From Actinomycetota bacterium (GTDB lineage: Bacteria > Actinomycetota > Thermoleophilia > Solirubrobacterales > Solirubrobacteraceae), in assembly GCA_005885515.1 (NCBI GenBank), contig VAWK01000018.1:35934-86220 (forward strand): a stretch of 50,287 nucleotides of DNA, written 5' to 3'. The notes below the pieces were generated by a model. That model ran no database searches, was not told where the DNA came from, and saw nothing but the letters and a program-made list of their open reading frames with translations. This document shows positions 1-50,287 of the stretch, piece after piece. The position numbers were made by a program, and so were the translations under genes. How positions within the stretch are numbered: position 1 is the stretch's first letter; the number at the start of each line of letters is the position of its first letter.

Positions 1-1642
1 GCAGGATCCGATCGAGCAGCTCGTAGGGGGGCAGCGAGTCCTGATCGCGCTGTCCCGGTCTCAACTCGGCCGTCGGAGGGCGCTCGAGCACGGACACGGG
101 AATCGGTTCGGCGACGCCGCCGGCGGCGCGCGCGGGCGAGTTGCGCCAGCGCGCAAGCCGGTAGACCAGCGTCTTCGGCACGTCCTTGATGACCGCAAAC
201 CCGCCCGCTAGATCGCCGTACAACGTGCTGTAGCCGACCGACATCTCGGACTTGTTGCCGGTCGTCAGCACGAGCCAGCCGAATCTGTTGGAGAGCGCCA
301 TCAACAGGTTGCCGCGGATGCGCGCCTGCAGGTTCTCCACGGTCAGGTCCTCGCTCCCGGTGCCCGGCCCGCCGGTGCCGATCGCGGCGGGGACGGCCGA
401 TTTGGCGGCGAGCGCGGGCGGCGTGCCCGCGGAGGCAGGCGAGAGCTCGTCCTTGAGCGTGTGCAGGTAGGCATCGAGCACGTCGTCGATCGGCAGCTCG
501 TGCGCGGCCACGCCGAGCGTCGCGGCCACAGCGCGGGCGTCGCGTTGCGTCTCTGTCGAGGAATAGCGGGAGGGCATCACGGCCGCGCTGACCCTCTCGG
601 CACCGAGCGCGTCTGCGGCGAGGCAGGCCACGAGCGCCGAGTCGATGCCGCCCGAGAGGCCTAACAGGACGTGCCCGAAACCGTTCTTGTGCACGTAATC
701 GCGCAGGCCGAGCGCGAGCGCCGCGTACACCTCGGCCTCCACCGGCGTGATCGGCACCGCCAGCGAAGGGGCCACCGGGGACGCCGCCGGGTCGTGCGCA
801 CGGGCCGGCAGCGGCGGGAGGATGCGAGCGGCGGCAGTCCCCGGTGAGCGTGCCGTGGGACGATGCCCTGCCTCGCGCAGGCGCGCGGCCGCGGCGCGGT
901 CGAGGTGCACGTCGCACACCAGCAGCTCCTCGCGGAACTGGGCCGCGCGCGCGATCGTCTCGCCGGTGTGGTCGATCACGCAGGAGTGTCCGTCGAAGAC
1001 GAGTTCATCCTGCCCGCCCACCAGGCCGCAGAAGGCGACGTATGCCAGGTTATCCCTGGCGCGTTGTGCGAACATGCGCTCGCGCTCGGCGCCCTTGCCC
1101 GCGTGATAGGGAGAGGCGGAGATGTTCACGATCAGCGTGGCGCCGGCCAGCGCCTCCTCGGTTGCCGGCGGGCCGGGCTCCCACACGTCCTCGCACACGG
1201 TCAGCCCGATGCGGTGCGAACCCACGTCGAGCACCGCCCCGGCCGAGCCCGCCTGGAAGTAGCGCTGCTCGTCGAAGACGCCGTAGTTGGGCAGGTAGAC
1301 CTTGCGGTAGATCGCCCGAATCGCGCCGTCCGCGAGCACGGCGGCCGCGTTGTAGACGTCCTCCGCGCGCTCCGGAAAGCCGACCACGGCGATCGGGCCG
1401 TGCGTCCCGGCCGCAAGCTCTTCCAGCGCCGCTCTGGCGCGCGCCAGGAAGTCCTCCCGCAGCAGCAGATCCTCGGGCGGATAGCCGGTCACGGCCAGCT
1501 CGGGGAACAGCACGAGATCGGCCCGCGCGTCGCGCGCCGCAAGCTGGCCGGCCCGGATCCGCTCGATGTTTCCGTCGATATCGCCGACGGTGGCGTTCAT
1601 CTGGCAGAGCGCCAGGCGCAAGCTGGACGTTGTCGCGCGCAC
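1..1642 (-). CDS. nadE: Glutamine-dependent NAD+ synthetase (partial, C-terminus cut by window edge)
   Basis: Makes NAD+ from nicotinic acid adenine dinucleotide, ATP and glutamine in the cytoplasm. The N-terminal half is a nitrilase-fold glutaminase: FPELAVTGYPPEDLLL carries the catalytic Glu and VCEDVWEPG (near residue 149) the catalytic Cys. The C-terminal half is an ATP-pyrophosphatase domain with the PP-loop SGGIDSALVA, followed by the family motif KSEMSVGYSTLYGD. At the left edge the frame reads LPPYELLDRIL, a late position in the family, so only a short tail is probably missing. I chose the GTG at 1642 because it begins MRATTSSLRLALCQMN; the ribosome site is weak (AAGAGG touching the start). 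Two-domain architecture and motifs make the identity secure. Confidence 0.93.
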   Translation of the reverse strand, partial: MRATTSSLRLALCQMNATVGDIDGNIERIRAGQLAARDARADLVLFPELAVTGYPPEDLLLREDFLARARAALEELAAGTHGPIAVVGFPERAEDVYNAAAVLADGAIRAIYRKVYLPNYGVFDEQRYFQAGSAGAVLDVGSHRIGLTVCEDVWEPGPPATEEALAGATLIVNISASPYHAGKGAERERMFAQRARDNLAYVAFCGLVGGQDELVFDGHSCVIDHTGETIARAAQFREELLVCDVHLDRAAAARLREAGHRPTARSPGTAAARILPPLPARAHDPAASPVAPSLAVPITPVEAEVYAALALGLRDYVHKNGFGHVLLGLSGGIDSALVACLAADALGAERVSAAVMPSRYSSTETQRDARAVAATLGVAAHELPIDDVLDAYLHTLKDELSPASAGTPPALAAKSAVPAAIGTGGPGTGSEDLTVENLQARIRGNLLMALSNRFGWLVLTTGNKSEMSVGYSTLYGDLAGGFAVIKDVPKTLVYRLARWRNSPARAAGGVAEPIPVSVLERPPTAELRPGQRDQDSLPPYELLDRIL

Positions 1643-1677
1643 CTCTTGAAGTATGGCCCGCGCGCGTCGGCAGCCGA

Positions 1678-2108
1678 CTACGGGTTCTTGACCTGCACGA
1701 GCTCCTGGGCTTCGTAGCCCAACAGCTTCAGTTTGCCTGTGAGTTCGCCCGCACCCGAAGTGCTTTCAAGGCTGCCCGACGCGGCGTTGAATTCGAGTTT
1801 GGAGGGCGCGGCGCCGATGCTCGAGCCGTTCGTCTCCTTCGGCTTCAGCGAACCGTGGAATTCCACGTTCAGCGCGCTTGCCGTCCTGGTTCCGTCACAG
1901 CGGATCGCCACGTAGAACCAGCGGCTCGATTTGGGGTCGTACTTGACCTGCGGGTCGCAGGCGGCGACGCCACCGATGAACGTCGAGAAACCGACCGGCC
2001 AGCCCACGATCGCGAGGTTCGCCCGTTTGTAGGCCGCGACCTCCGATTCGTGTCCGATGTCCTGGCCGGCCGTCCCCCGAGCCCCACGACTACCAGTGCG
2101 GACAGCAT
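1678..2108 (-). pseudogene. Decayed or frameshifted secreted protein
   Basis: An open frame ending at 1678 reads like real protein from about position 2060 downward: DIGHESEVAAYKR, then GWPVGFSTFIGG, DPQVKYDPKSSRWFYVA and a C-terminal GELTGKLKLLGYEAQELVQ segment. The DPQVxYDPxxxRWFY stretch is typical of extracellular proteins with blade-like repeats. No good start lies in this frame; the GTG at 2007 falls inside the conserved-looking part. An ATG at 2108 in another frame begins a short hydrophobic segment (MLSALVVVGLGG) that would suit a signal peptide, and a run of five G lies between the two. I infer a 5' frameshift plus internal loss, leaving head and tail of a secreted protein. It could also be a short intact gene started at 2007. 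Confidence 0.4.
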
Positions 2109-2220
2109 AGCGGCGCCCCCACCGCGCGCGAGCGGATGCGGTAGCCGCGCCGGGTGGCCCGTCACGCTGCCGCGCACGTTGATCGCTTGGTCGCCCGCCC
2201 GAGCCTCACCGGAAGAAGGG

Positions 2221-3690
2221 CTAGTTGACGCGGGCGCGTGCCGAGTTCGTGCGCGAGGCGACCGCCCTCTTGGACGGACGCTTGCGAACGGAGCGCACGC
2301 CGGCGGCGCGAGCGAGCGAGCCGATCGCCGACTTGAGATTCTGGGCGATGGCCTCCAGTTCGGGCAGCGCGTCGTAGTCGCCCAGCAGGCCGAAGCCGAG
2401 ATGCCCGTCGTAGCTCATCACGGCGATGCCAAGGGCCTGGCGCCGGGCGAGGGGCACGACCGGATAGAGCACCTGCAGGCGGCGTCCGAGCACGTACAGC
2501 GGAAACTGCGGACCGGGGACGTTGGTCACGACGAGATTGAAGAAGCGCTGTCGAGCCTGCAGCCGTGCCGCCTGGCTGAGGATCGTGGGGGGAGCGAAGC
2601 CGGCGAGGTTCGTGAGCACCTGTGCTCCGACGGCCTGGCCTGACTTCTTCAGGTCCGCCATCGCCGCGCTCACCTGATGCAGGCACTCGGCCGGATTGCG
2701 CACGCCGACGGGAAGCGGCGCCCACATGGCGGCGACCTGGTTGCCGAGCGCGCCCCGCTGGGACTCGGCACGCACCGACACCGGCACCATCGCCTTCAGC
2801 TCGAGCCCCTCGGTGTCGGTTCCGCGGTCGCGCAGGTAGCGACCGAGCGCGAGGCTGACGGCGGTGAGCACGACGTCGTTCAGCGTGCCCCCGAGCGAGT
2901 CCTTGATCGCCTTGAACTCGGCCAGGTCGGCGTCATGGAAGGTGTAGCGCCGGTGCGGTCCGATGTCGACGTTGAACGGACTATCAGGCGCCGGGGCGTT
3001 GATGCCGGCGATCGCCGTCGCGCCTACGCTCACGAGCCCCTCGAGCACCTGCGTGACGGCCCTGCGGGGCGCCCGCAGGAGCGCCCGCGCGCCGCGGCCC
3101 ATCTCGGCGGGCACGGTCATGCGTTCGCGCAGCGCCTCGCCCAGCAGCTTGGCCTGACCCGGCAGCGGTTTGGCGGTCCACGGCACCGGCGGTTGCCCGG
3201 TGGGGGCCGGTTCGGGCGCCGCGTCGAACAGCACGGTCGTGATGTCCACGCCCGAGATTCCGTCCACGAGCGCGTGGTGGGTCTTTGCGATCAGCGCGAA
3301 GCGCCCGCCCACCAGGCGCTCCACCAGCCAGATCTCCCACAGCGGCTTCGAGCGATCGAGGCGCTGCGAGAAGAGGCGGCCGGCAAGCCGCTTGAGCGCC
3401 TGCTCATCGGCGGGTTTGGGCAGCGCCGTGTGGCGGACGTGGTAGCGCGGGTTGAAGTACGGGTCGTCGACCCAGATCGGGCGTCCCTGCTGCAGCGGCA
3501 CGTGGGCCAGCCGCTGGCGGTAACGCGGCACCAGGTGCAGGCGGCTGAGCACGTGGTCGACCAGCTCCTGCGCCGTCGGCGCGGTGCCCTGAAACACCAT
3601 CACCGACGCCACGTGCATGTGGGCGCTGGAGTTGTCCTCGAGGTGAAGAAAGGCCGAATCGAGCGCAGACAGGCGGTCGGGGTTCGCCAT
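2221..3690 (-). CDS. Wax ester synthase/diacylglycerol acyltransferase (WS/DGAT)
   Basis: Transfers acyl groups from acyl-CoA to fatty alcohols or diacylglycerol, making wax esters or triacylglycerol as storage lipid. The 489-residue product has the family opening LSALDSAFLHLED and the catalytic HHALVDG motif at residues 138-144 (HHxxxDG). Later come a NDVVLTAVSLALG segment and the VTNVPGPQFPLYVLG block, all in the usual order. The start at 3690 (MANPDRL) fits family N-termini; an upstream GTG at 3768 would add 26 unlikely residues. The last 30 residues are Arg/Lys-rich, which may help membrane or lipid-droplet contact (inference). Actinobacteria often carry many paralogues, so wax versus triacylglycerol preference cannot be read from sequence. 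Confidence 0.93.
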   Translation of the reverse strand: MANPDRLSALDSAFLHLEDNSSAHMHVASVMVFQGTAPTAQELVDHVLSRLHLVPRYRQRLAHVPLQQGRPIWVDDPYFNPRYHVRHTALPKPADEQALKRLAGRLFSQRLDRSKPLWEIWLVERLVGGRFALIAKTHHALVDGISGVDITTVLFDAAPEPAPTGQPPVPWTAKPLPGQAKLLGEALRERMTVPAEMGRGARALLRAPRRAVTQVLEGLVSVGATAIAGINAPAPDSPFNVDIGPHRRYTFHDADLAEFKAIKDSLGGTLNDVVLTAVSLALGRYLRDRGTDTEGLELKAMVPVSVRAESQRGALGNQVAAMWAPLPVGVRNPAECLHQVSAAMADLKKSGQAVGAQVLTNLAGFAPPTILSQAARLQARQRFFNLVVTNVPGPQFPLYVLGRRLQVLYPVVPLARRQALGIAVMSYDGHLGFGLLGDYDALPELEAIAQNLKSAIGSLARAAGVRSVRKRPSKRAVASRTNSARARVN

Positions 3691-3809
3691 CGGTCGATTG
3701 TCGCTGCTGCGGCGGCGCGCGTCAACGACGGCGTCCGAAAGCACTGGGATTGGGCGCGGAGGCACCAAACGGTCGCCGGAGCGCTTGCGCAGGCGCGGCG
3801 CCTTTAGTG

Positions 3810-4847
3810 CTATGCGAGGAGGCCCTCGGGCCCGCGGCCAGGAGTCGATGCCGGCGCCAGCAGGTCCTCCAGGCGCTCGAGCGTCGCCGGGGTGCCGATG
3901 GCGACGAGGATGTCGCCTGGCCGGATCGTGGTGTCGGCCGGCGGCTGGGGGTGGAACTCTGCCTGACGGCGCAGACCCACGATCATCGAGCCTCCTCGGA
4001 TGTCGCCGACCGTCTGTCCAGTCGCCTCGCAGCCCTCCCCGGCGACAATCTCCTCGAGGCGGTACTCGACGTCGACGTCGACGACGCCGCTCAGCTGCGG
4101 GTGCAGCGCCAGACGCGCCATTTCGGTGGCGCTGGCCTTGTACGGAGAGATCACGCGATCCGCTCCGGCCCGTTTGAGCTTCTTCTCCGTGTCCTCGATT
4201 CCGGCCCTCGCCACGATTGCGATGTCGGCACGCAGCTCGCGGGCGGTTAAGGCGATGAACACGTTGTCCGCGTCGGAGTCGGCGCAGGCGATGATCGAGC
4301 GCGCCCGCGCTATGCCAGCCTGGACCAGCACGGCGTCGTCGGTTGCATCGCCCTCGATGAACGGGACACCTTCTCGTTCGGCCAGGTGCCGGTTCTCGCT
4401 TTTGGCGTCAACGACCACGAACCTGGCGCGAGCCGCGCGCAGGTCACGCACCACCTGGCGACCCACGCGACCGTACGCGCAGACGATGTGGTGGTCGGCG
4501 AGCGAGTCGATCATCTTCTGCATGCGCCTGGCAGCCAGAAGTTCGCCGACATGTCCGGCCGCGAAGAACTCCGCCACCGTGGCGAGCGCGTAGAAGAGCG
4601 TACCGACGCCCAGCACGATCAGTCCGACATGGATGATCTGGCCAACAGTGCTGCGGGGTTGGGGAAAGCCGCCGACCGTGGCCGCGGTGTCGAGCGCCCA
4701 CCGAAATGCGTACCACGGCCCGACCCCTTCACCGACCGCGAGGCCGATCGTGCCAAGCGCCAGCAGGCCCGTGACGATCACGCCCAGAAGCGCGATGCGG
4801 CGAGCGAAGCGGGTCAGCGGACCGCTGGCTGCCACTAGGTCGTTCAT
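3810..4847 (-). CDS. Potassium channel-like protein with TrkA-N (RCK) domain
   Basis: A two-helix ion-channel module fused to a cytoplasmic NAD-binding regulator. Hydrophobic segments lie at about residues 16-38 and 70-95 with a pore loop between them. A Rossmann domain follows (YGRVGRQVV near 125, FIEGDATDD near 160), then an RCK_C domain at about 260-340. In typical K+ channels the loop ends in TVGYG or similar; here it reads TVGGFPQP (residues 57-64), so the Tyr/Phe-Gly of the selectivity filter is out of register. Length (345) is normal for this class. It stands alone on the minus strand. It probably conducts or senses monovalent cations, but the altered filter leaves ion choice open. Confidence 0.8.
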   Translation of the reverse strand: MNDLVAASGPLTRFARRIALLGVIVTGLLALGTIGLAVGEGVGPWYAFRWALDTAATVGGFPQPRSTVGQIIHVGLIVLGVGTLFYALATVAEFFAAGHVGELLAARRMQKMIDSLADHHIVCAYGRVGRQVVRDLRAARARFVVVDAKSENRHLAEREGVPFIEGDATDDAVLVQAGIARARSIIACADSDADNVFIALTARELRADIAIVARAGIEDTEKKLKRAGADRVISPYKASATEMARLALHPQLSGVVDVDVEYRLEEIVAGEGCEATGQTVGDIRGGSMIVGLRRQAEFHPQPPADTTIRPGDILVAIGTPATLERLEDLLAPASTPGRGPEGLLA

Positions 4848-4984
4848 GTCCTACGCGCCACCCTGATCATCCCGAGATCTGCCCGTCGCCGACCCTATGT
4901 GTCTACTTGTGCGCTCTGCTGCATCTGCAGAGGATGCCGAAGTGTGCGGCGCGTCACACAAGCGGCGTCACGGGGCCCCTAGGG

Positions 4985-5182
4985 TGCGAACAATTGTTCG
5001 ACTCTCCGCCGAGTCTCCGCCCCCGCGGGCGGCGATCGGGGAGCCCCGACTCGCGGCCGCCGAAAAGGAGCGGCCGGTGATGGCGAAGCGGCCACTGTCG
5101 CGGCCGAAGCGCCGAGCTGACGCGCGGCGCGTTCGCGCGCTCGGCCGCGCGTGAGCCCCGCAGCTGACGCGAGGGCACAAAC
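4985..5182 (+). ncRNA. Probable cyclic di-AMP riboswitch (ydaO/yuaA type)
   Basis: The 355-base gap between the channel gene and the RlpA-like gene holds a long structured leader. It shows the sequence islands I recall for this class, in order: GCCGAGTCT near 5004, GGGGAGCC near 5038, an arm pair around GCGGCCGCC and GGAGCGGCCG followed by GGTGATG, and CCCCGCAGCTGACGCGAGGGC near 5157. The last resembles the conserved CCGnCAGCTnACCTCGnAGGC block. Genes for RlpA, Rpf and NlpC/P60 wall enzymes are the usual actinobacterial targets of this riboswitch, which agrees with the next gene. The match is by eye; a covariance search was not possible. The rest of the gap (4848-4984) shows no clear gene or promoter. 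Confidence 0.6.
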
Positions 5183-5202
5183 ACACAAGGAGGTCTGTAT
5201 CG

Positions 5203-5889
5203 ATGTACCTACCGGCTCTGCCCCCTCCCCCCACGGGTGGGTGGGACCCCCCAAGCATCAACTCAGCCGCGCTCAGCTCGACGCTGTCCGGCGCGGGCTC
5301 GCTGGCGAGCACGACCACCGGCCCGTCGATGACGACGAGCCTGGCCGCCCGCAGTAGCACGCACAACGTGCTCGAGTGGCACCCCGTGACCGTGACCGGC
5401 GCGCTCAGCGCGCACCCGCCGGTCGCCGGACTAGGCGGGCGGATGGTCTCGCTGCAGGCCCTCGGCCGCCATGGCTGGGGTACCGTCGCCGTCGCTCGCA
5501 CCCGCGGCGGCGGCAGCTTCCACCTGCGCTTTACCCCGCGGCGACTCGGCAGCAGGCGCCTGCGGCTGCGCTTTGCCGGCGAGAGGTACCTGCTGCGGAC
5601 AACACGCGAGCTCGGCCGTCTGAACGTGTACCGCACGGTCGAGGCCTCGTGGTACGGCGGTGGAGGCGCGCTCGCCTGCGGCGGATCGCTGACGAGCGCC
5701 ACGATGGGCGTGGCCAGCCGCACGCTCCCGTGCGGCACGCTCGTGACATTGCGCTTCAGCGGGCGCTCCGTGCGCGTGCCCGTGGTGGATCGCGGTCCAT
5801 TTGTCGCTGGCCGCGAGTTCGACCTCACCGAGGCCACCAAGCAGGCGCTCGGCTTCGGCGACACCGGCCAGTTGTGGAGCAGCAGCTGA
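5203..5889 (+). CDS. RlpA-like double-psi beta-barrel protein
   Basis: The C-terminal 85 residues form an RlpA-like barrel: VEASWYGGGGALACGG, ASRTLPCGTLVTLR and PVVDRGPF with its Asp, ending in FDLTEATKQALGF. RlpA proteins act on peptidoglycan outside the membrane. Residues 55-140 look like a beta-rich Ig-like spacer. The start ATG at 5203 is well supported by AAGGAGG nine bases upstream and an in-frame TGA before it. Oddly, the N-terminus (MYLPALPPPPTGG) is not a signal peptide, although an RlpA should be exported; the first codons lie in a C/G-run stretch at 5220-5253 that could hide an indel or deletion. The probable c-di-AMP riboswitch upstream supports a wall-remodelling role. Confidence 0.85.
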   Translation: MYLPALPPPPTGGWDPPSINSAALSSTLSGAGSLASTTTGPSMTTSLAARSSTHNVLEWHPVTVTGALSAHPPVAGLGGRMVSLQALGRHGWGTVAVARTRGGGSFHLRFTPRRLGSRRLRLRFAGERYLLRTTRELGRLNVYRTVEASWYGGGGALACGGSLTSATMGVASRTLPCGTLVTLRFSGRSVRVPVVDRGPFVAGREFDLTEATKQALGFGDTGQLWSSS

Positions 5890-5960
5890 AGCGCGCCCCG
5901 CGCTGGCCGCGCAGCCAGTAACATCGCGCCAGGATCCGCGACAACGACCAGGAGGACCAG

Positions 5961-7190
5961 ATGGCGTCGGTTGGCAGCGACCTCGAGAACGTTCTCGTCG
6001 GCGATCGCGAGCATTGGCTTCAGGGACCTCCGCATGCGCTGTTCAAGCAGATGCGCCGGGAATGCCCGGTGCACTTCAGCGAGCAGATCAGCGAGTACCC
6101 GGAGGAGGACGGCTACTGGTCGGTGACCACGGCCGACGACATCCACGCGGTCAGCCGCGACTGGCAAACCTACTCTTCCGAACTCGGCGGCATCACCGCG
6201 GTCTCGCGCGTCTTTCCGATCGAGCTCACGCGGGCGATGTTTATCGGCATGGACCCGCCCAAGCACGACCGCGTGAAGGCGCTGTTCCAGGCCGGCTTCA
6301 CGCCCAAGCGGATCGCCGACCACGAGGGAGCGATCAGGGAGATCGTGACCGGGGTGCTCGATCGCCTGCGGGGACGCGAGCAATGCGATCTGGTCGGCGA
6401 GGTGGCGCAGCCGGTGGTCTCGCGCGTGATCGGCAGCTTCATGGGCATCCCCGAGGAGGACGACGCGATCTGGGCGAGGTTGATGAACTCCACCCTCGGT
6501 GCCGGGGACGTCGACCTCAATCCCGCCGGCATCGAGGGAGCCGTCGAAAAAGACGTCCCCGAGATCTTCGAGCGCTGCCGCAAGCTGATCGCCGCGCGCC
6601 GCGAGCACCCCACCGATGACCTCACGAGCGTGCTGGTGCACGCCGAAGTCGACGGCGAGAAGCTCGAGGAGCACGAGATCGTGATGGGCTTCTTCTTGCT
6701 GGTGGCAGCGGGCAACGACTCGACCAAGGCCACCTACTGCAGCGGCATGCGCGCGCTGATGGAGGACCGCTCCCAGATGCAGCTGCTGCTGCAGGACCCG
6801 AGCTTGATCGCAGGCGCGGTCGAGGAGTCGCTGCGCATGTTCCCCGCCTTCGCGCACTTCCGCCGCACGGCCACCAGCGACACCGAGCTGCACGGGCAGA
6901 AGATCAAGCAGGGCGAGAAGGTGGTGATGTGGTACGTGTCCTCCAACCGCGACGAGACCCGCTATGAGGACCCGGACCGCTTTGACGTGCGCCGCAACCC
7001 CGAGCACCAGGCCTTCGGCGCCGGCGGGCGCCACTTCTGCCTCGGCACCGCGCTCGCGCGTCTGGAGCTGCGCGTCCTGTTCGAGGAGACGCTGCGGCGC
7101 TTCCCGGCGATCGAGCTGGCGGGCAAGCCCGCGCACGTGGAATCCCCGTTCGTCAACCAGCTGAAGACGCTGCCCGTGCGGCTGGCCTGA
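5961..7190 (+). CDS. Cytochrome P450
   Basis: A soluble 409-residue bacterial P450 monooxygenase. Visible landmarks are the I-helix oxygen-activation motif AAGNDSTKAT (about 248-257), the K-helix ExxR at Glu289-Arg292 (ESLR), and the haem loop FGAGGRHFCLG with the ligand Cys at residue 360. AGGAGG shortly before the ATG fixes the start. The style (AGNDST, an acidic N-terminus and HFRRTAT after the K-helix) resembles the CYP families that hydroxylate sterols, terpenes or fatty acids in actinobacteria, but the substrate cannot be assigned. No ferredoxin or reductase gene is adjacent, so redox partners must come from elsewhere. Confidence 0.95.
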   Translation: MASVGSDLENVLVGDREHWLQGPPHALFKQMRRECPVHFSEQISEYPEEDGYWSVTTADDIHAVSRDWQTYSSELGGITAVSRVFPIELTRAMFIGMDPPKHDRVKALFQAGFTPKRIADHEGAIREIVTGVLDRLRGREQCDLVGEVAQPVVSRVIGSFMGIPEEDDAIWARLMNSTLGAGDVDLNPAGIEGAVEKDVPEIFERCRKLIAARREHPTDDLTSVLVHAEVDGEKLEEHEIVMGFFLLVAAGNDSTKATYCSGMRALMEDRSQMQLLLQDPSLIAGAVEESLRMFPAFAHFRRTATSDTELHGQKIKQGEKVVMWYVSSNRDETRYEDPDRFDVRRNPEHQAFGAGGRHFCLGTALARLELRVLFEETLRRFPAIELAGKPAHVESPFVNQLKTLPVRLA

Positions 7191-7251
7191 GCGGATCGCG
7201 CGGACGCCTGCCCGGCGGGGGAGGGCGCGCGGACCCCGGTAGCCTCTACAC

Positions 7252-7989
7252 GTGGCCGAGGCTCCACCGCGCGTACGTCTGCGTCAGGCTGTGCTCGTCG
7301 CAGAGCAGCTCGAGCCGGTGGCCGCGGAGCTGCGGGCCGCGCTCGGGTTGCGCGAGCCCTTCCGCGATCCCGGGGTGTCGGCGTTTGGACTTATCAACGT
7401 CGTGTTCGCGCTGGGCGACTGCTTCCTGGAGATCGTGTCCCCGGCGCAGCCCGACACAGCCGCCGGTCGCTACCTTGCCCGACACGGTGGCGACGGCGGC
7501 TACATGGTCATGTTCGACCTCGAGGACCTCGACGCCGCGAGACGCCGCGCGGAAAGTGGGGGAATACGCGTCGTGTGGCGCATCGACCTGCCGGACATCT
7601 CTGGAACGCATCTGCACCCAGCCGATATGCGCGGGGCGATCGTGTCGATTGACGGCTCACGACCATACGGGAGTTGGCGCTGGGGCGGACCGGACTGGAC
7701 CGGGCGCATCGGCCGCGGCGCGCCTGGGCGCTTGCGCGGGGTCACCGTTGCGGTCGCAGATCCGTCCGCGGTCGCGGCGCGCTGGGCAGAGGTGCTTGGA
7801 GTTCCGGCGCTCCTCGACGGCCAGGCGCGGCTGGCGCTCGAGGACGCCGAGGTGCGCTTCGTGCCAGCCGGCAGTCGCACCGCCGAAGGCCTCTCGGAGC
7901 TCGTGGTGGAGCTGCCTCCGGACGTGCGCCGAGGGCGCGAGCTGAGCGATGTGGGCGGCGTGCGGGTGCGACTGCTCGAGGCCGATTAA
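7252..7989 (+). CDS. Glyoxalase/VOC-fold protein (two-repeat)
   Basis: A 245-residue protein with two glyoxalase-like beta-alpha-beta-beta-beta repeats: residues 8-130 (ALGDCFLEIVSP, GGYMVMFDLEDLDAARRR) and 155-243 (RGVTVAVADPSAVAARWAEVLG). It begins with GTG at 7252, directly after the P450 gene and in the same direction, so the two may be cotranscribed. The metal-ligand positions of typical VOC enzymes are not clear, so the reaction is unknown. Its stop TAA (7987-7989) overlaps the stop of the convergent enoyl-CoA hydratase gene inside a shared TTAA. Confidence 0.75.
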   Translation: MAEAPPRVRLRQAVLVAEQLEPVAAELRAALGLREPFRDPGVSAFGLINVVFALGDCFLEIVSPAQPDTAAGRYLARHGGDGGYMVMFDLEDLDAARRRAESGGIRVVWRIDLPDISGTHLHPADMRGAIVSIDGSRPYGSWRWGGPDWTGRIGRGAPGRLRGVTVAVADPSAVAARWAEVLGVPALLDGQARLALEDAEVRFVPAGSRTAEGLSELVVELPPDVRRGRELSDVGGVRVRLLEAD

Positions 7990-8774
7990 CCGGCGAGCGG
8001 AGCGAAGCTAGGCTCGCGGCGCTCCACGAAGCTCGCGACACCCTCGGTGAAATCGGGCGCGCCAAAGGAAGCCAGCATCAGGCAGTCGGCAGCGGCGAGC
8101 GCGTCGCCGAGGGTGTGCTCGAAGTCTGCGTACACCTGGCGCTTGATCGTCGCCATGCTCGCCGGCGAGCAGTTGACGGCGAGGTCGCGAGCGTAGGCGA
8201 TCGTCTCATCCAGCAGCTGCTCGGGCGCAAGCGCCCTGTTTATGAGCCCGAGCTCCGCCGCCTCCTGCGCGAGCACGACGCGGCCCGACAGAAGCAGATC
8301 GAGCGCCCGTGCGGGCCCCACGAGGCGCGGCAGGATCCAGGAGATCCCGTGCTCGGCCACCAGCCCGCGGCGCGAGAACGCGGTTGTCAGCTTGGCCCCC
8401 TGGGCGGCGAACCGGATGTCGCACATCAGGGCCTGCACCAGCCCGATGCCGGCGCAGGCTCCGTTGATCGCCGCGACGATCGGCTTCGGCACCGACAGGG
8501 GAAAGGTCTGCGGGCGGCGGACCTGTGTCCGGTGGCGCTCGTCGGAGCCGCCGTCGCTCAGCTCCTGCAGGTGCTGCATGTCCGCGCCGGCGCAGAATCC
8601 CCGGCCTGCACCGGTGACGACGATCACGCGCACCTGCTCGGAGGCGGCGCACCGGTCGAGCAGGCCGAAGTACGCGTGCTCCATCTCATCGGTCCATGCG
8701 TTCAGTCGCTGCGGGCGGTTGAGCGTCAGTAACGCAACGCCGTCGCCGACCGTCATCTGGACGACTTCGCTCAC
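7986..8774 (-). CDS. Enoyl-CoA hydratase/isomerase family protein
   Basis: Crotonase-fold enzyme that hydrates or isomerises acyl-CoA double bonds. Motifs include LNRPQRLNAW at the N-terminus, the oxyanion-hole segments GAGRGFCAGADM and NGACAGIG, and the GLVAEHGISWILPRLVG helix. The two Glu of classical hydratases are not both obvious: one side has AEHG, the other lacks the usual GxxPExG. Hydratase versus isomerase therefore stays open. The GTG at 8774 is chosen because GGAGGGC precedes it; product 262 residues. It is the last gene of the minus-strand run with two acyl-CoA dehydrogenases and a STAS protein, which suggests a beta-oxidation-like task. Confidence 0.9.
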   Translation of the reverse strand: MSEVVQMTVGDGVALLTLNRPQRLNAWTDEMEHAYFGLLDRCAASEQVRVIVVTGAGRGFCAGADMQHLQELSDGGSDERHRTQVRRPQTFPLSVPKPIVAAINGACAGIGLVQALMCDIRFAAQGAKLTTAFSRRGLVAEHGISWILPRLVGPARALDLLLSGRVVLAQEAAELGLINRALAPEQLLDETIAYARDLAVNCSPASMATIKRQVYADFEHTLGDALAAADCLMLASFGAPDFTEGVASFVERREPSFAPLAG

Positions 8775-8847
8775 GACTGCGCCCTCCGGATGGTTGAACG
8801 CCGCCGGATGCTCGAATGCGGATGCGTCAAACGGGCTGCGGCGAGCA

Positions 8848-9201
8848 TCACGGGCGGCCCTTCTCGTCCATGAATGGCAGGTTCTCCTCCGCGCCGGTGA
8901 GCTCGAAGACCCTGCGCACATGCTCCGTCGGGCGGACGAGGCTCAGTGTCCAGCCCTGCTCGGCGGAGCGCTCGTTCAGCACGATGAACAGTCGCAGCGC
9001 CGATGAGTCGATGAACGTGAGGCGGCTGAGGTCGATGACGATCTCACGGACCGAGCGCGCCAGCACGGAGCGCACCTCCTGCTCGAGCTGTGGAGCGGTC
9101 GCGATATCGAGCTCGCCGACGGGCGTCAGCCGGGCGGCGTCTGCCTTCAGCTCGCTGTCGATCTCCAGCGCGCTCCGCTCAGAATCTGCGGCGCCGGTCA
9201 T
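8848..9201 (-). CDS. STAS-domain anti-sigma factor antagonist
   Basis: A 117-residue single STAS domain like SpoIIAA/RsbV. Partner-switching antagonists bind an anti-sigma kinase and are turned off by serine phosphorylation. The signature is TPVGELDIATAPQLEQ at residues 26-41 and FIDSSALRLF around 63-72, with Ser66/Ser67 at the usual phosphorylation spot. Its ATG overlaps the stop codon of the upstream acyl-CoA dehydrogenase as ATGA, so translation is probably coupled. No kinase or phosphatase partner is nearby. The group 2 sigma factor at 21.3 kb is one conceivable downstream target, but nothing in the sequence links them. Confidence 0.88.
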   Translation of the reverse strand: MTGAADSERSALEIDSELKADAARLTPVGELDIATAPQLEQEVRSVLARSVREIVIDLSRLTFIDSSALRLFIVLNERSAEQGWTLSLVRPTEHVRRVFELTGAEENLPFMDEKGRP

Positions 9202-10235
9202 TGCAGCTGTGGAACAGCCAGGCGGGCGGCCCGTTCGGTGAGGATGGTCGCCACGCGGGCTCGCTGGCGCGGGGCGCTCCCCAGGAGCGCGGCGTCGAGC
9301 TGGGCTCGCTTGTACAGCCAATGCACGTCGGCCTCCCACGTGAAACCGATGCCGCCGTGGGCTTGGATGGCGCTCGCCGTTACCTCGCGACCGGCATCGG
9401 ACGCCGCGGCCTTTGCCATCGCCGCGGCCTCCGCCAGCCGCTCGGGGTCTGCGTCGGCGGCCCAGGCCGCAAACGCCGTGTTCGCGCGTGCCTTTTCCGT
9501 GTCAAGGAGCATTTGCGCGCAGCGGTGCGAGACGGCCTGAAAGGAGCCGACCGGAACGCCAAACTGGCGGCGCTCCTTGACGTAGGCCAGCGTCAGCTCG
9601 AGCGCGCGGTCGCACACGCCGACCAGCTCGGAGCTGATCGCCACGAGCGCGCGGTCGACGCCGCCGGCCACGTCGTCCGCGAGCTCCTCGCCCGCGTCCA
9701 GCGAGGCGCTGACCCGCGCCGCCGAGCGCGTCGGGTCAATCGACGCGATGGGGACTAGTTCACACTCCGCCGGCGTAAGCGCGCGCGCCGTCCGGTCCTC
9801 GTACACGAGCACGATCACGTCCGCGTCCGCACCGCCGATGACCAGCTCGGCACCGCCGTCTTCGGCAGCTGCGAGTGCGCCGGTCAGCTCGCCGCGCGCA
9901 AATCCGGGCAGCCAGCGCTCTCGCTGCCGTGGCGAGCCAGCCAGCTCGATCAGTCCAGCTGCCATCGTCGTCGGCAGGAAGGGAACGGCCGCCAACGCGC
10001 GGCCGAGCTCTTCGCACAGGATCGTCAGCTCGAGGCAGCCCAGGCCGAGGCCGCCGTGCTCCTCGGCCACGGCGATGCCCGGCCAGCCCAGGTCGCTGAG
10101 CTCGCGCCACAGCGCCTCATCCGTGCGCCCGGTCTCCGCGAGCTCGCGCACGCGCTCCGGGCGCGAGCGCTCGCCCAGCAGCTCCCGTGCGGTGCGCTTG
10201 ATGTCGCGCTGGTCGTCGGTGAGGCCGAAGTCCAT
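9198..10235 (-). CDS. Acyl-CoA dehydrogenase (short subunit of a pair)
   Basis: Flavin-dependent acyl-CoA dehydrogenase, 345 residues. It opens MDFGLTDDQRDIKRTAREL and has GGLGLGCLELTILCEELGRA, a reduced middle domain and the C-terminal helical domain. That last domain carries RRQFGVPVGSFQAVSHR and IQAHGGIGFTWE. The middle beta-domain is short compared with full-length enzymes (about 380). This matches the beta-type partner of heteromeric dehydrogenases such as those of actinobacterial steroid side-chain breakdown (FadE28/29, ChsE type). It follows the larger subunit by only 7 bases, which favours an alpha-beta complex. Substrate unknown. Confidence 0.92.
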   Translation of the reverse strand: MDFGLTDDQRDIKRTARELLGERSRPERVRELAETGRTDEALWRELSDLGWPGIAVAEEHGGLGLGCLELTILCEELGRALAAVPFLPTTMAAGLIELAGSPRQRERWLPGFARGELTGALAAAEDGGAELVIGGADADVIVLVYEDRTARALTPAECELVPIASIDPTRSAARVSASLDAGEELADDVAGGVDRALVAISSELVGVCDRALELTLAYVKERRQFGVPVGSFQAVSHRCAQMLLDTEKARANTAFAAWAADADPERLAEAAAMAKAAASDAGREVTASAIQAHGGIGFTWEADVHWLYKRAQLDAALLGSAPRQRARVATILTERAARLAVPQLQ

Positions 10236-10242
10236 GCCTGCT

Positions 10243-11394
10243 CTACGCCGCTGCCTTCAAGCGCGGGAGCCCGAGGACGCGCTCGGCGACGATGTTCTTG
10301 AGCACCTCGGTGGTCCCACCCTCGATCGTGTTGCCCCGCGCGCGGAGCAGCTCATAGCTCCAGCTCGTGCCGCCCGTCATCGCTTCCGGGCCGACGATGT
10401 CGACTGCCAGCTGCGTCAGCCTTTGGTTGGTCTCCGACCACAGCCACTTCACCAGCGACCCCTCGGGTCCCGGCTGTCCGTAGCGTTCGACGTCCGTCAG
10501 CCCCTTCCATGCGAGCAGGCGAATCGACTCGCAGCGCACGTGCAGCTCCGCGAGGGAGTCGGCATGCAGAGGGTCCGCCATCAGCCCTCGCTCGGCGGCG
10601 ATCGCGATGAGGTCGTCTAGCAGCTGCCGAAGGCGGATCTGCAGCGCGAAACCCAGCCCCGCGCGCTCGTTCATGAGCGTCGTGAGCGCGACCTTCCAAC
10701 CATTTCCCGCGCCCCCGACCACGTTCGCATCGGGGATCGTCGCCTCCTCGATGAACAGCTCGTTGAACTCGGCCTCACCGGTGATCTGGCGCAGAGGACG
10801 CACCTGCACGGCGTCCTGCTCCATGTCCATGAGGAAGTACGTCAGCCCCTTGTGCTTCTCGGCGTCGACGTCCGTGCGCGCGACCAGCATGCACCACTTG
10901 GCGTGCTGGGCGGCGCTGGTCCACACCTTCTGGCCGCTGACCACCCACTCCTCGCCGCGCTTGACCGCGCGGGTCTTGAGCGACGCGAGGTCCGAGCCGG
11001 CGTCGGGCTCGGAGAAGCCCTGGCACCAGATCTCCTCGGCCGAGAGGATCGGCTCGAGGTAGCGCTCCTTCTGCTCCGGCGTCCCCCACGCCATCAGCGT
11101 CGGGCCTCCGAGCAGAAGCCCCAGGATGTTGGCGGCCATCGGCACCCTCGCCCGGCCGATCTCTTCAAAGTAGATCGCCGATTCGGTCGGCGTGGCACCG
11201 CGGCCGCCGTACTCGACCGGCCAGTGAGGCGCGGCCCAGCCCCCCTCGTACAGGCGCCGCTGCCAGTCGCGCCGCCAGGCCAGCTGCGCGTCCTCGCCCC
11301 CCTCCACCGGCCTGGGCACGGGTGGATTCTCGGCCAGCCAATCGCGCAGCTCGTCGCGAAAGGATGTCTCCTGCTCGCTGAAGGTCAGGTCCAT
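10243..11394 (-). CDS. Acyl-CoA dehydrogenase (long subunit of a pair)
   Basis: A 383-residue flavoprotein dehydrogenase. The N-terminal helical domain includes GGRGATPTESAIYFEEIGRA. The FAD-binding middle domain has QGFSEPDAGSDLASLKT and the WVVSGQKVWTS strand. The C-terminal domain ends in RARGNTIEGGTTEVLKNIVAERVLGLPR, typical for the family. It is the first gene of a minus-strand operon: this gene, a 7-base gap, the short dehydrogenase, an ATGA overlap, the STAS gene, then the hydratase. The pairing suggests it acts as a heterotetramer on a bulky acyl-CoA, by analogy with ChsE enzymes. Confidence 0.93.
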   Translation of the reverse strand: MDLTFSEQETSFRDELRDWLAENPPVPRPVEGGEDAQLAWRRDWQRRLYEGGWAAPHWPVEYGGRGATPTESAIYFEEIGRARVPMAANILGLLLGGPTLMAWGTPEQKERYLEPILSAEEIWCQGFSEPDAGSDLASLKTRAVKRGEEWVVSGQKVWTSAAQHAKWCMLVARTDVDAEKHKGLTYFLMDMEQDAVQVRPLRQITGEAEFNELFIEEATIPDANVVGGAGNGWKVALTTLMNERAGLGFALQIRLRQLLDDLIAIAAERGLMADPLHADSLAELHVRCESIRLLAWKGLTDVERYGQPGPEGSLVKWLWSETNQRLTQLAVDIVGPEAMTGGTSWSYELLRARGNTIEGGTTEVLKNIVAERVLGLPRLKAAA

Positions 11395-11467
11395 TCCTGC
11401 CCGGAGAGCCTACTCCTCCGGGTACCGTTGCGGGCACCCGCGAGGCCACCACGCGAAGGGAGATCAG

Positions 11468-11998
11468 ATGTCAACGAGCGCTGTCGAAGCGCAGCCGTCC
11501 AGCGGCGATCCGATGCGGCACCACAAGCACTACCAGGAAAGCAAGCACGGGCCCTCGCCGTACGCCGGCGGAAGCAGCTTCATGGAGCGCGTCTCCGAGG
11601 CCGTGGCGAGCGGCATGGGCAGCGTCGGGTTTCTCGTGGTCAGCTCGGCCGTGATCGTCGGCTGGGTGCTGTCAAACCACGTCGTGCGCTTCCTTGAAAG
11701 CTCCTGGAAAGGGCTGCTCAACGGGCATGGCTTCGACCCCGCGCCGTTCATCCTCCTGAACCTCGTGTTCTCGGCGGTCGCCTTCTACACGGGGGCGCTG
11801 GTGATCATCGCCCAAAAGGCACAAACCCGGACCGACAAGGCCAACGAGGAAGCGGCCGCCGCGCACCGCGAGGAGCTCTCGACGCGGCAGACCGAACTGC
11901 TCGAAAGGAACACCGAGCTGACCGAACAGATCCATACGCTCACTCAGAGCATGAACGTCCTGACCGAGGAGGTACACGCGGCGACGTGCCACCGCTAG
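11468..11998 (+). CDS. DUF1003 family membrane protein
   Basis: A 176-residue inner-membrane protein. Two transmembrane helices lie at about residues 58-80 (VGFLVVSSAVIVGWVLSN) and 98-116 (ILLNLVFSAVAFYTGALVII). They are followed by QKAQTRTDKANEEAAAAHREE and a coiled coil rich in Glu and Thr to the end. This arrangement, including the S-x-QNR-like DKAN turn after helix 2, is that of DUF1003, whose function is not settled. AAGGGAGATCAG before the ATG is a good ribosome site. Its end overlaps the start of dinB by 13 bases. Confidence 0.85.
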   Translation: MSTSAVEAQPSSGDPMRHHKHYQESKHGPSPYAGGSSFMERVSEAVASGMGSVGFLVVSSAVIVGWVLSNHVVRFLESSWKGLLNGHGFDPAPFILLNLVFSAVAFYTGALVIIAQKAQTRTDKANEEAAAAHREELSTRQTELLERNTELTEQIHTLTQSMNVLTEEVHAATCHR

Positions 11999-13134
11999 GG
12001 GCGACCGACCTTTCCGCGCGCGATCGCCAGCTGCGCGTCGCGCACCTCGACGCCGATGCCTTCTACGTCGCGATCGAGCTGCTGCGCCATCCTGAGCTGC
12101 GCGGCAAGCCGGTCGTGGTGGCCGGCAGCGGTCCGCGCGCGGTCGTGACGACGGCCAGCTACGAGGCGCGCCGGCACGGCGTCGGCTCGGCGCTTCCGGC
12201 CGCGCGTGCCCGGCGTCTGTGTCCGGACGCTGTGTTCCTCCCGCCCGACTTCCGAGCCTACCGCGAGGTGTCCGCAAGGCTGATGCGGCTCGTGCGCTCC
12301 CACGTCGAGAAGGTCGAGGTGGTCGGCCTGGACGAGGCCTACCTCGATCTCGAGGGGCTGTACAGCCCCCGCGCGGCGATGCGGCGCCTGGTAGTCGAGA
12401 TCGAGCGATCGCTGCGCCTGACCTGCTCGGTCGGCGTGGGGCCCAACAAGCTGGTGGCCAAGGTGGCCTCCGACGCGGACAAGCCGGCCGGCTTCGTCGT
12501 CCTGACCCGCGAGCAGGCGTGCGCTCGGTTCGCCTCTTCGCCGCCGGCGATCGTCCCCGGGATCGGTCCCAAGACGGCCGCCCGCCTGGCGGCGCTCGAG
12601 CTGAGGACGCTGGCGGCGCTTGCTGCCGCCCCCCAGGAGCTTCTGATCGCGCACTTCGGGCCAAACATGGGTCGCGAGCTGGCCCGCCGGGCCCGCTTCG
12701 AGCACGACGGCGAGGTCGGCTCGCCGCGCAAGGTCGCATCGGAGTCGCGCGAGCGCACGTTCGACACCGATCTGCGCGACCCCCAGCACATGCGCGAGGC
12801 GCTGGCGCGGATGGCAAGCGAGCTGTGCCACAGCCTCGCCGCGCACCGGCGCATCGGTCGAACGATCGGGATAAAGGTGCGCCTCGACGACTTCACGACG
12901 GTCACGCGCGCGCACACGGTGCCCGAGCCGACCTGCGATCCGGCGCTCGTGTCCGAAGTGGCGCTGCGCCTGCTCTCGCAGTACGCGCCGGCGCGGCCCG
13001 TGCGCCTCCTCGGCGTGCGTGTCGCCGGGCTGAGCGCGGCGGACGCGTCATCTCACGACGCCGAGCCCGCACGCGGCGCGCGCGACTCGACCGGCACAGG
13101 CGGGCGAGCTCGGCAGCTGGGGTTACCGGTCTAG
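11986..13134 (+). CDS. dinB: DNA polymerase IV (Y-family translesion polymerase)
   Basis: Copies past damaged DNA bases with low fidelity. The 382-residue product shows the palm motif HLDADAFYVAIE (metal ligands Asp22 and Asp24), the second catalytic site GLDEAYLDL (Asp116-Glu117), and GVGPNKLVAKVASDADKP. A helix-hairpin-helix (PGIGPKTAARL near 190) and a little-finger domain follow. The final residues QLGLPV resemble the pentapeptide by which DinB binds the sliding clamp. The GTG start at 11986 lies within the end of the DUF1003 gene, with GAGGAGG upstream. No LexA box was recognised nearby, so damage control is not evident. Confidence 0.95.
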   Translation: MPPLGATDLSARDRQLRVAHLDADAFYVAIELLRHPELRGKPVVVAGSGPRAVVTTASYEARRHGVGSALPAARARRLCPDAVFLPPDFRAYREVSARLMRLVRSHVEKVEVVGLDEAYLDLEGLYSPRAAMRRLVVEIERSLRLTCSVGVGPNKLVAKVASDADKPAGFVVLTREQACARFASSPPAIVPGIGPKTAARLAALELRTLAALAAAPQELLIAHFGPNMGRELARRARFEHDGEVGSPRKVASESRERTFDTDLRDPQHMREALARMASELCHSLAAHRRIGRTIGIKVRLDDFTTVTRAHTVPEPTCDPALVSEVALRLLSQYAPARPVRLLGVRVAGLSAADASSHDAEPARGARDSTGTGGRARQLGLPV

Positions 13135-13170
13135 CGCGGCCGCCCGGTGCCGCGCCGCTAGCATCCGCCC

Positions 13171-13974
13171 GTGGGCGCCATCGGCGTAGGCGAGATCGTG
13201 CTCGACTGCGAGCGCAGCGGCGCGGGGCCTCCACTGCTGCTGATCATGGGGATGAGCGGCAGTGCCCTGCACTGGGGCGAGCCCTTCCTGCAGGCGCTGC
13301 GGGCGGACTTCGAGGTGATCGCCTACGACCACCGCGGCGTGGGCGCCAGCAGCCGGCTCGAGGGCGCGCTGACGATCGCGCAGCTCGCAGAGGACGCCGC
13401 CGGCCTGCTCGACGCCCTCGAGGTGGACGCGGCACACGTGCTGGGCATCTCGATGGGCGGAATGGTCGCCCAGGAGCTCGCGCTCGCGCACCCCGAGCGC
13501 GTGCGCACGCTGACGCTCGGCTGCACCTATTGCGGGGGTGAAGGCAGCTCCCTGACCTCCCCCGAGGTGCTGGCGCGGATACTCGAGGCGATGGGCTCCG
13601 GCGACCGCGAGCACGCTCTGCGGACCGCGTGGGAGATAAACGTCTCGGCGGACATGGCCGCCGACGCGGGCGCATATGCGAGTTTCCTCGCGGTCGCCGA
13701 ACGGCGAGCCGTTGCGGTGCCGGTGATCGCGGCGCAGATGCAGGCCATCGCCGCGCACGACACGAGCGCGCGCCTGCCGCGGCTGCGAATCCCCACGCTC
13801 GTCGTGCACGGCAGCGAGGATCAGTTGCTCGCCGTCGAGAACGGCCGGCTGCTGGCTTCGCTGATCCCGGCGGCCCGGCTCGAGATCCTGGCGGGCGCCG
13901 GCCACCTGTTCTTCTGGGAACGCCCTCAGCGCTCGGCGGAGCTGGTGCGCTCGCACGCGGCGGTTCCGGCATAA
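13171..13974 (+). CDS. Alpha/beta hydrolase
   Basis: A 267-residue hydrolase close to the 3-oxoadipate enol-lactonase or esterase branch. The nucleophile elbow is GISMGG (Ser94). The oxyanion segment is IMGMSGSALHW in place of the usual HG. The acid lies in VHGSEDQLL and the catalytic His in GAGHLFFWE. All three triad members are present, so it should be active; substrate unknown. The GTG at 13171 is the only start giving a normal N-terminus. Its stop TAA overlaps an in-frame ATA at which the next hydrolase appears to begin. Confidence 0.88.
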   Translation: MGAIGVGEIVLDCERSGAGPPLLLIMGMSGSALHWGEPFLQALRADFEVIAYDHRGVGASSRLEGALTIAQLAEDAAGLLDALEVDAAHVLGISMGGMVAQELALAHPERVRTLTLGCTYCGGEGSSLTSPEVLARILEAMGSGDREHALRTAWEINVSADMAADAGAYASFLAVAERRAVAVPVIAAQMQAIAAHDTSARLPRLRIPTLVVHGSEDQLLAVENGRLLASLIPAARLEILAGAGHLFFWERPQRSAELVRSHAAVPA

Positions 13975-14837
13975 GCACGGCCGCCCAGGGCACCGCGTTC
14001 AGCATCCGCTCGGACGGACTGACGCTCGCGGGAGATCAGGAAGGAGACGGTCCCGCCGTCGTGCTCATGCACGGCCTCACGGCGACACGGCGCTACGTCG
14101 TGATGGGCTCGCGACTGCTGGCGCGCTCGGGCTTGCGGGTCGTTGCATACGACGCGCGCGGCCACGGGAGCTCCGCACCGGCAGGCGACACTCGCGCCTA
14201 CGGCTATGAGCTGCTCGAACGCGATCTGCAGGCGGTGCTGGACGGGCTTGGGCTGAGCCGCGTGCTCCTGGCGGGCGCCTCGATGGGAGCGCACACGGCG
14301 CTGCGCTTCGCGCTCGCGCATCCCGAGCGCGTGCGCGCGCTGTGCCTGATCACGCCGGCATATGACCCCGCGGCGCGCGAGGACCCGGCCGCGCTGGCCG
14401 CCTGGGACGCTCTCGCCCGCGGCCTGCGTACGGACGGCGTGGAGGGCTTCGTGCGGGCATATGACCTGGCCACGGTCCCAGCGAGGTGGCGGACGACGGT
14501 CGAGCAGGTCCTGCGCCAGCGCCTGGCAGCCCACGAGCATCCGGCTGCAGTGGCCGACGCGCTGGAAGTGGTTCCGCGCTCGCGACCGTTCCAGAGCATG
14601 GGCGAGCTTGCCGGCGTCGCCGCGCCGACCGTGGTCGTGGCCAGCCGCGACGAGGCCGACCCGGGCCATCCGCTGGCCGTCGGCGAGCGCTACGCGCGCG
14701 CGATCCCGCGCGCGCGGCTCGTGGTGGAGGAGGAGGGCTCGCCGATCGCGTGGCGAGGCGGCGCGCTGTCCGGGGTCATCCTCGACCTTGCGCGCGGTGC
14801 CCAAGAGGCTGCCGGGCCCCCAGCGCAGCATACGTGA
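13971..14837 (+). CDS. Alpha/beta hydrolase-like protein, apparent ATA start
   Basis: A second alpha/beta hydrolase, 288 residues if started at ATA 13971. It has LMHGLTATRRYV (oxyanion His-Gly), YDARGHGSS, the elbow GASMGAH with Ser104, and VVVASRDEADPGHP near the acid position. The usual catalytic His near the C-terminus is not there: the segment reads VEEEGSPIAWRGGALSGVI. No ATG, GTG or TTG occurs in frame for at least 30 codons around the expected N-terminus. The junction reads GGCATAAGC, so one G-to-A change from GGCATGAGC would turn an ATGA overlap into ATAA while keeping the upstream stop. It may be weakly translated by coupling, or be an early pseudogene. Confidence 0.7.
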   Translation: MSTAAQGTAFSIRSDGLTLAGDQEGDGPAVVLMHGLTATRRYVVMGSRLLARSGLRVVAYDARGHGSSAPAGDTRAYGYELLERDLQAVLDGLGLSRVLLAGASMGAHTALRFALAHPERVRALCLITPAYDPAAREDPAALAAWDALARGLRTDGVEGFVRAYDLATVPARWRTTVEQVLRQRLAAHEHPAAVADALEVVPRSRPFQSMGELAGVAAPTVVVASRDEADPGHPLAVGERYARAIPRARLVVEEEGSPIAWRGGALSGVILDLARGAQEAAGPPAQHT

Positions 14838-14854
14838 TAACGTACATCTGTATG
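14831..14854. promoter_or_regulatory. Inverted repeat before the methyltransferase start
   Basis: TACGT-N4-ACGTA (14831-14844) is a perfect dyad. It sits within a wider CATAC...GTATG pair whose right arm includes the start codon region. It lies between the hydrolase stop and the methyltransferase ATG and could be a repressor site. TCTGTATGT here also occurs in the TetR operator region near 29.03 kb, which is only a weak hint of common control. Confidence 0.3.
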
Positions 14855-15625
14855 TCAGCCACGCGGCAGTGGGATGGGCAGAGTTATGACCGCATCTCGG
14901 GGCCGATGGAGGCGCTGGGGCGCGGCGTGCTCGCGCGGCTGCAGCTGCGGGGCGACGAGACGGTGCTGGACGCTGGATGCGGCTCCGGGCGGATCACCCA
15001 GGCGCTGCTAGAGCGGCTCCCGCGCGGCCGGGTGATCGCGGTGGATGTGTCCCACTCGATGCTCGCGGCCGCCTCCGAGCGGCTGGCCGGCGCGCCTCAA
15101 ACGCGCGATGGCAGGCTCGAGCTGCGCTTGGCGGATCTGCTCGAGCTCGAGCTCGCCGCGCCGGTGGATGCCGTGCTGTCGACCGCGACGTTTCACTGGG
15201 TCGCCGACCACGACACCCTGTTCCGGCGCCTGCGCGGCGTGCTCCGCGACGGCGGTCGCCTCGTGGCGCAGTGCGGGGGGCGGGGGAACATCGACGGTCT
15301 GCGCGGCCGCGCCCGCTCCGTGCAGGAGCGGCCGCCGTATGCCGCGCACTTCAGCGACTGGCGGCCGCCGTGGAACTACGCCGCCCCCGCGCCGACGCTC
15401 GCGCGGCTGCTGCGCGCGGGCTTCGCCGAGGCCGAGTGCTGGCTCACGCCGGCGCCGTGCGAGCCCGAGCACCCGCGGGAGTTCCTGGCCACGATCGTGC
15501 TGGGCCCGCATGTCCAGCACCTGCCCGAGCAGCTGCGCGAGCCGTTCATGGACGAGGTGCTCGCCGAGCTCGGGAAGCCGGTGATCGTGGACTACGTGCG
15601 CCTCAACATCGACGCCATCGTCTGA
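14852..15625 (+). CDS. SAM-dependent methyltransferase
   Basis: A 257-residue class I methyltransferase, similar in layout to trans-aconitate methyltransferases. The SAM site is VLDAGCGSGRIT (motif I), followed by VIAVDVSHSMLAAA. Motif IV is PVDAVLSTATFHWVADH and a conserved RLRGVLRDGGRLVAQCGG follows. The opening ATRQWDGQSYDRISGPMEALG is common in this group. The C-terminal half (ERPPYAAHFSDWRPPWNYAAP) probably makes the acceptor pocket. The ATG at 14852 gives a natural N-terminus. The acceptor is unknown; it is convergent with the ABC exporter gene. Confidence 0.88.
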   Translation: MSATRQWDGQSYDRISGPMEALGRGVLARLQLRGDETVLDAGCGSGRITQALLERLPRGRVIAVDVSHSMLAAASERLAGAPQTRDGRLELRLADLLELELAAPVDAVLSTATFHWVADHDTLFRRLRGVLRDGGRLVAQCGGRGNIDGLRGRARSVQERPPYAAHFSDWRPPWNYAAPAPTLARLLRAGFAEAECWLTPAPCEPEHPREFLATIVLGPHVQHLPEQLREPFMDEVLAELGKPVIVDYVRLNIDAIV

Positions 15626-15632
15626 CCGCTGC

Positions 15633-17498
15633 TCACGCCAGCGCCGCTGGCGGGCTCGCCTCTGCGCTCAGGTCCGCGAGGGCCGCGCCGGTGAGCAGCG
15701 CGCTGTAGCGGCCGCCCAGCTCCACGAGCTCGTCATGGGTGCCACGCTCGACGATCTGCCCCGCGTCCAGCACGAGGATCTGCTCGGCGTCGCGGATCGT
15801 GGAGAAGCGGTGCGCGATCGCGATCGTGGTGCGACCGCGCGCGAGCTCGTCGAGCGCTTGCTGCACCGCGCGCTCGGTCTCGTTGTCGAGCGCCGACGTG
15901 GCCTCATCGAGGATCAACACGGGCGGGTTGCGAAGCACCGTGCGCGCGATCGCGATGCGCTGCTTCTCGCCGCCGGAGAAGCGGTAGCCGCGCTCGCCCA
16001 CCGGCGTGTCGTAGCCGTCGGGGAGCGACGCGATCAGCTCGTGGATCTGAGCGGCGCGAGCCGCCTCCTCGATCTCCGCGTCGCTGGCCTGCGGGCAGGC
16101 GAAGCGCAGGTTCTCGCGGATCGAGGCATGGAACAGATACGTCTCCTGCGAGACCAGGCCGACCGTCGCGGCCAGTGAGGCCAGGGTCACGTCGCGGACG
16201 TCGATGCCGTCGATGCTCACGCGGCCGCGCTGCGGCTCGTACAGCCTGGCCACCAGATACGCGAGCGTGGTCTTGCCCGCGCCGGTCTCCCCGACGAGCG
16301 CGGTGCGCGTCCCGGCTGGGATGTCGGCGCTGATGCGCTGCAGCGTCCAGGGCGAGTCCGGGGCGTAGCGAAACCACACGTCGCTCAGGCGCACGTCGCC
16401 GCGAACGTCGCGCAAAGGCCGCGCGCCGGGTCGCTCGACGATGTCGACCGGCAGGTCGAGGTACTCGAAGATGCGTCCGAACAGCGCCAGCGAGGTCTGC
16501 ACTTCCAGCCCCACCGAGAGCAGCGACTGGATCGGGAACAGCACGCGCGTCTGCAGCGTGGTGAACGCGACCACGGTGCCGATCGAGATCGCGTGGCCGC
16601 CCGTGGCGATGCTCTCGCCGGCGAACCAGTACACGGCCGCGGGCATGATCGCGAAGCTCATCTGCACCGAGGCCATGCGCCAGCGTCCGGCCATGCGCGC
16701 GCGGACCTCCAGGTCGGCCAGCTCGCCCGACTCCCCGCTGAAACGGCGCACGAGCTCCGGCGCACGCCCCATCGTCTTGCCGAGCAGGATCCCGGACACC
16801 GACAGGGACTCCTCGACGAGCGTCGACATGTCGGCCAGGCGGCTCTGGCGCACCGACTGGATGCGGCGGCGCTCCTCGCCCACGCGACGCGTGAGCCACA
16901 CGAAGAACGGCAGCAGCACGAGCGAGAAAGCCGCGAGCCGCCAGTCGAGCAGGATCATCGCGACGATCACCGCGACGACCGTGGTCACGTTCTGGACGAT
17001 CGAGGTGGCGGTGGAGGTCACGACGCTGTCGATGCCGCCGATGTCGTTGGCGATCCGCGACTGCACCTCGCCCGTGCGCGTATGCGTAAAGAACGCCAGC
17101 GACATCCGCTGCAGGTGGCGATAGACGGCGGACCGCAGGTCGTGCATGACGCGCTGGCCGACCTGGTTTGAGACCCACGTCTGGGCCACGCCGATCACGC
17201 TGGTGAGGATCGACAGCGCGATCATGCCGCCGACGAGCAGGGTCAGCAGCGTGGTGTCGCGATGGGGGATCGCCTTGTCGAGCACGCCGCGCAGCAGGAA
17301 GGGGCTGATCACGCCGAGGCCGGCGGAGGTGAAGATGAGCCCAAGCAGCCCGCCCAGCCGCACGCGGTAGGGCGCGAACAGGCGCCCGACGCGTCGCAGC
17401 GACACCGGCGTGGCGGGAACGTCCTCCGGGCGTAGCTCAGCGCGCGCGAGCCGGCGTCCCTCTTCCGAGCGACCCCGCAAGAACGGCCGGCTGCTCAA
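15633..17498 (-). CDS. ABC exporter, fused permease and ATPase
   Basis: A 621-residue half-transporter of the multidrug/lipid exporter type. Residues about 45-340 hold six transmembrane helices (GLLGLIFTSAGLGVISPFLL and onward). The ATPase domain has Walker A GETGAGKTT, Q-loop LVSQETYLF, signature FSGGEKQR, Walker B VLILDEATSALD and the switch IAHRF. It would work as a homodimer or with another half. No ATG or GTG fits; the TTG at 17498 gives MSSRPFLRGRS, with moderate certainty. The family opening GRLFAPYRVRLGGLL is near residue 38, so the start cannot be far off. Substrate unknown. Confidence 0.93.
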   Translation of the reverse strand: MSSRPFLRGRSEEGRRLARAELRPEDVPATPVSLRRVGRLFAPYRVRLGGLLGLIFTSAGLGVISPFLLRGVLDKAIPHRDTTLLTLLVGGMIALSILTSVIGVAQTWVSNQVGQRVMHDLRSAVYRHLQRMSLAFFTHTRTGEVQSRIANDIGGIDSVVTSTATSIVQNVTTVVAVIVAMILLDWRLAAFSLVLLPFFVWLTRRVGEERRRIQSVRQSRLADMSTLVEESLSVSGILLGKTMGRAPELVRRFSGESGELADLEVRARMAGRWRMASVQMSFAIMPAAVYWFAGESIATGGHAISIGTVVAFTTLQTRVLFPIQSLLSVGLEVQTSLALFGRIFEYLDLPVDIVERPGARPLRDVRGDVRLSDVWFRYAPDSPWTLQRISADIPAGTRTALVGETGAGKTTLAYLVARLYEPQRGRVSIDGIDVRDVTLASLAATVGLVSQETYLFHASIRENLRFACPQASDAEIEEAARAAQIHELIASLPDGYDTPVGERGYRFSGGEKQRIAIARTVLRNPPVLILDEATSALDNETERAVQQALDELARGRTTIAIAHRFSTIRDAEQILVLDAGQIVERGTHDELVELGGRYSALLTGAALADLSAEASPPAALA

Positions 17499-17646
17499 CC
17501 GAAGAGCCCCTCGCCGCCAACCGATTCGGACACCCGTTGCAGTCTATCGGCGCGCTTCTGGTAGCCCTGGCCCTGGAGCAGCGCTCCGACGGCCGGTCGC
17601 CACGCGTGCGCGGCGCCGGGCGACGTCGGGGTCGTATCGTTTAGGT

Positions 17647-18435
17647 GTGAGCACGGCGATCGGTCACGCGCCCCTCGCGCTCAGCCTGGCGTCCAGCTCG
17701 GACGCCGCGACTGGCGTGGGAATCCCGCTCGCGTTGGCGGCCGGCCTGGTGTCGTTCCTGTCGCCGTGCGTGCTGCCGCTCGTGCCGGGTTACCTGTCGA
17801 CCGTGATCGGCGTGACCCCGGCGGACCTGAGGAGCGTCGGCGTGCGGCGCGTGCTTGGGCCGAGCCTGCTGTTCGTCGTCAGCTTCTCGGCCATCTTCAT
17901 CCTGTTGGGCTTGAGCGCGACCGTCATCGGCTCCACATTGAACGCGCACAAACACGCCCTCGCCCAGGTCGGCGGGGCGCTGATCGTCGCGCTGGGGGTG
18001 CTGTTCCTCGCCACGCCGTTCGTGCGCGTGCTCAACCTGGAGTGGCACTGGAGCTCGCTCGTGCGCCTGGCCGGGCGCGGGGGCCCGCTCGTGGCCGGCG
18101 CCGCCTTCGCGATCGCATGGACGCCGTGCACGAGCATCACGCTGGGAGCGATCCTCACGCAGGCCGCAATCTCGAGCTCGGCGGCGCACGGCGCGCTGTT
18201 GCTTGCGTTCTACTCCGCGGGTCTGGCGATCCCGTTCCTGCTGATCGCGGTGGCCTTCGAGCGGATGACGGCCGCGGTGACGATCGTCAAACGCCACTTT
18301 CCGACCATCATCGCGGTGGGCGGAGCGGTGATGATCGCGCTCGGAGTACTGATCCTCACCGGCGAGTTCACGGTGCTCAACGCCAAGGCCAATGAACTCA
18401 CCACCAGCCTCGGGCTGCCGAGCACGACCATCTGA
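17647..18435 (+). CDS. ccdA: Cytochrome c biogenesis protein CcdA
   Basis: A six-helix membrane thiol carrier that moves electrons from cytoplasmic thioredoxin to extracytoplasmic thioredoxin-like proteins, for cytochrome c maturation or disulfide repair. Both redox Cys motifs are visible: FLSPCVLPLVPGYLS (helix 1) and AIAWTPCTSITLGAIL (helix 4). The rest follows the family pattern, including the final GVLILTGEF. The GTG at 17647 is used; the 262-residue length is standard. It lies alone between divergent and convergent neighbours, with no ccs or resB gene beside it. The NhaA-thioredoxin fusion at 33 kb carries a CPYC domain that might need such electrons (inference). Confidence 0.93.
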   Translation: MSTAIGHAPLALSLASSSDAATGVGIPLALAAGLVSFLSPCVLPLVPGYLSTVIGVTPADLRSVGVRRVLGPSLLFVVSFSAIFILLGLSATVIGSTLNAHKHALAQVGGALIVALGVLFLATPFVRVLNLEWHWSSLVRLAGRGGPLVAGAAFAIAWTPCTSITLGAILTQAAISSSAAHGALLLAFYSAGLAIPFLLIAVAFERMTAAVTIVKRHFPTIIAVGGAVMIALGVLILTGEFTVLNAKANELTTSLGLPSTTI

Positions 18436-18491
18436 GTCCTCGCCTCATAATCCGCGCCGGCTGGCCTGCCGTCCGCGACCTGGCATGCACA

Positions 18492-18540
18492 AGCACCGGG
18501 GCCGGGGACCCGGTGCTCGCTGGGCAGACGAAACGTCTGC
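18492..18540. terminator. Two tandem hairpins in a convergent gap
   Basis: AGCACCGGG (18492-18500) pairs with CCCGGTGCT (18509-18517) around an 8-base loop, and GCAGACG-AAA-CGTCTGC (18524-18540) follows after six bases. They sit between the convergent ccdA and hydroxylase genes, as expected for a bidirectional terminator pair, although neither has a T-run. The second stem is followed by CAGTGCCGCAAGCTACCGGGGC, which may indicate a larger RNA fold. Confidence 0.5.
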
Positions 18541-18682
18541 AGTGCCGCAAGCTACCGGGGCAAGCAGCGGCGTTGGTGAAGAAATGGTGAAGACGGCGGC
18601 ACGCGCGTGATCCCGAGCTCGCGCTTGTGCAGCCGGTCCGGATGCCTTTCTCAGTCGTTCACAACGTGTGTGGGCAGCTCAG

Positions 18683-19468
18683 CTAGGAGGCCTGCGCCGG
18701 CTGCGGCGCGGCGCGCCCGGCGCGCGATCGTTGCAGGTAGCGCCGTTCCCAGGCTTCCTGGTTGCGCTTGGCGTCCAGCACGAACGGGGACCAGCCGATC
18801 GCCTTGACGATCAGCGCGTTGATCGCGGACTCGGGGAATGGAAGCGGGCGCAGCACGTCGACAAACAGCACCACGCGTGTCTCGTCGGTGTCGTTCCAGA
18901 CCTCGTGGTTGAAGGTGTCGTCGAAGATCATGCTCCTGCCCTCCTCCCAGTGGCGGATGTCCTCGCCCACGCGGATGCGGCATGCCTGCTTCTCGCGCGG
19001 GACGATCAGCCCGAGGTGGTAGCGCAGTACGCCCTTGTAGGGGCCGCGATGGTCGAGAATGTGCTTGCGCGGGGAGAGGATCGAGAACATCGCCGTTGTC
19101 ATCCCTGGGACCTGGCGCATGAGGGCGTCGGTACGAGGGCACATCTCGGTGCCCAGCTTGGCCTTGAAGCCGTAGCCGTACAGGAAGAACGTCTTCCAAC
19201 GATCGTCGTCGGTGATCCCGATCTGGTCCTTGGAGATGTCCTGGAAGTTGGGCAGCGCCGCCCGGTCCTCCAGCACGCGTTCGAGCTCCTCGCGGATGGT
19301 CAGCCAGTTCTCCTCGACGTGTCGCACCCAGGGAAAGCGCTCGAGCGGGAAGAACGTCGCGTCGCCGACGAGTGATCGCCGGCCAATCCAGCGCTCGATC
19401 GGCGCGAGCAGCCTTTCGCCGAAAGCGACCGTGAGCTGCACCGTCCGCTCCCACAGCGTCTTTGACAC
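18683..19468 (-). CDS. Aspartyl/asparaginyl beta-hydroxylase family protein
   Basis: A 261-residue member of the Fe(II)/2-oxoglutarate aspartyl/asparaginyl hydroxylase (LpxO-like) family. It has HILDHRGPYKGVLRYHLGLIVP (Fe-ligand His at about 140, Arg for 2-oxoglutarate nearby), WEEGRSMIFDDTFNHEVWN (second His at 188) and ETRVVLFVDVLRP. An amphipathic N-terminus may touch the membrane. The start is GTG at 19468 with AGGAGG upstream. Gram-negative relatives hydroxylate lipid A; this organism should lack it, so the substrate here is probably another lipid, peptide or protein. Confidence 0.87.
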   Translation of the reverse strand: MSKTLWERTVQLTVAFGERLLAPIERWIGRRSLVGDATFFPLERFPWVRHVEENWLTIREELERVLEDRAALPNFQDISKDQIGITDDDRWKTFFLYGYGFKAKLGTEMCPRTDALMRQVPGMTTAMFSILSPRKHILDHRGPYKGVLRYHLGLIVPREKQACRIRVGEDIRHWEEGRSMIFDDTFNHEVWNDTDETRVVLFVDVLRPLPFPESAINALIVKAIGWSPFVLDAKRNQEAWERRYLQRSRAGRAAPQPAQAS

Positions 19469-19599
19469 GTGCCGGCCTCCTGTAGTTCGCGCTCGAGGGT
19501 GGCCACGCAGGCGCCCCGTTGGACGTGCAGCGTAGCGGACGTCCCCGCGGACGCGAGCGCGCCGGCCGCGCGGCCGCGTGGGGTGTATAAAGCCGGGCC

Positions 19600-20439
19600 G
19601 TGGCCAACGACGAGCCGCCCGCGCGGCGTAACGACGAGCCGCGCTCGCAGCGCGGCCCGGCGCCGCTTGAGCGCTCCCAGAGCGCGGGCGGGCGGGTAAC
19701 GCTGATCAGCGGCGCGGCGCGCGGCATCGGCCGCGCGTGCGCGCTGGCGCTTGCCGGCGCCGGATCTGCGGTCGCCGTCGCCGACCTGCGCGAGGAGCAG
19801 GCTGCCGAGGTGGCGCGGGAGATCCGGGGCCAGGGAGGCGAGGCTCTGGCACTGGCCATGGACGTCACCGACCCGGAGGCCGTGGGCGCCGCGGCGGCGC
19901 GCGCGCGCGAGGCGCTGGGGCCGATCGAGGTGCTCGTCAACTGCGCCGGATGGGACGAGTTCAGACCTTTCCTGGACACCGAGGAGCCGTTCTGGCGGCG
20001 CGTGATCGCGATCAACTTCGAAGGCTGTCTGCGCACCACCGCCGCCGTCATCGGCGGCATGGCCGAGCGGCATTGGGGAAGGATCGTCAACGTGAGCTCC
20101 GATGCGGCGCGGGTGGGGTCAGCCCAGGAGGCCGTTTACGCCGGGGCCAAGGCGGCCGTGATCGCCTTCACCAAGACGGTCGCGCGCGAATTCGCACGCC
20201 AGGGCGTCACGGCCAACGTGGTCTGTCCTGGGCCCACGGACACCGACATGCTGCAGGAGATGGTGCGCAGCGCACCGGACTCCGAGCGACTGGTCGAGGC
20301 GCTTGCCCGCGCGGTGCCGATGCGCCGGCTCGGGCGCCCGCACGAGGTGGCCGCGGCGATCGCCTTCCTCGCCTCTGAGCAGGCGGGCTACATAACGGGC
20401 CAGACGCTGTCGGTGAGCGGAGGCCTGACAATGGCGTGA
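19600..20439 (+). CDS. badH: SDR dehydrogenase, BadH-like (2-hydroxycyclohexanecarboxyl-CoA dehydrogenase)
   Basis: A short-chain dehydrogenase oxidising a hydroxyacyl-CoA with NAD+. The dinucleotide motif is GAARGIG, then LVNCAGWD, the catalytic Ser in NVSSDAARVGS and the YAGAK Tyr-Lys pair. NVVCPGPTDTDML and ITGQTLSVSGGLTMA follow. The blocks AGWDxFxPF, SDAARVGS and VCPGPTDT match BadH of Rhodopseudomonas as I recall it, and the BadI-like gene follows 66 bases downstream. The GTG at 19600 adds a 25-residue Arg-rich head of doubtful value; no later start codon fits. Assignment rests on similarity plus the neighbour. Confidence 0.82.
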   Translation: MANDEPPARRNDEPRSQRGPAPLERSQSAGGRVTLISGAARGIGRACALALAGAGSAVAVADLREEQAAEVAREIRGQGGEALALAMDVTDPEAVGAAAARAREALGPIEVLVNCAGWDEFRPFLDTEEPFWRRVIAINFEGCLRTTAAVIGGMAERHWGRIVNVSSDAARVGSAQEAVYAGAKAAVIAFTKTVAREFARQGVTANVVCPGPTDTDMLQEMVRSAPDSERLVEALARAVPMRRLGRPHEVAAAIAFLASEQAGYITGQTLSVSGGLTMA

Positions 20440-20505
20440 GCGGCGGCTCGACACAATGCGCTCGAGCAGGACGCCCTCATGCAGATCCGCGGTGGAAGGA
20501 GCGTT

Positions 20506-21321
20506 ATGACTTTGGATCCTCTGTCAGACGTGCGCTACGAGGTCGAGGACGGGCTGTGCTGGGTCACGATCGATCGCCCGCAACGGCTCAACTCGTTCAC
20601 CGCGCACACGGTCGATGAGCTGATCGCCTGCTTCAAGCAGGCATGGGCGGATGCGCAAGTGGGCGTGGTCGCGCTCACGGGCGCCGGCGAGAAGGCGTTC
20701 TGCACCGGCGGCGACCAGAAGCAGCGCGCGCAGAGCGGCGACTACGGGCCCTCGCGCAGCGGCCTGTTCGAGATCGAGACCCTGCATCGCACGATTCGCG
20801 ACATCCCCAAGCCGGTGATCGCCGCGGTCAACGGCCTGGCGATCGGCGGCGGGCACGTGCTGCACGTGATCTGCGATCTGTCCATCGCCGCCGAGCACGC
20901 CCGCTTCGGCCAGGCCGGCCCGCGGGTGGGCTCGTTCGACGCCGGCTTCGGCACCGGCTACCTGGCGCGGGTGGTGGGGGAGAAGCGAGCGCGCGAGATC
21001 TGGTTTCTGTGCCGCCAGTACGACGCCAGCGAGGCCGAGCGATGGGGCCTCGTCAATCGCGTCGTGGGCGCGGCCGAGCTGCGCGCCGAGGTGCGCCGCT
21101 TCGCCGACGAGATCCTCGCCCTGTCACCGACCGCGCTGCGCTTCCTCAAGCAGTCCTTCAACCAGGAGAGCGAGCACCTCGCCGGCCAGGCGGCGCTTGC
21201 GTTCAGCGGCCTGCACGAGTTCGCCGCCTCGGAGGAGGCCGCCGAGGGGCTGCGGGCGTTCGAACAGAAGCGCGCGCCGGACTTCGCGCGCTTCCGCGCG
21301 CACACCTCGCAGCCGATCTGA
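20506..21321 (+). CDS. badI: 2-ketocyclohexanecarboxyl-CoA hydrolase (BadI-like)
   Basis: A crotonase-fold enzyme that opens the ring of 2-ketocyclohexanecarboxyl-CoA to pimeloyl-CoA by a reverse Dieckmann reaction. Telltale segments are AFCTGGDQKQR (shared by BadI and MenB), GLAIGGGHVLHVICDLSIAAEHARFGQAGPRVGS and GYLARVVGEKRAREIWFLC. The latter two closely parallel BadI as I remember it. MenB, its closest relative, normally lacks the REIWFLCRQY context seen here. The ATG at 20506 is preferred over 20479 because AAGGAG lies five bases before it. With the BadH-like gene it would form two consecutive steps of cyclohexanecarboxylate breakdown. Confidence 0.85.
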   Translation: MTLDPLSDVRYEVEDGLCWVTIDRPQRLNSFTAHTVDELIACFKQAWADAQVGVVALTGAGEKAFCTGGDQKQRAQSGDYGPSRSGLFEIETLHRTIRDIPKPVIAAVNGLAIGGGHVLHVICDLSIAAEHARFGQAGPRVGSFDAGFGTGYLARVVGEKRAREIWFLCRQYDASEAERWGLVNRVVGAAELRAEVRRFADEILALSPTALRFLKQSFNQESEHLAGQAALAFSGLHEFAASEEAAEGLRAFEQKRAPDFARFRAHTSQPI

Positions 21322-21346
21322 ACGTCGCCGGAGGCGCGGCGCCGAG

Positions 21347-22336
21347 CTACGCGGCCTCGCGCAGCGCGGCCAGCTCAGGCGACTCGGCGAGCTTCTTCAG
21401 CGCCCGCTGCTCGAGTTGGGAGGCGCGCTCAGCGGAGAAGCCGAGCCTTTTGCCGATCGCGGTCAGCGTCTGAGGCTCCTCGCGTCCGGTGCCAAAGCGG
21501 AGCGTCAGCACGGTCCGCTCGGTGTCCGGCAGCTGCGAGATCGCGCGGTGCACGATGCGCTCGCGCTCGTTGTCCCACGCCGTCTCCTCCGGCGGCTGAG
21601 CCTCGGAGGGCAACAGATCACCGAGCGCGGTGTCGCCGTCTTCGCCGACCTGCTGGTCGAGGCTAACGAGCGCCGCCCGCTGGTGGCGGACCTCCTCGAC
21701 CTGCTCGATCGTCAGCCCGGTCTCGTGCGCCAGCTCCGAGATCGTGGGCTCGCGCCCAAGCCGCACCGACAGCTCGCGCTCGACGCGTCCCACCTTGCGA
21801 GAGCGCTGCGCCACGTGCACGGGGAGGCGGATCGTGCGCCCCGAGTTCTCCAGGCCGCGCTGTATTGCCTGGCGGATCCACAGCGTGGCGTAGGTGGAGA
21901 AGCGAAAGCCCTTGCGCCAGTCGAACTTCTCGCTGGCGCGGATGAGGCCGAGCATGCCCTCCTGGACGAGGTCGGCGAGCGGCAGGCCCTGGTTCTGGTA
22001 GCGCCGTGCGTTGGACGCGACCAGCCGCAGGTTCGAGTTCACGAGCAGTTCCTTGGCCTCCAGGTCGCCGCGCTCGATGCGCTGCGCGAGCTCGATCTCC
22101 TGAGCCGGCGTGAGCAGGGGGTAGCGGCGCGAGTGGGCCAGCAGCTGGTCCACCGACTCGGGGATGAAGGTGTCGGGCGCGCTGAGATCCGCCCGCTCGA
22201 TCGGGTTGTCCAGGCGTGCGGGTGCGGCCACGGCTGCACCATCGGCCGCGGCTGCGCCGTCGGCCGTGCGCGCGGGCTCCTGGATGGACTCCACCGGGTC
22301 AAGGGTGGTGCTTACGTTTGTTGAGAAATCTGCCAT
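21347..22336 (-). CDS. RNA polymerase sigma-70 family factor (group 2, SigA/SigB-like)
   Basis: A 329-residue sigma factor with regions 1.2 to 4.2. Region 1.2 is VDQLLAHSRRYPLLTPAQEIELAQRIE. Region 2 is YQNQGLPLADLVQEGMLGLIRA then KGFRFSTYATLWIRQAI (-10 recognition). Region 3 is VGRVERELSVRLGREPTISELA. Region 4 is LPDTERTVLTLRFG with a helix-turn-helix ending QLEQRALKKL. The short, low-complexity N-terminus lacks the region 1.1 of housekeeping SigA, which favours an alternative group 2 factor. The start at 22336 has AGAAGG five bases ahead; an ATG at 22396 lies within the promoter and is excluded. A perfect consensus promoter precedes it. Confidence 0.93.
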   Translation of the reverse strand: MADFSTNVSTTLDPVESIQEPARTADGAAAADGAAVAAPARLDNPIERADLSAPDTFIPESVDQLLAHSRRYPLLTPAQEIELAQRIERGDLEAKELLVNSNLRLVASNARRYQNQGLPLADLVQEGMLGLIRASEKFDWRKGFRFSTYATLWIRQAIQRGLENSGRTIRLPVHVAQRSRKVGRVERELSVRLGREPTISELAHETGLTIEQVEEVRHQRAALVSLDQQVGEDGDTALGDLLPSEAQPPEETAWDNERERIVHRAISQLPDTERTVLTLRFGTGREEPQTLTAIGKRLGFSAERASQLEQRALKKLAESPELAALREAA

Positions 22337-22367
22337 CTGTCCTTCTAATCCGATGCTTGCAGTCGGA

Positions 22368-22396
22368 ATTATACGCCTTGATAGTTGCGTTGTCAA
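22368..22396 (-). promoter_or_regulatory. Consensus sigma-70 promoter of the sigma factor gene
   Basis: Read on the minus strand, TTGACA (22396-22391), a 17-base spacer and TATAAT (22373-22368) match the ideal housekeeping promoter in all twelve positions. The predicted transcript would begin near 22361, leaving a 25-base leader with AGAAGG before the ATG at 22336. The element is AT-rich against a very GC-rich background. Confidence 0.88.
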
Positions 22397-22480
22397 TTAT
22401 CCTGCCCGGCGCGCTCCCGCTGGTCTGCTTCGACACCGCGTAATGCCTACCTGCCCGCGGCGCCGGAAACTATTCGAGCG

Positions 22481-22517
22481 CCGGGGACCCCGGGATAAAC
22501 CCCGGGTATCCATAACC
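22481..22517. repeat. Cluster of GC palindromes
   Basis: CCGGGGACCCCGG (22481-22493) is an odd palindrome. CCCCGGG recurs on either side of ATAAA (22488-22506), and CCCGCGGG follows shortly after. The cluster lies in the 269-base gap between the divergent sigma factor and SDR genes, which otherwise holds only the sigma promoter. It may form hairpins in the SDR leader or bind a regulator. Confidence 0.35.
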
Positions 22518-22605
22518 CGCGGGGGCCAAAAGGCTGTGCCGGTTGCCTGCACTGTCATCGGCCAGCGCAGCCCGGACGCTGAGCGCTGCAGGATAAGCTC
22601 GGCGA

Positions 22606-23352
22606 ATGAGCAGCGAGCTCTCGAACCAGGTCGTGGCCGTGACAGGGGCCTCATCGGGCATCGGCGAGGCCACGGCGCTGGCCTGCGCCCGGGCCGGTGC
22701 GACGGTGGCGCTTGCCGCGCGACGCGCCGAGCGCATCGAGGCGCTCGCCGAGCGCATCGCGCGGGACGGGCGGCAGGCGCTCGCGATCCCGACCGACGTC
22801 GCCGAGGAGGCCCAGGCACGCGCGTTCATCGAGCGCACGCACGCCGAGCTCGGCCGGCTCGACGTGCTCGTGAACAACGCCGGCGTGATGCTGCTGGGGC
22901 CGATCGCCGGCGCATCCACCGAGGAATGGCGGCGCATGATCGATGTCAACGTGTTCGGCGTGCTGTACTGCACACATGCTGCCCTGCCGCTGATGGCCGA
23001 ACAGGGCTCGGGGCACATCATCAACGTCTCTTCGGTCGCCGGACGCGTCGCCAGGGCGGGTTCGGGCGTGTACAACCTGACGAAGTTCGGCGTGGGGGCC
23101 TTCTCGGAGTCGCTGCGCCAGGAGGGGGTGCCGCTGGGTGTGCGGGTGACGCTGGTGGAGCCGGGCGCGGTCGCCACCGAGCTGCCCGGGCACAATCGCC
23201 CGGAGATCATCGAGCAGATGGCCAAACGCTTCCAGGGCATCACCCCGGTGGCTGCCGACGACATAGCGCGCGCGATCCTGTTCGTGATCAGCCAGCCGGC
23301 CAACGTGAGCGTCAACGAGGTGCTCGTGCGGCCCAGTGGACAGCCCTTCTAG
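22606..23352 (+). CDS. SDR family oxidoreductase
   Basis: A 248-residue classical short-chain dehydrogenase with the cofactor motif GASSGIG, LVNNAGVMLLGP, the catalytic Ser in INVSSVAGR and YNLTK (Tyr and Lys). AARRAERIEAL after the second strand favours NADP(H), as an Arg pair follows beta-2. The tail NEVLVRPSGQPF is common in YdfG-like actinobacterial members. ATG at 22606; ribosome site weak (AGGATAAG). It is divergent from the sigma factor gene, and its substrate cannot be predicted. Confidence 0.87.
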   Translation: MSSELSNQVVAVTGASSGIGEATALACARAGATVALAARRAERIEALAERIARDGRQALAIPTDVAEEAQARAFIERTHAELGRLDVLVNNAGVMLLGPIAGASTEEWRRMIDVNVFGVLYCTHAALPLMAEQGSGHIINVSSVAGRVARAGSGVYNLTKFGVGAFSESLRQEGVPLGVRVTLVEPGAVATELPGHNRPEIIEQMAKRFQGITPVAADDIARAILFVISQPANVSVNEVLVRPSGQPF

Positions 23353-23495
23353 GCGGCTCGCGAGCGGGGATGCACGCGGCCGCGGCTTGCGCGCGACGAC
23401 CGCGATATGGCTTCTCGACGCCGGGAAGGTTCCCCGGTTAATGGCGTCTAGCAGCAAGTGGACCGCTCGGTCTGTCAACTACGGCTGGAGGCACG

Positions 23496-24023
23496 ATGAG
23501 AAACACCTTTGCGCTGGGCGCGATCGCCACCGGGGCGCTCGCCGTGGCGGGATGCGGAGGCGGCAGCAAAAGCACCGCCACCAAGGCGGGGCCGACGGCG
23601 GCGAGCCCACCGGCGCAGACCACGGCCGCGAGCAGCTCGAGTACCGCCGCAAGCGCGCGCGAGACGATCAGCACCAAGCACGGCAAGCTCGGCACGATCC
23701 TCGCGGCGGGGCCGAAGCACCTGACGGTGTACATGTACGAGGCCGACAAGGGCGCAAGCTCGAGCTGCAGCGCGGGCTGCGCGTCGCTGTGGCCACCGGT
23801 TCGTACGGGCTCGGCGCCCACAGCGAGCGGCAGCGCGCGCGGTGCTGACCTCGGCGTGATCACCCGCTCCGACGGGACTAAGCAGGTCACCTACAAGGGC
23901 CACCCGCTGTACTTCTACGCCCGCGACGGCGATTCCGGGGACGCCTACGGGCAGGCGATCAAGAGCTTTGGCGCGGAGTGGTATGTGCTGTCAGCGAGCG
24001 GCAACAAGGTCGACACCTCCTAG
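23496..24023 (+). CDS. Lipoprotein with secreted-repeat domain (PF03640-like)
   Basis: A 175-residue lipoprotein. The signal peptide ends in the lipobox AVAGC (Cys20), followed by a low-complexity Ser/Thr/Ala linker to about residue 60. Two copies of the Lipoprotein_15 repeat follow: LTVYMYEADKGASSSCSAGCASLWPP, split around residues 76-102, and GHPLYFYARDGDSGDAYGQ at about 138-156. The repeat has a YxFxxD pattern, and the Cys pair in SCSAGC is usual. It sits outside the membrane; function unknown, though relatives are often near electron-transfer genes. The ATG at 23496 is clear and a GGAGG precedes it. Confidence 0.87.
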   Translation: MRNTFALGAIATGALAVAGCGGGSKSTATKAGPTAASPPAQTTAASSSSTAASARETISTKHGKLGTILAAGPKHLTVYMYEADKGASSSCSAGCASLWPPVRTGSAPTASGSARGADLGVITRSDGTKQVTYKGHPLYFYARDGDSGDAYGQAIKSFGAEWYVLSASGNKVDTS

Positions 24024-24040
24024 CCCGCGCGCGAATTCAG

Positions 24041-24478
24041 CTAGGACACCGGCTGGCCGTTGGCCGTAAGGCTCACCTCGATGTTGTTGCGGGTGGCGTT
24101 TGAGTAGGGACACACTCGGTGCGCCGCCCGCACCAGCTCGATCGCTTTCGCCTGATCCTCGATTGAGGGCAGGCTCACGTCCAGCTCGACGGCCAGCTTG
24201 AAGCCGCGCTCCTGGGTCGTGAGCAGCATGACCTTGGAGTCGACCGCAACATCGCCGGCCTCGTCCTTCGTGCGCCGTGCGACGGTCGCGATCGCACTCT
24301 CGAAGCAGGCGGCAAAGCCCACCGCGAAGAGCTCCTCGGGGTTGGTGCCTCCCCCTTGCCCACCCAGCTCGCGGGGTATGCGCAGATCGACCTCGAGCGC
24401 TCCGTCGGATGAGCGTCCATGGCCGTTGATGCGCCCGCCGACGACGTGTGCTTCGGCGGTGTAGAGCGGCTTCGCCAT
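24041..24478 (-). CDS. ohr: Organic hydroperoxide resistance protein (Ohr/OsmC family)
   Basis: A 145-residue thiol peroxidase that reduces organic hydroperoxides with lipoyl or similar dithiols. The redox Cys pair is in FAVGFAACFESA (Cys58) and HRVCPYSNATRNN (Cys123), the Ohr pattern rather than generic OsmC. Family markers GGTNPEELFAVGFAAC and SLTANGQPV are present. ATG at 24478 with GAGAGGAGCG upstream. Its start is two bases after the stop of the cation-efflux gene, so the two are probably one transcript. No OhrR repressor is adjacent. Confidence 0.93.
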   Translation of the reverse strand: MAKPLYTAEAHVVGGRINGHGRSSDGALEVDLRIPRELGGQGGGTNPEELFAVGFAACFESAIATVARRTKDEAGDVAVDSKVMLLTTQERGFKLAVELDVSLPSIEDQAKAIELVRAAHRVCPYSNATRNNIEVSLTANGQPVS

Positions 24479-24480
24479 CG

Positions 24481-25476
24481 CTATCGCTCCTCTCTGTTGC
24501 GCGCCTGCACCAGCAGGCTCGACGTGCCCGGCGCCGTCGGCCGGGCCGCGCCACGCGCGCGCGTCGAGGCAGGCGACGGCTGAATCTCGAGCAACTCCGC
24601 GCCGGCGTGGTCGACCTGCAGGGTGGTGTGATCGAGGCCGAACCGGGCGTGCAACATCGCCTCCATATCGCGTCGCGCAGCATGACAGTCCTCCTCGCCC
24701 GCGACCAGCACGTGTGCCGACAGCGCGGGGAAGCCACTGGTCACCTCCCACACGTGCAGATCGTGCACCTCAACGACCCCCGCCCGCTCGGCGAGCGCCC
24801 GGCCGATTGCCTGCGGGTCCAGCCCCTCCGGCGCTGCCTCGAGGAATACGCGACCCGAGGCCTTCAGCAGCAGGTAGGCCGATCGCGTCATGATCCCGGC
24901 GATGCACAGCGAGGCGATCGGGTCAGCGCGCTGAAACCCCGTCAGCAAGATGACCGCGGCGGCCAGCGCGGTACCGATGAAGCCATAGAGGTCGGTCAGC
25001 ACATGCTGGAAGCTGCCCTCCACGCCCAAGCTCTGCCGGTTGGCGGAGGCGAGCATTCGCGCAGCGGCGAGGTTGACGAGCATGCCCACCAGCGCGACCG
25101 CGAGGACGAGGCCGGCGCGCACAGCCGGAGGGGCGAGCAGGCGGTTGATCGCCTCGTACGTTATGAACGCGGCCAGGATCAGCAGGCTCACGCCATTGGC
25201 CTGGGCCGAGAGGATCTCCACGCGCTTTAGGCCGAAGGTGAGCGCGCCGGCCGCCGGTCGGGCGGCGAGCTTCAGCGCCACGAGCGAGAAGCCGATCGCG
25301 GCGGCGTCAGCGAGCATGTGGGCCGCGTCTGACAGCAGCGCGAGCGAATGCGCGAGCACCCCGGTCGCGATCTCGACGGCGATGAACGCGACGATCAGTG
25401 CGAGCGCGCGGCCGAGCTTGCGGCTGTCGGCTCGAGCGCGCAGGCCGTGGCTGTGCCATGGGTGCTCGGGCGCCAT
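24481..25476 (-). CDS. Cation diffusion facilitator (zinc/cobalt/cadmium efflux, CzcD/ZitB-like)
   Basis: A six-helix metal/proton antiporter of 331 residues. The transport site is visible as HSLALLSDAAHMLADAA (helix 2) and FQHVLTDLYG (helix 5, HxxxD). The cytoplasmic dimer domain has VVEVHDLHVWEVTSGFPALSAHVLV and LHARFGLDHTTLQVD, the standard CzcD layout. An N-terminal His cluster (HPWHSHG) may bind metal. The start may be ATG 25476 or the GTG one codon earlier; GGTGGGG precedes them. It is divergent from another efflux protein and upstream of ohr, suggesting a metal and oxidant stress group. Confidence 0.92.
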   Translation of the reverse strand: MAPEHPWHSHGLRARADSRKLGRALALIVAFIAVEIATGVLAHSLALLSDAAHMLADAAAIGFSLVALKLAARPAAGALTFGLKRVEILSAQANGVSLLILAAFITYEAINRLLAPPAVRAGLVLAVALVGMLVNLAAARMLASANRQSLGVEGSFQHVLTDLYGFIGTALAAAVILLTGFQRADPIASLCIAGIMTRSAYLLLKASGRVFLEAAPEGLDPQAIGRALAERAGVVEVHDLHVWEVTSGFPALSAHVLVAGEEDCHAARRDMEAMLHARFGLDHTTLQVDHAGAELLEIQPSPASTRARGAARPTAPGTSSLLVQARNREER

Positions 25477-25555
25477 CACCCCACCATACGCCGCCGAAGG
25501 ACCCGGCAGGTTGCCGCCGTTCGACTGCCCGCCGGCGCGCCTAGTCTTCTAGTCG

Positions 25556-26935
25556 ATGGCGGCGACCGGCGAGACCGAGCAGGCGCTCACGCAGCAGCGC
25601 ACCACGCTCGTGTCGATCGCTGCCGCGGCCCTGCTCGTGGCGCTGAAGCTCGGCGTAGGGGTGGCAAGCGGAAGCCTTGGGCTCGTCTCGGCCGGGATCG
25701 AGTCGAGCGGCGACGTGATCGCCGCGATCGTGACCTTCTTTGCCGTGCGCCTCGGCGGCCGGCCGGCCGATCGCGAGCATCCCTACGGACACCGGCGCGC
25801 CGAGAACCTCGGCGCACTGGGCGAGTCGACCATCCTGCTCGCGGGTGGCGCGCTGGTGGCGGTGGAAGCGCTGCGCCACCTGTTCGCGGGCGCGTCGCCG
25901 CCGCGGATCCACTGGTATCAGTTCGCGGTGCTGGCGGCCGCGATCGTGGTCGACCTCGCTCGCACCACCGTCTCGCTGCGAAGCGCGCGACGCTACGGCA
26001 GCGCGGCGCTGCGTGCTAACGCATATCACTTCGCGGGCGACCTGGCCGGGTCGCTGACCGTGCTGTTCGGCCTACTGGTGGTGCGTGCCGGCTTCGGGGA
26101 GGGCGACTCGATCGCCGCGCTGCTGGTGGCGGCGATCATCTGTGCGGCGGCGGCCCGGCTGGTCGCCGAGAACGCCAACGTCCTCATGGATCGCACGCCG
26201 GCAGAGGCGCGAGTGGCGGCAGAACAGGCAATCGCGCGCCTGGGGATCGACGTGGAGCTCAGCCGGCTGAGGCTGCGCGAGTCGGCCGGACGCTACTTCG
26301 CCGACGTGGTCGTCACGGTCCCGCCGGGGCAGGCGGTGGTCGAGGGACATGAGGCCGCCAACGAGGTCGAGGCGGCGCTCGAGGACGCGCTGCCCGGAAG
26401 TGACGTCGTCGTGCATGTCGAGCCGCGGCGATGGGGACTGGATCTGCGCGATCGCGTGCTTGCGATCGCGCTCGCGGAGCCGCTCGTGCTGGAGGCTCAC
26501 GACATCACGATCTTCGAGCAGGACCGGTCGGTCAACGTGTCACTGCACCTGAAGTTCGCGGCCGACCTTCCGCTGCGCGAGGCTGCGGAGACCGCCCGCA
26601 GGGTCGAGCAGGCGATCTGCGACACGCTCGGGGTGCTCGCCGTGCAGACGCACCTGGAGCCGCTCGAGCGTCCGCTCGCGGCACGCGCGCCGGACGCGGG
26701 CGACGAGGGCGACGCCCGTGATCGGATCGAGCGGCTCGTGCATGAACACACCGGCGTGCGGCCGCGCTCTGTGAAGCTGCTGAGCACCGAGGCGGGACGC
26801 GTCGTGTTCCTGACGCTGGGCCTCGACCGCGAGGAGTCGCTGCCCAATGCTCACCGTCTCGCGGGCGAGCTCGAGGATGAGCTGCGCCAGCGGATCCCGG
26901 ACATCGCCGACGTCGTGATCCACACCCAGCCTTGA
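25556..26935 (+). CDS. Cation diffusion facilitator with extended cytoplasmic region (FieF/MMT1-like)
   Basis: A 459-residue cation efflux protein. The first 200 residues carry six helices with VSAGIESSGD in helix 2, HPYGHRRAENLGALGES in the loop, and AYHFAGDLAGS (HxxxD) in helix 5. One usual Asp of the helix 2 site appears as Glu or Ser, which may change metal choice. Beyond residue 200 are three consecutive dimer-type domains (about 205-285, 290-375, 385-459) instead of one, each with the VxxVxxVxLR or DIADVVIH pattern. The first ATG gives MAATGETEQ. It is divergent from the CzcD-like gene with 79 bases between them. Confidence 0.9.
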   Translation: MAATGETEQALTQQRTTLVSIAAAALLVALKLGVGVASGSLGLVSAGIESSGDVIAAIVTFFAVRLGGRPADREHPYGHRRAENLGALGESTILLAGGALVAVEALRHLFAGASPPRIHWYQFAVLAAAIVVDLARTTVSLRSARRYGSAALRANAYHFAGDLAGSLTVLFGLLVVRAGFGEGDSIAALLVAAIICAAAARLVAENANVLMDRTPAEARVAAEQAIARLGIDVELSRLRLRESAGRYFADVVVTVPPGQAVVEGHEAANEVEAALEDALPGSDVVVHVEPRRWGLDLRDRVLAIALAEPLVLEAHDITIFEQDRSVNVSLHLKFAADLPLREAAETARRVEQAICDTLGVLAVQTHLEPLERPLAARAPDAGDEGDARDRIERLVHEHTGVRPRSVKLLSTEAGRVVFLTLGLDREESLPNAHRLAGELEDELRQRIPDIADVVIHTQP

Positions 26936-27038
26936 CATATGCTCTGACCGACGGCTCGCGCGCGGCTGCAGGCCTGGGAAGCATTCGCCGCGAGCGGTGT
27001 CCTCACAAGCGACGGCCCCGACCATGGAGGATGTGAAC

Positions 27039-27518
27039 GTGACTCTTCGTGTAACTCACGCAGCGAGGCCGCGCCTCGTCCCGACCGTCTCGATGCTCCT
27101 GCTGGCGGGCGCGCTCGCCCTGGCCGGTTGTGGCGGCTCATCGAAAAGCTCGGCGAGCTCCTCCCCGGCCGCCACGAGCTCCTCCTCGGCCACCACCAGC
27201 TCCTCGGCTGCGGCGCCGGCTCCGGCCGCGGGAAGCACCCTGAGCCTGGCCGCCAACTCCGAAGGCCTGTTGAAGTTCGACAAGACCACGCTCACGGCCA
27301 AGGCGGGCTCGGTGTCGATCTCCTTCACGAACACGGCGACCCTGTCGCACAACCTGACCGTCGCATCGGCCTCCGGCGCCGTAGTAGGCGCGACCGCCAC
27401 CTTCCAGGGCGGCACCAAGGTCCTCGCGCTGAACCTCAAACCGGGCACGTACAAGTTCTATTGCACCGTCCCCGGGCATCGTGCGGCCGGCATGGAAGGC
27501 ACGCTCACGGCGCAATAA
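27039..27518 (+). CDS. Cupredoxin-like (plastocyanin/azurin type) lipoprotein
   Basis: A 159-residue blue-copper lipoprotein anchored outside the membrane. The signal peptide ends with the lipobox LALAGC (Cys31), followed by a Ser/Ala linker to about residue 65 and a cupredoxin fold. All four type 1 copper ligands can be read: His104 (LSHNLTV), Cys142 and His147 (FYCTVPGHRAAGM) and Met152. It probably carries electrons or stores copper. The GTG at 27039 is preferred because GGAGG lies eight bases before it; a GTG at 26997 and an ATG at 27024 are also in frame. It follows a metal efflux gene. Confidence 0.9.
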   Translation: MTLRVTHAARPRLVPTVSMLLLAGALALAGCGGSSKSSASSSPAATSSSSATTSSSAAAPAPAAGSTLSLAANSEGLLKFDKTTLTAKAGSVSISFTNTATLSHNLTVASASGAVVGATATFQGGTKVLALNLKPGTYKFYCTVPGHRAAGMEGTLTAQ

Positions 27519-27604
27519 GCCGGGCGCGGGCGGCGCAAGCGGAGCGCGGGACGGGGTGCCGGGCGCCGTGAGCGGCGCGCGTGCGGAGTCGCCGCCAGGC
27601 CGCT

Positions 27605-28459
27605 TCAGCTGCTGAGCGCCGGCTCGCGCACGAACCCCGCGATCAGCTCGGCGGTGCGCTCGGGCTGATCGATCGGCACGAACGTGTAGCTGTCCTCGAT
27701 CAGCTCGAGGCGGGCGTGCGGGAACGCGTCGACGAGACGTTCGGCGTAGCGCAGCTTGAAGAAGCGGTCCTCGGGGGCCCAGGCGATCAGGACGGGCTTT
27801 GCGAACTCGCCGAAGTGCTCCGACGCCTCGAGCGTGTACCGATCGGAGATGCCGGTCAAGAACGCCGCCAGCTCGCGGCGGATCGCCCTGCTGGAGAGCG
27901 CCGGGGTGATCCACGAACGGGTGAGCTTGTCATCGGCGCGCCTGGTGACCCAGCCATAGGCCAGCGGCGCGCGTCGCGCCGGGGCGGCTCGCATCGACTG
28001 CAGCACCGCGAACAGCGCCCCGGGCACCCGAGCCAGCACCTGCAGCGGACGAAACGCCGGCGGCAGGAAGTTCTCGTAGGCGTCGCAGGGGGTGAGCACG
28101 AGTCGGCCCAGACGCTCGGGATGATGCGCGGCGACGAGCTGGCACAGCGCACCACCGGTGTCGTTGCCCACGAGCGTGACGCCCTCGAGCTCGAGCTCGC
28201 CGAGGAAGTCGGCGATGATCTGCGCCAGCCCCAGAGGCGAGAGGTCGGCGCCCGGCGCCAGGGGGAGCTCGTGAGACCCCAACGGCCAGTCCGGCGCGAT
28301 CACGCGGAAGTCGGCCGCCAGGCGCGGAAGCACCGCGCGCCACAGCTCGCTGTCGGTCAGTAGGCCGTGCACGAGCACGATCGGCTCACCCGTGCCCAGC
28401 TCGCGGTAGCGAATCCGTCCCTGCGGCAGTTGTGCCTCGTTGGTTGGTGTCTCGATCAT
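27605..28459 (-). CDS. Alpha/beta hydrolase with Asp nucleophile (epoxide hydrolase/dehalogenase-like)
   Basis: A 284-residue hydrolase. The oxyanion motif is LVHGLLTDSELWR. The nucleophile elbow is GNDTGG, with Asp100 in place of Ser as in haloalkane dehalogenases and epoxide hydrolases. The acid lies in WAPEDRFF. At the expected catalytic His the sequence reads IEDSYTFVPIDQPERTAE, lacking His, so hydrolysis by the usual route is doubtful unless another residue stands in. The ATG at 28459 overlaps the upstream gene's stop as ATGA. It forms a two-gene operon with the NTF2-like protein, opposite a TetR gene that probably represses it. Confidence 0.85.
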   Translation of the reverse strand: MIETPTNEAQLPQGRIRYRELGTGEPIVLVHGLLTDSELWRAVLPRLAADFRVIAPDWPLGSHELPLAPGADLSPLGLAQIIADFLGELELEGVTLVGNDTGGALCQLVAAHHPERLGRLVLTPCDAYENFLPPAFRPLQVLARVPGALFAVLQSMRAAPARRAPLAYGWVTRRADDKLTRSWITPALSSRAIRRELAAFLTGISDRYTLEASEHFGEFAKPVLIAWAPEDRFFKLRYAERLVDAFPHARLELIEDSYTFVPIDQPERTAELIAGFVREPALSS

Positions 28460-28962
28460 GGCTTTCTCCTTGTGCTGAGTTGGTTTGCGAGCCGGCGGGC
28501 CTGCAGGCGCACAAACGGCAGCCAAGCGCGCGGCCTGGCCGCAACGGCGGCCAGAAGGGGCACCGGGTCGAAGTAGGACTCGCGCTCGACCGCGAGCCCG
28601 TCTCTGAGCGTCACCCGGTCGCACACCCGCCAGCTGACCGGTTGCCCGCCGAGGGTTCCGCGCAGCGTGAGCTCGATGTAGAGCACCTCGCCTTGCGCCG
28701 CCCAGCGCTCGACCTCGCCGCGGAGGTCGGGGATCAGCCTGAACAACGGCCTGACAAATTCGTCCTCGAACGCTTGCGGCCCGGTCACGTCCGGCAGTCG
28801 CGGCTGGATCAGGCGCACATCGGGCGCCAGCATCGGTCGAAAGTGCGCGGCGAACGCGTCCGGGCCGGTTGGCGCGCGCCATCCCTCGACGAATCCCGCC
28901 ACCCACGCCTCGGCGCTCGGCGGGGACGGGCTGCGCTGATCGGCGGCGATGGTTGTGCTCAT
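28456..28962 (-). CDS. NTF2-like/SnoaL-type protein
   Basis: A 168-residue protein with the NTF2-like cone fold. AEAWVAGFVEGWRAPTGPDAFAAHF forms the first helix pair, followed by DVRLIQPRLPDVTGPQAF, LIPDLRGEVERWAAQGEVLYIELTL and VSWRVCDRVTLRDGLAVERESYFDP. SnoaL-like proteins act as small-molecule cyclases, isomerases or hydrolases, but the fold is functionally diverse. ATG at 28962, with AAGGAG just before it. It is the first gene of the operon, 101 bases from the divergent TetR gene, and its stop overlaps the start of the hydrolase. Confidence 0.8.
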   Translation of the reverse strand: MSTTIAADQRSPSPPSAEAWVAGFVEGWRAPTGPDAFAAHFRPMLAPDVRLIQPRLPDVTGPQAFEDEFVRPLFRLIPDLRGEVERWAAQGEVLYIELTLRGTLGGQPVSWRVCDRVTLRDGLAVERESYFDPVPLLAAVAARPRAWLPFVRLQARRLANQLSTRRKP

Positions 28963-29028
28963 GGTCTCCTTGCTCCTTGCTGTGCGGCAAAGCCGGGGGA
29001 GAGCGGGGGCACCGCGCCCCGGCACTAT

Positions 29029-29045
29029 ACATACAGACAGTATGT
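29029..29045. promoter_or_regulatory. TetR-type operator in divergent promoter
   Basis: ACATAC-AGACA-GTATGT is a perfect six-base dyad with a five-base spacer, in an AT-rich island between the divergent NTF2-like/hydrolase operon and the TetR gene. On the minus strand a TATAGT -10-like box overlaps the dyad. A second half-site-like CATACAAACAGCATG follows toward the TetR start. Location and symmetry suit autoregulation by the TetR protein. Confidence 0.7.
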
Positions 29046-29063
29046 GTCTATCATACAAACAGC

Positions 29064-29726
29064 ATGAATGTCAACTCCCAGAGCAGCACGGCAGGGGACT
29101 CGCAGACCCGCACGGCACGGGGGAGAGGCACGCGCACGCTCAAGGCCGACCAATCAGAGGCGACGCGCGGCGCTCTGATCGATGCGGCGCAGGAGCTGTT
29201 TTCCGCACGCGGGTACGCCGCGGTGGCCACGGAGGAGATCGTGCGCGCGGCCGGCGTCACGCGCGGCGCTTTGTATCACCACTTCGCGGGCAAGAAGCAG
29301 CTGTTCGAGGCCGTGTATGAGCACGTGGAGCGAGGACTGGTCGAGCAGATCGCCTCCTCGGCGATCTCCTCGGCCAGTGACCCGCTCGCGGCCCTTCACG
29401 CGGGGGCGCAGGCATTCCTCGACGCCTGCGAGGACCCAGCGGTCCAGCGCATCGCGCTGGTGGACGCACCATCGGTGCTGGGGTGGGAACGCTGGCGCGA
29501 GATCGGCCTGCGATACGGCTTTGGGCTCGTGCAGGGCACGGTCCAGGCCGCCATGGACTCGGGTCTGATCGAGCGCCAGCCGGTGGGACCGCTCGCGCAT
29601 CTGCTGCTCGGCGCGATCGACGAGGGCGCCATGCTCATCGCGCGCGCGCAGGACGGCGGGCGGACTCGGGCAGAGGTCGGTGCCTCGGTGGCTCGCTTTC
29701 TGGATGCGCTGCGTCCGCGCGAGTAG
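29064..29726 (+). CDS. TetR family transcriptional regulator
   Basis: A 220-residue repressor. The helix-turn-helix lies at about residues 36-82: LIDAAQELFSARGYAAVATEEIV, then AAGVTRGALYHHFAGKKQLFEAV, a textbook TetR recognition region. The C-terminal ligand domain (85-215) carries AVQRIALVDAPSVLGW, typical of one actinobacterial subgroup. The first 30 residues are polar and probably flexible. ATG at 29064 follows the operator by 18 bases, so repression of its own gene is likely. The ligand is presumably linked to the hydrolase/NTF2 pair. Confidence 0.92.
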   Translation: MNVNSQSSTAGDSQTRTARGRGTRTLKADQSEATRGALIDAAQELFSARGYAAVATEEIVRAAGVTRGALYHHFAGKKQLFEAVYEHVERGLVEQIASSAISSASDPLAALHAGAQAFLDACEDPAVQRIALVDAPSVLGWERWREIGLRYGFGLVQGTVQAAMDSGLIERQPVGPLAHLLLGAIDEGAMLIARAQDGGRTRAEVGASVARFLDALRPRE

Positions 29727-29815
29727 CGCGGCGGAAATGGCCGAGCGTCGCCCCAGGGCGGGGCTGCGAGCGTGACGTAGCATGCGGCCCGTACTCGCAA
29801 ACGGGAGAGCGAAGA

Positions 29816-30070
29816 ATGCCGATTGATCAAGCCAGGGTGGGAGCGCACATAGCTGCGCAGATGGAAGCGATCGAACAGGATTACGGAGAGGACTGCCGGA
29901 TCGGCGACATCTGCACGGTCGTTGAGGTGCTCGGACCGCACGGTTCGCACGTGCGCGTGAGGCCGAGCGACGCCCGAGCTCACGTGGGCGTAGGTCTGCT
30001 GCGCTGGGCCGAGGCGACGCTGCTGCGGATGGGCGGACCTCAGATCGCGGGAGAGGGGGAGGGCGAATAG
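29816..30070 (+). CDS. Small hypothetical protein
   Basis: An 84-residue acidic cytoplasmic protein (MPIDQARVGAHIAAQMEAIE, then CRIGDICTVVEVLGPHGSHVRVRPS). GAGAGCGAAGA before the ATG is a usable ribosome site. No signal peptide, membrane segment or known domain was recognised. It lies between the TetR gene and a strong hairpin, so it is likely a one-gene unit. Codon usage is like its neighbours, which supports a real gene. Confidence 0.6.
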   Translation: MPIDQARVGAHIAAQMEAIEQDYGEDCRIGDICTVVEVLGPHGSHVRVRPSDARAHVGVGLLRWAEATLLRMGGPQIAGEGEGE

Positions 30071-30072
30071 GA

Positions 30073-30105
30073 CCGGCGGGGAGCCGCGCTCGCGGCGCCC
30101 GCCGG
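30073..30105 (+). terminator. Two-tier hairpin after the small gene
   Basis: CCGGCGGG (30073-30080) pairs with CCCGCCGG (30098-30105), and inside it GCCGCG pairs with CGCGGC around a CT loop. It starts three bases past the stop of the 84-residue gene. No T-run follows, which is common for terminators in GC-rich actinobacteria. It lies in a convergent gap with the ECF sigma gene. Confidence 0.6.
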
Positions 30106-30224
30106 CTCGGACTCCGCGCTGGCCAGACCGGCCCGCCGCGCGGGCCGCTCCCGGAGGCTCGCGGCCCGCGCTCGGCTAGGCACCTCGACGCGTGCGTCTT
30201 TCGGTGGGCCCGGCTTGCGACCTA

Positions 30225-31658
30225 CTAGCCCGGCTTGAGATACGAGCTACCGGTGACTCCCAGGACCGCGCCGCCTGAGCCCTTCGGCTCGGTCACACCG
30301 GAGCGGGGTTCACGCCGAGGGGCCGTTGCGGAGTTTGGTCTGCTGGGATGAGCCGGCAGCGCCTTGCCGCGGCTCGCCGGTATCAGCCGTCGCGAGTGGC
30401 GCCGGCCGACGGCAGGGTGTCCCCGGTGCCGGTGCCCGCGCCCGCTCGCCGATGGTCCCCTGCCGCGCAGCCCCGCGCTGGATCGGCCAAGTGCCCTGCT
30501 CGGCTGCGTAGCGCCGGTGGAGGGGGTCGCGGGGCTGACCGTGCCGGCGCCCGAAGGCGACGCTCCGGCAGCGCGACCGCTTCGCGTCGTGCCGCGAGCG
30601 GGGGTGGGGACGACAGACCCGCTGGATTGTCTGCCGGGCAGCGTTCCGGCGGCCAGAGAGACGCCTGAGGACCGCCCGGCGGCCGGGGCGGGCGGCTTGG
30701 CGTGCGGATGATGCGAGGGCTGCAGTACCAGCCGCGCGCCGCCTGTCGCTGTCACCGTCACGACGGCCGCGCACGCGAGCACCTTGGCCGCGACAGACGC
30801 GGCGCCGGGCTTGCCGACCGCGATCCCGGAGGCCGCGGCGGCGCCGCCGACATGGCCGCCATCGACGGCCTGCGCGAGGAGACGAGCGAGCATCGCGCTG
30901 GCAGCGGCGGCCGGCAGCGGGGGTGCGAGCGCACTCCAAGCCGCTTGGCGCTCGCCGATCGTCCGCCGGAAGTCACGGCAGCCCTGACAGGAGCGCAGGT
31001 GCCCGCGGATCTTGCGCCCGTGCAGGACGCGCCGATCACCGTCGGAGACAACCCTGCGAACCGCCTCACAGTCCATCGCGCGCCCCTCGTCGAACTCCTG
31101 CAGGGCGCAGCGCGCCTCGAACAGTGCCTGCTTGGCCGCACCGGGCGAGATCGATAGCGCCACCGCGATCTCCTTGATCGGCAATCCGCTGAGCTCGTGC
31201 ATGACCAATGCCGAGCGCTGGCGCTCGGTCAGCGCTTGCAGATCGACCACGAGCGTTGCGATCCGCTCCCGGATCTCCCAGGTGTGCTCGGCGGCCGCTT
31301 CGGAGGGTTCCAGCTCGCCCGCGAGCGGGACGGCGACCCGCCGCCGGCGCAGCAGCGACACCGCCTCGTTGTGGGCGATCCGGAACAGCCACGGCCGCAC
31401 CGCGAGGTCGCGCTGCTCGGCCTGTAGCGCCACCAAAGCGCGCAGCATCGCGCTCTGCAGCGCGTCCTGGGCGTCGTCCGCGTTGCGCACGATCGCGCAG
31501 CAGTAGCGATAGAGCGCCTGATGATGTCGTCGATACAGCAGACCGAACGCGCGCGCGCTTCCGTTGGAGACGAGCTTGGCAAGCCGCTCGTCGCTCGAGA
31601 GTCCTACTGGGACCCCAAGCTCGGGTGGGCTTCGGATTGGAAGCGCAGGATCGTGCAT
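30225..31658 (-). CDS. ECF sigma factor fused to zinc anti-sigma domain and membrane segment
   Basis: A 477-residue single-chain sigma/anti-sigma protein. Sigma region 2 spans about 28-108 (LYRRHHQALYRYCCAIVRNADDAQDALQ, split around residue 55). Region 4 spans 130-190 (LTERQRSALVMHELSGLP, then IKEIAVALSISPGAAKQALFEAR). A zinc-binding anti-sigma motif follows: Cys197, then His220-x3-Cys224-x2-Cys227. One membrane helix lies near 287-312, and about 160 Pro/Ser/Gly/Arg-rich residues would lie outside. ECF factors usually have a separate membrane anti-sigma; here both are one chain, implying release by proteolysis or conformational change. ATG 31658 has no clear ribosome site, but no other start suits. 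Confidence 0.85.
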   Translation of the reverse strand: MHDPALPIRSPPELGVPVGLSSDERLAKLVSNGSARAFGLLYRRHHQALYRYCCAIVRNADDAQDALQSAMLRALVALQAEQRDLAVRPWLFRIAHNEAVSLLRRRRVAVPLAGELEPSEAAAEHTWEIRERIATLVVDLQALTERQRSALVMHELSGLPIKEIAVALSISPGAAKQALFEARCALQEFDEGRAMDCEAVRRVVSDGDRRVLHGRKIRGHLRSCQGCRDFRRTIGERQAAWSALAPPLPAAAASAMLARLLAQAVDGGHVGGAAAASGIAVGKPGAASVAAKVLACAAVVTVTATGGARLVLQPSHHPHAKPPAPAAGRSSGVSLAAGTLPGRQSSGSVVPTPARGTTRSGRAAGASPSGAGTVSPATPSTGATQPSRALGRSSAGLRGRGPSASGRGHRHRGHPAVGRRHSRRLIPASRGKALPAHPSRPNSATAPRREPRSGVTEPKGSGGAVLGVTGSSYLKPG

Positions 31659-31788
31659 GAATCACATCGCAACAACGACGCCGCGTAGATCAAGGTTAGG
31701 GACGATCGATCCTTCGCATCGCGGTCACCGATTGACGGTGTATCTCTTTATCGGCCGGGGAGTTAGCGTTTCAGGAGGACGAGCCGAG

Positions 31789-32457
31789 ATGAACGAGGTG
31801 GCGAAGACGAACCGCAGCTGGACACGGCTCGACGAATCTGACTCTCGATCATTCATGGCGCGTGTCATGCCGATCAACATAGGAGCGATGCGTGAAGCTT
31901 CCATGGCAACCCTCGAGCAGCTGCACTTCCGCCTCGCCGGCGCCGCCGATGCTGAGGCGATCGCCAACCTTCACGCCGATAGCTGGCGCCGCCACTACCG
32001 GGGCGCCTACTCCGACGCCTTTCTCGACGGCGACGTGTTCGCCGACCGTCTGGCATTCTGGACCGACCGGCTGCGGGAGCCCGATCGGCGCCGCTGCACG
32101 ATCCTGGCCGAGGACGGCAGCCTGGTGGGCTTCGCCAACACGGTCTTCGACGATGACCCACGGTGGGGCGCGTTGCTCGACAACCTGCACGTTGCCGACG
32201 GGCACCATCGCCGGGGCATCGGCTCGCGCCTGCTCGCCTTGACGGCCGAGGCCATCCTCGAGCGGCCGCACCGGACCGGTCTTTATCTGTGGGCCTTAGA
32301 GCAGAACGTCGACGCCCAGGCCTTCTACCGGGCCCACGGCGGGAGATGCGTGGAGCGAGCTCCGGCAGCACCGCCGGGCGGGATCGCCAGCCGGCTCACC
32401 GGATCGCCGACCAAGCTGCGCTATGTCTGGCCCGCCGAGTTGCTTGAACCTCGATGA
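31789..32457 (+). CDS. GNAT family N-acetyltransferase
   Basis: A 222-residue acetyltransferase using acetyl-CoA. The core begins at FRLAGAADAEAIANLHADSWRRHYRG and includes LVGFANTVFDDDP, LLDNLHVADGHHRRGIGSRLL (acetyl-CoA pyrophosphate loop with RRGIGS) and LYLWALEQNVDAQAFYRAHGG. The segment SWRRHYRGAYSDAFLD is typical of the RimI-like group that acts on small molecules or antibiotics. AGGAGG precedes ATG 31789; ATG 31888, after AGGAG, would trim 33 residues and fits family length better, so the start is open. Substrate unknown. Divergent from the ECF fusion gene. Confidence 0.87.
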   Translation: MNEVAKTNRSWTRLDESDSRSFMARVMPINIGAMREASMATLEQLHFRLAGAADAEAIANLHADSWRRHYRGAYSDAFLDGDVFADRLAFWTDRLREPDRRRCTILAEDGSLVGFANTVFDDDPRWGALLDNLHVADGHHRRGIGSRLLALTAEAILERPHRTGLYLWALEQNVDAQAFYRAHGGRCVERAPAAPPGGIASRLTGSPTKLRYVWPAELLEPR

Positions 32458-32503
32458 TGGTTGAGGTCGTCGGCAGCCGGCTCAGTTCCAAGCCACGCCT
32501 GTG

Positions 32504-32950
32504 TCATCCGGGCTGCTGCGACCAGGGCACGATGCCGAGCTCCGGCCTCGGTGAGCCCTCCAGCATGGCCAGGTACTCGAGCATGTGACCGTCCGGGTCT
32601 CGAAAGTAGATCGCTGCAGCTGGCATCCATCCGATCACGCTCGGCTCATCGGTGGGCTCGCCGAAGAACGAGAGAGGCTGGATGCCCTGGGCGCGGAGTT
32701 GCTGTGGGGCGGCGAGCACGTCGGCGAGCGCCATGTCGAACGCGATGTGCAGCTGCATGCTCATCGGCGCCGAGCCGATCGACCACAGCCCGAGCATCGC
32801 GCGCCCCGCCTTGCCGATCCAGTGAAACGTGGCGCCCCGCTCTGGCAGCTCGAGTGCCACCGGGAGCCCGACCACGTCGCGGTAGAAGACCACCGAGCGC
32901 TGTAGATCGGAGACCGTCAGGTGGGTCTCGAAAAGTCCGCGCACATTCAT
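32504..32950 (-). CDS. VOC family (glyoxalase/dioxygenase-like) protein
   Basis: A 148-residue single-chain VOC protein. LFETHLTVSDLQRSVVFYRDVVGLPVALE opens the first beta-alpha-beta unit, with His10 as a likely metal ligand. LHIAFDMALADVLAAPQQL and AIYFRDPDGHMLEYLAML follow, the last with the usual Glu ligand. The layout fits fosfomycin-thiol transferase or glyoxalase-like enzymes, but the substrate is not predictable. ATG 32950 has GAGG five bases before it; an upstream ATG at 32989 would add a short unsupported stretch. Next to a GNAT gene in convergent arrangement. Confidence 0.83.
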   Translation of the reverse strand: MNVRGLFETHLTVSDLQRSVVFYRDVVGLPVALELPERGATFHWIGKAGRAMLGLWSIGSAPMSMQLHIAFDMALADVLAAPQQLRAQGIQPLSFFGEPTDEPSVIGWMPAAAIYFRDPDGHMLEYLAMLEGSPRPELGIVPWSQQPG

Positions 32951-33180
32951 CGCAGCCTCGAGCATCGCTGCGCGCAGCTCGCTAGTCAACCCAGGGCAAT
33001 GATCGCCATCGGCGCTGAGGGCTGGGCCAGCTGATGCAACGCTCGATAATCGATGTTATGTCAACAATGGCGCGATCCGCCCGCGTCGCGACATCCACGC
33101 CAGCGAGCGCCGGGCCCGGCAGCCCCGCTGCGGCCAGGCATGACCGGCTAGCCGGCGCGTGCGCAGCATAATCGCCGGCA

Positions 33181-35154
33181 ATGGCAGATGCGCGAGCAGC
33201 GGCGCCCGCGGCTGCGGTACCGGAGCCGGAGGAGCCAGCCGCCCCCTATAGCGGCCGCACGGCCTGGGCGCGCAGCCTGGCCGCGCCGGTGCGCGACTTC
33301 CTGAGCACCGAGACCGGCAGTGCAGCCGTGCTGCTGGCTGCGGCGCTCGCGGCGCTCGTGTGGGCCAACTCGCCGTGGTGGCACTCATATGAATCGGTGT
33401 GGCGGACGACGCTCTCCATCCGGCTGGGCGGCGGGACGCTCTCGACCGACCTGCGCCACTGGATCAACGAGGGCGTGATGACGTTCTTCTTCCTCGTGGT
33501 CGGACTGGAGGCCAAGCGCGAGTTCGACATGGGAGAGCTGCGCGAGCGTCGGCGACTGGCGATCCCCGTACTGGCGGCAGCCGGTGGCATGGCGGTGCCA
33601 GTGGCGATTTACGAGGCGTTCAATGCCGGCGCCCCCGGCGCGCACGGATGGGGCGCCGCGATGTCGACGGACACCGCGTTTGCGCTGGGCGCGCTGGCGC
33701 TGCTCACACCGCGGGCCGCGACACGGCTGCGGGTCTTTCTGCTCACGCTCGCCGTCGTCGACGACATGTTCGCGCTGCTGGTGATCGCCACGGTGTACAC
33801 GAGCCACGTCTCGCTTCCCGCGCTCGCCGCGGCCGCCGGACTTGCAGCAGCACTGCTCGCCCTGCGCTTCGCGCCCGCCTGGAGGCGAGAGGTCTCGATC
33901 GTGCTTGGCGTCGCGCTGTGGGTGGCGCTGTTCAAGTCAGGCATCGACCCCGTGATCGCCGGGCTCGCGGTTGGGCTGGCGACCGCGGCGTATCCGCCGG
34001 CGCGCGAGGACCTCGAGCGCGCGACCGCGCTGACACGTTCGTTCCGCGAGCAGCCGACACCAGAGCTCGCGCGCTCGGCGCAGCTCAGCCTACGCTCGGC
34101 GATCTCCCCCAACGAGCGGCTCCAGTACGGGCTGCACCCGTGGACGAGCTACGTGTTCGTGCCGCTGTTCGCGCTCGCCAACGCCGGCGTCCACTTCAGC
34201 GGCGGCCTGATCGGGAACGCCGTCGGGTCGCCGATCACGCTCGGGATTCTGTTCGGATACGTGCTAGGCAAGCCGCTCGGCATCCTCGGCGCCTCCTTGA
34301 TCGCCTCGCGCCCCGCCCTCCGTGGCCCGCGGCCTTCGCTCAGCTGGGCCTCGCTGCTCGGCGGTGGAGCCATCGCGGGCATCGGCTTCACCGTCTCGCT
34401 GTTGATCTCCAGCCTGGCGTTCAGCGGGCAGCGTCTGCAGGAGGCAAAGCTCGGCGTGCTCGCCTCAGCGCTTCTGGCGCCCGCGGTGGCGTGGAGCGTG
34501 TTTGCGGTCTACAGGCGACTGCCACGCCGGGTGCTTGCCCGTCAGATCGGGGCCACGGCCGAAGACATCCTCGACCTCGCCGGCGACGTGGACCCGCAAC
34601 GCGACCACATCCGCGGCCCCGATGACGCGCCGGTGACACTCGTCGAGTACGGCGATTTCGAGTGCCCGTACTGCGGCCAGGCTGAGTCGGTCATCCGCGA
34701 GCTGCTCGCGTCCTTTGGCGACGACGTTCGCTATGTGTGGCGGCACCTGCCGCTCAACGACGTGCACGGGCACGCGCAGTTGGCCGCCGAAGCGGCGGAG
34801 GCCGCCGCGAGCCAGGGCAAGTTCTGGGAGATGTACGACGCGATGCTCGCCCACCAGGATGAGCTCACCCCGCGGCAGTTGGGGCGGATTGCGGCCGAGC
34901 TCGGGCTCGACGTGGACCGCTTTTGGGATCAGCTGCGCGGGCACGAGCACTCCTCGCGCGTGGCGGACGATGTCTCGAGCGCTGATGCGAGCGGCGTCTC
35001 GGGAACACCCACGTTCTTCATCAACGGGCGCCGTCACTACGGGGCGTATGACGTCGGCGCGCTCACCCAGGCTGTCGGTGCTGCCCTGCGGCGAGCACGA
35101 CTGACGTCGTCGAGCGAACGCACGGCAGCCGAGGCGCAACCGGCGTCGCGCTGA
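33181..35154 (+). CDS. nhaA: Na+/H+ antiporter NhaA fused to DsbA-like thioredoxin domain
   Basis: A 657-residue fusion. Residues 25-435 are NhaA: EAKREFDMGELRERRRLAIP near 110, STDTAFALGALALL near 162, and LAVVDDMFALL with the ion-binding Asp pair at 194-195. About twelve helices follow. Residues 460-640 are a DsbA-type thioredoxin domain with the active site FECPYCGQ (Cys495, Cys498) and the cis-Pro loop GVSGTPTFFING. NhaA exchanges Na+ for H+; the added domain would lie on one membrane face and may sense or drive thiol redox. Such fusions are known in actinobacteria. The ATG at 33181 has a weak ribosome site. Confidence 0.93.
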   Translation: MADARAAAPAAAVPEPEEPAAPYSGRTAWARSLAAPVRDFLSTETGSAAVLLAAALAALVWANSPWWHSYESVWRTTLSIRLGGGTLSTDLRHWINEGVMTFFFLVVGLEAKREFDMGELRERRRLAIPVLAAAGGMAVPVAIYEAFNAGAPGAHGWGAAMSTDTAFALGALALLTPRAATRLRVFLLTLAVVDDMFALLVIATVYTSHVSLPALAAAAGLAAALLALRFAPAWRREVSIVLGVALWVALFKSGIDPVIAGLAVGLATAAYPPAREDLERATALTRSFREQPTPELARSAQLSLRSAISPNERLQYGLHPWTSYVFVPLFALANAGVHFSGGLIGNAVGSPITLGILFGYVLGKPLGILGASLIASRPALRGPRPSLSWASLLGGGAIAGIGFTVSLLISSLAFSGQRLQEAKLGVLASALLAPAVAWSVFAVYRRLPRRVLARQIGATAEDILDLAGDVDPQRDHIRGPDDAPVTLVEYGDFECPYCGQAESVIRELLASFGDDVRYVWRHLPLNDVHGHAQLAAEAAEAAASQGKFWEMYDAMLAHQDELTPRQLGRIAAELGLDVDRFWDQLRGHEHSSRVADDVSSADASGVSGTPTFFINGRRHYGAYDVGALTQAVGAALRRARLTSSSERTAAEAQPASR

Positions 35155-35166
35155 AGCGCGCGCGAA

Positions 35167-35877
35167 CTAGCGCGATCGCTCAGCGAGGTCGCGCACGCGC
35201 AGCAGGATCTGATCGAGCATCGCCTCGGTGAGTCTGCCGGTGAACGTGTTCTGCTGGCTCGGGTGATAGCAGCCGACGAGCGTGTAGCGCTCGCGCGAGA
35301 ACTGCGCGCCGTGTGCGAACCGCGGACGCGGACGCGGCGGCACGGCCACCTTCCCCGGTGCGCCCGCGATCAGCCGCAGCGCCGCATCCCAGGCGAACAC
35401 CCCCAGACACAGCAGCACGCGCGCATTCGTCAGCAGCGTTAGCTCGCGCGCGGTCCATGGCAGGCACATGTCGCGCTCGGCGGGCGTGGGACGGTTGGCC
35501 GGCGGCGCGCACCGCACGGCGGCCGTGATCCACATGTCGCGCAGCTCTAGGCCGTCGTCGCGGTGGCGCGAGGTCGGCTGATTGGCGAAGCCGCAGCGGG
35601 CCAGCGCCGCGAACAAGAAGTCGCCGGAGCGGTCGCCCGTGAAGATGCGTCCGGTGCGATTGCCCCCGTGCGCCGCAGGCGCCAGGCCGAGGATCAGTGC
35701 GCGTGCCCGCGGATCGCCGAAGCCGGGCAGCGGCCTGGCCCAGTACTGCTCGTTTGCGAACGCGGCGCGTCGCTCGCACGCGACCTGCTCACGCCAGGCG
35801 ACCAGACGTGGACAGCGCCGGCACCGGCTCACCTCCTCGGCGAGGGTCGCCAGCTCGCTTCCACGGCGTGTCGCCAC
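35167..35877 (-). CDS. Uracil-DNA glycosylase, family 5 (UdgB-like)
   Basis: Removes uracil and some deaminated purines from DNA. The 236-residue protein carries motif A as GLAPAAHGGNRTGRIFTGD (64-82), which lacks the Asp/Glu seen in family 4 and so marks family 5. Motif B is CYHPSQQNTFTGR (His205). Four Cys (19, 22, 123, 138) match the iron-sulfur cluster ligands. I chose GTG 35877 because upstream codons run into the divergent gene; an ATG-headed extension to 36168 is not protein-like. Start codons of this and the divergent small membrane gene are 24 bases apart. Confidence 0.92.
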   Translation of the reverse strand: MATRRGSELATLAEEVSRCRRCPRLVAWREQVACERRAAFANEQYWARPLPGFGDPRARALILGLAPAAHGGNRTGRIFTGDRSGDFLFAALARCGFANQPTSRHRDDGLELRDMWITAAVRCAPPANRPTPAERDMCLPWTARELTLLTNARVLLCLGVFAWDAALRLIAGAPGKVAVPPRPRPRFAHGAQFSRERYTLVGCYHPSQQNTFTGRLTEAMLDQILLRVRDLAERSR

Positions 35878-35901
35878 GAGGCAGTAGTAGCATCGGTGGC
35901 G

Positions 35902-36246
35902 ATGTCGCTGTGGCTTTTGATCGTGCTGTTCGCCCTGATCAAGCTGCCGATCGCAGCGATGATGCTCGTGCTTCCGTTCCGTCACGACGCCGCGATGGAA
36001 CCACCGGAGCGCTCGGGGCCCTCGGATGAAGATGGCGGTTCGCCTACCCCACCTGACGAGCCGCGACCGCCACATCCGCGCTGGCCCATCTCTGACCGTC
36101 CGCGCGGGCCGGCATGCAGTCGCGCGAGGACCGCATTGGCTGTCGGGGCCCGGCGTCGCGGCGCGCACAGCACCCCCGACCCGCGCGCTCCGCGACGGGT
36201 CCGCTCTCGGCTTCGGCGGCGGCCCGCCCTGCCGGTCGGGCGCTGA
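35902..36246 (+). CDS. Small membrane protein with Pro/Arg-rich tail
   Basis: A 114-residue protein with one N-terminal helix (SLWLLIVLFALIKLPIAAMMLVLPF) and then an acidic patch (ERSGPSDEDGG) and a long Pro- and Arg-rich cytoplasmic tail. It is divergent from the uracil glycosylase gene with only 24 bases between starts. Similar short proteins with this helix and an EDGG patch occur in related genomes as I recall, but no function is known. The tail frame could be partly artefact of high GC, so the end is less certain than the start. Confidence 0.6.
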   Translation: MSLWLLIVLFALIKLPIAAMMLVLPFRHDAAMEPPERSGPSDEDGGSPTPPDEPRPPHPRWPISDRPRGPACSRARTALAVGARRRGAHSTPDPRAPRRVRSRLRRRPALPVGR

Positions 36247-36248
36247 GC

Positions 36249-36662
36249 CTACCTGTTGCGCTTGCGGGCTCGGCGCGCGGCTTTGGCCTGCGCCCGGCGC
36301 CGGCGCACGCGAGCAGCTGAGTCGCTGCGCGATCGCGCCTCGATCAAGTCAGCGTCGCCGGCCGGTGCGACGCGGCGAGCGTCGCGCACGATGATGAACG
36401 CGATGCCCCCCAGCAGCACGACCGCTACTGCCCCGCCAGCAAGCAGCAGCGTGCTCGAGTTCGTGGGCGTGCTCGTCGACTGTGTGGTGGCTGTCTGCGT
36501 CGTGGTCGTTTCCGGCTGGCTCTTGGTCAGTTCGTTGAAGGAGTTACCTTCGCTGACCGCCGCCGACAGCGCCGCAGGCGCGCCCAGCAGCGACAGCGAC
36601 AGCGCGAGCGCTGCGCATGCGATCACCGATACGCCGTGCCGGTGCAGGCGGCGAGGAGCCAC
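36249..36662 (-). CDS. Type I membrane protein of unknown function
   Basis: A 137-residue protein with a signal peptide (RRLHRHGVSVIACAALALSL to about residue 34) and a short Thr/Gln-rich external part (NSFNELTKSQPETTTTQTAT). A C-terminal helix (LLLAGGAVAVVLLGGIAFII) and a basic cytoplasmic tail rich in Arg and Ala complete it. The start is uncertain: GTG 36662 gives a proper signal peptide, and GTG 36626 is also in frame. The open frame continues far upstream but is antisense to real genes there. It is divergent from another unknown membrane protein. No family was recognised. Confidence 0.7.
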   Translation of the reverse strand: MAPRRLHRHGVSVIACAALALSLSLLGAPAALSAAVSEGNSFNELTKSQPETTTTQTATTQSTSTPTNSSTLLLAGGAVAVVLLGGIAFIIVRDARRVAPAGDADLIEARSRSDSAARVRRRRAQAKAARRARKRNR

Positions 36663-36746
36663 TCGTGCGAGGATACCGCCGTCTTCTCCTCTCAACCGCC
36701 GCCGGTGCCGTCGTTCCGGGCGGGCCAGCTCGTAGAATGACCGCCG

Positions 36747-37346
36747 GTGCCCCCCAAGCAACGCCAGATCAGGGTCGAACAGCGCGGCAGCATCGAGGCC
36801 ATCCAAGCTCTCGAGCAGCGCTCTGACGAGGAGCTGGAGAGCGAGACCAAATATAAGTCGGCCGCCCTGGCCATCCTCGGCGCGCGCGCCGCTGAGCGCT
36901 TCGACGCGGCCAAGGCGCGGAACTACTTTCAGCGGGCGATCGCCGCCGCGCGCCCGCAAGAGCGGATGCAGCTGCGGCGCATGGCCGATGCCTCCCTCGC
37001 GCTCGCCGATCGGCGCGCCGGGGATCTCAAGGAGGCCGTCGAGCGGCTGGGGCAAGAGCCGCCGAGCGGACGTCAGATGCTCGCGCTGCGCCTCATCGGC
37101 CTGCTCGTGCCGCCGGGCTCGGCCGGGATTCTCGCCCGCCTGCGCGGGATCATGCTGATCCTCGCCCTGGTCATCGTCCTGCTCGGCATGGGACTCGGTC
37201 TGGTGGAGCTCGTGTCGCTGCCGTTCGGAGGCCTGGGCTTGGCGCCGGGCATCCTGCTGGGCCTGTTCGTGGCGATCGCAATCGTCGCGATCATCGCCAC
37301 GATCGGGCGGCGACGGCGCAATCGAGCGAGGGCCGCGCGCGCGTAG
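36747..37346 (+). CDS. Two-helix membrane protein with alpha-helical N-terminal domain
   Basis: A 199-residue protein. Residues 1-115 are charged and helical, with a TPR-like repeat (YKSAALAILGARAAERFDAAKARNYFQRAIAAA). They are followed by two hydrophobic segments, at about 131-152 (GIMLILALVIVLLGMGLGLV) and 163-186 (LGLAPGILLGLFVAIAIVAII), and an Arg-rich end. It starts at GTG 36747, 84 bases from the divergent type I membrane protein gene, and ends 51 bases before the lipid kinase. I do not recognise a family; function unknown. Confidence 0.75.
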   Translation: MPPKQRQIRVEQRGSIEAIQALEQRSDEELESETKYKSAALAILGARAAERFDAAKARNYFQRAIAAARPQERMQLRRMADASLALADRRAGDLKEAVERLGQEPPSGRQMLALRLIGLLVPPGSAGILARLRGIMLILALVIVLLGMGLGLVELVSLPFGGLGLAPGILLGLFVAIAIVAIIATIGRRRRNRARAARA

Positions 37347-37397
37347 GCGGTGCCGCTGCGCCGCGGGAGCGCGGCGCCGGGCGACTACGCTGTCGCG

Positions 37398-38414
37398 GTG
37401 CCCGCACCCGTCTGTCTGATCGTCAACCCAGCCGCCGGAGGCGGCAGGTCTGGGCGCCTTGCAAGCGGCGTTGAGCGTGCCCTGCGCGGCCACGGCTTGG
37501 CGCTGCGGCGCGAGGACACGCGCGACCTCGAGCACGCCGGCTCGCTGGCGACCGCGGCCGCCCGCGCCGGTGAGACGGTCGTGGCGCTGGGCGGCGATGG
37601 CCTGATCGGCGCGATCGCGGACAGGCTGCGCGAGCGCCCCGGCGCCCTGCTCGGCGTGCTCCCCGGTGGTCGCGGCAACGACCTGGCGCGGGTGCTGGGC
37701 ATCCCCGAGGACCCGATCGCGGCCTGCGCGACGATCGCCCACGGGGTCCCGGCGGCGATGGATCTCGGAGCCGTGATCGACGCTGAGTCGGGCGAGCACG
37801 GTCGGGCGTTCGTCGGCATCGCCTCGGCCGGCTTCGACAGCGACGCCAGCCGGATCGCCAACGAGGCGCCTGCCTGGCTGGGCGGGCTGGCGTACGCGTA
37901 CGCGGCGCTCAGGGCGCTGATCGCGTGGAAGCCCGCCCACTTTGAGATCCAGCTCGATTCGCTCGGCGAGCGCCGGCGGTTCACCGGCTACTCGGTGGGA
38001 GCCGCCAACTCGAGGGCCTACGGCGGTGGCATGCGCGCGGCCCCGCACGCGATGCTCGACGACGGTCTGCTCGACGTGCTCGTGCTCGAGCAGGTCAGCA
38101 AGCTCGCGTTCGTAACGTTGATCCTGTCGCGGGTGTTCAAGGGAACGCACGTCAAGCACCCGCGCGTGCACGTGTTTCGCGCCGCGGAGGTCGCGATCTC
38201 GGCGGACCGTCCGTTCACCATGTATGCCGACGGAGACCCAATCGGCGAGCTCCCGGTGCGGGTGCGCGCGGTCTCAGCCGCGATCAGCGTCCTCGTCCCG
38301 CCCACCGCGGCAACGGACCCGCCATTCGCCGCCCCCCCTCCCCCGCCGGTTGGGCGGGCGGAGACGGACGCGGGCGATCGCGGTCCTGCGGACGCGCGAG
38401 CGACCAGGGGCTGA
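37398..38414 (+). CDS. Diacylglycerol/lipid kinase family protein (YegS/DgkB type)
   Basis: A 338-residue lipid kinase. The N-terminal ATP domain has VCLIVNPAAGGGRSGRL, VVALGGDGLIGAIADRL (the GGDG signature; the usual GGDGTxNEV is GGDGLIGAI) and GVLPGGRGNDLARVLG. The C-terminal domain includes IASAGFDSDASRIAN, AYGGGMRAAPHAMLDDGLLDV and YADGDPIGELPVRV. It probably phosphorylates a membrane lipid, feeding phosphatidic-acid recycling. GTG 37398 fits the family N-terminus; a GTG at 37350 would add 16 residues. A Pro-rich, acidic tail ends in TGATG overlap with murT, so translation is coupled. Confidence 0.9.
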   Translation: MPAPVCLIVNPAAGGGRSGRLASGVERALRGHGLALRREDTRDLEHAGSLATAAARAGETVVALGGDGLIGAIADRLRERPGALLGVLPGGRGNDLARVLGIPEDPIAACATIAHGVPAAMDLGAVIDAESGEHGRAFVGIASAGFDSDASRIANEAPAWLGGLAYAYAALRALIAWKPAHFEIQLDSLGERRRFTGYSVGAANSRAYGGGMRAAPHAMLDDGLLDVLVLEQVSKLAFVTLILSRVFKGTHVKHPRVHVFRAAEVAISADRPFTMYADGDPIGELPVRVRAVSAAISVLVPPTAATDPPFAAPPPPPVGRAETDAGDRGPADARATRG

Positions 38415-39814
38415 TGGCGAGCGCGCTCGAGCCCAAGCTTGCCCTCGCGCGCGCCGTGGGCGCGCTCTCGCGCCTGCGCGGTGGCGGCGCCACCAGCGCG
38501 CCGGGGAAGCTGCTCGTGGCCCTCGATCGGGATGCCATCGCCACGCTGGGAGCCCGGCTGGGGCGCGGCAGCGCGCTCGTGTCGGCCACGAACGGGAAGA
38601 CCACCACCACCGCGCTCGCGGCGCGCATCTTCGAGCACGCCGGTATCAGGCTGGTGCACAACCGCGCCGGCGCAAACATGGCCGGGGGGATCGCAGCGGC
38701 GCTGCTGGCCGCGGCGCGCCCGCACAAGCAGATCGCTGGCGAACTCGGCCTGTTCGAGGTCGACGAGCTATGGCTCGACTCGATCGCGAGCCAGCTCGGA
38801 CCCCGTGCGGTGCTGCTCGGAAATCTGTTCCGCGATCAGCTCGACCGCTATGGCGAGCTGGAGGCGATCGCCGCGCGCTGGGCCGAGGGGCTGCGCGCGG
38901 AGCGACTCGTACTGAACGCCGACGATCCGCTCGTCGCGGACCTCGGCCGCGGGCGGGACAGGACATTGTACTTTGGCCTCGAGGACGAATCGCTGGCGCT
39001 TCCCGGCCTTGCCCACGCCGCCGACGCGAAGCATTGCCGGCGCTGTGGTGCGCCCTATTTCTTCGAGAGGGTGTACCTGGGCCACCTCGGCCACTATCGC
39101 TGCCCAAGCTGCGGACAGCAGCGTCCGGAGCCGATCGTCACTGCCACCGACGTGACCCTGCAGGGCGTGCGCTCGGCGTCCTTCACGCTGCGGACCCCCG
39201 CGGGCTCGGGACGCGTGGCGCTGGGACTGCCGGGTCTCTACAACGTCTACAACGCCCTCGCGGCCGCCGCCCTGGCGAGCGCGCTGGAGGTGGAGCTGAA
39301 CAGCATCCTCGCGGGGTTGGATGGCGCCACGGCCGCGTTCGGGCGGGCGGAGGCGGTGACGCTGTCGCTCGCATCCGCTGCCGCGGGCGCCGGTCCGCTC
39401 ACGCGAGAGCTGCGCATCCTGCTCGTCAAGAACCCCGCCGGCGCCAACGAGGTGCTGCGCACGCTCGCGCTCGAGCCTGGCCAGCATGACCTGCTGGGCG
39501 TGCTCAACGACAACATCGCCGACGGACGCGACGTGTCCTGGATCTGGGACGCCGACTTCGAGCTGCTGGCCCCGCGCGTGCGGCAGATGAGCTGTAGCGG
39601 CACGCGCGCGGCCGAGCTGGCGCTGCGGATGAAGTACGCCGGCGTCGCCGAGCAGCGGATCAGGGTCGAGCCCGACCTCTCGCGCGCGCTGGCGGCGGCC
39701 GCGGCGGACACGGCGGACGGCGCACCGCTGTATGCACTTCCGACCTACACCGCGATGCTCGCGCTGCGCGAGCTGCTGGTCGCGCGCGGCGAGGCAAACA
39801 GCGCGTGGGGCTGA
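38414..39814 (+). CDS. murT: Lipid II isoglutaminyl synthase, MurT subunit
   Basis: The Mur-ligase-like subunit of the MurT/GatD complex, which amidates the second-position glutamate of the lipid II peptide using ATP and glutamine-derived ammonia. It has the P-loop SATNGKTTTTALAAR, EVDELWLDSIASQLGPRAVLLGNLFRDQLDRYGE and a Cys4 zinc ribbon (CRRCG then CPSCG, about 213-236). The C-terminal DUF1727 has LLGVLNDNIADGRDVSWIWDADFE and CSGTRAAELALRMKYAG. 466 residues, normal length. gatD follows, but with a methyltransferase gene between; this gene ends inside that gene by 10 bases. Confidence 0.95.
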   Translation: MASALEPKLALARAVGALSRLRGGGATSAPGKLLVALDRDAIATLGARLGRGSALVSATNGKTTTTALAARIFEHAGIRLVHNRAGANMAGGIAAALLAAARPHKQIAGELGLFEVDELWLDSIASQLGPRAVLLGNLFRDQLDRYGELEAIAARWAEGLRAERLVLNADDPLVADLGRGRDRTLYFGLEDESLALPGLAHAADAKHCRRCGAPYFFERVYLGHLGHYRCPSCGQQRPEPIVTATDVTLQGVRSASFTLRTPAGSGRVALGLPGLYNVYNALAAAALASALEVELNSILAGLDGATAAFGRAEAVTLSLASAAAGAGPLTRELRILLVKNPAGANEVLRTLALEPGQHDLLGVLNDNIADGRDVSWIWDADFELLAPRVRQMSCSGTRAAELALRMKYAGVAEQRIRVEPDLSRALAAAAADTADGAPLYALPTYTAMLALRELLVARGEANSAWG

Positions 39815-40617
39815 GCGTGACCCATCGCACCCGCGTCCCGGCGACGCCCGCGAGCGACCACGCCGAAGTCGTGTGGCACGACCTCGAGTGCGGCTCCTAC
39901 CGCGCGGACTTGCCGTTGTGGCGCGAGCTGGCGGCCCGCAATCCAGGGCCGATCCTCGAGATTGGCGCGGGCACCGGCCGGGTGGCGCTCGAGCTGGCCC
40001 GGGCCGGACATGTGGTCACGGCGCTCGAGCGCGAGCCGGCGCTGCTTGACGCGCTGCGGCGCCGCCCGGGCGCAGAGCGGGCGCGCACTGTGTGCGCCGA
40101 CGCCCGGGGCGTTGAGCTTCCGCAGGCGCGCTTCGCGCTGTGCCTGGTGCCGATGCAGATGATCCAGCTGCTGAGCGGGCCGAGTGAGCGAGCGCGCTTC
40201 CTGAGCCGCGTTCGCGCCACGCTGCGCCGCGGCGGGCTGCTGGCGTGCGCTGTGCTCGCGCGCGTGGACCCGTTCGCCTGCGCCTCGGGGGAAGCTGGGC
40301 CCGCGCCGGAGACGGTGCGAATCGACGGACTGCTCTACACGAGCCGGGCGACGCGCGTCGCGGTCGGCAGGACGCAGATCGTGATCGAGCGCGAGCGCCG
40401 CATCCTCGAGCCGCGGGGGCGCAGCACGCTCAAGGCGCTGGCTGCATCGCGCACAAGGCTGCTGCGCGTCGAGCACAACGTGGTCGGGCTCGAGCGCCTC
40501 AGCCCGCGCACGCTCCAGCGCGAGGGCGGCGCCGCCGGCATGCGCGTGGAGCCGGTGCGCGAGGTGTCGGCGACCGCGGACCACACGGGCAGCACGGTGG
40601 TGATGCTTCGTGCATGA
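39805..40617 (+). CDS. SAM-dependent methyltransferase between murT and gatD
   Basis: A 270-residue class I methyltransferase: ILEIGAGTGRVALELARAG (motif I), VVTALEREPALLDALRRR, and a C-terminal half with LVPMQMIQLLSGPSERARFLSRV and RGGLLACAVLARVDPF. It starts (GTG 39805) within the end of murT and ends over the first codons of gatD (40610), so all three are translated together. This order suggests a role tied to lipid II or muropeptide chemistry, or merely linked expression. The acceptor is unknown. Confidence 0.87.
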   Translation: MGLSVTHRTRVPATPASDHAEVVWHDLECGSYRADLPLWRELAARNPGPILEIGAGTGRVALELARAGHVVTALEREPALLDALRRRPGAERARTVCADARGVELPQARFALCLVPMQMIQLLSGPSERARFLSRVRATLRRGGLLACAVLARVDPFACASGEAGPAPETVRIDGLLYTSRATRVAVGRTQIVIERERRILEPRGRSTLKALAASRTRLLRVEHNVVGLERLSPRTLQREGGAAGMRVEPVREVSATADHTGSTVVMLRA

Positions 40618-41407
40618 GTCTCCTGCTGGCCTCGGCGCCGCACGCGTGCTGCGCGTGTGCGCGCTGTATCCGGACCTGATGAACATCTACGCCGACCGCG
40701 GCAATCTGCTCGTGCTGGAGCGTCGCTGCCTCTGGCGCGGCATCGGCTTCGAGCTGTCCGCGAGCGGCCTCGGGGAGCCGCTGGACGCGGAACGCCACGA
40801 CCTGTACTACCTCGGCGGCGGCCAGGATCGCGACCAGCGCTTGTGCGCCGCTGACCTGGTCGAGCGCAAGCGCGAGGCACTGCATACGGCCGCCGCGCGC
40901 GGCGCCGTCGTGCTCGGCGTGTGCGGCGGCTATCAGTTGCTCGGGCACTCCTACACGCTCGGCGAGGAGCAGATCGCGGGAGTCGGGCTGCTCGACGTGC
41001 GCACCGTGCGGTCCGAGGGCCCGCGCCTGATCGGCAACGTCGCGATCGAGGCCTCGCTGCCCGACGGCGCCGGACCGGCCGCGCAGCGCGGGACGGCCGC
41101 CGCGCGCGACCACGTGCTGGCTGGCTTTGAGAATCATGGCGGTCGCACGCAGCTGGGAGCAGAGGCGCTGGCGTTGGGGCGCGTGTTGAAGGGACACGGC
41201 AACGATGGACGCAGCGGGCTGGAGGGCGCGAGGCGGGGCAGTATTGTCGGCACCTACCTGCACGGTCCGCTGCTGCCCAAGAACGCGTGGTTCGCCGACT
41301 GGCTGATCGCCCGCGCGCTGGCGATCGATCCAGGCGAGCTCGCGCCGCTCGATGACCGGCTGGAGCGCGCCGCACATCTCGGCGCGCGGCGCGCGGCCGG
41401 CGTGTGA
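40610..41407 (+). CDS. gatD: Lipid II isoglutaminyl synthase, GatD glutaminase subunit
   Basis: A 265-residue class I glutaminase of the CobB/CobQ type, partner of MurT. It has RVCALYPDLMNIYADRGNLLVLERRC, LYYLGGGQDRDQ, the nucleophile GVCGGYQLLGHSY (Cys about residue 104) and the catalytic His in SIVGTYLHGPLLPKN. It releases ammonia from glutamine for MurT. GTG 40610 overlaps the methyltransferase stop by 8 bases; an internal GTG is possible but less natural. Length and motifs match GatD. Confidence 0.94.
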   Translation: MHESPAGLGAARVLRVCALYPDLMNIYADRGNLLVLERRCLWRGIGFELSASGLGEPLDAERHDLYYLGGGQDRDQRLCAADLVERKREALHTAAARGAVVLGVCGGYQLLGHSYTLGEEQIAGVGLLDVRTVRSEGPRLIGNVAIEASLPDGAGPAAQRGTAAARDHVLAGFENHGGRTQLGAEALALGRVLKGHGNDGRSGLEGARRGSIVGTYLHGPLLPKNAWFADWLIARALAIDPGELAPLDDRLERAAHLGARRAAGV

Positions 41408-41537
41408 GGCGCCCGGCCCGCCGCCGGCGCGCCCCATCGTGCCTCGCCGCGGCGGCCCGCCTGGCGAGCCGTTTTTTCCGGCATTTTCGACAACCGGCCG
41501 GCCCCTCGTCCCGGCGGGGGCCTTAGGCTTCGCGTCA

Positions 41538-41864
41538 GTGGACTTCCGCGAGTACCAGCGCCTGTCGCGGCGAACTGCGCAGTATCCGCGTGCGGCGTGG
41601 CTGGCCTACCCCGCGCTGGGTCTCGCGGGCGAGGCGGGCGAGGTCGCTGAGCATGCCAAGAAGGCGATCAGGGACGACTCCGGGACGATCACCGATGAGC
41701 GCAGGGCGGCGATGGCCAAGGAGCTCGGGGACGTGCTCTGGTACGCGGCGCAGCTGGCCACCGAGCTGGGGCTCGAGCTGGACCAGGTGGCAACCGAGAA
41801 CCTGGAGAAGCTGCTCTCCCGTCAGAGCCGCGGGGTGCTGAGCGGCAGTGGTGATGAGCGCTAG
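41538..41864 (+). CDS. MazG-like nucleotide pyrophosphohydrolase
   Basis: A 108-residue all-helical MazG-family protein that would hydrolyse (d)NTPs, a house-cleaning or ppGpp-modulating role. Motifs are LGLAGEAGEVAEHAKKAIRDD (EAGE metal ligands) and MAKELGDVLWYAAQLATELGLE (ELGD metal ligands), followed by NLEKLLSR. It opens VDFREYQRLSRRTAQYP at GTG 41538, a normal family start. It is convergent with hflX, with 15 bases between their ends. Substrate preference is not evident. Confidence 0.88.
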   Translation: MDFREYQRLSRRTAQYPRAAWLAYPALGLAGEAGEVAEHAKKAIRDDSGTITDERRAAMAKELGDVLWYAAQLATELGLELDQVATENLEKLLSRQSRGVLSGSGDER

Positions 41865-41879
41865 TTGGCCGCCCGGCCG

Positions 41880-43211
41880 CTAGGCGGACGGCGGGGCGAC
41901 CACGAAGCGCGCGAAGCGCGCCGCCAGCCGGGCCGGCAGCAGCGCCCGCACCCGCACCCCCTCGGGGGTGTCCTGGCGGCTCACGTCCCCGGCGAGCTCG
42001 TGCAGCTCGGCCAGTCTTCCGCCCTCCGCGTACGGCACCAGCAGCTCGACGCGGCGCAGGAAGTGAAGCAGCGCCGCCTCGATGCGCGCGCCGAGCTCCT
42101 CCAGCCCCTCGCCCGAATGACCGCTCACGAGCACGGCCTCGGGGTGGTGCAGCCGCAGCTCCTCGCGGGCGGCGTGATCGAGCAGGTCGATCTTGTTGAG
42201 CACCAGCAGGCGCGGGCGATCTGCCGCGCCGATCTCGGCCAGCGTGTGCTCGACCGCGCCCTTCATGACCTCGATGCGCGCCTCGGTCGCGGAGGCGTCG
42301 AGCACGTGCACGAGCAGGTCCGCCCTGCGCGTCTCCTCCAACGTGGCCGCGAACGCGTCGACGAGCTGGTGCGGCAGCTTGGAGATGAAGCCGACGGTGT
42401 CGGTGAGCAGATACGCCCTGCCGCTGAGGCGCAACATCCGGATCGTGGGGTCCAGCGTGTGAAACAGGCGATCGCGGACTCCAACCTCGGCGTCGGTGAG
42501 CGCATTCAGAAGCGTGGACTTGCCGGCGTTGGTGTAACCGACGAGGGCGATCGTCGGCGTAGCCGCGCGCTCGCGCTGCGAACGCTGGACGGCGCGCGTC
42601 CGCTTCACGCGCTCGAGTCGGCGCCGCAGGGCCGCGATGCGGTCGCGCGCGAGGCGCCGGTCGGTCTCGATCTGGGTCTCCCCCGGCCCTCTGGTCCCGA
42701 TGCCGCCGCCGAGCCGCTCGAGGTGACTCCACAGCCCGCGCATGCGCGCGAGGTTGTACTCGAGCTGGGCCAGCTCCACCTGGAGCTTGCCCTCGGCGGT
42801 GCCCGCGTGCGAGGCGAAGATGTCGAGGATCACGGTCGTTCGGTCGACCACCGGTAGACCGAGCGCCTCCTCGAGCGTGCGCTCCTGGCGTGCGCTGAGC
42901 TCGTCATCACAGGCGATCAGGTTGGCGTCGCACGCCCGCGCGACGACCTTGATCTCAGCGACCTTCCCGGGGCCAACATAGCTGTTGGGATGAGGCTGCT
43001 CGCGCCGCTGGACGAGCTCGCCCACGACCGCCACGCCCGCTGTCCACAACAGCTCGCCGAGCTCCCCGAGGTCCTCCTCGTCGCCGCTCGACACGGCCGC
43101 GACGCACAGCGCGCGCTGGCGCGCGCGTGCGGCCGCCTGGGCCCCGTCCGCGACCGTCGCGGCGACAGGCCCGGGCGTTACGGCGCGGCGGCCATTGCGG
43201 CTCCTGTCCAT
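41880..43211 (-). CDS. hflX: GTPase HflX
   Basis: A 443-residue ribosome-associated GTPase that rescues stalled ribosomes after stress. The N-terminal HflX domain has NSYVGPGKVAEI and DDELSARQERTLEEALGLPVVDRTTVILDIFA, then GTRGPGETQIETDRR. The G domain has G1 GYTNAGKST, G3 DTVGFI and G4 NKIDLLD. It is the last gene of a minus-strand run miaA-dapF-dapL-hflX, with gaps of 81, 52 and 91 bases, which resembles arrangements common in actinobacteria and firmicutes. The ATG at 43211 gives a normal head. Confidence 0.95.
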   Translation of the reverse strand: MDRSRNGRRAVTPGPVAATVADGAQAAARARQRALCVAAVSSGDEEDLGELGELLWTAGVAVVGELVQRREQPHPNSYVGPGKVAEIKVVARACDANLIACDDELSARQERTLEEALGLPVVDRTTVILDIFASHAGTAEGKLQVELAQLEYNLARMRGLWSHLERLGGGIGTRGPGETQIETDRRLARDRIAALRRRLERVKRTRAVQRSQRERAATPTIALVGYTNAGKSTLLNALTDAEVGVRDRLFHTLDPTIRMLRLSGRAYLLTDTVGFISKLPHQLVDAFAATLEETRRADLLVHVLDASATEARIEVMKGAVEHTLAEIGAADRPRLLVLNKIDLLDHAAREELRLHHPEAVLVSGHSGEGLEELGARIEAALLHFLRRVELLVPYAEGGRLAELHELAGDVSRQDTPEGVRVRALLPARLAARFARFVVAPPSA

Positions 43212-43302
43212 CCACGTGCCAGTCTAGGGCGATCCAGGCGCCGACCCGCGCGGCGGCGCGCAGCTGCGCTGCTCCCGGACCGCCCGCTGTCGCGTCTTGG
43301 GG

Positions 43303-44469
43303 CTAGGCGGCCAGGGCGCCGAGCCTGTGGACCGCCTCGAGCAGGCGGGCATCGGGCGTCGTGAGCGAGATGCGAAACCAGCCCTCCCCCGCGGGGCCAT
43401 AGATGGCGCCGGGCGAGAGCACCACCGCGGCGTGCTCGAGCACATGCGCGCAGTAGGCCTCCGAGCCCGAGAATCCCTCCGGCACCGGCGCCCACACGTA
43501 GATCGTCGCGCGCGGAGGGCGGACCTGGACACCGATCGCGCGCAGCGCCTCGCACACGAGATCGCGCCTGCGCAGGTAGAGCTCGCGCATCGAGGCCACC
43601 TCCGCATCGGTCTCGGGCGACAGCGCCGCGATGCCCGCCAGCTGAACGGCCTCGAACAGGCCGGAGTCGATGTTTGTCTTCAGCCGCCAGTAGATCTCCA
43701 GCGCCTCGGCGTTCCCCACCGCGACGGCGCAGCGCCAGCCGGTCATGTTGTAGCCCTTGGACAGCGAGAAGATCTCGATGCCCACCTCCTTGGCTCCCGG
43801 CGTGGCCAGGAACGAAGGCGCGCGATAGCCGTCGAAGGTGATCTCCGAGTAGCTGTTGTCGTGCACCACGAGGATCTCGTAGGCGCGGGCAAACTCCACG
43901 ACGCGCTCGAAGAGACCCTCCGGCACGATCGCCCCGGTGGGGTTGTTCGGGTAGTTCAGGAACATCAGCTTGGCGCGCCGCGCCACCTCATCGTCGATCG
44001 CTGCGAGGTCCGGCGCAAAGCCCTGCTCTGGCTCGAGCGCCATCAGCACCGGCTCGGCTCCGGCGAGCCACGGACCGCCCGTGTACACGGGGTAGCCGGG
44101 GTCCGCCGCCAAGGCGAAGTCGCCGCCGTCGAGGAAGGCGAGGCTGACGTTGAAGATCGCCTCCTTGGCGCCAATCGCAGGCATGATCTCGCGCTCGGGA
44201 TCGAGGCTCACGTCGAAGCGTCGCTCGTAGAAGTCACGTACCGCGCCTCTGAAGTCTGCACGGCCGCGGTTGCTCGGATAGCGATGTGTCTCAGGCTCGC
44301 TCACGGCCTCCTGCATCGCCTCCACGATCAGCGGCGGCGTCGGCCGGTCGGGATCTCCGATCCCCAGGCTGATCACGTCGACCCCGGCGGCGCGCTTGGC
44401 CGCGATCTGGCGCTCGAGCCGCGCGAACGCATACGGCGGGATGCGCTGCAGGCGCCCGCTCGCTTTCAT
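43303..44469 (-). CDS. dapL: LL-diaminopimelate aminotransferase-like enzyme
   Basis: A 388-residue PLP aminotransferase of fold type I. Motifs are LGIGDPDRPTPPLIVEAM, YPSNRGRADFRGAV, NYPNNPTGAI, HDNSYSEITFDGY and the PLP-binding SLSKGYNMTGWR. These fit the DapL group that makes LL-diaminopimelate directly from tetrahydrodipicolinate. A broader aspartate-type aminotransferase is possible, but dapF next door supports lysine and wall synthesis. The first Met (44469) gives MKASGRLQRIPPYAFARLERQI, the usual opening; an upstream in-frame ATG would extend into dapF. Confidence 0.9.
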   Translation of the reverse strand: MKASGRLQRIPPYAFARLERQIAAKRAAGVDVISLGIGDPDRPTPPLIVEAMQEAVSEPETHRYPSNRGRADFRGAVRDFYERRFDVSLDPEREIMPAIGAKEAIFNVSLAFLDGGDFALAADPGYPVYTGGPWLAGAEPVLMALEPEQGFAPDLAAIDDEVARRAKLMFLNYPNNPTGAIVPEGLFERVVEFARAYEILVVHDNSYSEITFDGYRAPSFLATPGAKEVGIEIFSLSKGYNMTGWRCAVAVGNAEALEIYWRLKTNIDSGLFEAVQLAGIAALSPETDAEVASMRELYLRRRDLVCEALRAIGVQVRPPRATIYVWAPVPEGFSGSEAYCAHVLEHAAVVLSPGAIYGPAGEGWFRISLTTPDARLLEAVHRLGALAA

Positions 44470-44521
44470 GGCATCCGCCACCCCGGCTTGCCGGCGGGCA
44501 TGCGTACGGGTCGCGTCGCGT

Positions 44522-45397
44522 TCATGCGGCTTGCCGCAGCTCGCTGACGAACTCCTCGCTGAGGCGACCCTCGAACACCGGCAGCGCCCAGCCCGAGAGG
44601 CACACATGCAAGCGTGTGTCTACCTCGACCTCGAGCTCGCCGCCATCGAGCACGACGGTCACCCGTGCGGGTCCGCTGCCCGCCCCGAGCAGCCGCTCGC
44701 GATTGCCGAGCACGTAGGCCACCGCAGCGCCGCTCGCTCCCGTGCCGGAAGACAGCGTCTCCCCCACTCCCCGCTCGAATATGCGCGCGCGAATGCGTGC
44801 CTGCGATCCCGGCTCGAGCTCGGCGTACCAGGACACGTTCGTGCGGTTGGGAAAGGCCGGGTTGCGTTCGATCGGCGGGCCCAGCTCTGCGAGGTCGAGC
44901 TCCATGAGCGTGGCCTGATCCTGCACCCGGATCGCGATCTGAGGATTGCCGATCGAGACGTGCTGAAAGCGCCAGCCGTCAAACTCGCCCAAGCCATCGG
45001 CGGGGCCGGCGGGGAAGTCCTTGGACTGCAGCCTCGCCCGCCCGAGCTCCATGCGACAGCTCAGTGGACCGGTGATCGTCGGCTTGACCGGCCCGGCGGC
45101 GGTGTGAACGGTGAATTCGTCGCGATCGGTCCAGCCGCGCCGGCGCAGGTATAGGACGGCCTCGCGCGCGCCGTTGCCCGACAGCTCCGCCTCCGAGCCG
45201 TCGGGGTTGAAGATGCGCAGGTCTGCCACATGGGCCGGATCGGCCGGCGCCGACAGGAGCAGGATCCCGTCGGCGCCGACGCCGCGATGGCGCTCGCAGA
45301 GCAGGCGCACGCGGGCGGGCGTGACGGGGAACGGCATGGCCTCGCGCTCGACGATCAGATAGTCGTTGCCCAGCGCCTGCCAGCTCTCAAACCTCAT
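44522..45397 (-). CDS. dapF: Diaminopimelate epimerase (DapF) with both catalytic Cys replaced by Ser
   Basis: A 291-residue two-lobed PLP-independent epimerase fold that would convert LL- to meso-diaminopimelate for lysine and peptidoglycan. Family segments are FESWQALGNDYLIVE, HRGVGADGILLL, RIFNPDGSEAELSGNGARE, QHVSIGNPQIAIRV, NRTNVSWYAEL, RIFERGVGETLSSGTGA and VEVDTRLHVCLSGWALPVFEG. The catalytic Cys73 and Cys217 of the known enzyme are Ser73 (SGNG) and Ser217 (SGTG). Activity by the usual two-base thiol route is therefore uncertain. ATG 45397 is used; dapL follows 52 bases downstream, so the pathway context is clear. Confidence 0.88.
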   Translation of the reverse strand: MRFESWQALGNDYLIVEREAMPFPVTPARVRLLCERHRGVGADGILLLSAPADPAHVADLRIFNPDGSEAELSGNGAREAVLYLRRRGWTDRDEFTVHTAAGPVKPTITGPLSCRMELGRARLQSKDFPAGPADGLGEFDGWRFQHVSIGNPQIAIRVQDQATLMELDLAELGPPIERNPAFPNRTNVSWYAELEPGSQARIRARIFERGVGETLSSGTGASGAAVAYVLGNRERLLGAGSGPARVTVVLDGGELEVEVDTRLHVCLSGWALPVFEGRLSEEFVSELRQAA

Positions 45398-45478
45398 CCG
45401 CGACTGCCCGCGCCGGCGCTCCAGCACGCACGCCGCGGGCTGAAGGATCGAGGCTGCATCACCATCGGGGGCCTGAGT

Positions 45479-46438
45479 CTAGCCCCAGGCGGCGAGGATC
45501 TCGTGCGCCACCGAGGCGGGATCGCGGCCACTTACGTCGATCAGGTGCAGCCCGGCGAGCTTGCGCATCCACGTCAGCTGGCGGCGGGCGTAATTGCGAG
45601 TACGGCGGCGCATGCGCTCGACGTCGCCGGCGAGCAGCTCCTCGAAGCCGAGTGCCTTGCGCGCCGTGTCCGAGGCGCCCGCCGCGTGCGCCCGCAGGAC
45701 CTGCTCGCGAGCGCCCGCGGCGAGCATTTCGCGCACGCGCGCGTCGATGCGCGCGTGCAGCGCCTGGCGCTCCATGACCAGGCCGACGAGCAGCGTCGGA
45801 TGGCGCAGCTCGCCGCTCCACAGCTGCGAGGGCCCCTCCGGCGGCTCGAGCTCGCCCGCGTCCAGCAGCTCCAGCGCGCGCACCAGCCGTTGCGCGTCGT
45901 GCGGGTCGATCTCCCGGGCCGCCCACGCCGCGCGCCTTTCGAGCAGCCCGTGAAGGGCAACTGCGCCGCGCGCGCGCAGCTCCGCGCTCCAGCGCTCGCG
46001 CGCTCCTTCCGCAGGCGGCGGGCGCAGGTCAAGCTCGCCCAGGGCGGCACGCAGGTAAAGGCCCGTCCCGCCCACCACGAGCGGCCGCCGCCCGGCAGCG
46101 AGCAGGCCATCGATCTCGGCATGTGCGAGCGCCGCGTACTGGCCAGCGCTGAACGTGGCGTCAAGCGGCAGGAACGAGATCAGCCTGTGCTCGAGCGCCG
46201 CGCGCTCGGCCGGCGAGGGAACGCCCGTGAGAAGCTCCAGGCCGCGGTACACCTGCAGGGCGTCTGCCGACACGGCGACGGGGTGCTCGCCGCGGCTGCG
46301 CAGCAGCTCCGCTAGCGCGATCGCGATCGCGGTCTTGCCCACCGCGGTGGGGCCGAACAGGGCGAGCACCTCAGGGCGCGCCGGCGGCCCAAGGCGCGTC
46401 TGCGGCTCAGCACGCGTCGTTGAGGAATGTGCGTCCAT
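45479..46438 (-). CDS. miaA: tRNA dimethylallyltransferase
   Basis: Adds a dimethylallyl group to A37 of tRNAs reading codons that begin with U. The 319-residue protein has the P-loop LFGPTAVGKTAIAIALAE, SADALQVYRGL (DSRQ-like, here with Ala-Leu), LVVGGTGLYLRA, RDPHDAQRLVRALE-like residues in EIDPHDAQRLVRALELL, and TRNYARRQLTWMRK near the end. The ATG at 46438 fits; another ATG at 46531 adds low-quality residues. First gene of the minus-strand run with dapF, dapL and hflX. Confidence 0.94.
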   Translation of the reverse strand: MDAHSSTTRAEPQTRLGPPARPEVLALFGPTAVGKTAIAIALAELLRSRGEHPVAVSADALQVYRGLELLTGVPSPAERAALEHRLISFLPLDATFSAGQYAALAHAEIDGLLAAGRRPLVVGGTGLYLRAALGELDLRPPPAEGARERWSAELRARGAVALHGLLERRAAWAAREIDPHDAQRLVRALELLDAGELEPPEGPSQLWSGELRHPTLLVGLVMERQALHARIDARVREMLAAGAREQVLRAHAAGASDTARKALGFEELLAGDVERMRRRTRNYARRQLTWMRKLAGLHLIDVSGRDPASVAHEILAAWG

Positions 46439-46548
46439 GGGTTCAAGTATCGCGAGGTGCACGCCGCGCGCAGCGGCTCTTCGCGCGGTGTGCCGCGGCC
46501 GTCGGGCGTGCACGCAGCGAGTCATTGGCATACGCTTGCCGCCCGCGC

Positions 46549-47340
46549 ATGCAGATCTCGGGTTCGACCGTCCTGCTCACCGGCGCCAGCGGCGGCCTTG
46601 GCCAGGCCATCGCGCGCGCGCTCGCGCGGAGCGGGGCCAGTCTGGTTCTCACGGCTCGGCGCACGGACGTGCTGCAGCGGCTGGCCACGGAGCTCGGCGC
46701 GCGCTCGCTGGCGGTGGACCTCGCGATCCCAGCGGAGGTCGATCGTCTGCCGAGCGAGGCCGGCGAGGTCGACATCCTCGTTGCCAACGCCGCGCTGCCG
46801 GCCTCGGGAACGCTCGAGTCATTCAGCGTCGAGGAGATCGACCGGGCGCTCAGCGTCAACCTGCGCGCGCCGATCGTGCTCGCTCGAGCGCTCGTACCGC
46901 CGATGGTCGCACGCGGCAGCGGGCATCTGCTGTTCATGTCCTCGCTCGCCGGCAAGGCGTCCACCGCTGGCGCGGCCCTCTACAACGCGTCCAAGTACGG
47001 GCTACGCGGCTTCGCCTCCGGTCTGCGCGCCGACCTGCATGCGACCGGCGTGGGCGTCTCGACTGTCTTTCCGGGCTTCATCCGCGGAGCCGGGATGTTT
47101 GCCGACTCCGGCGCCAAGCTGCCACCTGGCGTCGGCACGCGCTCGCCCGAGGACGTCGCGAAGGCCGTGCTCGAGGCGATCGAGCGCAACCGCGCAGAGC
47201 TGGACGTAGCCCCGCTGGCGCTGCGCGCCACCGCCGCCTTCGCCGGCCTTGCGCCCGAGCTTGCCGCGAGCCTCGCGCGCCGCCTGGGCGCAGAACGAGT
47301 CGCCAGCGAGCTAGCGGCGGGCCAGCGCGATAAACGCTGA
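46549..47340 (+). CDS. SDR family oxidoreductase
   Basis: A 263-residue classical short-chain dehydrogenase with GASGGLGQAIARALARSGA, LTARRTDVLQRLA (an Arg pair favouring NADP), ILVANAALPASG, the catalytic Ser in LFMSSLAGKAST and YNASKYGLRGF. The C-terminal part, with an Ala-rich helix ending LARRLGAERVA, resembles KR-like proteins of unknown substrate. ATG 46549 is divergent from miaA by 110 bases. No partner gene suggests its substrate. Confidence 0.87.
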   Translation: MQISGSTVLLTGASGGLGQAIARALARSGASLVLTARRTDVLQRLATELGARSLAVDLAIPAEVDRLPSEAGEVDILVANAALPASGTLESFSVEEIDRALSVNLRAPIVLARALVPPMVARGSGHLLFMSSLAGKASTAGAALYNASKYGLRGFASGLRADLHATGVGVSTVFPGFIRGAGMFADSGAKLPPGVGTRSPEDVAKAVLEAIERNRAELDVAPLALRATAAFAGLAPELAASLARRLGAERVASELAAGQRDKR

Positions 47341-47589
47341 GCCGCCGTTCGCCGGACCGGGCCCGCCCCCCGCCGGGCCAGTCCGTTGGGTGATCGCGCC
47401 TCCCCCCGGCACCTGACAGGCCGCCACGACCTCAGGCTGCGACGGCCAACCAGGCGAGGAGGACCAGAGTCAGAGCATCGCCGAACTCGGAACTCGAGCG
47501 GCGTGAGTGGCGGTGAACGGTAATGACACCTGACCCACGCTTCGGCAGTGCCCGTATGTAAAGCCGAGTTTATTCACTTCGGCGGGTTT

Positions 47590-47607
47590 GTCCAATACTC
47601 TTTGGAC
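47590..47607. promoter_or_regulatory. Inverted repeat before the LysR gene
   Basis: GTCCAA-TACTCT-TTGGAC is a perfect six-base dyad 21 bases before the LysR start at 47629, a position suited to autoregulation. It lies at the end of the 288-base gap (47341-47628). That gap holds no gene I can support; it has a short AT-rich stretch (GTATGTAAAGCCGAGTTTATTCAC) just upstream. Confidence 0.5.
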
Positions 47608-47628
47608 GTTGTGTCATAAGCCGAGCCT

Positions 47629-48567
47629 ATGGGGCCTGGGTCGCCAGTGACCAGCCTGCGGCAGCTGCACTATTTCGTAGCGGTGGCTGAAGAGGGGCAG
47701 TTGACGCGTGCGGCCAGCAGGCTTCACATCGCGCAGCCCGCGTTGTCGCAGGCGATCGCCCAGCTCGAGTCGCAGTTTGGCGTGGAACTGCTCGCGCGTC
47801 ACGCCCGGGGCGTCAGCCTGACGCCCGCTGGTGAGGCGTTCTTCGCCAAGGCGCGCGATGCGCTGGCGGCTGTGGCGGACGCTGATCTCGCTGCGCAATC
47901 GCACTCGCGGGCCGACAGCGGCCGCGTCGAGTGGGGATTCAGCGGCTTGCCGCCGATGGTGCGCGCGCCTGAGCTGTTCGCCACGTTCACGGCAGCGAAC
48001 CCGCAAGCGCGGGTGTCGTTTCGCGATCTCTCCTGGCCGCGCGGCACGACGGCGGCGTGGCTGCAGCCGGTTGACATCGCACTGCTCTTCTCCCCCACGC
48101 CCCATCCCGACGTCGAGGTCTACGTACTGCGAGCCGAGTCCCGCGTCGTGCTTGCGGCGAGCACCCACGCGCTGGCTGGACGGACCGAGCTGACCGTCGA
48201 GGAGATCCTCGATGAGACCTTCTGCGGTACCCATTCCGCGCTCGAGCCGGTCAGAGCGGGGTTCTGGCGGCTCGATGACCATCGCGGCGGACCTTGCCAT
48301 GCAATCGTGGGCGAGGCGGCCAACCCGCAAGAGATGCTCGCAGTGATCGCCTCGGGCTGCGCGATCACCACCGCGCCGGCCTCGGCCGGTCCCACGTTCG
48401 GCTCGGCGGTACCCGGGATCACGGCCATCCCACTTCCGGACGCGACGCCCACCGTGCTCGCGCTGGTTTGGCACAAGCACAATCCAAATCCTCTCGTCGA
48501 CGACATCGTCGCCACCGCCAGAAGCCTCGCCGCCTCCGCCAGTCCGACGAGCGCATCGGCCACGTAG
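47629..48567 (+). CDS. LysR family transcriptional regulator
   Basis: A 312-residue LysR regulator. The winged helix is SLRQLHYFVAVAEEGQLTRAA, then LHIAQPALSQAIAQLESQFGVELLAR, followed by SLTPAGEAFF. The co-inducer domain runs from about 95 to 300, with EWGFSGLPPMVRAPELFATF and SGCAITTAPAS. ATG 47629 or GTG 47647 could be the start; the latter gives the usual VTSLRQL opening. No obvious divergent target gene is adjacent, as the SDR gene reads in the same direction 289 bases upstream. Confidence 0.91.
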   Translation: MGPGSPVTSLRQLHYFVAVAEEGQLTRAASRLHIAQPALSQAIAQLESQFGVELLARHARGVSLTPAGEAFFAKARDALAAVADADLAAQSHSRADSGRVEWGFSGLPPMVRAPELFATFTAANPQARVSFRDLSWPRGTTAAWLQPVDIALLFSPTPHPDVEVYVLRAESRVVLAASTHALAGRTELTVEEILDETFCGTHSALEPVRAGFWRLDDHRGGPCHAIVGEAANPQEMLAVIASGCAITTAPASAGPTFGSAVPGITAIPLPDATPTVLALVWHKHNPNPLVDDIVATARSLAASASPTSASAT

Positions 48568-48622
48568 CACTCGCCACCGGCTGGTGCGAACGCGCAAGGG
48601 GCATGCGGTCCCGGCGGCGCAC

Positions 48623-50287
48623 TCAGAACAGGGTGCCCTGGCGCGCGATGCGTCCCTCGCCCGGCGCCGCGGGAGCGCCTTGCCGTGCGGGCGCGGGTGC
48701 GGGCTCGACCGCCCTTGGCCCGCTCGGTCTCTCGCGCCGGCGCACCAGCTGCGCCAAGCGCTCGCGTTCCTGTCGCGGCGCATACGCGCCGCGCCGATAG
48801 AGCTCCCTGTATCGCTTGAGCAGGTCGGGGCGCTTCGCCGCCAGCCAGCTCATGAACACCTCGCGCGTCTCCCCGCGCAGATGCAACGCCACCCCGCCCA
48901 CGCTCGTTGCCCCCGCCGCCTCGGCTCGCGCGAGCAGCGGCTCGAGCTGACGTGCGCTGTCGTTTATCCCGGGCATGAGCGGCGCGATCAGCACGCCGGC
49001 GGCGATGCCTGACCGATTGAGCTCGGCCACGGCCTCCAGGCGCGCGCGGGGATGGGGCGTGTGTGGCTCGGTTTCCCGCCATGCCTTCTCGTCGAGCGTC
49101 GGGATCGACAGGCAGGCCGTGAAGCTCGTGCGCTGCGCGATCTGCAGCATCAGCCGCAGGTCGCGCAACAACAGCGGCGACTTCGTCAGCACCGAGCACG
49201 GGTTGGCCGCGTCTCGCAGCGCCTCCCAGATGCCCTCCATCAGCCGGTAGCGCCCCTCGACCCACTGGTAGGGGTCGGTATTCGTGCCCAGCGCGACGTG
49301 TTCGTGTCTCCACGAGCGCCGCGCCAGCTCGGTGCGCAGCAGCTCCGGGGCGTTGACCTTCACCACGATCTCGCGCTCGAAGTCGCGGCCGGCGTTGAAG
49401 CCGAGGTAGGTGTGCGTGGGCCTGGCGAAGCAGTTGTGGCTGACGACGCCGTTGGCGATGAAATCTCCGGTTCCTGTCGTGAGGTCGTACAGGCGTTGCG
49501 TCATGCCGAGCGGGCGGATCGACACCACGCGGAGCCGTGCACCCGTCTTGAGCGCGTCGCCCTCGATCGTGCGCTTGCGGGTGATCGCCGGGTCCGTGCC
49601 GAGCAGGTAGCGCATGCGCTCCGGCAGACCGCCGCGCAGGCGGATGCAGGTGAGCCCGTTGCGGTTCGCCCGAGGCTCGACGGCGTAGTCGAAGCCTAAG
49701 CGAGCAAGACAGGCGCGGACCCAGGCGAGCATCTCAGGATCTGCGTTCGCGATCCGGAGCGTGTGCAGGCTGTGGGAGCCCTCGGCGTCGAAGATGCCTG
49801 CGAGGAACCCCCTGATCCACGACAGACTTGGAAGGATCGGCCAGCGGATCAGCTCAGAGACGCGCTCGACGCTCGCTCTGCTCTGAGGACGGATCGCGCT
49901 CATCCCGCGGCGGTTGCCCGCGGCAGCTGACAACGCAAATTCGCTCGTGAGCACGCCGAGACAGGTCAGGTAACCGCGTGCGCGCGTCAGCGCCTCGGTA
50001 TCGGCCAGCGCAAGGCGGAACCGGTGGGCTTCGCTGGTAGCGCGGCGCGGGCGCTGGTAGAGGTATGACCCGAGGTGTCCATCGCCGCGGATAACGCCGC
50101 GGAGATAGCCCCTGCGGTAGTCGTCGTCCACGACCGGCGGCGCGACGCATCCGCCCGTGCCCAGCAGCTTGCTGTTGGGCGTGAGATGCGGCCTCTGGTG
50201 CCGCCCCGATCCGGTGCCGATGACGTGCTTCCAGCCGCGGGCGGTCAGGAATCGGTGATCCTCGCTCGTGATCAGTTCGGTGCCATC
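48623..50287 (-). CDS. Rv2578c-type radical SAM protein with intein (partial, N-terminus beyond window)
   Basis: The C-terminal 270 residues (48623-49432) are a SplB-like radical SAM protein: CFARPTHTYLGFNAGRDFE, VALGTNTDPYQWVEG, VLTKSPLLLRDL, then a C-terminal RQGTLF. The frame upstream is an intein. By analogy with the family motif CSHGCRYCFARPTH, the intein is inserted just before the third Cys of the CxxxCxxC iron-sulfur motif. The extein head, with the first two Cys, lies beyond the right edge. The reaction is unknown. C-terminal RQGTLF resembles a clamp-binding motif. The window edge leaves the N-terminus unseen. Confidence 0.9.
   Translation of the reverse strand, partial: DGTELITSEDHRFLTARGWKHVIGTGSGRHQRPHLTPNSKLLGTGGCVAPPVVDDDYRRGYLRGVIRGDGHLGSYLYQRPRRATSEAHRFRLALADTEALTRARGYLTCLGVLTSEFALSAAAGNRRGMSAIRPQSRASVERVSELIRWPILPSLSWIRGFLAGIFDAEGSHSLHTLRIANADPEMLAWVRACLARLGFDYAVEPRANRNGLTCIRLRGGLPERMRYLLGTDPAITRKRTIEGDALKTGARLRVVSIRPLGMTQRLYDLTTGTGDFIANGVVSHNCFARPTHTYLGFNAGRDFEREIVVKVNAPELLRTELARRSWRHEHVALGTNTDPYQWVEGRYRLMEGIWEALRDAANPCSVLTKSPLLLRDLRLMLQIAQRTSFTACLSIPTLDEKAWRETEPHTPHPRARLEAVAELNRSGIAAGVLIAPLMPGINDSARQLEPLLARAEAAGATSVGGVALHLRGETREVFMSWLAAKRPDLLKRYRELYRRGAYAPRQERERLAQLVRRRERPSGPRAVEPAPAPARQGAPAAPGEGRIARQGTLF
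49433..50287 (-). mobile_element. Intein with LAGLIDADG homing endonuclease (partial)
   Basis: Intein block B is at the right edge (TSEDHRFLTARGWKHV). The DOD endonuclease motifs are YLRGVIRGDGHLGS and FLAGIFDAEGSHS. Blocks F and G are RLYDLTTGTGDFIANGVVSHN, split here for length, ending in the His-Asn splice pair followed by Cys+1 (codon 49432-49430). The N-terminal splice junction, block A, is beyond the window. With both splice residues and two DOD motifs present it looks active for splicing and maybe homing. Same insertion point as known inteins of this family. Confidence 0.9.

What the first reader, a model, noticed from the sequence alone, without database searches (positions are those of the whole stretch)
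44522..45397. DapF with serine in place of both catalytic cysteines
The frame has SGNG at 71-76 and SGTG at 216-220 where diaminopimelate epimerases have the two Cys that remove and add the alpha proton (Cys73 and Cys217 in the H. influenzae enzyme). Both are Ser here while the rest of the fold is conserved and dapL is next door. Either serine supports a slower route, or the protein is a different epimerase, or wall peptide has LL-DAP.
Basis: partly seen in the sequence, partly recalled or inferred. Interest (0 to 1): 0.8.

Follow-up and report, generated by a model that had tools for sequence, protein, structure and literature searches.

The report
Diaminopimelate epimerase with two catalytic serines
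A soil actinobacterium and its relatives appear to make an essential cell-wall and lysine building block with an enzyme whose two textbook catalytic cysteines have both been replaced by serines, a swap that nearly kills the related enzymes tested in the laboratory.

Summary
The minus-strand frame 45397-44522 is a full-length DapF with Ser at both catalytic positions (Ser73, Ser217). It is neither an error nor, on this evidence, a paralogue. PF01678 shows two half-domain hits, read as one gene, in 38 of 38 order genomes and in Conexibacter arvalis and two Patulibacter species. The DAP-contacting residues are kept. The gene lies between miaA and hflX beside DAP genes. lysA occurs in 61 of 61 genomes (57 over cut-off); DAP dehydrogenase passes its cut-off in 0 of 61. 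The order's wall is reported to contain meso-DAP (PMC3035278). So this is most likely the working DAP epimerase. All six Ser codons occur at site 217, with no Cys in 129 rows, which suggests selection for Ser. Cys/Ser exchange at these sites recurs in Actinomycetota. A natural Ser/Cys hydroxyproline epimerase is published; my four searches found no natural Ser/Ser DapF in print. Ser as the acid/base pair is inferred; no activity was measured.

The parts
44522..45397 (-). dapF, diaminopimelate epimerase with Ser73/Ser217 in place of the two catalytic Cys
   Evidence: TIGR00652 over cut-off, PF01678 over both halves, AlphaFold2 model pLDDT 94.9 with DapF structures as best Foldseek matches
45179..45181 (-). 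codon of Ser73 (TCG), position of H. influenzae Cys73; residue directly before model helix 74-86
   Evidence: coordinates counted from the ATG at 45397
44747..44749 (-). codon of Ser217 (TCC), position of H. influenzae Cys217; residue directly before model helix 218-231
   Evidence: coordinates counted from the ATG at 45397
43303..44469 (-). dapL, LL-diaminopimelate aminotransferase, makes the substrate LL-DAP; its ATG (MKASG) lies 52 bases after the dapF stop (start chosen by me; an earlier start is possible)
   Evidence: NF006756 530 bits over cut-off 507; TIGR03540 509 bits below its cut-off 593; start
45479..46531 (-). miaA, upstream neighbour of dapF (longest frame; true start may be further in)
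   Evidence: TIGR00174 153.1 bits, cut-off 148.65; neighbour kept in relatives
41880..43211 (-). hflX, downstream neighbour
   Evidence: TIGR03156 over cut-off; neighbour kept in relatives

Best explanation
The protein is the cell's working diaminopimelate epimerase, an orthologue of ordinary DapF by descent, in which both general acid/base cysteines have been replaced by serines. It takes LL-DAP made by the neighbouring DapL and inverts one alpha-carbon to give meso-DAP for MurE (wall) and LysA (lysine). Shown by sequence: sole DapF homologue found, DAP-contacting residues kept, DAP-gene neighbourhood, DapF fold in the model, Ser at both sites in every row of the order that was read. Inferred: Ser73 and Ser217, at the starts of two helices in a pocket that closes on the substrate, do what the Cys thiolate/thiol pair does in other DapFs, one hydroxyl taking the alpha-proton as an alkoxide-like base and the other giving one back from the opposite face. 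Also inferred: Ser is kept by selection, possibly because a Ser pair cannot be oxidised to the inactivating disulfide seen in Cys/Cys DapF.
For: Two PF01678 half-domain hits, read as one gene, in 38 of 38 order genomes; one gene over cut-off in each of G000, Conexibacter arvalis and two Patulibacter genomes. Homologue in 61 of 61 genomes, own and 60 relatives. lysA in 61 of 61, 57 over cut-off; Ddh over cut-off in 0 of 61; MurE in 60 of 61, 55 over cut-off, motif DNPR in 30 of 30 MurE loci read. N64, N151, N187, E208, R209 and T219 in 129 of 129 rows, N11 in 128 with one gap: the equivalents of DAP-contacting residues of Anabaena DapF. dapL downstream on the same strand in 60 of 80 named loci; dapD and a dapC-like gene beside it in two Patulibacter loci and an f7 locus. 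meso-DAP reported in the order. Ser pair in 49 of 49 unnamed and 80 of 80 named rows, with all six Ser codons at site 217. TCN and AGY are linked by single steps only through Cys or Thr, yet neither is seen. Model: each Ser directly precedes a helix. [quoted passage not shown]
Against: Cys-to-Ser mutants of relatives are nearly dead: PddB C101S and C233S under 0.1%; HisR C67S and C209S greatly reduced. Hydroxyl pKa is far above that of thiol. No activity has been measured for any Ser/Ser DapF that I know of. The order also changed residues near the active-site motifs (H153Q, E189S, A223G), which could mean altered function. Two other Actinomycetota families carry a Ser/Ser copy beside a Cys/Cys copy, so Ser/Ser can mark a paralogue there. 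G000 is 92% complete, so absence of a second dapF in it alone is not proof. In one search four weak hits (E 0.02 to 0.96, none over cut-off) were not examined.
Confidence: 0.78

Rival explanations
1. The Ser/Ser protein has lost DAP epimerase activity or works on another amino acid; meso-DAP is made by an unrelated, unrecognised epimerase or by a second dapF.
For: Ser mutants of relatives are almost inactive. Ser/Ser paralogues beside Cys/Cys copies exist in families f26 and f40. Order-specific H153Q and E189S.
Against: No second PF01678 gene in 38 of 38 order genomes or, over cut-off, in three named ones; DAP-contacting residues unchanged; gene near dapL, or near dapD and a dapC-like gene, in relatives; DAP dehydrogenase not found over cut-off.
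Confidence: 0.1
2. The organism makes no meso-DAP: its wall carries LL-DAP and the enzyme is vestigial.
For: Conserved dapL makes LL-DAP.
Against: meso-DAP is stated as diagnostic for all Solirubrobacterales (PMC3035278) and was found in a Solirubrobacter strain (PMC10722151). lysA is present in 61 of 61 genomes. A vestigial gene would not be expected to keep Ser at both sites with all six codons.
Confidence: 0.03
3. It is a DAP epimerase, but the proton transfer is done by other groups (for example a compensating Cys, a water or another side chain), the Ser residues only shaping the pocket.
For: PhzF, same fold, matches the model and uses acidic residues (recalled). The order and f7 share Ala at 8, 58 and 80 where most Cys/Cys rows differ, so the protein has been repacked at places.
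Against: No Cys column is gained in both Ser/Ser lineages; Cys34, the most constant one in the order, is equally common in Cys/Cys rows. No new acidic or basic residue is shared by both lineages and rare in Cys/Cys rows. Ser is invariant at exactly the two acid/base positions.
Confidence: 0.09

Closest known systems
Diaminopimelate epimerase DapF (TIGR00652, PF01678; EC 5.1.1.7), e.g. Anabaena 9MRO, H. influenzae 1GQZ
   Same: Fold of the model, two-domain repeat, DAP-contacting residues, genome context, orthology within the class
   Different: Both catalytic Cys are Ser; H153Q, E189S and A223G in the order
H. influenzae DapF C73S (2Q9H) and C217S (2Q9J) laboratory mutants
   Same: Same substitutions at the same positions, one at a time; both are among the model's top ten PDB matches
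   Different: Engineered single mutants of a kind made to hinder catalysis for crystallisation; here both changes are natural
Proline racemase superfamily 4-hydroxyproline 2-epimerase with Ser93/Cys (PMC4113996, passages read)
   Same: Natural Ser in place of the first catalytic Cys in a related fold, with demonstrated two-base epimerisation
   Different: Other family and substrate; only one of the two Cys replaced
Ser90/Thr256 trans-3-hydroxyproline dehydratase of the same superfamily (PMC4113996, passages read)
   Same: Both Cys absent; Ser as the base
   Different: Dehydration needs one base; no two-base stereoinversion

Membership tests
DapF (diaminopimelate epimerase) | Full-length match to TIGR00652 / two PF01678 halves over curated cut-off | tested here: met
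   171.4 bits against 114.65; PF01678 124.7 against 34.7, two stretches
DapF (diaminopimelate epimerase) | DapF fold | tested here: met
   AF2 pLDDT 94.9; Foldseek top match 9mro, TM 0.82, E 1.8e-28; of the first 26 rows 24 are DapF entries and two (ranks 3, 4) O-ureidoserine racemase
DapF (diaminopimelate epimerase) | Residues that bind both ends of DAP | tested here: met
   N64, N151, N187, E208, R209, T219 in 129 of 129 rows, N11 in 128 plus one gap, matched to Anabaena contacts by alignment
DapF (diaminopimelate epimerase) | Orthology by descent and DAP-pathway neighbourhood | tested here: met
   53 DapF rows of the class form one side against 17 of other Actinomycetota classes, 100/99 (the odd row L088 was not in that tree and falls outside the class); dapL, or dapD and a dapC-like gene, as neighbours
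DapF of the two-cysteine mechanistic class | Cys at both acid/base positions | tested here: not met
   Ser/Ser in own and in all order rows read
DapF (diaminopimelate epimerase) | LL-DAP to meso-DAP epimerase activity | not testable with these tools
   Only indirect: pathway logic and reports of meso-DAP in the order
Bifunctional DapF/glutamate racemase (NF038284) | Match over curated cut-off | tested here: not met
   40.6 bits against 350
Ser-type proline racemase superfamily 4HypE | Membership of that family | tested here: not met
   NCBIfam and Pfam list only DapF models for it; hydroxyproline epimerase structures rank 27 and below, 16-21% identity

The most novel reading that the evidence does not exclude
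Probability: 0.5. Interest if true: 0.85.

Novelty: new variant of a known kind. Interest (0 to 1): 0.68.

Why it matters
DapF is the textbook case of a thiolate/thiol pair removing a very weakly acidic alpha-proton, and aziDAP inhibitors bind its cysteines. If a Ser/Ser version supports growth of an order that uses meso-DAP, thiol chemistry is not required, and nature offers a series of Cys/Cys, Ser/Cys, Cys/Ser and Ser/Ser enzymes for dissecting how the mismatched proton transfer works. The Ser/Ser enzymes should resist peroxide, thiol reagents and Cys-alkylating DapF inhibitors, all directly testable.

Tried and rejected
Sequencing or assembly error: rejected, Ser/Ser in 49 of 49 unnamed order rows and 80 of 80 nearest named loci. 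Second, Cys-bearing dapF: not found. DAP dehydrogenase bypass: 4 of 61 genomes have weak partial matches (E 1.9e-4 to 7.7e-4), none over cut-off. Bifunctional DapF/glutamate racemase: far below cut-off. Compensating Cys: none shared by both Ser/Ser lineages. Single origin of all Ser/Ser rows: the tree prefers at least two, but the AU test does not reject one (p 0.24). Searches for a published Ser-bearing DapF or for DapF with Thermoleophilia gave nothing on point (listings; passages only of PMC11602996, PMC8142540, PMC12039745, PMC8225329, PMC5296763 and PMC6254735 among the papers listed); the library is open-access only. Gaiella wall data were sought (passages of PMC6834744) without a usable statement. 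One search gave no paper.

Full report
Observation. The minus-strand frame 45397-44522 encodes a 291-residue protein. It matches TIGR00652 (DapF) at 171.4 bits (cut-off 114.65) and PF01678 over both halves. In alignments to four solved DapFs the two catalytic Cys are replaced by Ser73 and Ser217.

Not an accident. The window's genome (G000, 92.4% complete) has one PF01678 gene over cut-off. All 61 genomes searched, own and 60 relatives, hold a homologue. All 49 are Ser/Ser; the other 17 of the 61 were not read. One of the two patterns of that scan asks for Ser at the second site, so this set is biased. The 80 titles include Conexibacter arvalis, Patulibacter americanus and P. minatonensis and many Solirubrobacterales and Thermoleophilaceae; some say only Actinomycetota or bacterium, and I grouped all 80 with the order because they are the nearest hits. 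Named and unnamed sets overlap (some contig lengths coincide), so they are not added up as independent genomes; '129 rows' below is 49 plus 80. The class is Thermoleophilia by its named members (PMC6834744, passages).

Wider picture. In the class outside the order: 26 of 26 rows of family f7 Ser/Ser (16 chosen without sight of the residue, 10, where the first Ser was visible), one f11 row Ser/Ser, 37 rows Cys/Cys, five f9 rows Ser/Cys, and one odd Ser/Ser row (L088) from an f6 genome with four domain hits. In other classes of the phylum 70 rows were read (30 top-scoring loci, 40 picked to spread over families, the two second copies among them on purpose): 57 Cys/Cys, 9 Cys/Ser, 2 Ser/Cys, 2 Ser/Ser. 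The two Ser/Ser rows are second copies; G471 and G572 each also carry a Cys/Cys copy. Low-scoring phylum matches were not listed and not read, so these are not frequencies.

Descent. In a tree of 70 rows built without the two catalytic columns, the 53 class rows form one side against 17 rows of other classes (100/99); the 15 order rows are one clade (100/99), the 13 f7 rows another (100/100) that groups with Cys/Cys f5 (93/91). L088 was left out of that tree; in the 114-row tree it falls among the other classes. Fewest changes: 4 at site 73 and 5 at site 217 in the 70-row tree, 6 and 7 in the 114-row tree. One origin for the 29 Ser/Ser rows of the 70-row tree is not rejected (AU p 0.24). So the Ser/Ser protein is an orthologue of ordinary DapF, and exchange of Cys and Ser at these sites is recurrent in the phylum.

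Selection. At site 217 all six Ser codons occur in both sets; AGY is used in 8 of 49 and 15 of 80 rows. At site 73 all but one row in each set use TCN. TCN and AGY are joined by single steps only through Cys or Thr (or by a double change), and no row of 129 has either. Drift in a dead site would give a mixture of residues; mere tolerance of Ser would be expected to give some Cys. I infer selection for Ser itself. The rows are related and partly duplicate, so this is not a formal test.

Function. The residues that contact DAP in Anabaena DapF (PMC12039745, section 2.2, part 1 of 2 read) are present: N64, N151, N187, E208, R209, T219 in 129 of 129 rows, N11 in 128 with one gap, N75 in 128 with one His. 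f7 has Ser or Thr at 219 and Ser at 220. Of 100 loci tested (80 named, 20 of f7), 63 show hits to all four of miaA, dapF, an aminotransferase and hflX. In 60 of the 80 named loci dapL lies downstream on the same strand; in 11 the aminotransferase hit is distant (30-37%) and on the other strand; in 9 none was seen, several on short contigs. In two Patulibacter loci and one f7 locus the neighbours are dapD (over cut-off) and a gene whose best model is DapC, below its cut-off: the other route to LL-DAP. lysA: 61 of 61 genomes, 57 over cut-off. MurE: 60 of 61, 55 over cut-off; 30 of 30 loci read carry DNPR, a motif recalled as typical of meso-DAP-adding MurE; the window genome's own MurE was not among the 30. 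DAP dehydrogenase: 0 of 61 over cut-off. Two PF01678 half-domain hits, read as one gene, in 38 of 38 order genomes and in 31 of 33 f7 genomes, the other two having 3 and 0. Chemotaxonomy: meso-DAP is given as diagnostic for all Solirubrobacterales and for C. woesei (PMC3035278, passages) and was found in a Solirubrobacter strain (PMC10722151, passages). LysA and this type of wall need meso-DAP (established knowledge), so an epimerase is required, and this is the only candidate found.

Mechanism. An AlphaFold2 model from 41 rows has mean pLDDT 94.9; Ser73 directly precedes helix 74-86 and Ser217 directly precedes helix 218-231, the places of the catalytic Cys in Anabaena DapF, at helix N-termini that are thought to stabilise the charge. 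Foldseek ranks a DapF first, 9mro with TM 0.82. I propose a hydroxyl/alkoxide pair in the closed pocket. Which group activates the first Ser is unknown. Against easy chemistry: Ser mutants of PddB keep under 0.1% activity (PMC8225329, passages) and HisR Ser mutants are greatly reduced (PMC11602996, passages with part of the abstract). For it: the Ser93/Cys 4-hydroxyproline epimerase is active, and that paper notes superfamily members lacking one or both Cys (PMC4113996, passages). Order and f7 share Ala at 8, 58 and 80, rare in Cys/Cys rows, and the order has H153Q, E189S and A223G; these may be the adaptation that makes Ser workable, but shared ancestry could explain the Ala residues. Ala80 is also in the f11 Ser/Ser row but in none of the Ser/Cys, Cys/Ser or other Ser/Ser rows.

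Why Ser. C. glutamicum DapF loses activity with peroxide, forming a disulfide between its catalytic Cys (PMC5296763, passages). A Ser pair cannot do this. That redox protection is the reason is a guess.

Verdict. A real, conserved, natural Ser/Ser variant of DapF that is very probably functional. It belongs to DapF by descent, fold, binding site and context, and fails the two-cysteine criterion of the mechanistic class. I found no report of it in four searches of an open-access library. No activity data exist here.

Noticed in passing
window 48623-50131 (-): A frame with an intein-like stretch (homing-endonuclease-like GDGHLG and the ending VVSHNC) in front of a radical-SAM-like protein; the names are from memory.
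   Followed up: no
window 40610-41407 (+): A glutamine-amidotransferase-like frame (GVCGGYQLLG) that resembles GatD, the partner of MurT in amidating wall peptides; recalled resemblance only.
   Followed up: no
L314:5304-6164 and L315:4982-5923 (families f40, f26): Second, Ser/Ser DapF copies with SATGA at the second site, in genomes that also carry a Cys/Cys DapF; NCBIfam still calls them DapF. Neighbours include thioredoxin reductase (L314) and a DUF72 and a glyoxalase-like protein (L315). Possibly a different racemase.
   Followed up: partly
L036, L038, L046, L048, L053 (family f9): DapF with Ser at the first and Cys at the second position, inside an otherwise Cys/Cys family: a natural single exchange.
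   Followed up: partly
L275, L290-L292, L304, L305, L308, L310, L311: DapF with Cys at the first and Ser at the second position in five other Actinomycetota families (f15, f23, f36, f44, f50); one TIGR00652 match in each of their nine genomes.
   Followed up: partly
8 of 150 class genomes show no PF01678 match: four of family f8 and one each of f5, f6, f7 and f9; four of the eight are at least 96% complete. Not examined.
   Followed up: no
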